Source of the DNA: Rhizophagus irregularis
Taxonomy: Eukaryota > Glomeromycota > Glomeromycetes > Glomerales > Glomeraceae
Direction: 5' to 3'
NCBI RefSeq assembly: GCF_026210795.1
Contig: NC_089452.1
Span: forward strand, 3,348,001-3,412,000
DNA length: 64,000 bases
Shown: positions 1-64,000 of the stretch, in pieces
How the letters are laid out: every line of letters begins with the position of its first letter
Position numbering within the stretch: the stretch's first letter is position 1
Notes under the pieces: model-generated
What the model saw: the letters and a program-made list of their open reading frames with translations, nothing else
The model's database searches: none
Told to the model about the DNA's origin: nothing
Position numbers and translations under genes: made by a program

Positions 1-91
1 CTTAAGCTTAAAGCTGTATTGAGCCGAACTTAAACTGAACTGGTTTAGCAAATTAACATCCGTCAACATAGTTTCACAAAACTATCAAGTC

Positions 92-330
92 CTATAATAA
101 AATTTATGGAATTTTTAATCCGTATTATACTATGTAGTACTACTATATTTAAATCAGCCTATAAGAAATCTCTCACTAAATAGGTGCATTTTTTATACCC
201 AAATAACATTGAAACTTTCTCTTATTCTCGTTTCAAATTTCATGAAGGTGTTCCAAATACTTATCTTTTTTATAAAATATCTTGCTTTTTTTAAAAAATA
301 AAAAAGAATACATTTTTATAATAAAAATTG
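92..330. other. left-copy-specific insertion or right-copy deletion
   Basis: Sequence on both sides aligns with 9036-9070, where 'tatcaagtcct' runs directly into 'gatacctttgagc'; these bases are missing there. The stretch is AT-rich, has no reading frame of note and I see no clear terminal repeats, so it cannot be told whether it was inserted here or lost from the other copy. Confidence 0.5.
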
Positions 331-480
331 ATACCTTTGAGCGTAGCTTCATAGATAAAAAAAATTTTTTCTTCAAGATTTTTACAAAAAACGAGGTATT
401 TTAAGTTTTTTAAAGTTATCATGTAGTTGGTTAAACTTTTTAGAATTACATAAATGGTAATAGTTTGTGAGTTATTTAAA

Positions 481-790
481 GTTTTAAAGTTGTGAAAATT
501 TAATGGGAAAACGCCTCAAATTTCGAAACAAGCCAATCATTTAGTAACTTAATAATAAAATTCATAAAGTGAAACCCAAAATTTCGATAATGATAATGAT
601 CGTCAATTACTATAGCCTATAGGATTTGACATAGTTTTGTGAAACTACATTATGTTGACAGAACAACGGGTTCGCATATAAACAAGCGCGTGATACGTTG
701 GGTGGTCAATGGACTAATAAAATCAAAGTCTCACACTATTACAGATTTTTTTGTGAATTTGATACCAATCAATATTTAACACATTAATTT
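481..790 (+). pseudogene. decayed counterpart of the 9232-9507 reading frame
   Basis: The right copy of the duplication has an open 91-codon frame at 9232-9507. The matching stretch here begins with the same ATGGGAAAACGCCT but carries extra bases after it, breaks inside the tyrosine/asparagine-rich part and lacks a 2-base 'gg' present in the other copy (ggggtggtc there, gggtggtc here), so no long frame remains. If the right-hand frame is a gene, this is its dead paralogue; if it is not, both are non-coding. Confidence 0.35.
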
Positions 791-1583
791 CGGAAAATAC
801 CGCCGGTAAGACATAATAACTTTAAAAACAATGTAACACCTCGCTTTTTAAGAAATTTTTTTTTTTTATTATAGAGAAGCAGCTAAAAGGTTATTTCAGA
901 GCGGGAATATCATTGGAGAGAAAAGGAAAGGCGTTATGTGAAAGAGATTATTGTTTGAATTGTTCCTACAATGTAAATAATGCAAATAATAGGAAGAGTT
1001 TCGATTTATGAAAGTTTACACTTCTACTTTCTAATTAGGAAATTTATAGAACAAATTTGTAACTTCATATAAAAGTCAATTTGTAGTACAACATCTCAAT
1101 ATAATGATCACAATGATCATAATTGATTTTATCAGTCCATTGACTACCTGTAAAAGTACTGAATAATTCTATAAATGGTTAAAAAATGATGCAAAAGAAT
1201 TCGATTGAAGAATTCTCTGCTGCTATTTAAATATGCAGTATGACAGTATGTTTCTGTTTACACGTATTTAAAATTACTATATGCGTCAAACGTGAGCACA
1301 AACACACACTGATTTATTTACTGATTAGTTCGCGAGATAATCGCAGCAAAAGAATCACCATTATTTTGACAAAAGAAGCAAAAGAAGCCATTCATTTAAT
1401 ATACTTTATAAATCCATTTTAACGCGTAACAAAGTAAAAATATTTTAGATTTTTTAAATTATATATATATATACATCCTTTTCATATGTCCATGATTGTT
1501 AAGTTTCAGATTTCTTTGAAAGGAGAATTAAGAAACTTCTTACTAAACCTCAACTATTTTTCGTGTATTGAGAATTGTTAAAT

Positions 1584-3383
1584 ATGAATAACGATTTAGG
1601 GGTACATCAAAATTTTAGTAACTTGATTAGCCTTTTCAACTTTTTCAAGGAATGTTATAATAATATTATGGATAACTATGTCAAGAGATATTATAATAGT
1701 ATCATGGATAATTATGTCAAGAGATATTATAATAGTATCATGGATAATTATGTCAAGAGATATTATAATAGTATCATGGATAACTATGTCAAGAAATATT
1801 ATAATTGTTTTGTGACATACTTTGGATTGTTTACTTTAACAGTTCTAACCGTATTTATTACGTTAGTTGGAGTCGGACGTGAAAAGCTAATTTACTCAGT
1901 TAGTAGTCCATTTATAACAGCAGTACCAATGATATTAACTTACGTATTATTACATCTGGTCATGCGGATATTTAGCAGTGTGTTTAATTGGGTGATGAGT
2001 TATTTAATATTATGTAACAATGAAGAAATTGAACCACGCGCTTTAATGGCAGTAGCCAATAATCAAGATACCGGTATGCTACGGGCGGTTAAACTATTAT
2101 TAACAGAGAGAAAAGTTCCACTAAAACTAAGAATTATTATTTTTATGATTGCTTTAGTTGGAACACTCGAACTAGCTATTGGATTTGCAATAAGCACAAC
2201 TACAATACCAGGTTCTTTATCAATTAAAAGTGAAAAATTTAACGCTGACCCTTTAAAACCATGTGCGGATGGGGACGGGGGTTGTCCAGCATTGTTGCAA
2301 TCTAAATTTAGATTTCAGTGGTTACAAGGTGCTTCAGATGTGATGGTAAATGGAATCTCTAAGCAGTTATCTATGCACTGGGGAGATTCGGTTGATGGTG
2401 AAAAAATAGTGATGGTAGCAACAACTGATAACAATACAAATATAAATTATAAGTTGGTACAAACTGAGAAAGAGATTATTCCAGCTTTTAGTTTGAGTAC
2501 TGTATGTTACAATACTCCTGAAACTTATCCAATTCTAGGATCAAATTATTTTCGTGATCTAAATATACCACCACCAACCCCGTTATTTGATTTAATACAA
2601 TCCATACAAGCTAACTCTGGATTAGAGGACCGATGGATGGGAGAAATTATTAAACTTGAGCAAGATAATCTTAATGAAACAACTCGAATAACCTTAAATT
2701 TTGTACAAATATTACCTATCAACTCATCATGTGACGGGAATTTTGATATAGCTGGAAACTTACAAATATGTCGTCCTACAAATGGTTTGCAAATTTACTG
2801 CGTAATGAATACACATGTTGAATATGTTGAATATATAACAGCAGGATGTGATATTTGTGGTACTAGAGGAATCAGTAACAAAAGAGAGGAATACTCTAGC
2901 CCAAAGCCAGTATATGGTGAATTTATGCATAAATCATTAGCATCATATGATGGTCATATCCTGATGCCTCAATGCAAAGACACAGTTAATTTTGGAGGAT
3001 GTTTAGCTCCAAACACAAATAATGTGGATTTGGTAAAAGATAAATTTGTTGAATTATTACGTGGCATTACTGCCTCTGGAGTCATTGCTAGACGAATCTT
3101 GTTGTCAGATAAAGGTATAGAAATACCAGTCCAGCTTGTAATTAAAGGAGAAACTGGAGTGAGAATAGAAATTGGAGGAGGATATTGGATTACTATACTT
3201 ATAATGAATATTTTATGCTTTTTAGGAGTTGGCTGGCATTGTATAAAACAAAGACAAAGTCGCCAAATTCCTAAAATATCTATTGAATGGTTAATATTCA
3301 ATGCTAAAGATACAGAAAATTGTATTAGAGAAGATGATGGTTTAATTAGATATACCTCCAATAACATGTTTTCACCAAGTTAA
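1584..3383 (+). CDS. multi-pass membrane protein with cysteine-containing ectodomain, copy 1
   Basis: Single-exon frame of 599 aa. The open frame reaches a TTG at 1575, but the first ATG is at 1584 and is the eukaryotic start. Residues about 25-72 are four copies of a 12-residue repeat (consensus YYNSIMDNYVKR). Hydrophobic segments follow at about 80-99, 109-144 and 182-205. Then comes a polar region of about 325 residues with roughly a dozen cysteines and possible N-glycosylation sites (NETT, NSS), a last membrane segment at about 533-552, and a short basic/acidic tail. This topology suggests a surface or endomembrane protein with a large lumenal or extracellular loop between TM3 and TM4. 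A 549-aa paralogue lies at 10353-12002, nearly identical through the loop. I do not recognise the family and assign no function. Confidence 0.8.
   Translation: MNNDLGVHQNFSNLISLFNFFKECYNNIMDNYVKRYYNSIMDNYVKRYYNSIMDNYVKRYYNSIMDNYVKKYYNCFVTYFGLFTLTVLTVFITLVGVGREKLIYSVSSPFITAVPMILTYVLLHLVMRIFSSVFNWVMSYLILCNNEEIEPRALMAVANNQDTGMLRAVKLLLTERKVPLKLRIIIFMIALVGTLELAIGFAISTTTIPGSLSIKSEKFNADPLKPCADGDGGCPALLQSKFRFQWLQGASDVMVNGISKQLSMHWGDSVDGEKIVMVATTDNNTNINYKLVQTEKEIIPAFSLSTVCYNTPETYPILGSNYFRDLNIPPPTPLFDLIQSIQANSGLEDRWMGEIIKLEQDNLNETTRITLNFVQILPINSSCDGNFDIAGNLQICRPTNGLQIYCVMNTHVEYVEYITAGCDICGTRGISNKREEYSSPKPVYGEFMHKSLASYDGHILMPQCKDTVNFGGCLAPNTNNVDLVKDKFVELLRGITASGVIARRILLSDKGIEIPVQLVIKGETGVRIEIGGGYWITILIMNILCFLGVGWHCIKQRQSRQIPKISIEWLIFNAKDTENCIREDDGLIRYTSNNMFSPS
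1655..1798 (+). repeat. 36-bp coding tandem repeat, four copies
   Basis: Four head-to-tail 36-bp units at 1655, 1691, 1727 and 1763, each encoding YYNSIMDNYVKR or a close variant. They sit just before the first membrane segment of the 1584-3383 gene. The paralogue at 10353 has only about one and a half degenerate units, so the number of units changed after the duplication. The length is a multiple of three and keeps the frame. Confidence 0.9.
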
Positions 3384-3398
3384 GAGAATATATGATGT

Positions 3399-3840
3399 AT
3401 TTTATATTCAAATTAAATAGTACTTATGATATTTTTGTATATTAACTATACTTTATATTCAAATTATATACTACTTATGTATATTTTTGTATATTAGCTA
3501 TATTTTATATTAAAATTATAAATTATATACTACTTATGTACAGTCAGACCTCCATAATTGCACTCTCCATAATTGCACCCACTATGTATACCCTCTCTAA
3601 ATGCACCCTCTGGTTCAGTCCCAAGCTTATATGATCTCTAATTATTTTACCTCTATAAATGCACACCCTCTTTAAATGCACTATTTTGAAAATTATGCAT
3701 ATGGTCCCAAGGGGTGTGCAATTATGGAGGTCTGACTGTATATTTTTGTATATTAGCTATATTTTATATTCAAATTATATACTGATTATGTATATTTTTG
3801 TATATTAACCATATTTTGTGTTCAAATTATATAATTCTTG
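3399..3840. repeat. AT-rich minisatellite interrupted by a MITE
   Basis: Degenerate units of about 50-60 bp built on 'tatactacttatgtatatttttgtatatta' and 'tatattcaaatt' words lie at 3399-3540 and continue at 3740-3840. The right copy of the duplication has only about one unit (12016-12075), so the array expanded or shrank after the duplication. The 3541-3738 element sits inside it. Confidence 0.6.
3541..3738. mobile_element. 198-bp MITE with 21-bp TIRs and TA target duplication
   Basis: The left end CAGTCAGACCTCCATAATTGC is repeated as an exact inverted copy at the right end (3718-3738). TA flanks both sides (3539-3540 and 3739-3740), as for Tc1/mariner/pogo-type elements. Inside are several 'ctctaaatgcaccc' and 'ataattgcaccc' subrepeats and no coding capacity. 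The element is absent from the corresponding place in the right copy of the duplication. Confidence 0.9.
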
Positions 3841-3964
3841 ATAAAATAATGAATTAGTATACTTGTTAAATGTAATTGGTCCTGCAGTATAAGACATAAC
3901 GCTTCATCGTTTCGCTAATATTGTAACATAAATAAAGTAAATGACAAAATTAGTAGTTGTTGAT

Positions 3965-4058
3965 CACCCCAGTCGCGCCATCATAGCCTTTTATAAAAGG
4001 GAACCTTGGGTAGCCCAGGTTACCTTTTATAAAAGGCTATGATGGCGCGACTGGGGTG
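3965..4058. mobile_element. 94-bp foldback element with 8-bp target duplication
   Basis: Two arms of about 45 bp, beginning CACCCCAGTCGCGCCATC and ending in the inverted copy GATGGCGCGACTGGGGTG, form almost one continuous hairpin. It is flanked by an exact 8-bp direct repeat TTGTTGAT (3957-3964 and 4059-4066). The right copy of the segmental duplication has a single TTGTTGAT at 12076-12083 and no hairpin, which is the empty target site. An 8-bp duplication is typical of hAT-type transposition. Confidence 0.9.
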
Positions 4059-4091
4059 TTGTTGATTTATATACTGTATATATTAATAATA

Positions 4092-4231
4092 AGAAAATTG
4101 CTAAAGCTTACCGGCGGTGATGGTCACCGTACCAGCATTATGATGTACTTTCGACCAGAATTAAAAATCTAATAAGATACTGGCCGGCATTACATCATAA
4201 TTTCATTACCGGTGATGTTTAGCAATACCCT
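4092..4231. mobile_element. 140-bp TIR element (AG..ATTGCTAAA family), copy 1
   Basis: The ends read AGAAAATTGCTAAA and, inverted, AGGGTATTGCTAAA. A further inverted pair inside carries 'accggcggtgatg' against 'catcaccggtaat', and TAATAA words flank both sides. A nearly identical copy sits at 12097-12235 in the other duplicate, so this insertion predates the duplication. The 1.6-kb element at 14313-15919 has related ends. Confidence 0.75.
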
Positions 4232-4971
4232 AATAATAATTTCCGACAAATAAATTAATAAACAAAAATCGTGTTCTTAAGATATCATACAAGATAATAA
4301 AGATGACACATAAGATATTAGATATGTATATTTTTAATTATTAAAATATTCAAAAAAATAAATAAACTGAAGTATAATATTACTCCATTATTATTAATAA
4401 GAACTTACTAGTACAGTATCTTTATTTCTGCTGAATGTTATTCTTTTTCTCAATTAATTCTTTCACTTGAATATTATCCTCTATGGGTAAACAATTTCTT
4501 TTCTTTTGGTAATTTTTTTTTTATTATGAAGACATGGATCCAGGACTACAAGCAACTGCTAGTAGAACGAAATACAAAGATAACAATACAAAACTAAACT
4601 AATGCGAGTTCGTCCAATCCCCCAGGTATCATGAGAGGAATCATCCAGTCTATTATTCATCCGAATCCTAGGCAAAACTAGACAATTAAATAAAAGGAAA
4701 CTTAAATGATCCGTATTTTTCTTTCAACCTGAAGGAATGGTTCAACACTATTCAAAATTGTTTTGGATGTAATATGAGTTATAAAATAAGAAATAAAGTT
4801 TGATGTAGACTAAAAAAAAGTATTACAAGTAAAAAAAAGACTCATTAAAAATATGTAAAAAAAGATTTCTATGAACTAATTGTATAAAATAAATTGCTCC
4901 ACTGGGGAGTCAAAAAAGAAAAAAAAAGAAAACCAGTAGGCGATGAGGTCAGGGTTTCATTGTATGTCTAT
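4232..4971. other. intergenic, no gene recognised
   Basis: To about 4518 this is the tail of the duplicated block. From 4519 to 4971 the composition is more mixed and a short frame starts at about 4526, but nothing recognisable comes of it. There are A-rich tracts at about 4815-4840 and 4905-4935. Confidence 0.5.
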
Positions 4972-5112
4972 ATACCTTATTTTGCGGTAAGTAAGCACCC
5001 CCGAAAATAAGCACCCCTAGCCAAAATTATGACGATTTTTGCCAGAATTATGAGGATCTTGGCCGGCATCAAGTGCAAAAAAGGGGTGCTTATATACCGC
5101 AAAATACGGTAT
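4972..5112. mobile_element. 141-bp MITE with about 30-bp TIRs
   Basis: The left end (ATACC.TATTTTGCGGTA then TAAGCACCCC) matches the inverted right end (4972-5001 against 5083-5112) with a few mismatches. The middle has 'gccagaattatgaggatcttgg'-type subrepeats. A truncated relative in the opposite orientation lies at 13259-13348. It has no coding capacity. Confidence 0.8.
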
Positions 5113-5151
5113 CTGAGGTGAAAGCGTCCTTGGGAGACAGAGTTATACGTT

Positions 5152-6089
5152 TTAGTGAGGAGGTTCCACTGGAAAAATCAATTCGTAGTGAGGTTGGTTT
5201 ATGTCAGAGTAGGGCAAATTGAATTCTTTGTACGTCTTTGCTAACTGTGCCTTTCTTAATGTTAGCTCGGATTGATTCTCAGAAAGTGAATCAGTATCAG
5301 TATTTAGCTTATCAAGTTCCTTAAAGGACTCAACCAAAGTTGATGATGCTTTATGAAAATGGTCTACGATATTGGATTTCATGGTTGTATGTGTCTCAGC
5401 TTGATCGTGAGCGCGTTTAAGTTCTCTGAGTTTATTCAAATATGTGATTTTGTCGGGCCCTGTACATAAAGGACCACCAGAAGCAAAGGGTAATAAGTCA
5501 TCAGGTATTATAAGAAAATTTAGGAAATTTTGCTTCTTGACAGGAGGAGGTGTGAATTTATGTTGATGAATGAGTAGTCGAACCTGACAGGCATGACTGT
5601 TGGTGTGGTGTTTAAGTGATGGGATGGGACTGGTTAGTTTTGGTCGTATTGATTGATGTAACAAGTGACGAGACTGAAAATTGCCCGTCATAGTGGTGCT
5701 AGATGCAGCCCTGGTTGATGATGTTGCAACTGAAGTAAGTTGTTTTGAATTAATATGGGTGAGATTTTTGCCATTATTAGGTGGTGAAAATGAAAAAATT
5801 GGTGTGGGAAAATTGTAATGTTGCACAATAGGAAAAAGTGGTGTCTTTCTATAGCGCAGGTGTTTAATAGGTTTTTTAATGAATTGTGAATTCCAAAAGA
5901 GGAAACAGTATTTCTTCACTTGTATTAATTTTTCCAAAAAAGTCAAGGCTTTAAGAACCCTTTCTGAAGTGGATGAGTTCTTTTTTTTGGTGTGAAAATA
6001 CGTCTACAGGCACTTTGAAACCTGGCCTGTTGCTTTCGTGCAGTCTTAGGGTTTTTCAAAGATAAAAGGGTCTTAAATTTTCTATACAT
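5152..6089 (-). pseudogene. unknown protein gene, broken by a frameshift
   Basis: A long minus-strand frame runs from about 5995 to a stop at 5152. It has a serine/threonine/histidine-rich middle and a charged, probably coiled-coil C-terminal part (LNKLRELKRAHDQAE, then a leucine/serine-spaced segment) ending VEPPH. It has no in-frame ATG near its start. An ATG at 6089 opens a basic stretch (MYRKFKTLLSLKNPKTARKQ) in a different frame, and the two frames meet at an A8 run (5991-5998), which points to a one-base slip. It may be a frameshifted gene, or an intact one with a sequence error. I do not recognise the family; such basic-plus-coiled-coil proteins are common in transposons of these fungi. 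Confidence 0.45.
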
Positions 6090-6759
6090 TTAAGATACAT
6101 ATAGTGGAAACTGCAGACGAGAATACCATCACGTCCATCTGCCTGGTAATGGCTGGTGTAAGAAATGCCTAAGCGTCAAGAGAATATTACATTTTTCTGT
6201 CTTCCGCATCAAGCATGATAAAGAATATTAGCATGATGAGTTTTTTGATTTTTGAACTTGATTTTGGATTTCTTTAATGCTCTTGCTGTGTTGGTTTGAG
6301 AAATTTGTAAATTTCTAAGTACTTATGTCAATTTCATCTCAATTCATTATAAAGCTATAACGAAGAATTTTAAAGAATTTAATTGGTTGCTTCATTATAA
6401 CGAGTTTACTATTTGATTGGTTGAATGTCACATGATTCGTTATATCATGAGTGAGAGCCGACTGTTCTGTCATGGTATTATATATATATGTTATATTATT
6501 TTCTCAGAGTATAATCAGTATATAGTATTTAATTATGGTACGATATTATTTAAGGTATGGTCAATTATTTATAGGTACGATCAATTATGTATAGGTACCA
6601 TTCACATTTTCAATTCGTACCTGCGAATCACAATAATTTATCATCAAATTTTTTATATATAATGAGTTTGTTGATCGAAAAATTTTTTTCTTTCTCTACT
6701 TTATTAATTTTTTCTTCACTATTATTATTATTATTATAACAATAAAATATAAATATATA

Positions 6760-7328
6760 ATTATTGTCTACGTTATCTGAAGATATTATTGATTTAGAAG
6801 AATTTGATGAACCGTTAGAATATGATTCTTTTGTAAGTAAAAAAGTAAAAAAAAAATGTGAAATAAAATTTATTTTCCAATAATTTATGATTTTTTTATA
6901 ATAACAAATTTTTTTATTTAGGCAGTGGATACTGAAGAAATAAATCAAGATGATGAAGAATCTGAAGTATCTGTATTTACAAGAGACACTTTAATCAAAG
7001 ATGTTAGACGCACTTTAGCTCCAATTGAATATCCAGTAACTTCAGTACCACGTGGAAAATTGGACAGATCCTAAAGCCGCATTTCATGATGTAAGTTTAA
7101 ATTGATTAAACTTTTTATAAGGAAAAAAAAAATTATTAGTTGAAAAATCATCCAAAAGATCGAAAAAATCCCTTAATAAGGAAAAGTCCTGCATATCAAA
7201 AAAAAATTATTATTGATGAAAAAGATAATAATCTAACTGAAATTAATGCGATTGAAGAACGGAAGGTTTCACTAGAAGAAAGAAAGCCAAAGCTCAAACA
7301 ATATGAAATTGATTTAAAATACAAATAA
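6760..7328 (+). pseudogene. three-exon gene remnant with acidic head and coiled-coil tail
   Basis: Exon-like pieces are 6760-6832 (...LEEFDEPLEYDSF, donor GTAAGT at 6833), 6922-7090 (acceptor TTTAG; AVDTEEINQDDEESEVSVF...; donor GTAAGT at 7091) and about 7140-7328 (ending in a charged helical stretch EERKVSLEERKPKLKQYEID). The middle exon breaks at about 7053, where one extra A in an AAAA run turns an apparent GNWTDPKAAFHD into a stop. The third exon has a comparable A-run frame change near 7200. Loss of one base would restore phase 0 across the middle exon, so this looks like a recently disabled gene. The tail resembles the charged C-termini of DNA-binding or transposon-related proteins in this genus (inference). 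Confidence 0.45.
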
Positions 7329-9035
7329 AAAAAAGATGAGTAATAATAATAAGTGATATTTGCTTAGATTTATTTTTTAGTATGTACAGTACAGTATAAC
7401 TAATTCATTTTTGCTTAGATTTATTCTTTAGCATGTACAGCATAATTATTTTCTAGATACTAGTAATGTTTGCATATTTGATATATATTAGATAAATACA
7501 ATATTAATTGTAAAACATTTTAATTTTGAGCGTTATTGTATAATAAATGTAAGATTAAAAAAAAAAATAAAAAAATTTTAGTAAATATTTAAATCTTTTA
7601 TATCATAGTATAAAATAAATTAACAATAAATTACATGTATGTTACGATTTGTTTAAGTTTATACTGTATAACTAAAGTTGCAGGTGCGTTTTTAAAATAA
7701 ATAGGATGGTACCGTACCTACAACATTGATAGTATTAATATATATACAAATAGTGTTGTGGGTACGGTATGATCATTAAAAAACCGGTTATGCCTTACAG
7801 TAAATTTGACGTACCGTAATCAAAATATCAAATGAGTAGATCGTACCATAACCATTCAGGTAATACCTATTTACTCATCACCATCAAACAATTTAACTAC
7901 AGTACCATCGCTACTAAGATACCTAGAGCACGCAAAATTTTCAAAAAAAAATTCAATATTTTGGCATTTTATTATTTAATCTAAACAAAATTATACCCAA
8001 TTAAAAAGTATCTATTTAGTAAGAATCTAAAATAGTATTTTCATAAAAATAGATTTAATATTAAACTAAGTTATTTAATTTTTTACAAATAACGATAACA
8101 CTACGATAACGTTATAAAAGATTAAAAAAAAAATTTTTATATTATTATAAGATTTTATTAACTTCAGTTATAATTATATTGAAACTTTATACTGTATTAA
8201 ATGTAAATTCATCATACACTGTGTACACGAAAATTTACAATGTGCACATGTGCACATAGGTATTAATTAAAGTAGTACTGTACGGTAATACAAATTCGGA
8301 CGGACGTTAATCTTTTTTGTTCGTACGTACGTTTCTAACAGATAAATTTTTTATACTAGTACGTACGAATACTTTAAAAATTTTCGTACGACTTTGAATT
8401 CTCGTACAATTTTGAATTTTCGTACAAGACGTACATGTTTGTTTTTAATAAAATATTTTATGTTAAAAAATATAAATATATCAATTATATTCTTTGAAGA
8501 TAAGCTTATAAATTTCTATTTCTTTAATAATATTCAGCTCTATAAAGTCATAATAATTATATAAACCTGTTCAAATTCAGGATTCTTCAACATCGGTGAT
8601 ACTGTATATTATCAATATTCATATTTACAATTATTTTCTTCTTCAAAGCAGTAAAGATTAAAAGAGATATTTATGACAAATATATAATAAACAAAACGTT
8701 GAAATTATTACGTTACAAGTATATAAATTAATCAGATCAATTATGTTACTCAAATTTATTTATTTATTTATTTTATGGATAGTCAGGAGAGACATTATTT
8801 AGAAGCCATATATGTTACTCAAATATTTTGTAATTGTAACATTTTCATTCTCGAAAGTTCTATCACATGATGCTACGAACCAAAATTTATTTTTAATAGA
8901 CCATCTGATGAGTAACGGAAAAATTAAAAATTTTTTCCGAACGTTTGTCCAAATTTGTAGTACCGTACAGTACTATTTTACTATATATTCTGTGCACACT
9001 GTGCCGCATTCCATGATGTGTCACGGGGTACTCTG
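7329..9035. other. intergenic AT-rich stretch, no gene recognised
   Basis: No convincing exon. It contains GTAC-rich near-palindromes (about 7705-7850 'ggtaccgtacc', 8215-8420 'cgtacgtacg', 'gtgcacatgtgcac') and A/T homopolymer runs. The frames at 8812-9063 on either strand overlap each other and have no codon bias. Confidence 0.5.
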
Positions 9036-9231
9036 TCAACATAGTTTCACTATCAAGTCCTGATACCTTTGAGCATAGCTTCATAGGGAAAAAAAATTTT
9101 TCTTCAAGATTTTTACAAAAAACGAGGTATTTTAAGTTTCTTAAAGTTATCTTGTAATTGGTTAAACTTTTAGTATTACTTAAATGTTAATAGTTTGTGA
9201 GTTATTTAAATTTTAAAGTTTCGAAAATTTA

Positions 9232-9507
9232 ATGGGAAAACGCCTAGAAATTCATAGAGTGAAACCTAAAATTTCGGAAATTTACTATAATGATAATGAT
9301 AATCAAAACAGGTCTTGGCATAATTTTGTGAAACTACAGTACGTTGACAGAACAACGGGTTCGCATATAAACAAGCGCGTGATACGTTGGGGGGTGGTCA
9401 ATGGACTAATAAAATCAAAGTCTCACAATATTACAGATTTTTTTGTAAATTTGATACCAATCAAATTAATTTCGGAAAATACCGGTACCTTTTATTTATA
9501 TTTATAA
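9232..9507 (+). CDS. small hypothetical protein, 91 aa
   Basis: Starts at a true ATG and contains a recognisably protein-like middle (WHNFVKLQYVDRTTGSHINK), followed by RVIRWGVVNGLIKSKSH and a hydrophobic end. There is no signal peptide or membrane segment. It lies 0.85 kb upstream of the right-copy membrane-protein gene. The equivalent in the left copy (481-790) is broken, so either the gene survives only here or the frame is fortuitous. Family not recognised; it could be an exon of a larger degraded gene. Confidence 0.35.
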   Translation: MGKRLEIHRVKPKISEIYYNDNDNQNRSWHNFVKLQYVDRTTGSHINKRVIRWGVVNGLIKSKSHNITDFFVNLIPIKLISENTGTFYLYL

Positions 9508-10352
9508 TTAAGTAATAAATTTATTATCATCTTTCTTTCTTTAAATTTTGAGCTTGTATTTCTCGTGCTTTTTTAATTGTCGGGAACGCCTTATAAACTG
9601 TGCCTTATTTGTTTTTATGTAATACTAAATAGTCAAAAACATACACAATAACATCAAAAACAATGTAACACCTCGCTTTTTAAGAAAGATTTTTTTTTTA
9701 TTATAGAGAAACAGACAAAAGGTTATCTCATAGCGGGAATATCATTGGAGAGAAAAAGAAAGGCGTTATGTGAAAGAGATTATCGTTTGGAATGTTTCTG
9801 CAGAAATATACAATGTAAATAATGGAAAAGTTTCGATTTATGGAAGTTCAATCAATTTTAATAGGTAAAAGTCAATTTGTAGTACAACATCTCAATACAA
9901 TGATCACAATTGATTTTATCAGTTGACCACTCCAGTGATACACTATGATTGTAAAAGTTCTGGAAATTCTATAATAAATGTTTAAAAAATGATGAAAAAG
10001 AATTCTATTGAAGAATTCACTTGTGCTCACGTTGCCGCATATTGTAACTTTAAATACGTGTAAAAACACACACTGAATTTTACTGATTAGATCGCGAGAT
10101 AATCGCAGAAAAATATTTTGACAAAAGAAGTCATTCATTTAATATACTTTATAAATCCATTTTAACGCGTGACAAAATATAAATATTTTAAAGAATGACT
10201 ATAAATAATAAAATCTAGATTTTTTAAATTATATATAAATACATCCTTTTTCACATGTCTATGATTGTTAAGTTTCAGATTTCTTTGAAAGGAGAATTAA
10301 GAAACTTCTTACTAAACCTCAAATATTTCTCGTATCTTGATAATTGTTAAAT

Positions 10353-12002
10353 ATGAATAGTATCAAGAGATATTTTAATAGTATCATGGATAAATATTTC
10401 AAGAAATATTATAATAGTTTTGTGACATACTTTGGATTGATTATTTTAATATGTCTAACCGGATTTATTACGGCAGTTGGAGTCGGACGTATAAAGCTAG
10501 TTTTCCCAGTTAGCAGCCCATTTATAACACAATTACCAATGATGTTAACTTACGTATTATTACATCTGATCATGCGGATATTTAGTAATGTATTTAATTG
10601 GGTGATGAGTTATCTAATATTATATAACAAAATAAAAATTGAACCACGCGCTTTGATGGCAGTAGCCAATAATCAAGATACCGGAATGTTACGGGCGGTT
10701 AAACTATTATTAACAGAGAGAAAAGTTCCACTAGTACTAAGAATTATTATTTTTACGATTGCTTTAGTTGGAACACTCGAACTAGCTATTGGATTTGCAA
10801 TAAGCACAACTACAATACCAGGTTCTTTATCAATTAAAAGTGAAAAATTTAACGCTGATCCTTTAAAACCGTGTGCGGGTGAGGACGGAGGATGTCCAGC
10901 ATTATTGCAATCTAAATTTAGATTTCAGTGGTTACAAGGTGCTTCAGATGTGATGGTAAATGGTATTTCTAAGCAGTTATCTATGCACTGGGGAGATTTG
11001 GTTGATGGTGAAAGAATAGTGATGGTAGCAACAACCGATAACAATACAAATACAAATTATAAGTTGGTACAAACTGAGGACGAGATTATTCCAGCTTTTA
11101 GTTTGAATACTATGTGGTACTATACTCCTGAAACTTATCCAATTCTAGGATCATATTCTTTTCATGATCTAGATATACCACCACCAACCCCGTTATTTGA
11201 TTTAATACAATCCATACAAGCTAACTCTGGATTAGAGGACCGATGGATGGGAGAAATTATTAAACTTGAGCAAGATAATCTTAATGAAACAACTCGAATA
11301 ACCTTAAATTTTGTACAAATATTACCTATCAACTCATCATGTGACGGGAATTTTGATATAGCTGGAAACTTACAAATATGTCGTCCTACAAAAGGTTTGC
11401 AAATTTACTGCGTAATGAATACACATGTCGAATATGTTAAATATATAACAGCAGGATGTGATACCTGTGGTACTAGAGGAATCAATAACAAAAGAGAGGA
11501 ATACTCTAGCCCAAAGCCAGTATATGGTGATTTTATGCATAAATCATTAGCATCATATGATGGTCATATCCTGATACCTCAATGCAAAGACACAGTTAAT
11601 TTTGGAGGATGTTTAGCTCCTGGCACAAATAATGTGGATTTGGTAAAAGTTAAATTTGTTGAATTATTACGTGGCATTACTGCCTCTGGAGTCATTGCTA
11701 GACGAATCTTATTGTCAGATAAAGGTATAGAAATACCAGTCCAACTTTTAATTAAAGGAGAAACTGGAGTACGATTAGAAATTAGAGGAGGATTTTGGAT
11801 TACTATACTTATAATGAATATTTTATGCTTTTTAGGAGTTGTTGGTTGGCAATGCATAAAATGTATAAAACAAAAACGTCAAATACCTAATGTATCTCTT
11901 GAATGGTTAATATTCGATGCTAAAGATACAGAAAATTGTATTAGAGAAGATGATGGTTTAATTAAATATACCTCCAATAACATGTTTTCACCAATAAGTT
12001 GA
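10353..12002 (+). CDS. multi-pass membrane protein with cysteine-containing ectodomain, copy 2
   Basis: Single-exon paralogue (549 aa) of the 1584-3383 gene. The frame is open back to a TTG at 10344, but the first ATG at 10353 is the start. It has the same four hydrophobic segments (about residues 30-48, 58-94, 132-155 and 481-503) and the same large loop with conserved cysteines (PCAGEDGGC, SSCDG, GCDTCGTRG, FGGC). The N-terminal repeat is short, with only about one and a half degenerate SIMDKYFKKYYN units instead of four. Most differences from copy 1 are at the N-terminus, scattered in the loop (for example TVCYN against TMWYY) and in the C-terminal tail. Function unknown; a surface or endomembrane location is inferred from the topology. 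Confidence 0.8.
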   Translation: MNSIKRYFNSIMDKYFKKYYNSFVTYFGLIILICLTGFITAVGVGRIKLVFPVSSPFITQLPMMLTYVLLHLIMRIFSNVFNWVMSYLILYNKIKIEPRALMAVANNQDTGMLRAVKLLLTERKVPLVLRIIIFTIALVGTLELAIGFAISTTTIPGSLSIKSEKFNADPLKPCAGEDGGCPALLQSKFRFQWLQGASDVMVNGISKQLSMHWGDLVDGERIVMVATTDNNTNTNYKLVQTEDEIIPAFSLNTMWYYTPETYPILGSYSFHDLDIPPPTPLFDLIQSIQANSGLEDRWMGEIIKLEQDNLNETTRITLNFVQILPINSSCDGNFDIAGNLQICRPTKGLQIYCVMNTHVEYVKYITAGCDTCGTRGINNKREEYSSPKPVYGDFMHKSLASYDGHILIPQCKDTVNFGGCLAPGTNNVDLVKVKFVELLRGITASGVIARRILLSDKGIEIPVQLLIKGETGVRLEIRGGFWITILIMNILCFLGVVGWQCIKCIKQKRQIPNVSLEWLIFDAKDTENCIREDDGLIKYTSNNMFSPIS

Positions 12003-12096
12003 GAGAATACATGATGTATTTTATATTCAAATTAAATAGTACTTATATATATTTTTATATATTAACTATATTTTTTTGTTGATTATATATATAATA

Positions 12097-12235
12097 AGAA
12101 AATTGCTAAAGCTCACCGGCGGTGATGGTCACCGTACCAGCATCATGATGTACTTTCGACCAGAATTAAAAATCTAATAAAATACTGGCCGGCATTACAT
12201 ATAATTTCACCACCGGTAATGTTTAGCAATACCCT
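12097..12235. mobile_element. 139-bp TIR element (AG..ATTGCTAAA family), copy 2
   Basis: Same element as 4092-4231, at the matching place in the right duplicate, with a handful of base changes (for example gctcaccgg for gcttaccgg). Its presence in both copies dates the insertion before the duplication. Confidence 0.75.
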
Positions 12236-12503
12236 AATAATAATTTCCAAGAAATAAATTAATAAACACTTAAGATACCATACAAGATAATGATATTAGA
12301 TATATATATTTTAATTTATTAAAATGTTTAAATAAATAAATAAATAAATAAAAGTCAGTATAATATTACTCCATAATTGTTAATAAAATCTTAATACAGT
12401 ATCTTTTATTTTCTGCTGAATGTTATTCTCTTTCACAAGTAATTTTTTTGCTTGAATATTATCCTCCATGGGTAAACAATTTCTTTTCTTTTGGGGCTAA
12501 TTA

Positions 12504-13238
12504 GGGATGGCAACGGTCACGGTCATTAACCGGTTATGACCGGTCATGACAGTGACCGATATCGGTTTGACCGACCGCTTGATCGATCCTTTAACCGACC
12601 ATTTACCAATTCATTACCAGTCCGGTTTCTTTTTTTATTAAATTATTAATAAAAAAACGTTTTCGCAACGTTTTCTATTAAAAACGTTGCGAAAATATTT
12701 CTTTTTTATGAAATATTTAATAAAAAACAGTTTCGCAATGTTTTCTATTAAAACAATTAGAAACACGTTGCGAAATTTTTTTTTTTTATTAAATTATTTA
12801 TTAAAAAACGTTTTTGCAGCGTTTTTTTGTTAAAACAATTAAAGACGTTTGCGAAAACGTTTAATTTTTTTATAAATATTTTAAAAAAAACATTTTCGCA
12901 CCGTTTTCTATTAAAATAATTAAAAAACGTTGCAAAACGTTTTTATTTTAAGTGTTTTATTAAAAAAAAAAGTTTTGCAACTTTTTTTTTTAATTGTTTT
13001 TAATAAAACCGCTTTTTTCTTTGTGTTTCAATAAGAAAACACAGTTCGTAACATTTAATCATTTTGATAAAAAACGTTTAGGTTCTTGACCGACCGATAA
13101 CTGACCCCCTATTTTTGATAAGAATCAGTCAAATGGTCGGTCAAACGGTCGGTCAAACGGTCGATCAGGCGGTCGGTCAAAGGTTCTTGACCGGTTATGA
13201 CCGACCGATGACCAACCATGACCGACCGTTGCCATCCC
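12504..13238. mobile_element. 735-bp non-autonomous TIR element with internal palindromic repeats
   Basis: The ends GGGATGGCAACGGTC and GACCGTTGCCATCCC are inverted copies and are flanked by TA (12502-12503, 13239-13240). Inside each end is a subterminal zone dense in GGTCGGTCA / TGACCGACC words in both orientations. The centre (about 12650-13080) is a degenerate array of about 60-75-bp units built around the inverted words AACGTTTTCGCAACGTTTT and its complement. No coding capacity. I see no longer target duplication than TA. Confidence 0.8.
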
Positions 13239-13280
13239 TAGAATTATGAGGATCTTGGGCCAAGATCCTCATAATTCTAG
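13238..13280. repeat. perfect 21-bp-arm palindrome
   Basis: The arms CTAGAATTATGAGGATCTTGG and their exact inverse are separated by one G (13259). The right arm belongs to a truncated relative of the 4972-5112 MITE, and the left arm abuts the 735-bp element. Confidence 0.9.
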
Positions 13281-13348
13281 CCAAAATAGCCATAATTCTG
13301 GCCAGGTATGCTTATTTTTGGTGGAGCTTACTAACAGCAAATACGGTA
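13259..13348 (-). mobile_element. truncated MITE related to 4972-5112
   Basis: Read in the opposite orientation, this aligns with about two thirds of the 4972-5112 element, including the 'catcctcataattct' core, the 'tgcttattttcgg' part and the 'aaatacggta' end. One terminus is missing where it meets the palindrome and the 735-bp element. Confidence 0.6.
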
Positions 13349-13596
13349 CTGTAATTAATACTTCAGATGTTTTTTTAATTATCTCACTTACTCTTTTAAT
13401 TATAAATTAGATCAACCGGCTAATTTGATACGGATATTTTCGATGAAGGCTAATCCGTTTTTGTGAGCCATTATTATATACTACTTAGTTTATTTAGATC
13501 AAAATCTCGACACGATGAAAATGGCGAAGGTATTGTATGTTCCTTTATTTTGAATAATAAAAATTTTAAAATTATCTATATTTTAATTTAGACAAA

Positions 13597-14226
13597 ATGG
13601 ATGCTTATAAAGAAAGTAAGTAAACGGGTGATTTCTACCTTTATCATTGCGAGTCATTTATTCTTTATTGTTGATTTAGATTTTAATTTGAAATAGCAAA
13701 AATATTAATCATGACGAAGGTATGCTAGGAATTAATTTAAAGAACTGGATATTCTTTTTTACAATTGATGTTATTTAGGTCAATTGACACTCGAGAAATC
13801 TTATGTTGACAAAATTATTTTAATTGAAAAAGGTATAGCTCTTTTTATTTTCAAGCATTAAATTCCTCTTTTAATTTATTATTTCTATTATTTTACCCGT
13901 AGTTATTCAAAGGTCAGAATGGTGTTTGTGTTATAATATGTATGATTGTAATTGTCGGCCTATTATTCGTTCAAATTACTGCTTTAATTGTGGATATTAT
14001 AAATGTACCAAGAAAAGGTTTAGCAAACGAAGAAATAGACTTTTTATTTGGAATAGTGGTGGAATCAAGTTTAGCCAGATCTAATAGCGTAAATGAAATT
14101 GACAATAAGAAAAGAAGGTAAATAGCATTAATTGATTATTGCAAAAACAATATTTCAAAGTTAACGTTAATTTATATATTTATATTTATTTTTAGCTTCA
14201 AAGGAAATCAGATGCTACTGCTATAA
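13597..14226 (+). CDS. small single-pass membrane protein, four-exon model
   Basis: A consistent spliced model exists: exons 13597-13615, 13779-13832, 13913-14117 and 14196-14226, with introns of 163, 80 and 78 nt that have GT..AG ends (GTAAGT, GTATAG, GTAAAT donors). It gives a 102-aa protein: a short polar head (MDAYKESQLTLEKS...), one strongly hydrophobic segment (VCVIICMIVIVGLLFVQITA) and a charged tail. Supporting it, all splice phases close. Against it, exon 1 is short, acceptor 3 has a competing TAG eight bases upstream (another frame, cysteine-rich, stops early), and the 1.6-kb TIR element lies only 87 bases downstream, so an original 3' end may have been displaced. Function unknown. 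Confidence 0.4.
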
Positions 14227-14312
14227 CTAAGAAAGTTATGATAACTCCTTTAAAAATTGGTGTTGCTATATTATCCATGATGTAATACGTAAGAATATTT
14301 AATTTTTATTTT

Positions 14313-15919
14313 AGGAAATTGCTAACCGTGGGCGATTATCGCCTGGGACCTCGATCACGTGACAGATTTAATATTTTTGATTGGCCAGATTGGCCACATG
14401 ATCGTGTCATGTTTATTTGTTTATCGAATCTCCGTTTTTCAGTTTTTTCGGTGTCTCAGTTCTCAAGGTATTTTTCTTTTCTTTTATTTTTATTTCTAAC
14501 TTACATTCTGCTTACACTTTGTTTCTTACTACTCTATTTCATTATTTTTAGGTCCTTTAGTCCTTCCGGTTCTGTAATTAAGGTTCAGTTGTTTTTCACT
14601 TTACGTTTCATTTCTTTATTTTTTTATTATTTTTATTTTGTTTCTGTTTCATATTTCGGTTTTCAACGATTTTATTTAGATATTTTAGTTCTTTCGGTTC
14701 TACAATTAATAAAGGTATTTTTTTTTATTTTATTTATTTATTTTTTTTATTTCGTTTCTATCTTATATTTCGTTCCTTACTAACTTCAATTTTTTTTACT
14801 TTATCTGTTATGGTTTTATTTTTTACTTGGTTTCATCATTACCCAACCTCCTATCATAATCATTTTTTTATTTTTTGTATTACTTCTCATTATTCCATCT
14901 TTTCGTCGTCCATTATTTTCTATTACAACTTTTCATTTTCTATTATCTCTTTTTCTCTCCTGTTTACTTCCCATCATTTCCTTTTGCCTCTCATCCCTCC
15001 TTTTCGTTTTCCATCAACTCCTCTCCATCTGTCCATTACTTCTTCTTCTTTTCGTCTCCCATCGCTCATTTTCGTCTTCCATCACTTCTTTTCGCCTCCC
15101 ATCACTTCTTTTCGTCCCTCATCACTCCTTATCGTCTCCCATCACTCCTCTTCATCTTCCCATCGCTCATTTTCGTCTCCAATCGCTCATTTTCGTCTCC
15201 CATCACTCCTTTTCGTCTCCCATCACTTCTTTTCGTCTCCCATCGCTTCTCTTCATCTTCCTATCACATCTTTTCGTCTCCCATCACCCCTTTTACCTTT
15301 AATCACTCTTCTTCGTCTCCCATCACTTCTTTTTGTCTCTCATCACTCCTTATCGTCTCCATCACTTCTTTTCATCTTCCATCACTCATCTTCATCTTCC
15401 CATCACTTCTTTTCCTTTTTACCTCCCATCACTCCTTTTAATTTCTCATCATGTCCTACTTCTCCTTTTTGTTTCCTATCACTTCTCATTACTCTTTTTC
15501 ATCTTCCATTACTTTCCATTACTCCATTGTTGTTTCATTTTTTTTTATTAGCATCTTTCTCCTTGATCATTGTAATTTACTTATCTTTTTTATTTATTGT
15601 TATTGTTATTGATTTTTTTTATTTGTATTGCTTCATTAAAAATAAATACGGTGATTGTTTTCTTTAAAATCGTAAATGTGTGACTTAAATTTTAATATTT
15701 GTGAATAAAAATATAATTTCCTTAAAATAAGATTTATCTTGAATAAATGTGTTTGCAAAAATTTTTTTTAAAAAACATCTTCGCAATAAAATTTTAAGTT
15801 TAACCGATCAAAAGTTAAAAAATCAGCCATCAGCCGATTTACTGTATATTGTACATCATGTGACATATTTGAAAAAAAACCCAGGCGATGATCGCCCAGG
15901 CGACGGTTAGCAATTCCCT
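14313..15919. mobile_element. 1.6-kb TIR element carrying a C/T minisatellite
   Basis: The left end AGGAAATTGCTAACCG, then GGGCGATTATCGCCTGGG, is mirrored at the right end by CCCAGGCGATGATCGCCC, then CGGTTAGCAATTCCCT. The outermost ATTGCTAA word is shared with the 140-bp elements at 4092 and 12097, suggesting one superfamily. T-rich flanks make the target duplication unclear. The interior is pyrimidine-rich on the plus strand and has no transposase frame, so it would be non-autonomous. Confidence 0.75.
14990..15440 (+). repeat. pyrimidine-rich minisatellite, about 18-20-bp unit
   Basis: Many tandem variants of 'tcgtctcccatcactcctt' fill this stretch inside the 1.6-kb element. The strand is almost free of A/G runs, so long frames rich in Ser, His, Phe and Pro appear in all three forward phases; these are a product of composition, not genes. 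Confidence 0.85.
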
Positions 15920-15956
15920 TTATTTATTGTAATTTTAAGCATAATAATAATTGTAG

Positions 15957-16482
15957 CCCTATAAAAAGTATTTATATTTAAAATATAATTAAAAACTTTT
16001 TAAAATATATTTAAATTATACTTAAAATATATTTAATTTAAAATTGCGAAATACTTATAATATACTTAAAATGTATTTAAAATTATCTTAAAATATATTT
16101 CTAATATATTTAATTTTTGCCAAAATACTTAAAATATACTTAAATTATACTTAAATCAAAATTTAAGTATATTATAGATATATTTTTTACATACTTAAAA
16201 TATACTTATAATATATTTTATAATATATTTTAAGTATATTTTAAATACATAAAAAATATACTTATAATAGTCTTATAATATACTTAAATTTTAATTTAAA
16301 TATAATTTAAATATATTTTAAGTATATGGGCAAAAATTAAATATATTAGACATATGTTTTAAGATAATTTTAAGTATATTTTAGATATATTAAAAATATA
16401 TTTTAAGTATTTTGCAATTTTTAAATTAAGTATATTTTAAGTATATTTTAAATATATTTTAAGTATAATACTTTTTATAGGG
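15957..16482. mobile_element. 526-bp AT-rich foldback element
   Basis: The ends CCCTATAAAAAGTAT and ATACTTTTTATAGGG are exact inverted copies, with TA near both ends. Nearly all of the interior is made of 'tatacttaaaatatatttaa' words in the left half and their inverses in the right half, so the whole unit can fold on itself. No coding capacity. Confidence 0.8.
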
Positions 16483-16496
16483 TAGTTCAGAGCGTT

Positions 16497-16571
16497 TCTG
16501 ATATCAGATGTAATTGAGAAAGATAAAGAATGGATTTGTTCCGATTGTAAATATTCCATTAAGGTGAATTA
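16497..16571 (+). pseudogene. short coding fragment with CxxC motif
   Basis: A frame reading FLISDVIEKDKEWICSDCKYSIKVN ends at TAA 16569-16571. The WxCxxCxxSIK pattern resembles zinc-knuckle pieces found in transposon-associated proteins of this fungal group, but it is too short to name. It directly abuts the 526-bp element and may be a gene interrupted by it. Confidence 0.3.
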
Positions 16572-16980
16572 AACGCCAAAAAATAATACATAATAAATAA
16601 ATGCCGAACAAAAAAAATTTCATCTTATTATACATAGTAATTATTTATATCATTTATACTTTATAACTTCATTAAAATTGGAATACTGTATGTTACAATT
16701 AATAAAAACTACATATGGGTCTGTACTAGGAAAATGAGACTTGGAGTCATTTTTTCACAATTGGATTTTTAGTTAAGGTTAATTTTATAGTACGTTGTCT
16801 ATTCCAATCGGCAACTTTCAATGTCGTATATTACTGAACCAAATTTAAATTTTTGGTAAATGGATACATTTTCATGATTTGTGGCTTAGGGCACGTGAGA
16901 TACAATATATGGTATTTCACCGCGCAGCAAAACGATCTGTGACGGTGGGAGTAATCAACAAGAGAAAACTTAACCTAGTA

Positions 16981-17267
16981 GACCGGGGGTCCAGACCTCT
17001 TATCCTAGACCTTGTGACACAGCTGATCATTATCAGCCTCATTTGTTTATTTACCACCATTTTTTTTTCACATGAAATAAACTCTCTTTCTTACACTACT
17101 CTTTCATTGGTCTTGAAAATTTTCTAAGATAAATGTTATGCAAAAATAAGTCTTGTCCAATGGATTTCGGTGGCTGATCAAACCAATCATATTTAAGGAG
17201 GGTCTAGGATAAGAAACCTGAACCCCGGGGGTCTAGAATAAGAAATCTGAACCGGGGGTCTAGGATA
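16981..17267. repeat. inverted/direct repeat set around GGTCTAGGATAAGA
   Basis: The arm at 16981-17011 (gaccgggggtccag...tcctagacc) is inverted at 17201-17229 (ggtctaggataagaaacctg...ccccggg) and repeated directly again at 17230-17267. The whole could be a small hairpin element. No gene; the 16879-17127 frame runs through the left arm. Confidence 0.6.
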
Positions 17268-19585
17268 AATCAACAATTGATAACGGTACCACTAATCCAC
17301 TATCGATGTTAAAATAAGCAGCTCAATTTAAAAAATATACTAATACGTGATAAACAATTGGGCTTTCGAATAATTCTGATAGTTGAAATTAAAATTAAAT
17401 ATCGATATAGTGATATATATATTTTTAAAATATTGATAATTTGTTAAGTATCATAGCACTTTAATAAATTTAATAATAATTAATACATATAAATTTAAAA
17501 TTGAATGAACTTGACAAAACTCTTTCCGCCGATCATCATGTCCAAAAATTTTAGGACGGAACAAAAGGTGGAATAGTTCAAAAAGTGTTTATAGAAAAGT
17601 TCGTTTTAACGAACGGCAACATTAACGACTGTTTATTCTTTCTTTAATTACTTATTGATATAACCTTTATTAGACCTTTATTATTATTTCACAAAGTTTT
17701 TGGCGAAAACAAATTTTTTTTTCACTTCTTGGGCTAGTAAAGATGGATCAAAAAACGCTACGTGTTGGTAAGGCTCTCGTCTGAAAACAAAGCAAGACAA
17801 GCGATAAATTATTCGACAAAAACAAGAAATATACTGACCTTCATAATAGACGTACGTGGTTTTTGCTCTTTGCATCGGTTGTTCGGTCAGCGTAAAATTT
17901 TAGCACGTGACTGGATTCCCAAATGGTAATGGAGGTAGATGAGGTGATTTGATGTGGTACAAAATAATCGGCTAAAAATAAAAGATTGACAGATTCGGTT
18001 AATGATTTAGCCGAAACCTGGGACAAGGCGGTCGGGGGATTTATTAGGAGTTAGGAGGAGTTCACGGTCAATCAAATTTTTATAAAAATAAATAAATCAG
18101 GCGGAGTTCACGAATATCGAAATTATTGTGGGGGAGAGATGTTTCCGACCTAGGCAACTGCATTTGAAATTAGATATAGATAAAGTGACGTTAACAGATC
18201 TTATTTCTCAAGTCACGTGATTTCACGTAAAAAATTTTCGAGAAACAAAGTTATTGGATTAGTGGATAATAAATGACGGCAGAGGTCGAGTTTAGTTTTG
18301 GGCTTATTTTCATTGTCTAACACGCGTTAACGTATACACATGCAACACCATTCTGGGATTAGACTCATAGGATTCACTGCTAACATTTTTGATATTAGGC
18401 TGGCGGGTTGAAATAGTTAGTAGTTGTTTTGTATTATTGTTGTTATTAGTGATGTATTTTTTTACATCTATGTTGTGGCGGCAATTTCCGCAATACTAAT
18501 AAAGGTTAAATTTAAAAAAAAATAAATAAATAAAATAAAATAAATTTAAAATTATTTAACTCCATATTGTATCAGCAACAATACTTTTATTGGAGGTATT
18601 CTATCGCAAGTCAAGTTTGGATGATAAGCCAAAATATAAGCATCATATTAAACTTGAATGCCCATAGCGCTAAAGCGCATTTTTAACTACGATTGGGAAC
18701 CTGCTAAACGTATGCAACCCGATATACGAGGTGAAAATTAATAACTAAATTGCGCCTCTTTTCTCCGATTTTTTTTCTAATTTAGTAGAAGCGTTTTGTT
18801 TTAAAACACGAGTTTGACGTAGACTTCATAAATGTGGGCTCGATTTTCGAACTCGCATTATGCAAGATCTATTTTGAACTCATATTTATGTAAGTTGATT
18901 CCGAACATTTTCGAAATTAAGACTTGGTTTTTTTAATAATCTTATTGTCTTTTCTATTATTTTTTAGTTTCATTTTACACTTTTCACATAATTTATGGAC
19001 ATGATACCAATTATAATGACAACCATTTATAGAACAGCTTTTATTAATTAAATCGTAGTGCCATTTAATAGTTGTTGAAAGAATATTACATTGATCTCAT
19101 TTGTTTTACATAATAAGAATGACAATTTGTATACTGTAATAATTTTTTATTTTTATTTTTATTAAGCAATGTACTGTAGATACTGTAGATTGTATTAATT
19201 AATAATAATACTGTACACACATCATCTAACTACGCATGGTGTTCATGATTATAAAAAGATAAATATTATTATTCTAAATAAATAAAAAAATTATTTATTT
19301 GCTTGTCAAATAAAAGTAAACTTTGATAAAATGCTTACAAAGCAAATACTCCCACCTGAAATTGTTGGTATTATATTATTTTTTTTAAAACCAAGATTTC
19401 TTTTAATTGACTTTTTGTAAATCGTATTTAATTTGGAAAAAGACATTATTAGAAAAATAAAAGTTTCAGACGAAAAATCTATCAAATTAATTGAAGTCTA
19501 CGCAAGTCTATTTAATGAGAATGTGAAAAGAACATTATGTAAATTAATTAATAATAAAGGTACGTCAGGCGCAGTATTTGTTTTT
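17268..19585. other. intergenic, no gene recognised
   Basis: Mixed AT-rich sequence. The small minus-strand frames at 17684-18026 show no recognisable domain. I looked for tRNA-like T-arms and found none. An A-rich run lies at 18514-18548. The 19433-19630 frame begins without an ATG and runs into the inverted repeat that starts at 19586. Confidence 0.45.
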
Positions 19586-19867
19586 GGTTCGTGGCGCAGC
19601 CAGCAGATTGTGGCGCAACAAAAATCATAAAGAGAAATCACAAAAATTTTTCTTTCACGAAATCCATTTTGGAAATGATCAACAAAGACGGTAGAATCAA
19701 TCATTTATATGTAAAGTCAAAATCGGCATTCGTAACCTTTTTTTTCCTAATCCAAGTAAACTTGCGGAGCAGGTGTAATTACATCTACAATATAAGTTTA
19801 AAAACTTTATGTCAAAGAAAAAATCCTTTATGATGTTTTTTTAAAAAAATTTGCTGCGCCACGAACC
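19586..19867. repeat. 282-bp unit bounded by 15-bp inverted repeats
   Basis: GGTTCGTGGCGCAGC (19586-19600) is repeated inverted as GCTGCGCCACGAACC (19853-19867). The first arm is followed by a second 'tggcgcaac' word. It could be a small TIR element; no target duplication is evident. Confidence 0.6.
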
Positions 19868-19879
19868 TGGCACAGTGGT

Positions 19880-20296
19880 TTCACCGAAATGGCGAAACCC
19901 GAAATCCTGTTTCATTTTATCGAATGAACATTTCGGCGAAAATTATTTATTCAATTTGGTTTTATACTAAATACATAAAAAAAATGTTTTCTAGAAAATT
20001 TTTGAATTAGCTTGTTTTTATTAAATCTCATTGTTTATAATATATTAATACTTACTTTTCGTGAATAAATGTTTTCAGAAAATAAAGTTATTTATTTATT
20101 TCTTAAACAATTAATATCAGTTACTTGAATGTTAAAGTGATAATATCCTGAAAAAAAAAAAAATCTCTAAAACTAATTTAATTTTTATTTTCATTGCGCG
20201 ATGAATACTTTTTATTAAAATGTTAATTGCTACCATTTTCGGCGAAACAAAATGGACGATTATTCGGTGAAATGGATTTCGCCGAAATGTAACGTA
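19880..20296. repeat. imperfect inverted repeat built on TTCGGCGAAA
   Basis: The arm at about 19880-19945 (caccgaaatggcgaaac...catttcggcgaaaat) is mirrored at about 20229-20296 (ttttcggcgaaac...attcggtgaaatgg...tttcgccgaaatg). Just beyond the right arm is a direct pair of 'ttggcaaaaNtgtggcaca' (20302 and 20394). Probably a diverged foldback element, 0.47 kb upstream of the Sel1-kinase gene. Confidence 0.5.
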
Positions 20297-20762
20297 ACCC
20301 TTGGCAAAAATGTGGCACACTTTTTGATTGGGAATTCAAATGGTCTATCATATTACAATGGTCAATAGTTCCTATAATTAATCATTACGTCATTGGCAAA
20401 AGTGTGGCACATTTTTGTTTACAACTATATTAGTGAAAATTGCATTATACAAAATTTATTTTTAAACATTTATTTCGGGTATGCGCTCGGTTAGAGAATT
20501 TCATCAGAATTTACGTAAGCTAAGACCTCGGAAAATATACTGTATATAAATAAGATGGATTCCATACATTAACACTATCGATATTTTGACTTTAACGTAC
20601 CTCATCATTCAAATTTCTTGCAAAAGATCGATTTTTTCACAATAATATATTTATATTATCGAGCTTAAAATTTATAACATTCGTAATCTATTTAAGGTTC
20701 ACTATTAAATTTGCAATTTTTTTTTAATTTGAATAAATTTTAAATTTTTTATCTTAATAAAT

Positions 20763-23700
20763 ATGTCATGGAAAGAAATTGATAAAGTTGTTAATCCACA
20801 TTATGCAAAGAAACCTGATCTTGCAAAATTAATTAATGATGGAGAAGTAAAAGAAGAGAACTTAGATCATCATGCAATGCATGATCTTGCAAAAATATAT
20901 TCTAATGAAAAAGCCATTTATTGGAATGAAAAAGCAGCAGAAAATGAAAATATATGTGCAATACTTACTTTAGCTGAATGGTATAAAAATGGAATAAAAA
21001 CAGAAAAGAATTTAGAAAAAGCCTTTTATTGGTATCAAAAAGCAGCTGAAAATGGTTATAATTGCGCAATGTTTAATTTGGCAATATGTTATTACAATGG
21101 AGAAGGAACGGAGAAAAACTTAGAAATGGCCTTTTATTGGAATCAAAAAGCAGCAGAAAATGGTAATGATAATGCAATGTCTAATTTGGCATTTTGTTAT
21201 TACAATGGAGAAGGAACAGAGAAGAACTTAGAAATGGCCTTTTATTGGAATCAAAAAGCAGCAGAAAATGGTAATGATAATGCAATGTCTAATTTGGCAA
21301 TATGTTATTACAATGGAGAAGGAACGGAGAAAAACTTAGAAATGGCCTTTTATTGGAATCAAAAAGCAGCAGAAAATGGTAATGATAATGCCATGTCTAA
21401 TTTGGCATTTTGTTATTACAATGGAGAAGGAACGGAGAAGAACTTAGAAAAGGCCTTTTATTGGAATCAAAAAGCAGCAGAAAATGGCCACACTAATGCG
21501 ATGTTTAATTTAGCTGGATATTATTACAATGGAAAAGGAACAGAAAAGAATTTAATAAAAGCCTTTTATTGGTATCAAAAAGCAGCAGAAAATAGTAATA
21601 ACCATCATGCTATGCATGATTTAGCTGAATGTTATTACAATGGAAAAGGAATAGAAAAGAACTTTGATAAAGCCTTTTATTGGCATCAAAAAGCAGCAGA
21701 AAATGGTAATAAATGTGCAATGAATCATTTAGCCCATTATTATAATAATGGAGAAGGAACAGAAAAGAATTTAGAAAAAGCCTTTTATTGGTGTCAAAAA
21801 GCATTTGAAAATGGTAATAATGATGTAATATTTAATTTGGCTGAATTTTATTTCAACGGAAAAAGAACAAAAGAGAATTTTGAAAAAGCCTTTTATTGGT
21901 GTCAAAAAGCAGCAAAAAATGGTCACATTGGTGCAATGAATCATTTGGCTATGTGTTATTACAATGGAGAAGGAACAAAAAAGAATTTAGAAAAAGCCTT
22001 TTATTGGTATCAAAAAGCAGCTGAAAATGGTAGTATATGTGCAATTAATCATTTAGCTGAATGTTATGAAAATGGAGAAGGAACAGAAAAGAACTTTGAT
22101 AAAGCATTTGACTGGTATCAAAAAGCAGCTGAAAATGGTGATAAATGTGCAATGAATCATTTAGCCAAATATTATGAAAATGGGAAAGGATCAGAAAAGA
22201 ATTTAAAAAAAGCTTTTGATTGGTATCAAAAAGCAGCAGAAAATGATCATATTGATGCAATGAATCATTTGGCTATATGTTATTATAATGGAAAAGGAAC
22301 AGAAAAGAATTTAGAAAGAGCCTTTTATTGGTGTCAAAAAGCAGCAGAAAATGGTCACATTGATGCAATGAGTTATTTGGCTATATGTTATTACAATGGA
22401 GAAGGAACAGAAAAGAATTTAGAAAAAGCTTTTGATTGGTATCAGAAAGCAGCAGAAAATGGTCACACCAATGCAATGTTTAATTTAGCTATATATTATT
22501 ACAATGGAGAAGGAATAAAAAAGAACTTAGAAAAAGCCTTTAATTGGTATCAAAAAGCAGCAGAAAATGGTCATATTGATGCAATGTTTAATTTGGCTAT
22601 ATGCTATTACAGTAAAGAAGAAGCGGAAAAGAATTTTAAAAAAGCCTATCAAAATGCAATTAAAAATAGTTATATTATTAATACATTGTTTAATTATTAT
22701 AATAAAATAAAAACAAAAAAGAATTTAAAAAAAGCCTTTAACTGGTATCAAAAAGCAGCAGAAAATGATCATATTAATGCAATGTTTAATTTGGCTATAT
22801 GTTATTACAATGGAAAAGGAACAGAAAAGAGTTTAGAAAAAGCCTTTTATTGGCATCAAAAAGCAGCAGAATATGGTCATACTAATGCAATAAAAATGGC
22901 CTTTTATTGGTATCAAAAAGCAGCAGAAAATGGTAATGATAATGCAATGTTTAATTTGGCAATATGTTATAGAAATGGTAAAGTAATAAAAAAGAATTTG
23001 GAAAAAGCTTTTTATTGGTGTCAAAAAGCAGCAGAAAACAATAATTATAATGCTATGAATATTTTAGCTATGCATTATTATGGTGGTGAAGGAACAGATA
23101 ATAACTTAGAAAAAGCCTTTTACTGGATTCAAAAATCAGCTGAAAATGATAATGAGCAAGCGCAATATATTCTTTCATTATTATATTATAATGGTAAAGG
23201 AACAGAGAAGAACTTAGAAAAAGCCTTTTATTGGTATAAAAAAACAGCAGAAAATGGACACACTAATGCGATGTTTAATTTGGCTATATGTTATTATAAT
23301 GGAAAAGGAACAGAAAAGAATTTAGAAAAAGCCTTTTATTGGTGTCAAAAAGCAATTGAAAATGGCCACACTAATGCAATAAAAAAGCTTTTTTATTGGT
23401 ATCAAAAAGCAGCTGAAAATGGTAATGACAATGCAATATTTAATTTGGCTGTATGTTATTACAATGGAAAAGGAACAGAAAAGAATTTAGAAAAAGCCTT
23501 TTATTGGTATCAAAAAGCAGTAGAAAATAGTAATAACCATCATGCTATGCACGATTTAGCTGAATGTTATTACAATGGAAAAGGAATAGAAAAGAACTTT
23601 GATAAAGCCTTTTATTGGTATCAAAAAGCAGCTGAAAATGGTAATATATGTGCAATGAATCATTTAGCCTATTGTTATAATAATAGAGAAGGAACAGAAA

Positions 23701-26547
23701 AGAATTTAGAAAAAGCCTTTTATTGGTGTCAAAAAGCAGTTGAAAATGGTAATGTTGATGCAATATTTAATTTGGCTGTATTTTATCACAATGGAGAAGG
23801 AACAGAAAAGAATTTAGATAAAGCCTTTTATTGGAATCAAAAAGCAGTTGAAAATGGTCAGATTAATGCAATGTTTAATTTAGCTATGTGTTACTACAAT
23901 GGGGAAGGAACAGAAAAGAATTTAGAAAAAGCCTTTTATTGGTGTCAAAAAGCAATTGAAAATGGTCACATTGGTGCAATGAATCATTTGGCTATATATT
24001 ATTACAATGGAGAAGGAACAGAAAAGAATTTAGAAAAAGCCTTTTATTGGTATCAAAAAGCAGCAGAAAATGGAGATACTATTGCGATGTTTAATTTGGC
24101 TAATATATATTATTACAATGGAAAAGGAGAAAAGAATTTAGAAAAAGCCTTTTATTGGTATCAAAAAGCAGCAGAAAATGGACACACAAATGCGATGTTT
24201 AATTTGGCTAGATATTATTACAATGGAGAAGGAACAGAAAAGAATTTAGAAAAATCCTTTTATTGGTGCCAAAAAGCAGTAGAAAATAGTAATAATCATC
24301 ATTTCATGCATGATTTAGCTGAAAGTTATTACAGAGGAAAAGGAATAGAAAAGAACTTTGATAAAGCCTTTTATTGGCATCAAAAAGCAGCTGAAAATGG
24401 TAATGTATGTGCAATGAATCATTTAGCCAGTTGTTATGAAAATGGAGAAGGAACAGAAAAGAATTTAGATAAAGCCTTTTATTGGTGTCAAAAAGCAGCG
24501 GAAAATGGTAACGATGATGCAATATTTAAATTGGCCGGATATTATCACAATGGAAAAGGAACAGAAAAGAATTTAGAAAAAGCCTTTTATTGGAATCAAA
24601 AAGCAGCGGAAAATGGAAACACTAATGCGATGTATAATTTGGCTAATACATATTATTATGAAGGAAAAGGAACAGAAAAGAATTTAAAAAAAGCCTTTTA
24701 TTGGTGTCAAAAAACAGTTGAAAATGGTCACATTGGTGCAATGAATCATTTGGCTGTATGTTATCACGGTGGAATAGGAATAGAAATAAATTTTAAAAAA
24801 GCCTTTTATTGGTATCAAAAGGCAGCTGAAAATGGTAATATATGTTCAATGTATCATTTAGCTGAGTGGTATAAAAATGGAAAAGGAATAGAAAAGAATT
24901 TACAAAAAACCCTTTATTGGTACCAAAAAGCAATTAAAACTGCACAAAATAATTCTAAAGCTAAATATGAGACTTGTATTCATCATGATTTAAGTAGCAA
25001 GGTAGAACTAATTAAGTCAATGGAAAGATTTATAATTGAATCAAATGAAGAGGATTATAATGAATGTCATGAATGCAATATGAAAAGAAGACCTTCAAAA
25101 AAGAATCAACAAATTTGTATAATTTGTTATCAAGCAAAATTATTATATAGGCAAAGTGGAAATAAAATTATAGACGAATTCATCAAATATACACAAATTA
25201 ATTTTATTCAAGAATCTAGCAGAATGAAATTTATTTCCTTTGATCGATTTAAAAACATAGAATTTATTAAAGCAGGAGGATTTAGTAAAATTTATAAAGC
25301 TACATGGATTGACGGTCCACATAGTTGGAATGAAGAAAAAGAAGATTTTGAATATAAAGATCCTAATATAATAGTTGCTTTAAAACAGCTTAATAACTCT
25401 GAAAATATTTCACTCGAAGAGTTAAAAGAGGTAAGCAAATTATTTTATTTAATTTTAACAATAATCTATTTTTTTAATATAATAAGGAAGACTTACATTA
25501 ATTTTATAATTTCAGCTTTTAATGATTTATATTGCTGATATAGACAATAATTTTATTGATTCTTCACTTTATTTAAATGAATATTATGGAATTACTCAAA
25601 ATCCCGATACTAAAGATTTTATTATAATTATGAAATATTATAAATTTGATTTAAGAAATTATATAACAAAAAGTAAAGACTTTTATAATATTGAATGGAA
25701 TAAAAAATTAAAAATACTCAGGTATATTGCCGTAGGACTTAATCATCTTCATAATCAAGGTATTATTCATCGAGATTTGCATAGTGGAAATATTCTTTGT
25801 GAAAATGATGATTATGTAGTAATAAGTGATTTAGGAATAAGTAAATCAGCAATGGAATCCACAAATGATAATAAGAGTGTATATGGTATTATTCCATATA
25901 TGGCTCCAGAGATTTTGCAAAGAAAAGAATATACTATATGTTCGGATATTTACAGTTTTGGTATGATCATGTGGGAACTTATGACAGGTAGATTACCATT
26001 TGAGGATCAAACTAACGATGTTGGACTTGTGAGTAAAATATGCTATGATGGCCTTCTCCCTCCAATAACAGCTAATGCACCTAAGGGTTATATTGAACTG
26101 ATGCAAGAATGCTGGAATTCCGATCCTGATAAAAGACCAGAAGCTGATAATATAAATAATAGGTTATGTATTATGTTAAATGAAGAAGTTAGTAATCCAA
26201 CAGAAATTATAAAATCGACAGATATTGCACCTATAGATAATCCAAAAAGTAAACAATTAAGCAATGAAATATTTACAAGTTCGAAAGAACTAGGTAATTA
26301 ACCTGATTTTACTAATTAAAATCGTTTTTTTATAATATTAAACTTAATACTTTTTTCTTAATTATTTAGAGCCACTTTATCCAAAAAAAAGAATGATTGA
26401 AAATAATCTAATTAAAGATACTAATTGTGGTATGTTTCGTTAAATTATCTTCGTATAACAAATTAAAGAAGTCAATATTAATTAACTTATTACTTTTTAG
26501 GACGTTGTTATATAACGAAAGCAAATGAATTTGACATTGATATTTAA
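20763..26547 (+). CDS. Sel1-repeat array fused to a TKL-type protein kinase (1850 aa)
   Basis: Exons 20763-25430, 25516-26293, 26370-26429 and 26501-26547 (introns 85, 76 and 71 nt; donors GTAAGC, GTAATT, GTATGT; acceptors CAG/TAG/TAG) join in frame to a TAA, giving 1850 aa. Residues about 40-1400 are about 39 Sel1-like repeats of 36 residues (pattern A..NLA.CYYNG.GTEKNLEKAFYW.QKAAENG), two of them truncated. Then follow a paired CxxC knuckle (CHEC...CIIC, about 1434-1457) and a complete kinase domain: glycine loop GGFSKIY (about 1505), VALK lysine, HRDLHSGNIL (about 1641), DLG (about 1659), APE (about 1686) and SDIYSFGMIMWE. The last small exons encode a tail ending NEFDIDI. Sel1 repeats act as protein-binding scaffolds, and the kinase looks catalytically competent (inference). 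In many related fungal proteins the Sel1 part follows the kinase; here it precedes it. Confidence 0.88.
20880..24960 (+). repeat. 108-bp coding tandem repeat (Sel1 units)
   Basis: About 39 units of 108 bp encode the Sel1-like repeats of the gene above. Units are very similar in sequence, especially the first block (21060-21480), where four successive units differ by a few bases. A marked variant with SNNHHAMHDLAE recurs at units 8, 27 and 34 together with its neighbours, showing duplication of multi-unit blocks. Two units (about 22880 and 23380) have lost about 51 bp without breaking the frame. Confidence 0.9.
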
Positions 26548-27640
26548 AATGTAAATTTTAAATTAGTAGGCTTATTATTTATTTATTTCAATTTATTTAC
26601 CTATATTACAAAATTCGTAAATATTATTAGTATAGTACCTCCTCCCTATTACGTAATTGATTGTGAAACATAGATTAGCCTTTTTTTTGAATTTTTACGT
26701 ATTGTTGAATTATATATATATATTTTCAATCATATAATGTATTGTATATCTTAAATAAATGTAAATGTATTTATTAAATATATATAAAACAGTTCGTGAC
26801 GTTAACCAATATAAATACCACCGTACAATATCTATATTATCGTACGGCTAATGCAGATCATCGATATTGTACGCAAAGAAACTATCGATATTCAATATTG
26901 TACGCAAATAAACTATTGATATCAATATTGTACGATAATGAAGATAATGAAAATATCGGTCAAATAAAATCAGCATGATCCTATAGGGCCGTGCGATAAT
27001 CTGTTATAAAAATTACTTATTATACTATTATTATAATATTAGTAATTATTTAAAATGCAAAACCAAATTAAACCAAATTCATGATTTATGTAATAGTTCT
27101 GTTTATCCAATTATGATTACTAAAAAGTGGTTGTTTAAAAATCACGAGAAGGCAGTAAAAAAAATTGATGACTTTCTTATACCTACATATGATATGATTC
27201 ATTTATTTAGGATACAAGTTTTTTAAAAAATAAAGATGAACAATTCGAATATTTCATCTCGCAAAATACCGTATTAATTGAAGGCTAATAAAATGAAATG
27301 AAATTACGCACCTATTCGTAAATATAAAAAAGCCTTTCATCTAATAAAATTTATATAGTAAAATTAATTTTTTATGAATATAAACAATTCGTTATAATCT
27401 TTTTCGATAAATTAAATACAGATTTATACTCATAATAAAAATTTAACATACTTGTTTTAATTCTCATAATCATCTATTAGCGATATATTTATTATGATAT
27501 TGGATTATTTTATTCCGAAGAACTGAAAAAATTTATGTACTTCAGAAACTTATTTTTACAATCGAGAATTATATTTAAAACATAATCAATTAAAGTAATA
27601 CGCGGCGTACCATTATAATAATTTTTAAATTTTATTTATG
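26548..27640. other. intergenic; short repeats at 26800-26960
   Basis: AT-rich. Three or four units of about 36-38 bp on 'atcgatattgtacgcaaa(g/t)aaact' lie at about 26850-26940. Otherwise nothing recognised. Confidence 0.5.
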
Positions 27641-27668
27641 AAAATTAATCAAGTAAATTGAATAATTA

Positions 27669-28070
27669 TTATCTAACGCCATCACAATTTATTAATTTTT
27701 TCCCAGCTCCGTGTATTTCTAAAAATATTTTTGTTTCTTTGTCACTATTTCCCTCATGGTATAGGTCTGGGTTGAGACTGTGGATTCCAAGCAATGTGAA
27801 CAGCCAAGTCTGGAAGAGCTTGGGTAAGGCAAAAATTCTGCTTTGGTAGAAGAAAATGTGCGATAGAAGCTTTGAAAGTGATATGCCCATTTTTGTTGTA
27901 TTGTCTTTGTTACAAAGTAAAGAGCCGTCAGTGTATATGTTCAGTAATGATTGAGATTGAATAGCAGAACAAATATAGAGTACTAGGTCATTCTTCAACG
28001 AGGTTGACGTATCGAGGAGAGAATGAATAAGTGTATAATTAATAGTGAATGAGTTTATTTTATTTTATTA
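27669..28070 (-). pseudogene. LINE-type RNase H fragment, decayed
   Basis: The minus-strand frame encodes ...LLDTSTSLKNDLVLYICSA then IQSQSLLNIYTDGSL...TKMGI. The YTDGS motif with a following KMG is the first catalytic-aspartate strand of an RNase H fold. After a frame change, the same strand continues with SSTKAE, which matches the strand-helix carrying the second acidic residue in LINE RNase H domains. The rest is out of frame and stops. It looks like a dead piece of a non-LTR retrotransposon. There is no nearby reverse-transcriptase portion. Confidence 0.6.
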
Positions 28071-28379
28071 CTAGAAGAGTAGTATAACCAAAACTATTAC
28101 AAATAAAAGCAAAACAACATTCACATGATTGATAACTAAATACGTGTATAGAATTTTGGAAATTCATCCCCTACGGGACCTCACCCTTGGATGAGTGGAA
28201 GTAGTCATTTTTTGGTGATCGACTGATCGTTAAATTACATCACGTGACTTTACGTAATGTGCATATAAAAAACAGGTTTTTGGAAAAAAAGGTTTTCTTT
28301 TCTTTCAGAAGGGTTATGCTTTTTCATTTCAGAAAGTTATGTCTTCATTTCTTTCAGTATATTATATTCTTTTATGTTT

Positions 28380-29230
28380 TTCGCCATAGTGGTGAGTTTA
28401 TGTTACTGATAGCGGTTAGTATAACACTATAATTATATCTTGTATAATGTAATGCTTAATCAAAAAGTTCGTCGATTTACAAAAAATTGAGCGTAATAAT
28501 AATCAGTTTATTTTATTTACCAGATAGTAAAGCAACAGAACTATATAATAAAAGGGGCCTTGTTGGAACATGGACATTTGCGCGCATGCTCCTGATAGCG
28601 GTTGGTATCAATCTTGGTGTACTATAAAGTGGTGCAGGAGTGTAAAATTCGTCGATAACAAAAAATTGGGCGTAATAATAATCAGTTTATTTTACTTACC
28701 AGATAGTAAGGCGTCAGAATTATATATTGGAAGGGATCTTATTGGATCATGGACGTTTGCGCGAATGCTCCTGACAGCGGTTGGTATCGATCTTGGTGTG
28801 TAAAGTAGCGCAGGAGTGTAAAAATTCGTCGATTACATAAAATTGGGCGTAATAATAATCATTTTTATTTATTTATCAGATTGAAAGGCGTCAGGATTAT
28901 ATATCTTAAGGGGTATTGTTGGTCATGGACGTTTGCGCGCTTCTGACAGCGATCTTAGTATATATTCAGGTGCGAAAAATTCGTTGATACATAAAATTGT
29001 GTTTAATCAGTTTTTTTAGATAGAAAAGCGTCAAGAAAAGGTCTTGTTGGGTCATGGACATTTGCGCGCAGGCCCTTGATAGCGGTTTGTATCGAACTAT
29101 CGAACTTGGGTGTATAAAGTAGCGCAAAAACGTCGATTACGGTACGGAAAAGTCTGTCTAACAATAATCAGTCTTTTTTGTTAACTAGATATAAAAATGT
29201 CATGATTATATAACGGAAGAACTCTTGATG
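28380..29230 (+). repeat. four to five degenerate tandem copies of an exon-like module, about 170 bp
   Basis: Each unit carries, in order, 'ttcgtcgat.ac.aaaaatt', 'gcgtaataataatcagttta', 'ttacttaccagatagtaa', 'ggatcttattgg.tcatggac' and 'tttgcgcg...ctcctga.agcggttggtatc'. Full units start at about 28460, 28645 and 28825, with worn ones at about 28980 and 29125 and a partial one before 28440. Units 1 and 2, read after the 'ttaccag' acceptor-like word, encode similar peptides: DSKATELYNKRGLVGTWTFA and DSKASELYIGRDLIGSWTFA, each followed by RMLL.AVGI.LGV. Later units are broken. No parent gene is identified. Confidence 0.6.
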
Positions 29231-29940
29231 GTAAAGATATTGGTTCTTTATATAATCATATTAGCTTTTATATAGGCAAATTTTAGATTTATATATTTTT
29301 TACTACTTTGACAATAGTTCACCTTTCAGTTTTTTTTCTGTAAAAAAAAAAATTTATTGAAGGTCGGCCATATTGATCAATAGTCTGTTCTTGTTGAAGC
29401 TTGTTGAAATAGAGATTAACAAACTTCTTTTATGATAGAAATTATTAAGAATGTTTATGAAATGTTTCTATAAAGTTTTGAGAATAATTTCTTATTCTTC
29501 TTAGTAACATTAATTTTTTTGATTTATTATTTTTTTTTTTATTAATAGTCATAAAATTGTGTTGCAGTGTATTAATCTTTTTACAAGAGAAATTATAGGA
29601 TTTCATAATTCAAATCATTAAAAAAATTTAAGACTTAGAATTATCATCCAAAAAAGAGTTCGGGCATAGATAGATATATAGTAGGTATAATTACTGTAAT
29701 TCATTTAATGACATTTTAAATATCGAATCTAAATTTATTATATTATTAAAATTATTAAAATAATTCGCAGCTCTCGTTAAGATTTATTACTTTATTTAAA
29801 AAATATTCAGAACTTTCTGATAGAATGCTTCTTTCAAACAAAATAACACGACTTCTAATGCAATAAATAGTCTGCTCACGTGAAAACCAATTTATCGAAA
29901 TTAGCGTTTCATTAATATAATTGAAAATTTTAGAACGTTG

Positions 29941-30225
29941 TATCTAGCGACCCTGTGATACGATTTCGAAATTTAAGTCGTGATTCGAAATCTCCTTCTT
30001 GAAAATATCACTTGAGATGAGTCATCTTTAATAGCAGTAAAGACATATCAATTTGAATTTTTCGAAAAAATAACTTAATAAATTTAACAGAAAAAAAATC
30101 AATCGCTCATATCCTTGGCTCTATTAAAGATGAAAACTTCTAACTCATCTCATGTGATACAACCAGGAAAGAAGTGTCGAATCAAAGTATAAATCTGATA
30201 TTGAATCACAGGTTCGCAGGATATT
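29941..30225. mobile_element. 285-bp imperfect inverted-repeat element
   Basis: The arms of about 95 bp match in inverse orientation: 'tatctagcgaccctgtgat' at the left against 'aatcacaggttcgcaggata' at the right, and 'cacttgagatgagt' against 'actcatctcatgtg' nearer the centre. No coding capacity; the target duplication is unclear. Confidence 0.6.
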
Positions 30226-31119
30226 ATATCGTTCTAAAGTTTTTCTATATAAATACTACTGTATTAAATAAACACTAATTAGTTTCGGCAAATGGCTTTC
30301 ACGTAATTAATTAATTATCTGATAACGAAACTGAAATTTTTTTTTTTTTTTAATAATTTTACCCAAATTGCAATAATTACTTTCGGATGTATCCTATTTA
30401 CTATTAATTATTTTTTTAACATTACATTGGTCACAAATTTCTTCATTTTATATTTTCTGAAAATAAATAAGACCAATGATTTTATAAGCGATAATAAATA
30501 ATGCTGTATTCATTTGAAAGTAAAAATAATTTATTATTTTATTAAAAACATTTGACCTCTTATTATTAAACGACTCGATGCTATAAGTTATTGTTTAATT
30601 AGACATGTACTGTTAAAAAAAACGTGTATATACTGTATAAACGGATCATAAAATCCATTGGAATTAGCGAATTTTCTTGATAAAAATATAAAATTATTAT
30701 GAACATAAACTTAAAACGCGCGTTATAAATCTTGTCATTTATATATGTAAAAATTTATCATACATTTCGAGAATACTATAAATTTAATTCGAAAATTTAA
30801 CGTCTGAATTATTATTATCCCCGTTTTCAAGATTAAAGATCACGCGACAAAATGTGCACAGCACAAAAATTGGTTTCCACTATTTAATACAACTCACATG
30901 ACACAGCTCTACTTTCTATTTAAATTGTCCAGTTACACACGAATATAACCGACTTAGACTAAATAAAATATAATTACATTATTTCAAGTATATAAGAGTT
31001 AAATTTCGTCATATTTAAATCATAAAAATAAAATTATTTGTAATAAAATTATTATAAAATATACATTCTTTTATTTTTGTATTTCGTTTTTTGTTTTTTA
31101 AAATATTTTTTCATTAAAA
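30226..31119. other. intergenic, no gene recognised
   Basis: AT-rich with a T run at 30337-30350; no frames or repeats of note. Confidence 0.5.
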
Positions 31120-31248
31120 ATGGATCATAGTCTTCTTCATGCGATGAATATATTTCTGGCTCAAGAATTAGAAGACGAGGCAGATTTATCTATTTTCGTG
31201 CTCAACAATTGTTTTAAGATCTTTAATATACTTATTTATTTTTCTTAA
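31120..31248 (+). CDS. very small hypothetical frame, 42 aa
   Basis: ATG start after an A run. The peptide begins MDHSLLHAMNIFLAQELEDE and ends at TAA. It is acidic and amphipathic at the start and hydrophobic at the end. It could be a first exon or fragment of a transposase-like gene, or chance. No relative is recognised. Confidence 0.2.
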   Translation: MDHSLLHAMNIFLAQELEDEADLSIFVLNNCFKIFNILIYFS

Positions 31249-31447
31249 GAATGGTTCTTAATTATATTAAAATGATACCAAAGAACGCATCGAATCAATC
31301 CCCATCTCGTCCCTTACACATTTCATCCGAGAACAATTTCAGAAGAGAAAAAATATTTAATTCTTCAAGTTATTTTACAATTCGATTCGGAAAGGTGTAA
31401 AATTCGGAAGGTGTAAAGAGTTATACTGTTATGGGGTTGTTTTTCCG

Positions 31448-31555
31448 TCACCACAAATACCACTACCACAACAAACATCATCATCACCACAACTATGTCC
31501 ACGATCACCACAACCACTTCCATCTCAATCACCCACGATCACAACTATAGCTCGC
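31448..31555 (+). repeat. CAC/ACC/ATC trinucleotide-rich low-complexity stretch
   Basis: Runs of 'caccacaa', 'catcatcatcacc' and 'cgatcaccacaacca' about 0.4 kb upstream of the MLKL-like gene. Probably promoter-proximal low-complexity sequence. Confidence 0.6.
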
Positions 31556-31914
31556 GTGGATTCTTTGCTATTGATATGCATAATCAAATTAATATTTTAA
31601 GAAATTAACTAAATAGTATAGAAAGTACCGGGAAGAATGATTATAGAATAAATAATTTAACCTCAATATACATCGGGAGAGCGCACACATGATCGACTGT
31701 TTACATTTGTTATCTCATTTAAAACCACTAATCTAGTTATAATCTGCATGGAAAAGCGGATTATATAACACTGATTAACTTTTTTTACATTAGATCGAAT
31801 ACAATCGACCCATTTCAGTATACGATCATCATAATTTGGTAAATGAATTGAAAAAACTTTATTTAAACAGAATTTTTTGCATATTTTTTTTTCTCATTCG
31901 AGCACTCGAGCACA

Positions 31915-34259
31915 ATGACAACAATTTTTAATCGTAAAAAAAATGAGGGACAATCAACAAATTCAGTTATGGACATGCAATCCTCATCTCAAGATGATAC
32001 CAGTGAAAGTACATCAAAGTCAAAAGAAAATCTTTTAAAACCAAGTATAATAATGAAAGGATTATCTGATATTGCTCAAAATTTTGATAATTTTGCACCC
32101 GTTATTAGTAAAATTTGTAAATTAGGAGAACAAGTTATAGAATTATATGAAAAAGCTCAACATAATAAAAAATTATGTGGTTTACTTTTAAAAAGATGTA
32201 ATTGTGCAGTTGCTTCAGTAAAAGATCTGGATATAAGAAGAACCGAATATAAAGAATTTTTTTTTAAAAAAGGAAATTTAGAATTGTTAATAGCTTTTAG
32301 TAAGTGTATAGAAAAAAGTAAAGAATTTATTTCACGTGTTAGTAAAATACATAAACTTATGAAATATTTACTCGCTGGTAGCATTGAAGATGATCTTAAA
32401 GAACTTGTGAATGAATTTGATGGATATATGTTGAGTTTAAATTTTTCTTTTACTATTCAAACTAGAGATGATTCAATAATAATAAAAGATTACGTGATTC
32501 AAATTCATGAATTATTATCAAATGTTTATAACATCCCTAATGATAAACAAAAACAACAAAATTTTTATAGCGAAGTGGATTTAGTAATTAGGGAACACAG
32601 GAAATTTCTAATTCAGAACGAAAAACCAAATTCAGATGAACTTATAACAATCGTAGAAGAAAATGAACCGTTACTTAATGGTAACGATTACCAAAAAACT
32701 GATCATCATTCTTCAGAAAAAATTGAAAAACGTATATCATTCAAAGATTCTACTGATGTTTCATTTAAAGAATTTTCAAATATTTCTTCTTCCAATAATG
32801 TTGATACTCAAATTGAAGTAAGAAGGCAAGTTAACATTCTTAAGATATTAAAAAATTCGGATCATATTATAAGATTTTTTGGTGTCGCTCAAGAAAATTC
32901 CAAATTTTACTTGGTTACTGAATGGATGGATTATGGAAATTTATATGAATACTATACAAAGTTTAGAGATAATATGAATTGGAGAACCAAAATTAGATTT
33001 TCTTTGGATATTTGTCGTGGAGTTATGTACCTTCATGATTGCGAGGTTAGTACAATTAAATTTAGTTTTTTTTTTAAAAAAAAAATTGAAGTTTATTAAA
33101 ATAATTTCTTTTCCAAAAAAAAAAAATTAATTAGATCCTTCATCATGACATTCGATCAGCAAATATTTTAGTAAACAAAGATCGCAAAGTTAGAATAGCA
33201 AATTTTGGTTTAAGCAGAAAATTTTCTGATGCTACTAGGAGTGTTGCACAAGATTCAGAAAATGTAAGATATATGGCTCCAGAAAAATTATTATTAAGTA
33301 AAAATGAGAAAAGAAAGTATGATTCTAAATGTGAAATTTACAGGTAAATAGATTTTTATATGATGTCTGTTTATTTTTTTGTTTTACTTACGTCATGTTA
33401 TTTATTTATAACATTAATAGCGTTGGAATGTTATTGCGGGAAATTGCTGAATTGAAAAAACCTCATTCTGTTCTTGATAAATTAGAACTACATGATATTG
33501 TTATTGGTATTAGAAAGCGTATTCAAGATAAACATTATGAACCATTTTCGGATGATGTACCTCTTGATTGGCAACTTACAGTATCTAAAGGTGAATGTTA
33601 ATATATTAAAATAAAATTTTTTTATCATCAGATTTTTAACCTCTTTCTCATTTTTAGCCATTGATTATGAACCAAGATGGCGTCCTAATATGTCTGATAT
33701 TTGTCGTGATTTTTATAAATTAAGTGAAAATTATTCAAAGTCTAAACCTTCTTTGATTAACATTAGTATTCTTCCTGTCAATGATGCAATTAAAGAACAC
33801 AAGTTAAATAATGGAGATAAACAACTAGCATGGAATAGTTTCAAATTTTATTCAATAATCAATGCTGAAGCAAAATATTGGGTAGGATATTATCTTTTTC
33901 ATCATGGTAAAGATATTCCCGAATTACGATCACTTAATGAGGAAGAAAGAATTAAAATTGCTATCGATATATTTAAGGAAACTGCTGACAAAGGAAATCC
34001 TTCTGCTCAATTAAGATATGGAATGCATTTGTGGAAAAATGAAAGTTATATCGAGGCTTTAAAATATTTAGAAATGTCAGCTAGTGCAGAAGATGCTAAT
34101 GCTATGTATATTGTTGGAAAAGCTTATTGGAAAGGTGGTAATGGTATTGAGCAAGATAAAGAGAAAGGTTCCAAATACTTAAAACATGCTGCTTTGAAAG
34201 ATAATGCTAAAGCTAGAGAAATGTGTATCGAAAATAATATAAGTTATTTACAAGTGTAA
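31915..34259 (+). CDS. MLKL-like helical bundle + pseudokinase + Sel1 repeats (703 aa)
   Basis: Exons 31915-33045, 33135-33343, 33421-33590 and 33658-34259 (introns 89, 77 and 67 nt) join in frame. Residues about 45-210 are a helical, charged bundle of the type placed before kinase domains in MLKL and in its fungal relatives (HeLo-like four-helix bundle). The kinase-like part (about 265-540) lacks a recognisable glycine loop. It has HHDIRSANILV where HRD is expected (about 380) and NFG in place of DFG (about 400), but keeps a YMAPE motif, so it is probably a pseudokinase. Residues about 565-690 hold Sel1-like repeats (EAKYWVGYYLF..., AQLRYGMHLW..., AMYIVGKAYWKG). By analogy with MLKL such a protein could switch a membrane-acting N-terminal bundle, but that role is inference. 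Start: first ATG in the open frame. Confidence 0.85.
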
Positions 34260-34641
34260 TCAAATTACGTCATATCATCATGCATTAGCAGCATTAGCAG
34301 CATTAGTATTGGATATATATATATATATATAGCTGATCCATTAGCATTACTAGCTATTGAGATTGTGAATAACACAATCAATGAAATAATTTAGCAATAA
34401 CTTAAGGATAGGATAGAATTATAAATATCACCCAAGTCGAAGGGATTGTTTCGACAGAATCATCAGTTCACTTCAATATAAAATAAAATCGGGTTAGCGA
34501 AATAGAAAACTCTTACCAATTTTTAAAAATAACTCACGAATCTTTTTTAATAAATTAATAAATTAAAAGGTGAATTAAATTGATCACTTAACTTCTTTTA
34601 AATAAATTCTTTGATTTAATAGTAATAGCTAGGAGAGGTGT

Positions 34642-34944
34642 GGCGCCAGTATTCAATTTCGCGTGTCTCGACCTATCTTATAAATGCTACTAATGCTGTT
34701 GATATTACTGTTCAAAGCGTCTTTATTTACTCAGCCAAAGTAAACCAGGTTCTACGCGGCGAAATTGTTGAATTTTGAATTTTATACGCACTTATCTGCG
34801 TTTACATAAAGGCCTCTCCTATTACTATTACTTTGGCTGAATAAATAAAGGCGTTTCGACCAGTAATATCAACAACATCAATAGCATCAGTAGCATTTGT
34901 GAGATAGGTCAAAACTCGAAATACGTGTAATTGAACGCTGGCGT
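34642..34944. repeat. inverted repeat, arms about 105 bp, coding-like
   Basis: The left arm 34642-34744 (gcgccagtattcaattt ... tttactcagccaaagt) is inverted at 34833-34944 (actttggctgaataaat ... gaacgctggcgt). Read on the minus strand the right arm encodes TNATDAIDVVDITGRNAF and IYSAKV in an open frame, and the left arm keeps the same words with changes. It may be a gene fragment captured as a hairpin. Confidence 0.5.
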
Positions 34945-35435
34945 TTTTTTTATGATAACAACGAATTGTAGTGAATTGGTCTAAATTCATGTGATAATAA
35001 ATAACAGCCGATAAAATTATAATTGTGGACGTCAGTCATAACACAAGCACTAAATTGATAAAGTCGTTGAGAAGTGTGAAAAAAAAAAACTAAACGCTCG
35101 CACACAACAAAGTATGGAATGCTTTCTGGTTGCGTTAAATGAAATTATTATAAATTAAATGTTTATTATTTGAATATATATTTTGTCGCCCGGTATAAAA
35201 TATAGTAGAATATTGATAAAAAATATACAAGATAACCGAAAAAATTATATCTGTAAAATATCTTAATAAATATATACATAAAAGAAGTTTCTGCATTGAT
35301 AAATAAATAAATTTCTGCATTTTTAAGCAATTAAACAAAAATAAAGTCTATGACAGTCATTTTTTCGACATGACTAGGGTACTAAGTGTCACTAAAAGTC
35401 TTTTTAAAGTCAGTTTGATCATTATTTATATTATT

Positions 35436-36051
35436 TTATTCTTGAACTAATCTTTTACGAATTAAACGTTTGTTGTTTCTACTAGCCGGTCTAGCGAAAA
35501 CTTGAGTCCAATATTTTCCACCGCCAAATCCAACTCCAAAGTCAATGAAGTTCTTATTAAGAATATTTTCTCGATGTAAGTTAGATCCCATAAATCTGTT
35601 TTAGGTTAAAATGCGATTAAAATTTAGATATAAATTAATATGTCATCAACGTTTATAATACTTACATTTGCATGACACGTGCTTCTTCATTCGTACCTAA
35701 TCCTTCAGCGATATTTTCTCCGACACTAATATGGCTATAACCTTCTGCTTTAACACGTACTCCTATTGAACCACGAGGATCATCGTGGGTAAATTTATTA
35801 GTTTTAACCATGTAGTCAGTATGCTTTTGAGCTGCCGACATCAATTTACTATAAGAAAAAAATAAATTAATCTTCGTGAAATTTCTTAATACGACGTGCT
35901 AAGATATTTACTTGTTTAAATAAAGTGGAGAAACTCCAACTTTTTTACGTTCATCGTTGACCAATTTAAGCATAAGTTTTGGGTTAAAGGCAGTAACCAA
36001 CGTAGTAGTAGTTAAAATAAAGAAAACAAAAATTAATTTGATCGCTACCAT
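35436..36051 (-). CDS. secreted CAP/SCP (PR-1-like) protein, 160 aa
   Basis: Minus-strand exons 36051-35912, 35848-35666 and 35595-35436 (introns 63 and 70 nt; donors GTAAAT and GTAAGT; acceptors TAG and CAG) join in frame. Residues 1-19 are a clear signal peptide (MVAIKLIFVFFILTTTTLV then TA). The rest is one CAP domain: KLVNDERKKVGVSPL, SAAQKHTDYM, the GENIAEG motif, MGS.LHRENILNK and the FIDFGVGFG..YWTQVFA strand, with a basic tail. The putative cavity residues (His of AQKH, Glu of GEN, His of LHR) are present. CAP proteins are secreted and several bind sterols or lipids; the ligand here is unknown. Short for the family but all hallmark motifs are intact. Confidence 0.9.
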
Positions 36052-36099
36052 TTTTTAGAGTTTGTAATTTATTCTGATATTTAAAAAATTTATAGCTTT

Positions 36100-36310
36100 C
36101 AATTTTGTAAAAATTTTCGTAGATTTTATATATTGTTGACATGCACATATCAGCTAACTCTTTGAGGTCAAATTTTGTCGAAAATTTTCGTAACTTATTA
36201 TAAATTGATGGCATGAATACATCAGCTAACTTTTATAACCAATTTTAGTTGAAAATTTTCGTGGCTTTTTATATATTGATGGCATGATAACTCATTGTAA
36301 CCAAAGTTGA
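36100..36310. repeat. three degenerate 70-75-bp repeats upstream of the CAP gene
   Basis: Units begin 'gtaaaaattttcgta', 'gtcgaaaattttcgta' and 'gttgaaaattttcgtg', each followed by 'ttatatattg(a/t)tg(g/a)catg' and 'cagctaact'. They lie just upstream of the minus-strand start at 36051, so they may be part of its promoter; each also supplies a TATATAA-like word on the minus strand. Confidence 0.6.
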
Positions 36311-37380
36311 TAAGTTTAACAATATTTAAGTACGAAAAATTCATTAAAACATTCCTTAGAAATTTATTAATCTAAAAGAAAGTTCGAATTTTATTAATTT
36401 TATTGTAAAAATTTAATCGTAAGTTATTAATTTGTTTGTTAAATGATTAATTAAATAAAAGAGTATTATTTTAGATTGTTATATAAATAGAACAAGTAAT
36501 AGGGGAGATAATACACTGAAATATGTATAAAAAGTTTATTTTTTTTAGGGATTTTCATGATTTCTTTTTTTTTTGGCTGGTTTGTATGATATGTATATTT
36601 CTGGGAATGTGTTTAGCCGATCGGTTCCTACCTGCATTAATCTGATAAATTTGTTTTCCGAATTAAGGTAAAATCAATGAGAAATAAATATTTTTATATT
36701 TCTATATTTAATCCACTTAATTTTAGACTGCCAGAAGTTTCTCTGACATACATGATCACCTAAAAGTTAACCAATTAATGAGCTTAGGAACAATTCAATT
36801 TCAATGAGTACCATAAAATGACTAATTAAATCATTTTACGATTGTTATGAGGACCCACAAATATATATATATAAGGGTCAGGTGGCGAAAAATTTTTTTA
36901 CTATGAGCTGTGCGCAGAGACTTTTTATATGGGTAGTACGCATATTAATTGACACCTGATATTGAAAATCCTGCAAAAATACGCAAATAAAATTTCAGAA
37001 CATTAAATTATAAATTATTTTATCATGACTTTTATATTATTACAAAACCAAATACTAATGTGAAAAAATAGAATTTATTTTAATTTACCATCTTTTCAAT
37101 AATATTTTTCTAAAATTTCACTTTTTAACCCTTAGAAATTTCTTTCAATTAATACTAAATATGTATTACAATGCGGGTAACGTACAGTAAATATATTATA
37201 TATATATAAGATTAGTCCAAAAATACGCAAATTAATTTTTTACAAATACGCAATCTTGATGACCTAACTATGGATGAAAAATTCTTAAATTGTACGCAAA
37301 TCAGTCTAATTCTACTATGATGGCGACGCATCTGTGTACCCTACCCCTGTATGTAAATTTCTGGGTCCTATGTTACGCCA
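36311..37380. other. intergenic, no gene recognised
   Basis: AT-rich; (AT)n runs at about 36862 and 37196. The words 'aatacgcaaat' recur at about 36978 and 37224. No exon-like frames. Confidence 0.45.
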
Positions 37381-37398
37381 TAATGGGTGGGAATAATT

Positions 37399-37739
37399 TT
37401 TTTTTTTTTTTACAATGACAAACGCATATTTATTGATTAAAAAGGGCCCATGTTAGTATTTCGCGCACTAGTACAAACATAGGCAGTAGAATAACCTCAA
37501 TATACCCATTGAAAATAAAGCAATCTAAAACTGCTCATTCTCTCCATGTGAAGGCCACTACCGTCCCCGATCAACACCTTTAACCCCTACACCAACCTAT
37601 CTATAAACTATCTACATACATGGGCATATCTCATTATTCTACATTAGCAAAGAAAAAAAAAAACCTAATCTACTTTTTGTTTTGACCCTTTTTCTTCTTT
37701 TTACGGCCCATCCTGCTTCCAGGCTTCCCGGCCCAGGGT
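37399..37739 (-). mobile_element. 5'-truncated LINE insertion with poly-A tail and 18-bp target duplication
   Basis: The exact 18-bp direct repeat TAATGGGTGGGAATAATT lies at 37381-37398 and 37740-37757. Next to the left copy is a T run (37399 onward), the poly-A tail of a minus-strand insertion. At the other end the minus strand starts with an open frame encoding PWAGKPGSRMGRKKKKKGQN-KK and a TAG stop (37670-37672). That fits the basic C-terminus of a LINE ORF2, followed by about 270 bases of 3' UTR. It is a severely 5'-truncated, otherwise fresh-looking copy. Confidence 0.85.
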
Positions 37740-37757
37740 TAATGGGTGGGAATAATT

Positions 37758-38893
37758 AAACCGTATTGTCCGTAGTCTTCTTTATATAGTTTCATGTCGA
37801 ATTTAATATGATAACAGAAAAGTTTGTCTAGCGTAAATATTATATTAAAAACCTTTAGAAATTAATAATTTGTTTACTCTTTCTTCTATCTTTACTTGAA
37901 TACATCCTGGGCCAATGGCCAAATACTATATTCATTACTACTAGTTATATCTAGGATAACGCGACAGGTTAGAAAATGAAAATTAACATGTAAATACAGT
38001 AAATATAATCCAAATATTATCATTAAAGTGATTATAATAAAGCCGCTTGGTGAGAATTAAAAAAGAACGATAGATATTATTATGAACCGTTGATATCATT
38101 CAAAAATTGTTATAGAAATTTCTTAAAGAAATAAATGTTATAAATTTATAAAATTCCAATAAACAATTATTATACAAATCTATTGGTTAAAATTCGGATG
38201 TATTTGCTCCTCTGTTAATTAAAATTGTCAATAGTAACGACGATATTGCACAGTTTCTATCTTGTTAGGCCTTTTACGGAAATCTTGTAACAAAATTTAT
38301 TTTTATTTAGCGCGGAATCAAAAAAAAAATAGCTATTACAGAAAATTTACATATTAATTCTATAAATTTGGCATGGTGGTTACATCGCCAACGTTTATTA
38401 AATAAGACGAAAGCTGCGGGATGTCCGCAGCTAAAATTATGGGCGCAGGGAATATATAAACCTAGATAAATTCGGTATGAAAATTTGATATGGATGATGT
38501 TGCGACGTAGCCGCGTATTTCGATCGCGGACCGCGGCGATTTTAGTTAAAAGGAGTTGATGTAAGCGAGGGAATTTTGGAATTAGTGATTGGGGAAAATA
38601 CGTAAGTTAGGTAATTACTAATTACGTATCGAATGTTAGGTACTCTTTTCAGTGTGTCCCCACTGTGGTTAAGTAACTGTGCATACTTAATCACGTGATA
38701 TTTTTAATACTAAAGCACTACCCGTCAAATTATCCGGTCGAAAACGTAGTAAAAATTCTTGTCGAGAGAAATACTGTAAGGCTGTCTAAGACTCATCAAA
38801 ATCAGACTCATTAATCAAATATCATAATATCATGAATAATAATCTTCAAATTTTTCTTTTTCAAAAAAGATTTCTTTTCAAACCATACTATTT
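37758..38893. other. intergenic, no gene recognised
   Basis: Mostly AT-rich. A short GC-richer patch at about 38405-38590 contains 'gctgcgggatgtccgcagc' (a small hairpin) and 'cgatcgcggaccgcggcg'. No gene seen. Confidence 0.45.
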
Positions 38894-38897
38894 TAAT

Positions 38898-39251
38898 TTA
38901 TAAAAACAAATACTGATAAATCGTGAACAACAAAAAAATAACGAGTTCAGCTGAGACCTTAAATTTGTGGCCTTTAAAATCGTTGTTATTTTTTTTCTTT
39001 ACATTCTTTCCAGGTTGACAAATATGCACCATTGAAAGAAGTGAGTTGGTCATGTAAATTATTCTTTTTTTCTCAAAAGACATTAATTCTTTCGTAGAAA
39101 TTTCTTTAATAAACTTTCGTATTGGAGTATTACCTCCTTGTATATTTAAATTAATGATTGGAAAGAAATTGAAGTTTAACTTACTTATTAATTGCAAGCA
39201 TTTGATAAGTTTGTATCGGTGGTGTAATAAAGGGTTAACGTCATTAGGCAA
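38898..39251 (-). CDS. uncertain hypothetical frame, up to 117 aa
   Basis: Open minus-strand frame without an ATG at its 5' end (opens at TTG). The first third (PNDVNPLLHHRYKLIKCLQL) looks protein-like, and an internal GTAAG-type word follows it. The rest is lysine/asparagine-rich and ends hydrophobic. It may be a fragment or exon of an unrecognised gene. No partner exons were found. Confidence 0.2.
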   Translation of the reverse strand: MPNDVNPLLHHRYKLIKCLQLISKLNFNFFPIINLNIQGGNTPIRKFIKEISTKELMSFEKKRIIYMTNSLLSMVHICQPGKNVKKKNNNDFKGHKFKVSAELVIFLLFTIYQYLFL

Positions 39252-40433
39252 AGATGGGTGCCAAGTTTCATGTTAAAGCCATTGATTTCGATGAGCGATG
39301 ATGTATAAAATTAGTACATTAATGATATTAAATTGAGCTTTAATTTGTTTATGAAAAAGATTATTAATATAAAAAAAAAGGAATTAAAAATAATGTTGTC
39401 TGGAGTATGCAAACACAATTTATATAATCGTTTTTTCCTTGTGGAAATTGAGAAATTTAGGGTTTATTTAAACGGGAGCCATGATCGTTTGGGTTTGTTT
39501 GTAGATAAGAATGATATGTTGCATGACGCATTCTAGTTTAGGTGTATTATCAAATAATGAGAGTACATGCATTAATTTAAACGCCTAAAACTTTTTCCGC
39601 ATCAAGAATTGTTGAAAGTTTAGATTTGTTATATTTTTGCAGGATTAATTCATTAATAATTTGTAACATATTTTCATGACATATAGGAAAAATTCTCCCG
39701 AAAGAATTGGGCCATGTGACGTAATATCTACTTTTCGCACATACGCAATTTTTACAACAAAACCGAAACGGTATAATTTCTTCAAGTATGTTAGAATAGA
39801 AAGTTATTGGACGAAAAAAATAGTATAAACCATCATACAGTATATTATGGGATAGAACCGATTTGTATTTATTTAAAAATTGGCTACGCTTTTGTATTGA
39901 TTTAATGCTAACCGCAGTTAATTTTCTATTAATAAACCGTTCCCGAAAGTTCTAACATCTAATTTATCACACAGCTTTTCATAAATTAATGATTTGCTCC
40001 GATCATAATGCTAGAATGGAACGAAAATGGAAATTTGGAAGTGGTAGCCAAAGACACGTGAATCAATTTAAATATTCCATTTTTGGTGATTTATCATATT
40101 AAAGATCTCGGACCTACTGCGAATCAGGTGGCCCCTGATTTTTTCGTCTTGTGCAAATATAAGCAAGAATAATAAAATTTCAAAACCTACCATTATTTGC
40201 ATCATTGATATTTACAATCAAACAAACTTGTATATTCCGCAAAGTAATAATAAGGTAAGTGATTTGTTGTTTGGTTAGCTTCTTGAAGTATGTCATCACT
40301 GTTAATCGATTTCCCGCCTCCTATAGATGTTCTAAAGTACAATAGACAAAAGTAAATTCCCGTGATAAACTTCACGTGAATCATCAGCGCAGTACAAATG
40401 GCCGTAAAATTTATGTGCCAAATCCTTAATATT
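39252..40433. other. intergenic, no gene recognised
   Basis: A plus-strand frame at 39350-39535 (starting at ATG 39350) contains KHNLYNRFFLVEIEKFRVYL, but I find no splice partners or family. The remainder is AT-rich. Confidence 0.35.
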
Positions 40434-40922
40434 GTAATACCTAAGCCCGTAATAAATTACGTTGCTTAAACAAAATAATATTTTATTAATAATATAAATA
40501 AATACAATAATATGCTTGGTTTAACAGTACTAAATATATCCTAAATCTAAAAATACTTTCTACAAGAAACATCCTGTCGCCTCTTATGTCTATTGAGATC
40601 AAAATCTGAAAATTTTAGATTTTCCACATCTTATGCTCAATCGAACTGCACACTTCAGTACTTACCATTTTTCATGTTTTTTGAAATTTTGGATTTTTCC
40701 TTCGTTTTTGATCAAATCTCCTAAAAATAATTATCCTAATTATAGTTCTTTTTCAAAATGAATTACAAATTCAAATAACATGCTTTCTAGTTTAACGTCA
40801 TCTGACGTTATATTTGTAACGTCATACAATTTTAAAATACTAAAAATTTACACTAATTTTAAATATAATACTGCGCCTCATAATTAATAAATTTACTATC
40901 ATAGGTATATTACGGCATTACA
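40434..40922. repeat. LTR-like dispersed repeat, copy 1
   Basis: Begins TGTAATACCTAAGCCCGTAA and ends TATATTACGGCATTACA, so it starts TG and ends CA with short inverted ends (TGTAAT.CC/GGCATTACA), as a solo LTR would. A second, longer copy in the same orientation is at 57567-58159. The shared parts are the first 110 bases ('ataatatgcttggttta') and the last 110 ('aatactgcgcctcat.attaataa'). Flanks share ATAT, a possible 4-bp target duplication. Confidence 0.55.
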
Positions 40923-41365
40923 ATATTTATCGCAAAAATCGTACTTGTGATTACGGATTTGATATTATGAAATTAAGTATAGCGGTAAGTTTGAATCAGA
41001 AATATTGCATTACTTATTTTATTATCTCATTGCTAATCTCCCTGGTTTATTCTGTAGATTCGAAATTACTTAATCTCTCATGCTGAACTTGGCTAAAATA
41101 GAAACTTTTTATATTGAACTGTGCGGATGAGAAATGTTGTTAGTTAAATAACAATAGTAACAGAAATAAATTAGTTACAGATATTTTCCGTAAATTTGAG
41201 AAAGAAAAGAAATAGCTTGATGCTGAGACTCGTATTTAATGGCCTAGGTCACCACCCTCTTCGATAGCATCATATTATTTTATATATTTTATATCATTTT
41301 TTTATGAAACTATTAATTAAGTTTGCACATATCAGGCTAGTCAATAGTCGTAAAAAAAGGTGTGA
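40923..41365. other. intergenic, no gene recognised
   Basis: AT-rich sequence between the LTR-like repeat and the 41366-41581 frame; no exon-like features. Confidence 0.4.
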
Positions 41366-41581
41366 CTAGGCGCAGATCACTATATCACGGGAAATCACTG
41401 GATTTGTCTCATCAATTAAAAAATCGAACAAGAGCACAATGAAAGCATTAGGAAGGTAAAGCGGGGAGAGATCATCATCAATCTCTAGTTCTGAAGTAAC
41501 AACAAGTATACGATCAAGTTCCTCTTTAGAGAGACCTGAACGATTACTCAAGGAAATACCTATTGAGCGATCACCCATCAT
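41366..41581 (-). CDS. small hypothetical protein or gene fragment, 71 aa
   Basis: Starts with ATG ATG at 41581 and encodes MMGDRSIGISLSNRSGLSKE, an amphipathic charged middle and a hydrophobic stretch FIVLLFDFLI, ending at a TAG. The codon pattern looks more coding-like than the neighbourhood, but the family is not recognised and there are no obvious splice partners. Possibly a fragment of a transposon-related gene. Confidence 0.3.
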   Translation of the reverse strand: MMGDRSIGISLSNRSGLSKEELDRILVVTSELEIDDDLSPLYLPNAFIVLLFDFLIDETNPVISRDIVICA

Positions 41582-42409
41582 TTAAAACCATCACTCTGGA
41601 GATTTTCCTGTTACATCAAGACATCTGTCAAAACACCTGTGATCTCTAGGCTTGTAACACCTGCTCTCCCCTCTTTTTCATGAAGTGCGAATGTTATTAG
41701 TGTCACTATTAATAATAATTACGTTGACGCTTCAGATGAGCAAGAGGATTAGGATGTTTTTATTAATGAAGGAATAGCTTAGCAAATTTTAGACAATTTA
41801 TTATTTTTTTATGGCTGTAAGTTCGTATAATATAAGCACAGCATATTAGAAAAAGCAAATGTAATATTCATTAATGTCAGTTGTATAATAAAAAATAAAT
41901 CTTCTCGTAGTAGACAAAGTCTATCGGCTTTCCATTAGGCGTACACAAGTTAAAAAAGGAGAAAGACCCGATATGGGCAAAACTTTATTTTTATTTTTAT
42001 GATAAGCGTATAAGTAGTACATAATTCATTGGCAGACAAAATAACCGAAAGAAAAAGAATCATCAACTATTTATTTTTGTATCGAGATTTTTTTTAAATA
42101 ATATGAAACCAGTTTTTAAAAAAAGTTCGGTAAGTCGAAAGTTCAATATATCATGGGTTCGTTACATCGAGGTAAGACTGTATAGTTTTTTATTAAAGTA
42201 TAGGTTTTATTAATATACCAAATAATTTTTTTTCTCGTTTATAGTAGAACAAGAAGGTAAAAGAACTTGCAACTTTCAAGTATATTTTTTATGTAAACAT
42301 TTAATCTTCTAAATGCTTATTTTAATAGAATATCATAGTAGGCCATATGATTTATTAATTATTAATCATTATTAATTTATTTAATTTCAATGTTCCTTTC
42401 TTTTAGTTA

Positions 42410-42828
42410 TTCGATATAGCAACACTTCAAAGAGCAGTATTTTAACGAGCAACACTTCAAAAAACAATACTTCCAAAAACAGTGCCTCAAATAGTAAAAG
42501 TAGTGGCACTTTACATTTTTCTAAAGGTTTTAAATTATATTATTTTTAAACAATAAATGAATATTATCTAATAATTTTACAAGCCTTTTTTTTTTTAATT
42601 TCCAGAGTATTCGGAACATTTAAGATCTCGCATCCCTGTATAATGCTTATTGGATTAATTGAGATTTTTTTTTTTAGATATTATGAACACAAACATTTTA
42701 GTAATGTTCAGAGAATTTGTGCTGGAAGATTCGAAGAAATCTATCGTGCAAATTGGAAAAATTCAGAACAATATTTAATTTTGAAATCCTTCTTTAATAT
42801 TGATAATATTACTAATAATTGTTCATGA
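42410..42828 (+). pseudogene. TKL kinase N-lobe fragment
   Basis: After a Ser/Asn/Lys-rich exon-like stretch (SNTSKNNTSKNSASNSKSSG at about 42450-42520, followed by a GTTTT donor-like word) and a poly-pyrimidine acceptor (..TTTTTAG, 42678) comes YYEHKHFSNVQRICAGRFEE and IYRANWKNSEQ then YLILKSF. This is the glycine loop and VAIK strand of the kinase family seen at 43921, but with the loop altered (CAGRFEE where GAGGFGE is usual) and a stop soon after. No catalytic loop follows. A truncated kinase copy. Confidence 0.6.
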
Positions 42829-43678
42829 GAATAATGAGATATAAATTATGAAATAAATATACTGTATACACTAATCATTAAATTTATATTTCAATGTAAT
42901 ATACAATTTCTAACTTCAATTTCATACTTTACTTGGAACGGTAAATACAACTTTCATATCAATTGAATTTGTGACATGCCATGTTTATATAATGAAAGAA
43001 TTATTACTTTATTTAAACTACAAAGTAATTATCACAGAGTTTTTAGCGTGTATTATTTTTTAATAGCAATCTAGTATTTGCTTATCAAATTGTCTGACAA
43101 AAAAATTGAATTATAATAAATATAGAATAATTTCCTTATGTTGGACGAAAATCATTAGCGATTAGTCAGATTGGAATAGAACAGAAATAAATTGAAGTTC
43201 GAATTTCCTTTTATAGTATAATTTTGGCTGGAATTAATGATTTTTTTGACTATATATATTAAGTAAGCTTATTAGAATTACTCGAATATACTCGAACGGA
43301 TAATTATTTCATGATTTAAAACAACTATTTCTAATACCTTAGGACTATATTAAAATTTTATCTGGTATATAAAGTATACACTTTTCAATTAAAAAAATAT
43401 TTAGTTGACTTTTATTAGTTATAATCATTATAATAATCGCGATTTTTTAGGAACATTGGAATACTGTGGATGTGGCTTTGGAAATATCCGTAATGTCCGT
43501 TAAATACCCGTTAAATGACGTAATTACTAACAAAAACAGTAGGGATTTACCTTATTTCCGCCGCTGTGTGCCGATGAGGTGATTGAGGCGTCATTAGTAA
43601 TAGATTGAAACAATAGACTTACACCTGTCGTCGTTATACGCCGATGACAAATATAGTGTATAATTAACTATAAGTGTA
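42829..43678. other. intergenic, no gene recognised
   Basis: AT-rich up to about 43440, then a more balanced stretch with 'acgccgatga' words that recur in the repeats just downstream. Confidence 0.4.
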
Positions 43679-43947
43679 TTAAATGTCCAAATTATTAATG
43701 CATTTAATAGGGAGGCGTCAATTATAATACGCGTATAAGCATATTACATTTCTAAAATTATTGATCATTGAAACAATAAATCGGTCAATAGCAGAGGTTA
43801 CCGTCATACGCCGAAGAGGCGTCAGTTATAAATATGCAGTCAATCTGTTAATGAGCATATTAAATGTCTAAAATTTTTGATCATTTAACATAGCGAAACA
43901 GTAGATCGGTCAATAATTAAATGTCTAAAATTATTGATGCATTTAAC
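43679..43947 (+). repeat. direct repeats that include the kinase start codon
   Basis: The word ATGTCTAAAATTATTGATGC(A)TTTAAC, which is the start of the 43921 kinase gene, recurs upstream in degraded form at about 43684, 43748 and 43863. The spacers between them share 'cggtcaata', 'acgcc.a.gaggcgtca' and 'gcatatta'. The 5' coding end is thus one unit of a promoter-side repeat array. Confidence 0.65.
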
Positions 43948-45851
43948 AAAGCGTATATTTTAACAGATTACAATATTCATAAAAATCTTGACGAAAGATA
44001 CGAATTTAGGAAAAAAACCATAAGTGAAGATGAATCTCTTAATCCAGATGAAAAAAAAGAGGCAATAAGAATATTAAGTAAACGTTATGACTATGATAAA
44101 ATTATATCTAATGAAGGAATAAAAAGAATTTGTGATAACTGTAAAAAAGAACGTTTAGCGCTTTCATATTGTGAGCATTGCGTTCGGAATTATTTAAAAA
44201 AAAAATTTTCTGATTGGACATCAAATAACAATAAAATTGATAATTTGATAAAGAAATGTCAGATGCAAACCATTGGTCCAAATAAAATAATTGAGTGGAT
44301 TCCATACAGTGATTTTCAGGATATTAAATATTTCACTAAAGGAGGATTCTCTAATATATATTTAGCAAAATGGATTAATGGACATTTTATAGAATGGAAC
44401 TCTGATGAAAAACGGTTAAAACGAAATGGAATGGAGAGTGTAATTCTTAAAGATTTAGAAAGTGTAGAAAGTGCTAAGAGAAGTTGGTTTGAAGAGGTAT
44501 ATATTTTAAAAGTACAATTTAATATTGTACAATTACGAAATTAAGCAACTCCACCGGAATTAAGTGCTTAATTTCGGAACTGTACGGTATTTTCTTTCAA
44601 TTTTGTTAAAGAGAAAAGATAAATTCAAATTTAATTACATTAATAGGCAAAGTCGCACTTAACTATTAGTAATAAATGGGCGGGTATCATTCAATGTTAT
44701 GGCTTAACTCAAAATCCTTCAAACGGAAATTATATGCTTGTAGTAAGTCAAATGGACATAGATTTAAGAAGTTATTTACTACAAAATCGTAACCTTACAT
44801 GGAAGGAAAGAATTAAAATTATTGTTGATATAATTGACGCTCTTTTAAGAATTCATAAAGAAAATGCAATCCATAGAGATTTGCATTCAGGAAATATATT
44901 ACATTTACGAAGTTATAATTGTTGGTATATTAGTGATCTTGGATTTTGTGGACCCGCTGATAAACCATTAGGAAGTATATATGGAAATCTTCCCTATATA
45001 GCACCAGAAGTTATAGCTGGTAGAGGATATACCGAAAAATCTGATATTTATAGTGTTGCAATGCTAATGTGGGAAATTTCGTCTGGACAACCACCATTTA
45101 TTAATTATGAACATAATTATGATCTTGCAATGGATATTGTTGCTGGTAAAAGACCAAAGATTGTGTCAGGAACCCCATTACAATATAAAGAACTAATGGA
45201 ACGATGTTGGAATGCAAATCCAAAAGAAAGACCTAATATTGATATTCTTTGGAGCGAAATGATGAAGATTAATAAATCATATCATCAAAATAATATTGAT
45301 CATTCAGATAATTCGCACTTAAGTGTAAATTATAATATAAATTCTATTTCTACGAATCTATCTTGTAGTAAAATTTTTAGTTTTAATAATTTACCCGAGC
45401 CAAGAAATGCTACTAAAGGTATAATATTTTATTCATAAAATAATTGTTTTTCTCTAGTAAAATTTATGATATTAATATATGTTTTATGTTTTAAATTACA
45501 GATGAACTAGAAGGTACTTCTTTATAAAATTTATAATAATATATTAAATATTAAATGTTGACTAATATAATTTTCTTAATTATTTTAAAAGGATATCATA
45601 GTATACAAAATGATTTAGGAATTCCAAATACTAACGGTATATATTATACATATACATGAATTTCGATTAAAATATTTCAAATAACGTTAAAATATATTAT
45701 TATTATTTTTAGATATTATGTACAATAATAAGATCGAACAGAATGATGGTAAGATATAATTGTTGATATAATAGTAGTTATCAATAAAAGCATGACATTA
45801 TCTTATTTTTTTTTATTAGAAAATGAACCGGAGGATTCAGCTTTGAAATGA
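43921..45851 (+). CDS. TKL-type protein kinase with zinc-knuckle head (490 aa)
   Basis: Exons 43921-44496, 44647-45418, 45502-45513, 45592-45636, 45713-45748 and 45820-45851; introns 150, 83, 78, 76 and 71 nt, all GT..AG. The sum is a multiple of three and ends at TGA. Residues 71-87 are a CxxC..CxxC knuckle (CDNC...CEHC). The kinase domain has glycine loop GGFSNIY (about 141), VILK lysine (about 176), HRDLHSGNIL (about 268), DLGFCG (about 287), YIAPE (about 310) and SDIYSVAMLMWE. All catalytic residues are present. The tail after the kinase is built from four small exons (12, 45, 36 and 32 nt), each entered in phase 1. If splicing stopped after exon 3, the protein would end ELEGTSL instead. 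Likely cytosolic signalling kinase of the expanded glomeromycotan family; substrate unknown. The start ATG lies inside a repeat (see 43679-43947). Confidence 0.82.
44527..44585. repeat. 59-bp inverted repeat inside kinase intron 1
   Basis: GTACAATTACGAAATTAAGCA (21 nt) is inverted at the other end as TGCTTAATTTCGGAACTGTAC with two mismatches, with 17 bases between. It accounts for much of the extra length of this 150-nt intron compared with the usual 70-85 nt, and is probably a small foldback insertion. Confidence 0.75.
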
Positions 45852-47037
45852 ATTAAATGATGAAGGTATTTACTTTTTTCAAATTACTAATAAAGTTGAA
45901 AATATTATTAATAAATTTATGACACAATGGTTTATTTCAAAAGATTGGAATTATTGAAGGTAATTAGTTAAAATTTAATCATTTTAACTAATAATAAAGT
46001 AACTGTCTCATAATTGTATTGCATAAGTTAATCAATATGGACTTAAAAAGTAATTTAATATGCTTTATTATAATCAACTAACTACAAAAGTAGTATCTTT
46101 AATTTTATAATTAATATCAAAAGTAATTAGTATTTTTATTTTTATTATAATTAATTTAACTACAAAAGTAATTATTATTTTAGTTCAAGATATTTTATAT
46201 TTAAAAATCATTTTATTCATTTTATTGATATATTATACTAATTTTACGCCTACTATAAATAATGATAAATTTTTCCTAATGTAAAATTTATCAATAAGTA
46301 TTTAAATGTTGAAATCTTAATTCTGACCAAATTTATATTTTATAATTCCGACCAGAATTAACGAAGTCACGTGTAGCCATCGGCACAATAGAGTTTCTTT
46401 AACCACTAAGTGAATTATGGGAGATGCTCTTATTGTATGAGATGCTTATAATTACTGAAACAATAGATTTGAAATTTTTATGTGCCATATTATCATACAA
46501 TAAGAAATAAAATTATAATAAAATATAAAAATATACAATAATGCAAAAAATGTATATAATTGATTACAAAATTATATAAACACCTAGAGTACACTAAAAT
46601 AAATTTAGTATCCCCTATAACTAAGTTCAATCTATAACTAAAGAAACAAAAAACTAATAAATTTACAGACTAAATTTGTTAAGTCTAAAATCTATTTTTA
46701 TGTAAAAAAAAAAACGCTACTAAACTAAAAATTTTTTTAAAATTTTTTCTAAGGTTTTCTAATTTTCATATAACGATATTGACTGAATAATAAATCCTAT
46801 ATTATCTACTTTGCATACCTACAAAACAAAAAAAAATTAATAAAAATAAAATCCAAATTAATACATTAAGAATCCAAATCTCTGAATCTAAAGTCTATAA
46901 ACCCTTTATGAAAATGTCTCCGATAAACAACTTATCTTTGACCAGATCCAAATTTAAATCCAAAGGTCTTGACCTCAATATTAGTTTAATTGATAGGACA
47001 AATTTGTTTATTCGCTGTCGGAATCATCTCTTCATCC
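45852..47037. other. intergenic, no gene recognised
   Basis: AT-rich with recurring 'aactacaaaagtaatta' words at about 46080-46170. 'taattctgaccaaatttat' and 'taattccgaccagaatta' form a small pair at about 46320-46360. Confidence 0.45.
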
Positions 47038-48425
47038 TTACGTTGTCACTACGCGTTTTTTATTTTCATTAACTTTGTCTTCCTCCACTGTAGTTACAAT
47101 CTCTTCTGTTGTTATTTCCTCTTTCTTTTTCTCTATTTTATCCAGGCGTTCACTAAATTTGTTATTTAAATCGTCTAGTTCCTCATGTTCTTCTTTGCTT
47201 CTTGGTATCGTCGATAAAGAACCAGATAGTGCATTTACAAATTTATCTTTCGATGTTGTGTGTATAGGTACACTAAATTTGGTGAATCCGGTCCTTTTCT
47301 TAAACACCCCACCCTTTCCTATTAGTTCATCTTGATCTTTCATTTGTAGTCCTCTTCCAATATCCTCCTCCATTGTGGACTTATAAATTGCCTGCATCAG
47401 ATCGTTTTCGTTGTTGAAATAAATCAAAATATATTTAATTTTGTTAATTTTGATTATTTTGGCAAAATGTCCACCGTAATTATTTATATATTCTTTATCA
47501 TTTCAAAATCATTTTTCGCCTGTTCTTTCTCAGCCAACTATATCTCTTTTTAAGTTTCGTTGCGTCTAATTTCACGTCAAACATCCTGAAAAAATAGCTT
47601 TCGGTCATTTTTTGTTAGAGCTATATTAGATCTGCCTTTTAGAAAAATTTCTTCCATCTCTTTTGTTAAGCGAATTCTAGCTCTGACTGTCTTGTATTTA
47701 TAATTCCGTTTGACTTCTAATCTCTCAATATATCCTACTTTTTTCATCATTTCGTAAATAAAACTTTAGATCACGTGATTGCGCGGCAAAATATTTATCC
47801 AGATAATCACGGAATTTCATCCTTTTCAACTCTTGTGTTGATGATTTCTTTTTGGATATTTGGCGTCGCTTGTGGCGTTTTCTCTTACTATCCGGTTTAC
47901 TTGAGTTGGCTGTATTACTTGTTCTTATTTTCTCTTCTAAATCGTCTACTTATTTTTTCTGTAAAATTATTCGTTCCTCTGTTGTTACTTCAATTTGCTT
48001 GATTTTTCCTTTAAGCTCCTTGATTTCTTAATTATTCTTCCAATTATTTTATAAAGCGAGCTTCTTGATTGGTTCTTTGTTTACTGTGCTTTTCGAAGAA
48101 TTCTCATACTCTATATCATTTAATATTTTCTTCAAGTGTTCGCTTCCTAACTTTATAGCAAACAAGACTGCATAGAGTATTGGAATACGCCTATTTGGGC
48201 ATTTATTATCAACATTGTGCTGCTCAATTCTCCTGGCGGTATTATAGTCCTGCTTCCTAAACGTAACCTTTCATATTCTGCTAAGTCAAACTTTGTAAAG
48301 TCTATGTCGTAGTCAATATCGTAAAAGTCCTGTATATGTTCTCCCAAGCTGTCAAACCTTCTGTAATACTTTCGTAAGTAATTTGCTATACTCTTTCCGT
48401 TGATAAAACGTTCCTCTCTGATCAT
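47038..48425 (-). pseudogene. unknown coiled-coil gene, frameshifted copy A
   Basis: On the minus strand from ATG 48425: ...SIANYLRKYYRRF, a DYDID-rich stretch, then after a frame change CPNRRIPILYAVLFAIKLGS and a lysine/glutamate coiled-coil region with several stops. Next come a very basic patch (KPDSKRKRHKRRQ) with MKFRDYLDKYF, and finally a frame at 47500-47038 (YGGHFAKIIK..ILIYFNNENDLMQA...) ending in another coiled coil. At least three frame changes or stops separate these blocks. A second copy of the first half lies immediately upstream (copy B), with the same order. Product unknown. Confidence 0.5.
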
Positions 48426-48469
48426 ATTTGTTGGTATTTTTTAATAAATTTTTCGTAAAAATTTGGTAT

Positions 48470-49065
48470 GGAAGATCATCAGAAAGAGTTCTATTTTACT
48501 CTTCTAAGTTTTTCTCCATTTTGTCTTGCAATATTATTCATTCCTTTGCTGTTACTTCCATTTCTTTTATCTTTTCCTTGAGCTCGTTGATTTCTTCCTC
48601 TTTTAACTTGATTAAACGTGTCTTATCTTCTACATCTTTCTCTAAAGATAGCTTCTTTTCTTCCTAGTCTTGTGATAATTCTTTGTTGTGTGAAGAAGAA
48701 GAAACTATTGGCTCCTTTTGTGCTGTGCCTTCAGAAAAATTCTCACGAAGTATCTCTTCCAATATTTTCTTTAGTATTTTGCTTCCCAACTTTATAGAGA
48801 ATAAAACTGCCATTAAAACTGACTCTCTCCTATTTGAGCATATATCAGCCAGAATTCCTTTCTTACGTCTTCCTGTACAAAAAAAGTACTTCTCCTAAGT
48901 GTATTTCTTCATAATTTACTAGATTAAATTTTTCGTCATCTTCTAGTTTGTCAATATTGTAGAAGTCCATCAAGTGATTGTATTCCATACCCACAAAACA
49001 TTCAAATATTGTTCTAGGTTGTATTTCATTCTCTTTCCATATGTATAAACTTTGATTTCGGTCAT
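48470..49065 (-). pseudogene. unknown coiled-coil gene, frameshifted copy B (5' half)
   Basis: On the minus strand from ATG 49065: MTEIKVYTYGKRMKYNLEQY, then a frame change to GMEYNHLMDFYNIDKLEDDE, then another to CSNRRESVLMAVLFSIKLGS and a glutamate/lysine coiled coil with stops. These blocks match copy A in order and spacing (GKSIANYL/GKRMKYNL, KCPNRR/ICSNRR, AVLFAIKLGS/AVLFSIKLGS), so the two are tandem duplicates. Both are broken between the same pair of blocks. Confidence 0.5.
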
Positions 49066-50641
49066 TTTTATTGTAAGTTTATATATTAAATTGTTTTTTT
49101 TCCTTCTGATAAAATTTTGTACGAAAGACCCCGTTGTGAAGAACTACATTATTTTGCTTTTAAAAGTAGTATCAATAATATATAGTTATTGTTTTTAATT
49201 TACAAAGTAACTACTAAGTATTTGATAATACGTCTACTTATAATCAAAATTAGTTTTACTGCATTAAAATATTAATTATGATATTATTATTGCTCGATTT
49301 TGAAATACTTTAGACAATTTTTACTGCTTTTAAATTTTTAAAATACAAAATTATTATTCTTTGATTAATATGGTTATTATTTAAAGATTTTTTCGATGTA
49401 TCATAGAAATAACAAGCTGAAAGAAAAATCTAATATTACACACTAATTTGATTTTGATTTTCGAATTATGTTTATAAACTAATTTGAAGAAGTACAAATA
49501 GGATTAAGATGTTTTTCACTTTATTGTTATCAAAAATCATAATCTTGTACTAAATTATCAGGCAGTCCGATATTCATTCATTAATCGTTATAATTAGTCA
49601 GATAATATTGCTTTATAACAGTATGCAAAATTTTACGAACTGACCGCTATATAAATTATTTTGCCAAAATTATATGGTAGATTTTATTGAAAATGAAATT
49701 TTTTTGAGGCGCTGTCTTTATTTTCAATTAGATTTTCACAAAAAGTATAAGTTTAAATTTTAAAATTAAGGTAAAAGGATCGTAAGAAATTATTAAAAAT
49801 GCATTAGGTAACAATTAACGATGTATTGATAAGATTGGTTTAGTGATTTTTTACTTTTTAATGAGTGATTATAATAAAACAATATTAAATTAGTAAAATG
49901 ATTTTTAATTAAACTATTTTTTGAGTAAATTTTAAGAAAATAAAAATATTATGAGTCAAAATAAATTATAAAATATTAAGAAATGAATAAATAAACACAT
50001 TAGCTAATATTAACTAAATACAGTAAATATACTTTTATCAATTCCATTTAATATTTTCTTTTTTAACATCTGGATATAGTGTGGGAAAGAAAAAAAATAA
50101 TGATTGGTGATAAAGAATATCATATACATAAAATAATATAAAAATAAATATTCATAAAAAATAACAAATATAAAAAATTTAACTATGGGTTGAAGTTTCC
50201 TGCATACAGTAAAATTTTGATAATTAAGATATAAAAAAAAGATTTATTTAAATTACAAACTAAGTAACTTGTAAATATTTACTACTCTAGTCTTAGTGTT
50301 TAAATAATTCTAAATAAAATAAAAAAATAAAGAGAATACAAATATTTAATACTTGCAATTGGAAAAGCTATAAAGAAAAGGAATTATTTAAATTACAAAC
50401 TAAGTAACTTGTAAATATTTTACTACTCTAGTCTTAGTGTTTAAATAAATTTACAAATAAAATAAAAAACAATTTCTGCTGAATATATCATGTCAAATAC
50501 CATTTAAAAAAACTATAATTTATAATTAGTTAATTTTATCTTATTTAATATCTAAATAATAATTAAATAAATAAAAAAATTAAACTATAAAATAATTGCA
50601 AACTTAAATTTCCTTTTAATACTAGTATATTACATACCTAA
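49066..50641. other. intergenic; one 140-bp tandem duplication
   Basis: AT-rich. The stretch with 'aaattacaaactaagtaacttgtaaatattt' and 'actactctagtcttagtgtttaaata' at about 50249-50315 is repeated at about 50388-50455 with few changes. It lies just beyond the 3' end of the minus-strand kinase gene and may include its 3' UTR. Confidence 0.5.
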
Positions 50642-53600
50642 TTACTCATCTTTAATTATACAATCATCCAAATCTTCAGTCATACCAGTAGAAGAACAGC
50701 TTGCATGATAATTTTGTGAATCTTCACTTTCAAGAATTTCATTCAATTCTTTACTAGTAAAATCAAGTAAGCGACTTGTATAACATGTTTGTGGATGAGA
50801 TTCAGTAGCGAGATTGTTATGCCCAATTGGTGCATTTATAAATTCCATAATGTTGCTTTTTAATTCTTCACTGACTTTATAAGGACGGAAAATCCAATTA
50901 TCAATAACATCTTTCACTTTTAATGCAGATGGTCTTTTTAATGGATCTTCATTCCAACATTTTTTCATTAAATCTACATAACATTGTGGAGTATTTTCAA
51001 TAATTTCAGGACGTTCACCTTTACAAATACTTAAACTAAGTTGAAGATCATGTGCTCTATTATTAAATGGTGGTATTCCAGATGTAAACTCCCACATAAT
51101 CATAGAAAAACTATATATATCACTAGCTGGAGTATAAGATTTGCCTCTTAAAACTTCAGGTGCCATAAACGGAATAACACCATAAATATCATATTTTTTC
51201 AAAAACGATTTTATAGGTTGACATAATCCCAAATCACTAATATAAATTTTATCCTTATTCTTTTCATTATGATTTAAAATATTACCATCATGAAAATCAC
51301 AATGAATAAGATTTTCTCCATGAATTTTACTAAGTCCAGAAATAATTTCGTACAACATAAATAGTTTTTGATTCCAATTATTTTCGACTATTGTTGTTAA
51401 ATTTTCTCTTAAGTTACCTTTATTCGCATATTCCATTACTACCATAAATTTTGAAGTATTTGGATCTTCTGTAAATCCATAAAAATTTATAATATCATTT
51501 GAATCTAAAACACTTGTATGATATTCCCACTATAAAAAGTAATAATAGTTTATTAATATAAATAAATTTTAATTTAAATTAAGAAATAGAAAATAATATA
51601 TCATACTTCTTTTAAAAATTCATTTAAGTTTTCATTTAAATTCTTGTGACATTTAAGAATTACTTCTTCGTCTCTATCATACTTTAACCAAGTAGCTTTA
51701 TATATAGTACCAAATCCTCCTTCATTAAGATATTCAATATTTTTAAATCTATTATAAGGAATCCATTTTAAATTTTTTTTAAAAATAAAATCATCCATAA
51801 TTTCATTTCCACTTTTCTCAAATCTATAAATTTAAATAATTAAAATTATATTATAGATTGTATTATAATTACACTAAAATAAATTATTTACTTACACTAA
51901 AATTTAAATAGGAATTTAATGTAGTATAATTCTTAGTTTTTGGACAAATACATATACAGTAATAACCTATAATTTACAACTTACCTACAAAAGTAACAGA
52001 TATTTTTTAAATGAAAGAATTCAGTTAACAAATAAATATTATATAAAATATATAACAATAGAGATACTTACAAGCTAGATCATAAATAATTTTTTAAATA
52101 AAGAAATTAGATAGTTAAATTATATGTAAATATTATAACAATAAGTAATAATAGAATTAAATAAATAAATTACTATGACTTACCAACTAAAATAAATTAC
52201 AAAATAATTTTTTAAATAAAGAAATTAGTTAGTTTAAATTATATGTAAATAACTAATAATAGAATTAAATAAATAAATTACTAGTATGACTTACTAACTA
52301 AAATAAATTACAAAATAATTTTTTAAATAAAGAAATTAGATAGTTAAATTATATGTAAATATTATAACAATAAGTAATAATAGAATTAAATAAATAACTT
52401 ACCATCTATAAAATAATTTTTTAAATAAAGAAATTGGATAGTTTAAATTATATGTAAATATTATAACAATAACTAATAATAGAATTAAATAAATAACTTA
52501 CTCCCTATATTATTTAATAATTTTTAAATAAAGAAATTAGTTAGTTTAAATTATATGTATATATTATAACAATAAGTAATAATAGAATTAAATAAATAAC
52601 TTATAACTTACGATCTATTAAATAAAGAAATTAGTTAGTTTAAATTATAAGTAAATATTATAACAATAAGTAATAATAGAATTAAATAAATAAATTACTA
52701 TGACTTACCAACTAAAATAAATTACAAAATAATTTTTTAAATAAAGAAAATAGTTAGTTTAAATTATATGTATATATTATAACAATAAGTAATAATAGAA
52801 TTAAATAAATAACTTATAACTTACGATCTATTAAATAAAGAAATTAGTTAGTTTAAATTATAAGTAAATATTATAACAATAAGTAATAATAGAATTAATT
52901 AAATAACTTACTCCCTATATTATTTAATAATTTTTTAAATAAAGAAATTAGATAGTTTAAATTATATGTAAATATTATAACAATAAGTAATAATAGAATC
53001 AAATAAATAACTTACTCCCTATATTATTTAATAATTTTTAAATAAAGAAATTAGTTAGTTTAAATTATAAGTAAATATTATAACAATAAGTAATAATAGA
53101 ATTAAATAAATAACTTACTCCCTATATTATTTAATGATTTTTTAAATAAAGAAATTAGTTAGTTTAAATTATATGTAAATATTATAACAATAAGTAATAA
53201 TAGAATTAGATAAATAACTTACAATCTAAAGGAAATTACAAAATAATTTTTTAAATAAAGAAATTGGATAGTTTAAATTATATGTAAATATTATAACAAT
53301 AACTAATAATAGAATTAAATAAATAACTTACTCCCTATATTATTTAATAATTTTTAAATAAAGAAATTAGTTAGTTTAAATTATAAGTAAATATTATAAC
53401 AATAAGTAATAATAGAATTAAATAAATAACTTACTCCCTATATTATTTAATGATTTTTTAAATAAAGAAATTAGTTAGTTTAAATTATATGTAAATATTA
53501 TAACAATAAGTAATAATAGAATTAGATAAATAAATTTTTAATAAACTTGAAATATAAAAGAAAAAAAAAAAATAGAATTAAAATAAATAACTTATAACTT

Positions 53601-56600
53601 ACGATCTATTAAATAAAGAAATTAGATAGTTTAAATTATATGTAAATATTATAACAATAAGTAATAATATAATTAAATAAATAACTTACACCCTATATTA
53701 TTTAATAATTTTTTAAATAAAGAAATTAGTTAGTTTAAATTATATGTAAATATTATAACAATAAGTAATAATAGAATTAAATAAATAACTTACCATCTAT
53801 AAAATAATTTTTTAAATAAAGAAATTAGATAGTTTAAATTATATGTAAATATTATAACAATAAGTAATAATAGAATTAAATAAATAACTTACCATCTATA
53901 AAATAATTTTTTAAATAAAGAAATTAGATAGTTTAAATTATATGTAAATATTATAACAATAAGTAATAATAGAATTAAATAAATAACTTACACCCTATAT
54001 TATTTAATAATTTTTTAAATAAAGAAATTAGATAGTAGTTTAAATTATATGTAAATATTATAACAATTAGTAATAATAGAATTAAATAAATAACTTACTC
54101 GCTATATTATTTAATAATTTTTAAATAAAGAAATTAGATAGTTTAAATTATATGTAAATGTTATAACAATAAGTAATAATAGAATTAAATAAATAACTTA
54201 CTCGCTATATCATTTAATAATTTTTTAAATAAAGAAATTAGATAGTTTAAATTATATGTAAATATTATAACAATAACTAATAATAGAATTAAATAAATAA
54301 CTTACTCCCTATATTATTTAATAATTTTTAAATAAAGAAATTAGTTAGTTTAAATTATATGTAAATGTTATAACAATAAGTAATAATAGAATTAAATAAA
54401 TAACTTATAACTTACGATCTATTAAATAAAGAAAATAGTTAGTTTAAATTATATGTAAATATTATAACAATAAGTAATAATAGAATTAAATAAATAACTT
54501 ACTCGCTATATCATTTAATAATTTTTTAAATAAAGAAATTAGATAGTTTAAATTATATGTAAATATTATAACAATAAGTAATAATAGAATTAAATAAATA
54601 ACTTACCATCTATAAAATAATTTTTTAAATAAAGAAATTAGATAGTTTAAATTATATGTAAATATTATAACAATAAGTAATAATAGAATTAAATAAATAA
54701 ATTACTATGACTTACCAACTAAAATAAATTACAAAATAATTTTTTAAATAAAGAAATTAGATAGTTTAAATTATATGTAAATATTATAAAAATAAGTAAG
54801 AATAGAATTAAATAAATAACTTACACACTATATTATTTAATAATTTTTAAATAAAGAAATTAGTTAGTTTAAATTATATGTAAATATTATAACAATAAGT
54901 AATAATAAAATTAAATAAATAACTTACACCCTATATTATTTAATAATTTTTTAAATAAAGAAATTAGATAGTAGTTTAAATTATATGTAAATATTATAAC
55001 AATTAGTAATAATAGAATTAAATAAATAACTTACTCGCTATATTATTTAATAATTTTTAAATAAAGAAATTAGATAGTTTAAATTATATGTAAATGTTAT
55101 AACAATAAGTAATAATAGAATTAAATAAATAACTTACTCGCTATATCATTTAATAATTTTTTAAATAAAGAAATTAGATAGTTTAAATTATATGTAAATA
55201 TTATAACAATAAGTAATAATAGAATTAAATAAATAACTTACCATCTATAAAATAATTTTTTAAATAAAGAAATTAGATAGTTTAAATTATATGTAAATAT
55301 TATAACAATAAGTAATAATAGAATTAAATAAATAAATTACTATGACTTACCAACTAAAATAAATTACAAAATAATTTTTTAAATAAAGAAATTAGATAGT
55401 TTAAATTATATGTAAATATTATAAAAATAAGTAAGAATAGAATTAAATAAATAACTTACACCCTATATTATTTAATAATTTTTAAATAAAGAAATTAGAT
55501 AGTTTAAATTATATGTAAATATTATAACAATAAGTAATAATAGAATTAAATAAATAACTTACCATCTATAAAATAATTTTTTAAATAAAGAAATTAGATA
55601 GTTTAAATTATATGTAAATATTATAACAATAAGTAATAATAGAATTAAATAAATAACTTACACCCTATATTATTTAATAATTTTTTAAATAAAGAAATTA
55701 GATAGTTTAAATTATATGTAAATATTATAAAAATAAGTAAGAATAGAATTAAATAAATAACTTACACCCTATATTATTTAATAATTTTTAAATAAAGAAA
55801 TTAGATAGTTTAAATTATATGTAAATATTATAACAATAAGTAATAATAGAATTAAATAAATAACTTACACCCTATATTATTTAATAATTTTTTAAATAAA
55901 GAAATTAGATAGTAGTTTAAATTATATGTAAATATTATAACAATTAGTAATAATAGAATTAAATAAATAAATTACTATGACTTACCAGCTAAAATAAATT
56001 ACAAAATAATTTTTTAAATAAAGAAATTAGTATGTTTAAATTATATGTAAATATTAGAACAATAAGTAATAATAGAATTAAATAAATAACTTACAATCTA
56101 AAGGAAATTACAAAATAATTTTTTAAATAAAGAAATTGGATAGTTTAAATTATATGTAAATATTATAACAATAAGTAATAATAGAATTAAATAAATAACT
56201 TACTCCCTATATTATTTAATAATTTTTTAAATAAAGTAATTAGTTAGTTTAAATTATATAAATAATATAAATATAGATGTCATATAACTTACACCCTGTA
56301 GTATTATTAATTATTAATTAGTTAGACATAAAGATAATATAAAAGTATTTACTATAAATTATATATATTACTTACAATCTAATTATTTAATTAAGAATAT
56401 AGTTAGTTGAATTATGTAATATTGAACAAATATATATAATATATATATTTGACTTACCATCTGTAATATAATTAATTATTTAAACAAAGAATTTAGTTAT
56501 TTGAATATTTTATAAAATAAGTAAAGTAAAGAACTAAAGATTTGAATAACTGATAACTTACTGACTATAGTATTATTAAGCATTAAATGAATTATTTAGT

Positions 56601-57037
56601 TACATGAAATATAATTAAAATAATAAGTAATCCCATAGTTATTCAATTATAAGATAACTTATTAACTTACGAGCTAAATTATTTAATATAATTTCCATTT
56701 GTATAATGTAGATAGTTTAAGTTATATTTGTATATTATATAAGATAGATAGTAATATTTAAGTTCATTTACAAATAAAAATTTAATACTTCAGTTTGTTT
56801 AATATACCTTTAGACTCCTCAGTGCTACTTTCTTCAAATTCCTCAGAGCCATTTCCTTCGAATTCCTCAGAGCCACTTTCCTCAAATTCTTTAGTGTTAC
56901 TCCCTTCAAATTCTTTAATACTACTGGAATCTAGTTTTATTATATTGCAAATTTATTTAAAAATTTTAGAAATTCTGATTATATTAATTATTTATGCTAT
57001 ATATATGGTTATTACCTTTATTATTACTGTGAGCCAT
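50642..57037 (-). CDS. TKL-type protein kinase gene with an intron/3-nt-exon array
   Basis: Minus-strand model: exon 1 57037-57016 (MAHSNNK), exon 2 56930-56808 (acidic, FEESGSEEFEGNGSEEFEES-like repeats, ends in phase 1), then the array at 51967-56807, exon C 51966-51896 (YYCICICPKTKNYTTLNSYL, open only in phase 1), exon A 51816-51607 (SGNEIMDDF..., glycine loop GGFGTIY, VILK) and exon B 51529-50642. Skipping the whole array gives 437 aa in frame. Exon B has HCDFHDGNIL (Cys where Arg is usual in HRD; catalytic Asp kept), DLG, FMAPE and SDIYSFSMIMWE, and ends at TAA 50642. The exon A acceptor is a weak GAG; a TAG seven bases upstream would create an in-frame stop, so that junction needs checking. 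Each 3-nt unit of the array that is spliced in would add one residue between the acidic head and the knuckle. Confidence 0.72.
51967..56807 (-). repeat. array of 46 intron-shaped units separated by 45 three-nucleotide spacers
   Basis: Read on the minus strand, the unit is GTAAGT, about 90 nt containing TTATTACTTATTGTTATAAT and ACTATCTAATTTC (CTAAT, branch-point-like), then a TAG, then exactly three bases, then the next GTAAGT. The period is about 99-110 bp. For example, two adjacent GTAAGT donors at 53892 and 53991 enclose a 96-nt intron plus 3 nt. The 45 triplets, from 56671-56673 to 52072-52074, are of 13 kinds: GGA, GGT, CGA, ATG, ATC, ATT, TTG, CTG, TTA, CTT, TGT, TCA and CTC. Donor GTAAGT and acceptor YAG are kept in every unit. 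One interval (about 53436-53602) holds a worn unit without a donor. Unit subtypes are interspersed, with multi-unit blocks repeated. Confidence 0.88.
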
Positions 57038-57566
57038 TATTATATAATTATATTAAAATTCTCTAACTGTAAAAGATAACGTTAACATAATATTATTAAA
57101 ACGCCTTTATTAGTATATGCAAAATGCATTATGTTGATCATCACAAGTGCAAGCATTTGCATGTATGACAAACAAATTTTGTACATCCGGAATATCAAAC
57201 CTTATTGTTATACAGTGTAACGATTTTAAATTGCTCACACAGAGACTTTTCTATAAAATTATTTACATAAAACTATTTACAAAATCCTCGTTTCATAATA
57301 CTTTAACTGTTTTCATATCATTATTTACAAGATTCGTTCTTAAAACCTCTTTCTAACTTGATTGGTCACGCTCTATTAAGATAATCAATTGCTACCACAC
57401 ATATTAGTTTCATATGTGCGCAATAATAATTTTTCATTGACATTTCAGCTGGTGCTCAAATTAAAATAATGACTATTTTTCTTTTCTTAGAAATACATTA
57501 CCGGTAATTTCTTTTTAATGATCATATGAGGATGACCATTTTTCTATTCTCGGAGCATGCACCACT
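57038..57566. other. 5' flank of the minus-strand kinase; no other gene
   Basis: AT-rich; would hold the promoter of the gene starting at 57037. The 57147-57356 frame shows no recognisable domain. Confidence 0.4.
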
Positions 57567-58159
57567 TGTAACGATCTAAGCCCTTGATAAATCACGTTGT
57601 CACCTTAGATGTTAACAAAATAATCCTTTATTAATAAAAATATGCTTGGTTTAATTAAAATACATTATTTCTCCTAAATTCCAAATTGCGATAATTTCCC
57701 TTCATATTAAAAATCTCTTTCTATCATTAATCCGATTAATGTGGCACTTTTTCATCATAAGAAAAAGGCAAAAAGAATCGAATATTAACTATTCTAAAGG
57801 TAAAATATATTTTCATATCATTTTTCTAAAAATTTCTGTTTTTCAAAATTATTTTTTTTTTAACTTGGTTTAATTCATATCCTTTTTATAATATTTTGTC
57901 ATTTCATATTCCTAAAATGATCAATTTGATATCACCAATCAAATAATCTACAAGATAAATTGTGACTCTGTCAGCCCAGACCGCAGTTTACTCCTTTAGG
58001 TTAATAACTTATATGATCTTCAAATCAATTATTCCATTGGTTGATAGTTAACGTCATTCGGTCATTCCAGACTACACATTTTAAAATATATACACTAATT
58101 ATAAATATAATACTGCGCCTCATGATTAATAAATTCACTAGGTATATTACGGCATTACA
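57567..58159. repeat. LTR-like dispersed repeat, copy 2
   Basis: Begins TGTAACGATCTAAGCCC and ends TATATTACGGCATTACA, matching 40434-40922 at both ends and at 'aaatatgcttggttta' and 'aatactgcgcctcatgattaataa'. The middle is longer and diverged. No internal coding region or partner LTR is in the window. No clear target duplication here. Confidence 0.5.
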
Positions 58160-59895
58160 ACAGTAAAATCATGAAACAGGAAATTTTGATTTTTTTCGTT
58201 AAAATCAATTTGGAAATAATCAGTTACATCTAAGATAAGTTTGTCAAATGAAATCAAATGTATCACTGCTGATCAAATAAATTATAACACTTCGAGACTT
58301 TAAAAAAAAATAATTTAATGATTCCTTTTCTTAGTAAATTATAATTTTATATATTAATTTTTCACACTCCTTTAGCGGTTCACATTTTCTTATAACTTTT
58401 ATTAGTTAAAATAATATATTTCATGTTAATAAGATAATAAATTTTTATAAAAAGTCTTTATATTGGACATCAAGATTTACATATATTTATTTTCTAGTTT
58501 CAATAGTTATTATCCTTTTTCATGATTATAATTTCATTAAATTATAATAGTTTTATAATGTTAAATATATAAAGATTCTCTATATGAGATTATACATGTT
58601 GATTGGTTACATATCACATGATTGGTATTGTCTAAATTCTTAATAAATTGTTCTTTTAGTTTTAATTGGTAACTTACTTATGCTTATGACATTCAATAAC
58701 TAATTCTGTGCTTATATCTCGACCAACTTGATTGATCAAAAAATAAATAAATAATAATAATTTCTTTTGAAACTTTTTTTTTTAAAAAAATCATTGAATT
58801 AAATTTACTTGCTTTCTACCCTGGATACGTGTCTAATAATACAATTATTACATGATTGGTCACTACGCCTTATGAGTTACGACATTTCCATTTCCAATTT
58901 TTTTTTGATTTTTTTTTAATTTACATAAATTAAATATGATCATGATAAAATTAAAATGAACGACTTCTTTGGATTTTGGTCTCTTTCTCTTGTTGAAAAA
59001 TCTTATCTGTTATCATTATTATTATAATTAATGTACAATAAGACAATAATATTCAATGTAATGTTCTCAATAAGTTACTTCTTCATATCCGATTAATTTA
59101 AGAATTATTCACTTTGATGATAATAGAAATATATATACCATTTGCTATATCTGACATCATTAAACTTTTGCAGATTAAAGACTACCTTCGAAAAAAAAAT
59201 TTTTTTTGAGAACTACTTATTTTTTTTTTTATTTTATATGAGCAATCAATCAAATAATTCAACATACTAAAAAAAGAATTAAAACAACGAAAATTCAATT
59301 AATATTAGAAAGAAAAATAAAGTTTACTGCAAAAGTAAAATGTAGTAGAATGATTTTTGAATGAAGGCAGGTTGTTTTGCGTAATCAATGATAATCTTAT
59401 ATTTATCAAATAATTGTGAGAATAAAGATCAATGTTACGGAATTATTGACAACGCTATTTGCAAAAAAAAAATTAAAAAGTGAATGATTATTTTTATTGA
59501 GAGATCACGTGCAATAAATATCATGAGTAATGGTGATAGGATGTGCTATAGTATAATTATTAAGTTTGTTTATTTTTTTAGAAAATTGTCTATTACATTT
59601 TCCATCAGCGTTAGATACTGTATGACATAAATTATTACAAATTTTGGAAAATTACGTTGTTTATTTAACATCATATTTTAATTTTTATACAGAAAATTAA
59701 ATTTTTATTATGAATAATCTAAATATTGGTGATATTTACATTAAATAATTTGAATTGTGTAACATAGAAATGCATGATATGTCTGCGCCTGATCTATTCA
59801 GTTAAAACAAACAAATAAATAAAAGATTAACGAATATTATTTTTCCTACATGAGATTTTTTTTTTTAAGTAAACTTACAACATCTATTTCATTTT
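58160..59895. other. intergenic, no gene recognised
   Basis: AT-rich with many homopolymer runs; no exon-like frames or repeats of note. Confidence 0.5.
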
Positions 59896-60260
59896 TTTCT
59901 ATTCCTGACGCTTTTCCTTCCTTTGTTTTCCATTCCTGGCGCCTTCCTTTCATTTTCCTTCATTCCTGATACTTTTCCTTCCTTTGTTTTTCGTTCCTAG
60001 CACCTCCCTTTCATTTTTCTTCGTCCCTGATGCTTTTTTTTTCTTTATTTTCTGTTTCTGACGCTTCCCTAGTTCTTTTCTTTCATTGTATTTTTTTTGT
60101 TTCTAACACTTCCCTTTTGTTGATTTTCATTCTTGATGACCTTTCTTTCATTTTTTCTCTCCTAACATTTTTCTTTTATTTTTTGTTTCTGACGGTCTCT
60201 TATTTGTTTTTTTTTTAATTTTTACCTTGTTTTCACTCATGATACTTTCCTTTTATTGTT
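59896..60260 (+). repeat. pyrimidine-rich minisatellite, about 25-35-bp unit
   Basis: Degenerate units on 'ttcctga(c/t)(g/a)cttttccttcctttgtttt' repeat about a dozen times. Similar in character, but not in sequence, to the C/T array at 14990-15440. Frames through it are compositional. Confidence 0.65.
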
Positions 60261-62180
60261 CCTTACTATCTTAATCATATTCTATAAAAATATTCAATAA
60301 ATACCTTTTAAAATCCATTAGAAATAAAAAATCTGCATCAAAAAATTGTAAAAAAATTTTTATGTAAATCAGTAATGTTAGTAAAAAAAATTCTTAATCA
60401 CAATGATAATAATAAAATATTATTATTTGTTTTATTTTATTTATTTTAATAAAAGAAGCGTAATTACAGTGAATATAATGAAAATTGCTAAGTAATAAAG
60501 ATTTTGAATCATATCACATAATTATTACATAATAAGTGATAAACTGTACGGTATAGCACTTATTAAGTACTATGTATGTCCTATTTAGATTACCCCGTAT
60601 AAATAATTTGACTTGTGTAACATTAAAAGTGTAATATTCTTATGTCTAATATATTTCGAGAAAAATCTTTAAAACTAATATTTTTTTTATTCTAATGGAT
60701 TAATACTAACAAAAAAAAAAAATATTCTTTTTTGGTTTGGGTCAAGACTTTTTCGATATTTAGTGAGATTTTTTTTTAGTCAATGATATTATTTCCGACT
60801 AATAAATTTGAGTGAAAATTTTTTTTTTGATATTGACAAATTTTTTTTTTTAGCGAGATTGTTTTTAATTATATAGATACATAACAATATTAATAAAATT
60901 TTTTGATAAATCTACTGTATATAACTAAAAAAACTATATAACTAAAAAAATTTGTCTGACATTTGGATTAGTCTCCGCAAAATAATTTGAATTGTGTAAC
61001 TTGAAATCCCATGTCGTATAATTAAAACCCGGGACATGCCTCTACCTATTTATTTAAAAAAAAAGGTGATCTATTTATTTAATGAAATTTTACCTTAATC
61101 AGTTCAAATTTTTCGTTTTTTTTCAAACCGAAAGAAAATTTTCTCCCTTTCTTTTGTTTTTTTTTTCAACCGAAAAATTTGTTTTTTCTCATTCTTTTTT
61201 CGTTTTAATTTTTTTTTCCAAACTGAAATTTTTTTTTTTATTAAATAATCCTATTATTTTGGTCTTTTAAGACAATTTTTTTTATATTATCTTTTTTTTA
61301 GACTGTATTGTTATTTGTTTTTCGAAATTTTTTTTTTCACTCTTTTTGGACCGAATTATTGTCCTTTTTTTCAGAATTTTTTTCGGTACTTACTTTTTTT
61401 CAGTTTTCAGAAATTTCCCTTTTTTTTGAACTGATTTCTTTCTTTATCCTTTTTTATTTCCCCAAATTTTGGTTTTCTTTTTCTTTCAATTTTTCTTATT
61501 ATTAAATAAAGAAATAAAATATTATATTAAATAATTATATTTACAAATCAATATAACGTGTAGGAAAATTGACCGACATCATTGATAGAAAGATGATTAA
61601 GATTTTCAATTAAATTGAACACTGGATAAATAGTTTGAATTTTAAATTCATGAAAATCAAAAAGAAATTATTAATTAATTGAAGAGATTGTTGATTTAAT
61701 AATAGACTATTATAACCAAATCCGTATCCAAAATTCTCTAAATAATCACCAGATTTTGTTGAATAAATTTTAATTCAAATGGTTTAGTTAAATTAATAAT
61801 TTATTGAATAAAATGAGTATCAAAAGAAGAATAATAATAAATGAAATAAACAGATTCTAATACATTTAATTGTTCAAATATTTTTCCTAAGTTGATTATA
61901 AGTTTTAAAATTAACATAATATAAAATAATAAGAATAATTATAAAATTTATAATTAATTAATAAAAATATTTGTAATATTTTCATAATATTAAAATTTTT
62001 TCGAAAATACTTCTAAAAATTAATCAATTTTTATTGATAATTATTTTTTCACAATTCCTTAATTAATCCAAATTTCATTCTACACTCATTAATATATATA
62101 AATAACTACATTGCTGTAAATATAATTTATATCATTCTAATATTATAAATATGATTTAATATAGAAAATTTCTTAATTTA
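60261..62180. other. intergenic, T-rich, no gene recognised
   Basis: Contains a strongly T-rich stretch at 61100-61500 that opens phenylalanine-rich frames on the plus strand by composition. The rest is AT-rich. Confidence 0.5.
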
Positions 62181-62455
62181 CACGGGGTGTTCATACACGT
62201 ATCACGTGACTTTATTAAAAAGTTATGTAAAAAAATTTTTTTAATAAATATAATTTTAAAAGGAACATGCAGTATGTGTATTTTTGTCTGTTCTGCAAGT
62301 TTACTTAAAGCGTCAAAGTTGATTTTGAATGCCAATTTTGATTATTTAACAAATTCTTTTTTTTCCCTGTTTTCGTTAAATTTAATTCTGCCCAACATTA
62401 AATGATCAGCATAGGAAATTTACTTTTTTGGAAACCCGTGTTTGAACACCCCGTG
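62181..62455. mobile_element. 275-bp MITE with CACGGGGTGTTCA ends and TA target duplication
   Basis: The left end CACGGGGTGTTCATACACG is mirrored at the right end as CGTGTTTGAACACCCCGTG, with TA on both sides (62179-62180, 62456-62457), as for Tc1/mariner-type elements. The interior is AT-rich with no transposase frame; the 62187-62405 frame lies wholly inside it and is not a gene. Confidence 0.88.
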
Positions 62456-64000
62456 TACAAATAGAAATCGCCTAATTTATTGTTTTTTATTAACTAGTGT
62501 ATGTGAGTTTTAATGCTGAAAATAAAATTTATGCTAAAGATTAGAGGTTGATTGAACAATAATATTAATAATCTTACTCATCATACAGTAAAAAAAAAAA
62601 TATTAAAATTTTTTTACTCATATCAGTCATATGTTTAGTATAGGAAAGTGGTATTTATTAATTCAAATAAACAACAAAAAAAATATTAATTTAATCTTTT
62701 AAAAAAAGCTCAAAGCACTCTTTTGCTTTGAAACTTACTGATAAAGTTTTGAAATCATTTTTTAATAACAATAGATCAGTGTATACAATACAGCAATAGA
62801 TAGATATAAAAAAAATTTTCTGGGGTTTTTTTTAATAACAATAGATCGGTATAGTATAATATATAGATATAGAATTTTCTGTGATTTTTATTTTATTTTA
62901 ATAACAATAGATATGATAAAAGTTTTGGTAATTTTTTTAATACCAGTAGACAATAAATAGATATAATAAAAATTCTTGAGACTCTTTTTTAATAACAGTA
63001 GATTGGTAATAGACTATTATTAACTTATTAAGTTAATGATTGTTTTTTAGTAGTGGTGCAGACTTTTGAACCTTAGGTAGTTATGTCATTTTTTTCAACA
63101 TCCCGACTATCCTGTCACATTGTTGTATGATGCCATAAATGACTTTTGCCATATGGAATTTTTAGACTTTTAGACTTTACATGAACTTTTGATGTAATTA
63201 CTTTTATATTTTTTAGACTTTATATAATTGTAACTACTTTTAAACTTAATATACTTAACATTAATATAAATAATATAAATTTTTTTTTTTTTATTTGAAA
63301 ACTGCTTTTAAATTTTTTAAATTCGAAATTTAACACATCGCCATATACTACTACTAAGATTTTATAGATTTACAAAATCCAATCTTTCAGGATGGAGAAA
63401 ATGGCTTGTGTAAAGAACTAAATATACCTAATACTATAAAGTAATATAGAATTTAATCCTATTGACATAGTTGATGATATTTTAAATACTAGATTAGAGT
63501 AAATTGCTTACATGCCATCATTATGAATTTATATCCTTTGTTTAAATACTAGTAATAGTAAAATTGCATATAGAAAAATGTTAAATAATGCTATTAATTA
63601 AAAGAAGGAGTAATTGTTATTATTTTTAATTATATATAAATAATAAAAAATATGCTAATTTATTTAATATTTTTATTTGTTTTAATTATTAGAGATTTTT
63701 TTAATAACAATAAATTGCATTGGTATAATATATTGGATCTAAAAAAATTCTCTGGGACTTTTTCTAATAACAATAGATTCAATAGATTAGTATAAACAAA
63801 TTTTCTGAGATCTTTTTAATGACAAATTTATTGGTAGTATAATAGACAGATATAATAAATTTATTTGAGATTTTTTTTTAATAATAATTGATTGATATTG
63901 TTAATAGATGGATATAAAAAAATCTTTTTAGTAATAGATCAGTATAAAAATATTTTCCAAGATTTTTTTCTATTTAATTAATGATAGATTGGTAATAGAC
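62456..64000. repeat. degenerate repeats on 'aataacaatagat(c/t)ggta', otherwise AT-rich
   Basis: Units of about 55-75 bp containing 'taataacaatagatcggta', 'tagatataataaaaa' and 'ttctgagattttttt' recur at 62764-63020 (five units) and 63700-64000 (five to six units, running off the window). Between the clusters is AT-rich sequence without genes. The two clusters are one dispersed family. Confidence 0.6.

Follow-up and report, generated by a model that had tools for sequence, protein, structure and literature searches.

Very short exons and nearly juxtaposed splice sites have been described in several systems. The exons of the schistosome micro-exon genes (MEGs) measure 6–81 bp, mostly 15 bp, in the body text of one account and 3–81 bp in its abstract, and the genes feature a signal peptide and alternative splicing (PMC10526429). 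At the ratchet points of Drosophila, which lie in long introns, usually nothing and occasionally one RS-exon is left in the mRNA, according to PMC8605326. Single-nucleotide exons are reported from Arabidopsis APC11 (PMC4674806) and plant VPS55 (PMC8831610); the authors of the APC11 study consider the 1-nt exon too small for the factors of both flanks, and the introns to be removed one after another. In Drosophila homothorax, a single 3-nt microexon is alternatively spliced (PMC7392893).

Here we describe predicted arrays of 3-nt exons in kinase genes of Rhizophagus irregularis, starting from an earlier note on a stretch of 64,000 nt (the window, C24:3348001-3412000). Like the schistosome MEGs, these genes contain a run of many short, mostly frame-preserving exons and belong to an expanded family; unlike them, they carry dozens of consecutive uniform 3-nt exons before a kinase domain, without a sign of selected skipping, and the predicted N-terminus of the window gene is hydrophilic. 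As at the Drosophila ratchet points, acceptor and donor are almost juxtaposed and stepwise removal is likely, but each step would add three coding nucleotides, and the introns are ~95 nt long. A 1-nt exon setting the frame is shared with APC11 and VPS55, where it is an isolated exon of two gene families, whereas here it closes arrays of 3-nt exons and its pattern has 122 matches in the genome. The homothorax microexon has the size of those in the arrays but is one isolated, alternatively spliced exon. Each of these phenomena (the single 3-nt exon, the 1-nt exon, the ratchet point and the micro-exon gene) is known by itself, none of them matches the arrays on all the features tested, and we file the arrays at the far edge of the micro-exon-gene kind. 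Literature searches among open-licence papers listed none whose title or abstract opening describes such arrays.

The array-bearing kinase gene of the window

The gene is read from the minus strand. Exon 1 (57016..57037, 22 nt) encodes MAHSNNK plus one base and ends in phase 1. Exon 2 (56808..56930, 123 nt) encodes acidic repeats of the SEEFE type, has phase 1 at both ends and is followed by the donor GTATAT, from 56807. The array of 45 3-nt exons extends over 52072..56673, separated by introns of ~100 nt (median 101 nt). After the last triplet, the series continues with a zero-nt AG/GT junction, TTTTGTAG/GTAAGTTG (51984..51985), and a single-nucleotide exon, T, at 51896, which is flanked by TTTTAG and GTAAGT and turns phase 1 into phase 2. 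The first kinase exon (51607..51823, 217 nt) needs phase 2 and encodes FEKSGN...WIPYNRFKNIEYLNEGGFGTIYKATW...LKE, and the second (50642..51529, 888 nt including the stop) encodes WEYHTS...IIKDE.

All 45 triplets are framed AG/NNN/GTAAGT on the minus strand, 43 of them by TAG and two by CAG (56458-56460, ATG, and 56293-56295, GGT). The 43 TAG-form triplets compare with 0.42 expected by chance in the whole window, and 100 dinucleotide-shuffled versions of the window all gave fewer. A 3-nt insert occupies 45 of the 46 near-juxtaposed acceptor/donor sites, the other being the zero-nt site (51985/51984), which looks like a precise 3-nt loss, because 17 of 27 parsed arrays have TTG as their last 3-nt exon. 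The earlier note had counted the same 45 triplets and the same 13 triplet values but had given TAG to all of them; it had also placed the array boundary at 51967, where an AG lies within an intron; the series runs on as far as the kinase exon, whose first base is 51823. Its view of an amplified intron-plus-microexon unit with real splice signals in a kinase gene is supported. In one unit (53521-53600), the intron is longer (168-nt spacing) and holds a T-rich insert foreign to the repeat.

Exons 1 and 2 bring the reading frame to phase 1 at the start of the array; 45 × 3 + 1 nt then follow, and the kinase exon is entered in phase 2. The joined model comprises 461 residues with the terminal stop only. 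When the whole array is skipped the frame shifts and a stop appears at codon 67; when only the 1-nt exon is left out, a stop appears at codon 112; without any triplet but with the 1-nt exon, the frame is kept. Starting from phase 1, whole triplets, however many, leave the phase as it is and one extra nucleotide makes it phase 2; in the window the frame needs the 1-nt exon. The spliced model contains a nearly complete kinase domain: the profile PF07714 matches it at 8.5e-42 and is covered from position 4 to 254 of 258, compared with 58-255 for the second kinase exon alone. PF00069 matches the model at 4.9e-38, so a protein kinase domain is present, which we take to be of the TKL type. Read in phase 1, the 45 triplets give a 45-residue segment, ALNDWWNSGWWYGFDATRLFDANRTTRYDGYRRNWRRNLDRNVIA, with the acidic N-terminus before it and the kinase domain after it. 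The predicted N-terminus, MAHSNNKDSSSIKEFEG, is hydrophilic, lies upstream of the kinase domain and has, by eye, no signal-peptide character.

Two other tandem repeats occur in the window. One (20907-24932) is long, has 108 nt (36 codons) per unit, and its consensus resembles Sel1-type repeats; the other (15048-15414) consists of ~18 copies of the 20-nt unit CTTTTCGTCTCCCATCACTC.

Size rule and genome-wide scale

We searched both strands of the genome (146,748,485 bases, 32 contigs) for unit pairs of the form GTAAGT, 75-105 nt, TAG, k nt, GTAAGT, with the same pattern reversed as the control. A spacing of 3 nt gave 3738 matches against 23 in the control. The counts for 2 nt (19 vs 22), 4 nt (19 vs 23) and 5 nt (25 vs 33) stayed near or below those of the control, 6 nt showed a modest enrichment (68 vs 14), and zero-nt units showed none (105 vs 157). 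Judged by eye, ~30 of the 68 6-nt matches, ~7 of the 19 2-nt matches, 3 of the 19 4-nt matches and none of the 25 5-nt matches have introns like those of the arrays; some 2-nt and 4-nt matches are array-like, and therefore a few frame-breaking units exist. The preference for 3 nt, and weakly for 6 nt, is what translation would impose.

These counts bear on strict recursive splicing, in which the units would be ratchet points and one long intron would be removed stepwise, leaving nothing in the mRNA. The nearly juxtaposed AG and GTAAGT, the true AG/GT site of the window array and the intact frame of the window model with the 1-nt exon alone all suit such a process. However, it is the 3-nt and not the zero-nt units that are enriched, and both the enrichment of 6 nt but not of 2, 4 or 5 nt and the neighbour-specific avoidance of stops described below need translated triplets; we regard strict recursive splicing as very improbable.

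Within the spans of 27 arrays, a 3-nt exon precedes 689 of the 716 GTAAGT/GTATGT donors, with AG at exactly -5, although these spans were themselves defined by 3-nt units. Such regularity is hard to reconcile with a non-coding intronic minisatellite that has intron-like ends by chance and is skipped as a whole. The introns of one array are indeed alike, as a minisatellite would have them (mean commonest-base frequency 0.85-0.95 in eight arrays), and the repeat introns of the window were amplified in blocks. Nevertheless, skipping the whole array shifts the frame into the stop at codon 67, and the 3-nt rule, the 1-nt exon and the stop avoidance would be left without explanation, which makes a non-coding repeat hardly credible.

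The pattern of the 1-nt exon (GTAAGT, 65-95 nt, TTTAG, one nt, GTAAGT) has its 122 genome-wide matches against 5 in the control, with one place counted twice (C7:3159737 and 3159744). The arrays L001-L006 were taken from the top of the list of 3-nt matches, independently of the 1-nt exon, and all six contain it; its base is A in these six and T in the window. A further 20 arrays (L007-L026) were chosen among 100 listed of the 122 matches and have the exon by construction, so the unbiased evidence consists of the 122 vs 5 matches and the six of six arrays.

The 27 arrays hold 873 triplets and lie on 18 contigs; their triplet vocabularies differ by eye, and an assembly artefact was rejected. The parser retains the longest run per locus, so that L010, L012 and L020 are among the arrays counted in part, and some of the fetched stretches truncate the 5' end of the array. 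The largest parsed array, L025, has 62 units, including one doubtful slot, with its 5' end cut off. The introns have a median length of 95 nt (5-95%, 78-109 nt; n = 806), and in 749 of the 806 a YTRAY branch-like word lies upstream of the 3' splice site at a distance of 10-60 nt, such words being common in AT-rich DNA. Units with a GC donor and intact 3-nt spacing were seen as TAG/AAG/GCAAGT in L001 and TAG/TTG/GCAAGT in L026. An ungapped search found a similar 22-nt first exon in 15 of the 27 arrays and none in 11, the length being partly built in by a search word that includes the donor; a match in L017 was dropped, as it lacks the GT and lies 4.5 kb away. A glycine-loop motif was found in 22 arrays and by this search not in the other five of the 27; with the acceptor chosen by its likeness to that of the window, 20 of the 22 call for phase 2 at the kinase exon, the exceptions being L023, which needs phase 0, and L003, whose acceptor is ambiguous.

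We consider that arrays of this kind, of which 27 were examined, are probably present in more than 100 kinase genes. In a protein search, at least 150 kinase exons match the decoded L002 sequence, arrays having been shown for not all of them. A long-read study of this assembly counted 2,533 kinases in R. irregularis and mapped its long RNA reads with an intron limit of 3000 nt (PMC10234402). Exons of 3 nt would be hard to place by such mapping, and the accessible part of that paper makes no mention of 3-nt exon arrays.

Other intron-shaped arrays were observed during these searches. On the minus strand of C9:1015200-1016800 (L027:1-1601), a second, unrelated tandem array has units of ~95 nt, in which a 25-nt exon-like piece, GGAATCGGTATAACGAATCCCATAG with variants, stands between TATAG and GTAAGT; its length is not a multiple of three, and similar matches occur on several contigs among those of the zero-nt pattern. 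On the plus strand of C18:3852700-3854200 (L028:1-1000), short exon-like pieces of varying length are separated by ~100-nt introns with GTAAGT...TTTTGTAG ends, and similar matches lie on C9, C14, C25 and C27.

Reading phase and joining of the triplets

In phase 1, a codon consists of the third base of one triplet and the first two bases of the next, and a stop arises where a T-ending triplet precedes a triplet starting with AA, AG or GA. The arrays provide 846 neighbour pairs. We set aside 40 that are more than 130 nt apart, because an intervening unit may have decayed; two of these 40 form stops (L006 and L018). Among the remaining 806 pairs in the 27 arrays there is no phase-1 stop, against ~31-32 expected (19-48 in 2000 within-array shuffles). 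Phase 2 was rejected for the triplets with 122 stops, and phase 0 with one stop and a misfit with the flanks. The arrays able to form a phase-1 stop number 22 of the 27. The stop-freedom of the window array is by itself uninformative, because none of its triplets begins with AA, AG or GA.

The avoidance is confined to immediate neighbours. At lag 2, 30 of 744 pairs form stops, with 28.6 expected, and at lag 3 there are 37 with 26.1 expected; all lags from 2 to 8 fall within or above the shuffled range, the lowest relative value being 19 vs 20.1 at lag 7. When distinct pairs are counted once per array, lag 1 has no stop in 615 pairs (28.8 expected) and lag 2 has 26 in 565 (26.6 expected). Since stops are absent at lag 1 and as frequent as expected at lag 2, each triplet would be joined to the next one and translated with it, and the predicted message that selection sees carries every microexon, in order. 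The codon usage of the kinase exons best fits phase 1 in 22 of the 27 arrays, phase 0 in four and phase 2 in one. Over the whole genome, a scan for triplets ending in T with AAN or AGN as the next triplet gave 14 matches, of which, by eye, nine belong to an unrelated repeat and ~5 are array-like; the same scan with a C-ending triplet gave 176 matches, at least three of them unrelated by eye among the 100 matches listed.

The lag counts also bear on combinatorial skipping, in which the units would be alternative cassettes and each gene would yield very many isoforms. Skips of whole units do keep the frame, and none of the 45 single skips in the window yields a stop. Selection on skip products would, however, extend beyond lag 1, and stops are avoided at immediate neighbours only, by the count of all pairs and by that of distinct pairs alike. 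The lag result thus indicates no selection on skip products, the frequency of skipping being a separate matter; nothing in the sequence evidence favours combinatorial skipping as a function under selection, and we consider it improbable. Zero-net recursive splicing and whole-array skipping are likewise not supported as the main route.

Among the three outputs that the earlier note had offered, the insertion of single residues holds, although as consecutive inclusion and not as a variable string, the joints of single skips not being kept stop-free. Stepwise removal of a long intron does not explain why stops are absent at lag 1 only, and complete skipping fails on the frame shift. That note had known of no described gene with such an array; the window array turns out to be one of a genome-wide class. 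Its interpretation was right in part, having missed the 1-nt exon, the reading phase and the genome-wide scale.

Contiguous copies of a decoded segment, intronless or processed, were looked for and rejected. When the decoded L002 segment was used in a protein search, 150 of 203 candidates were scored and all 150 matched; none of these matches starts before query residue 11, and those that reach the array part mostly contain stops. In six matches the start falls at residues 17-23 and no stop occurs; three of these start 31-63 nt after one of the 1-nt exons of the genome-wide list, within the last intron. With the L022 decode, the protein search returned one match (E=0.2) and the DNA search was empty, which is uninformative by itself. 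One exact 36-nt intron word, used to look for related introns that fungal contamination might have brought in, had no match in bacterial and archaeal genomes and viral contigs. The decode of L025, LEQLELERKRIELELERKRIELELELEQ, is in our reading coiled-coil-like.

Variation of the triplets and proposed route of splicing

For the alignment of units, ten arrays were cut inside their introns; the consensus of L024 lacked a donor and L025 gave no pieces, and eight were used. The mean commonest-base frequency in these eight is 0.85-0.95 for the intron, 0.86-0.97 for the donor and 0.43-0.62 for the triplet. Conservation is thus not clearly higher in the donor than in the intron, and this test shows no selection on the splice sites. 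Among 474 unit pairs with identical 48-nt flanks, the triplet differs in 24%, compared with 1-9% for 12 intronic pseudo-triplets; more than one triplet was found in 29 of 77 groups with identical 40-nt flanks, compared with 5-9 of 63-68 for six intronic controls.

Such triplet variation would fit diversifying selection in many of the arrays, although the introns used for comparison may not be neutral. A local mutation bias of the exon, or constraint on or homogenisation of the introns, could produce the same excess of differing triplets between identical flanks, and the donors show about the same conservation as the introns. Where the flanks are nearly identical, variation at the third codon position (0.136) almost equals that at the second (0.147), as a mutation bias predicts, the first standing at 0.274. 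With identical flanks, however, the third position (0.091) stands at about half of the first two (0.181 and 0.173), and in L025, with its 62 units, none of 476 close pairs differs in the triplet. Bias or intron constraint, as an account of the triplet variation only, is possible, though we think it rather unlikely.

Our preferred reading is that the array is coding: the triplets are spliced in order and the 1-nt exon sets the frame of the kinase, likely in more than 100 paralogous arrays alike. We give it a probability of roughly 0.87. After exon 2, splicing would pass through a long series of ~100-nt introns, with exactly three nucleotides added per splice, until the final one-nucleotide exon sets the frame of the kinase domain. 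The introns are probably removed one by one, most simply in the 5' to 3' direction, because 3 nt are too small for the factors of both flanking introns at once. Every step of such an additive ratchet would restore a long upstream exon with a good donor at its end. Gain or loss of a whole unit keeps the frame, and the array may therefore behave like a frame-safe minisatellite, through which the segment grows longer and more diverse; a variable recognition or linker segment would be the simplest role. The fuller picture, a hypervariable kinase region with one codon per exon, built of frame-safe cassettes with triplets diversified by selection, serving as a fast-evolving recognition or linker segment and depending on faithful successive splicing of 3-nt exons, is more tentative, and we rate it somewhat short of an even chance.

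If the coding reading is true, including dozens of 3-nt exons in a row without error would put spliceosomal exon definition to a severe test, and sequential splicing could be studied on the arrays as a natural model. The annotation of many genes in a model symbiotic fungus would then be wrong at the very places where their proteins differ most. An intron-bearing minisatellite would build and diversify protein sequence with the reading frame not at risk, and the variable stretch of these kinases would exist only after dozens of consecutive splicing steps.
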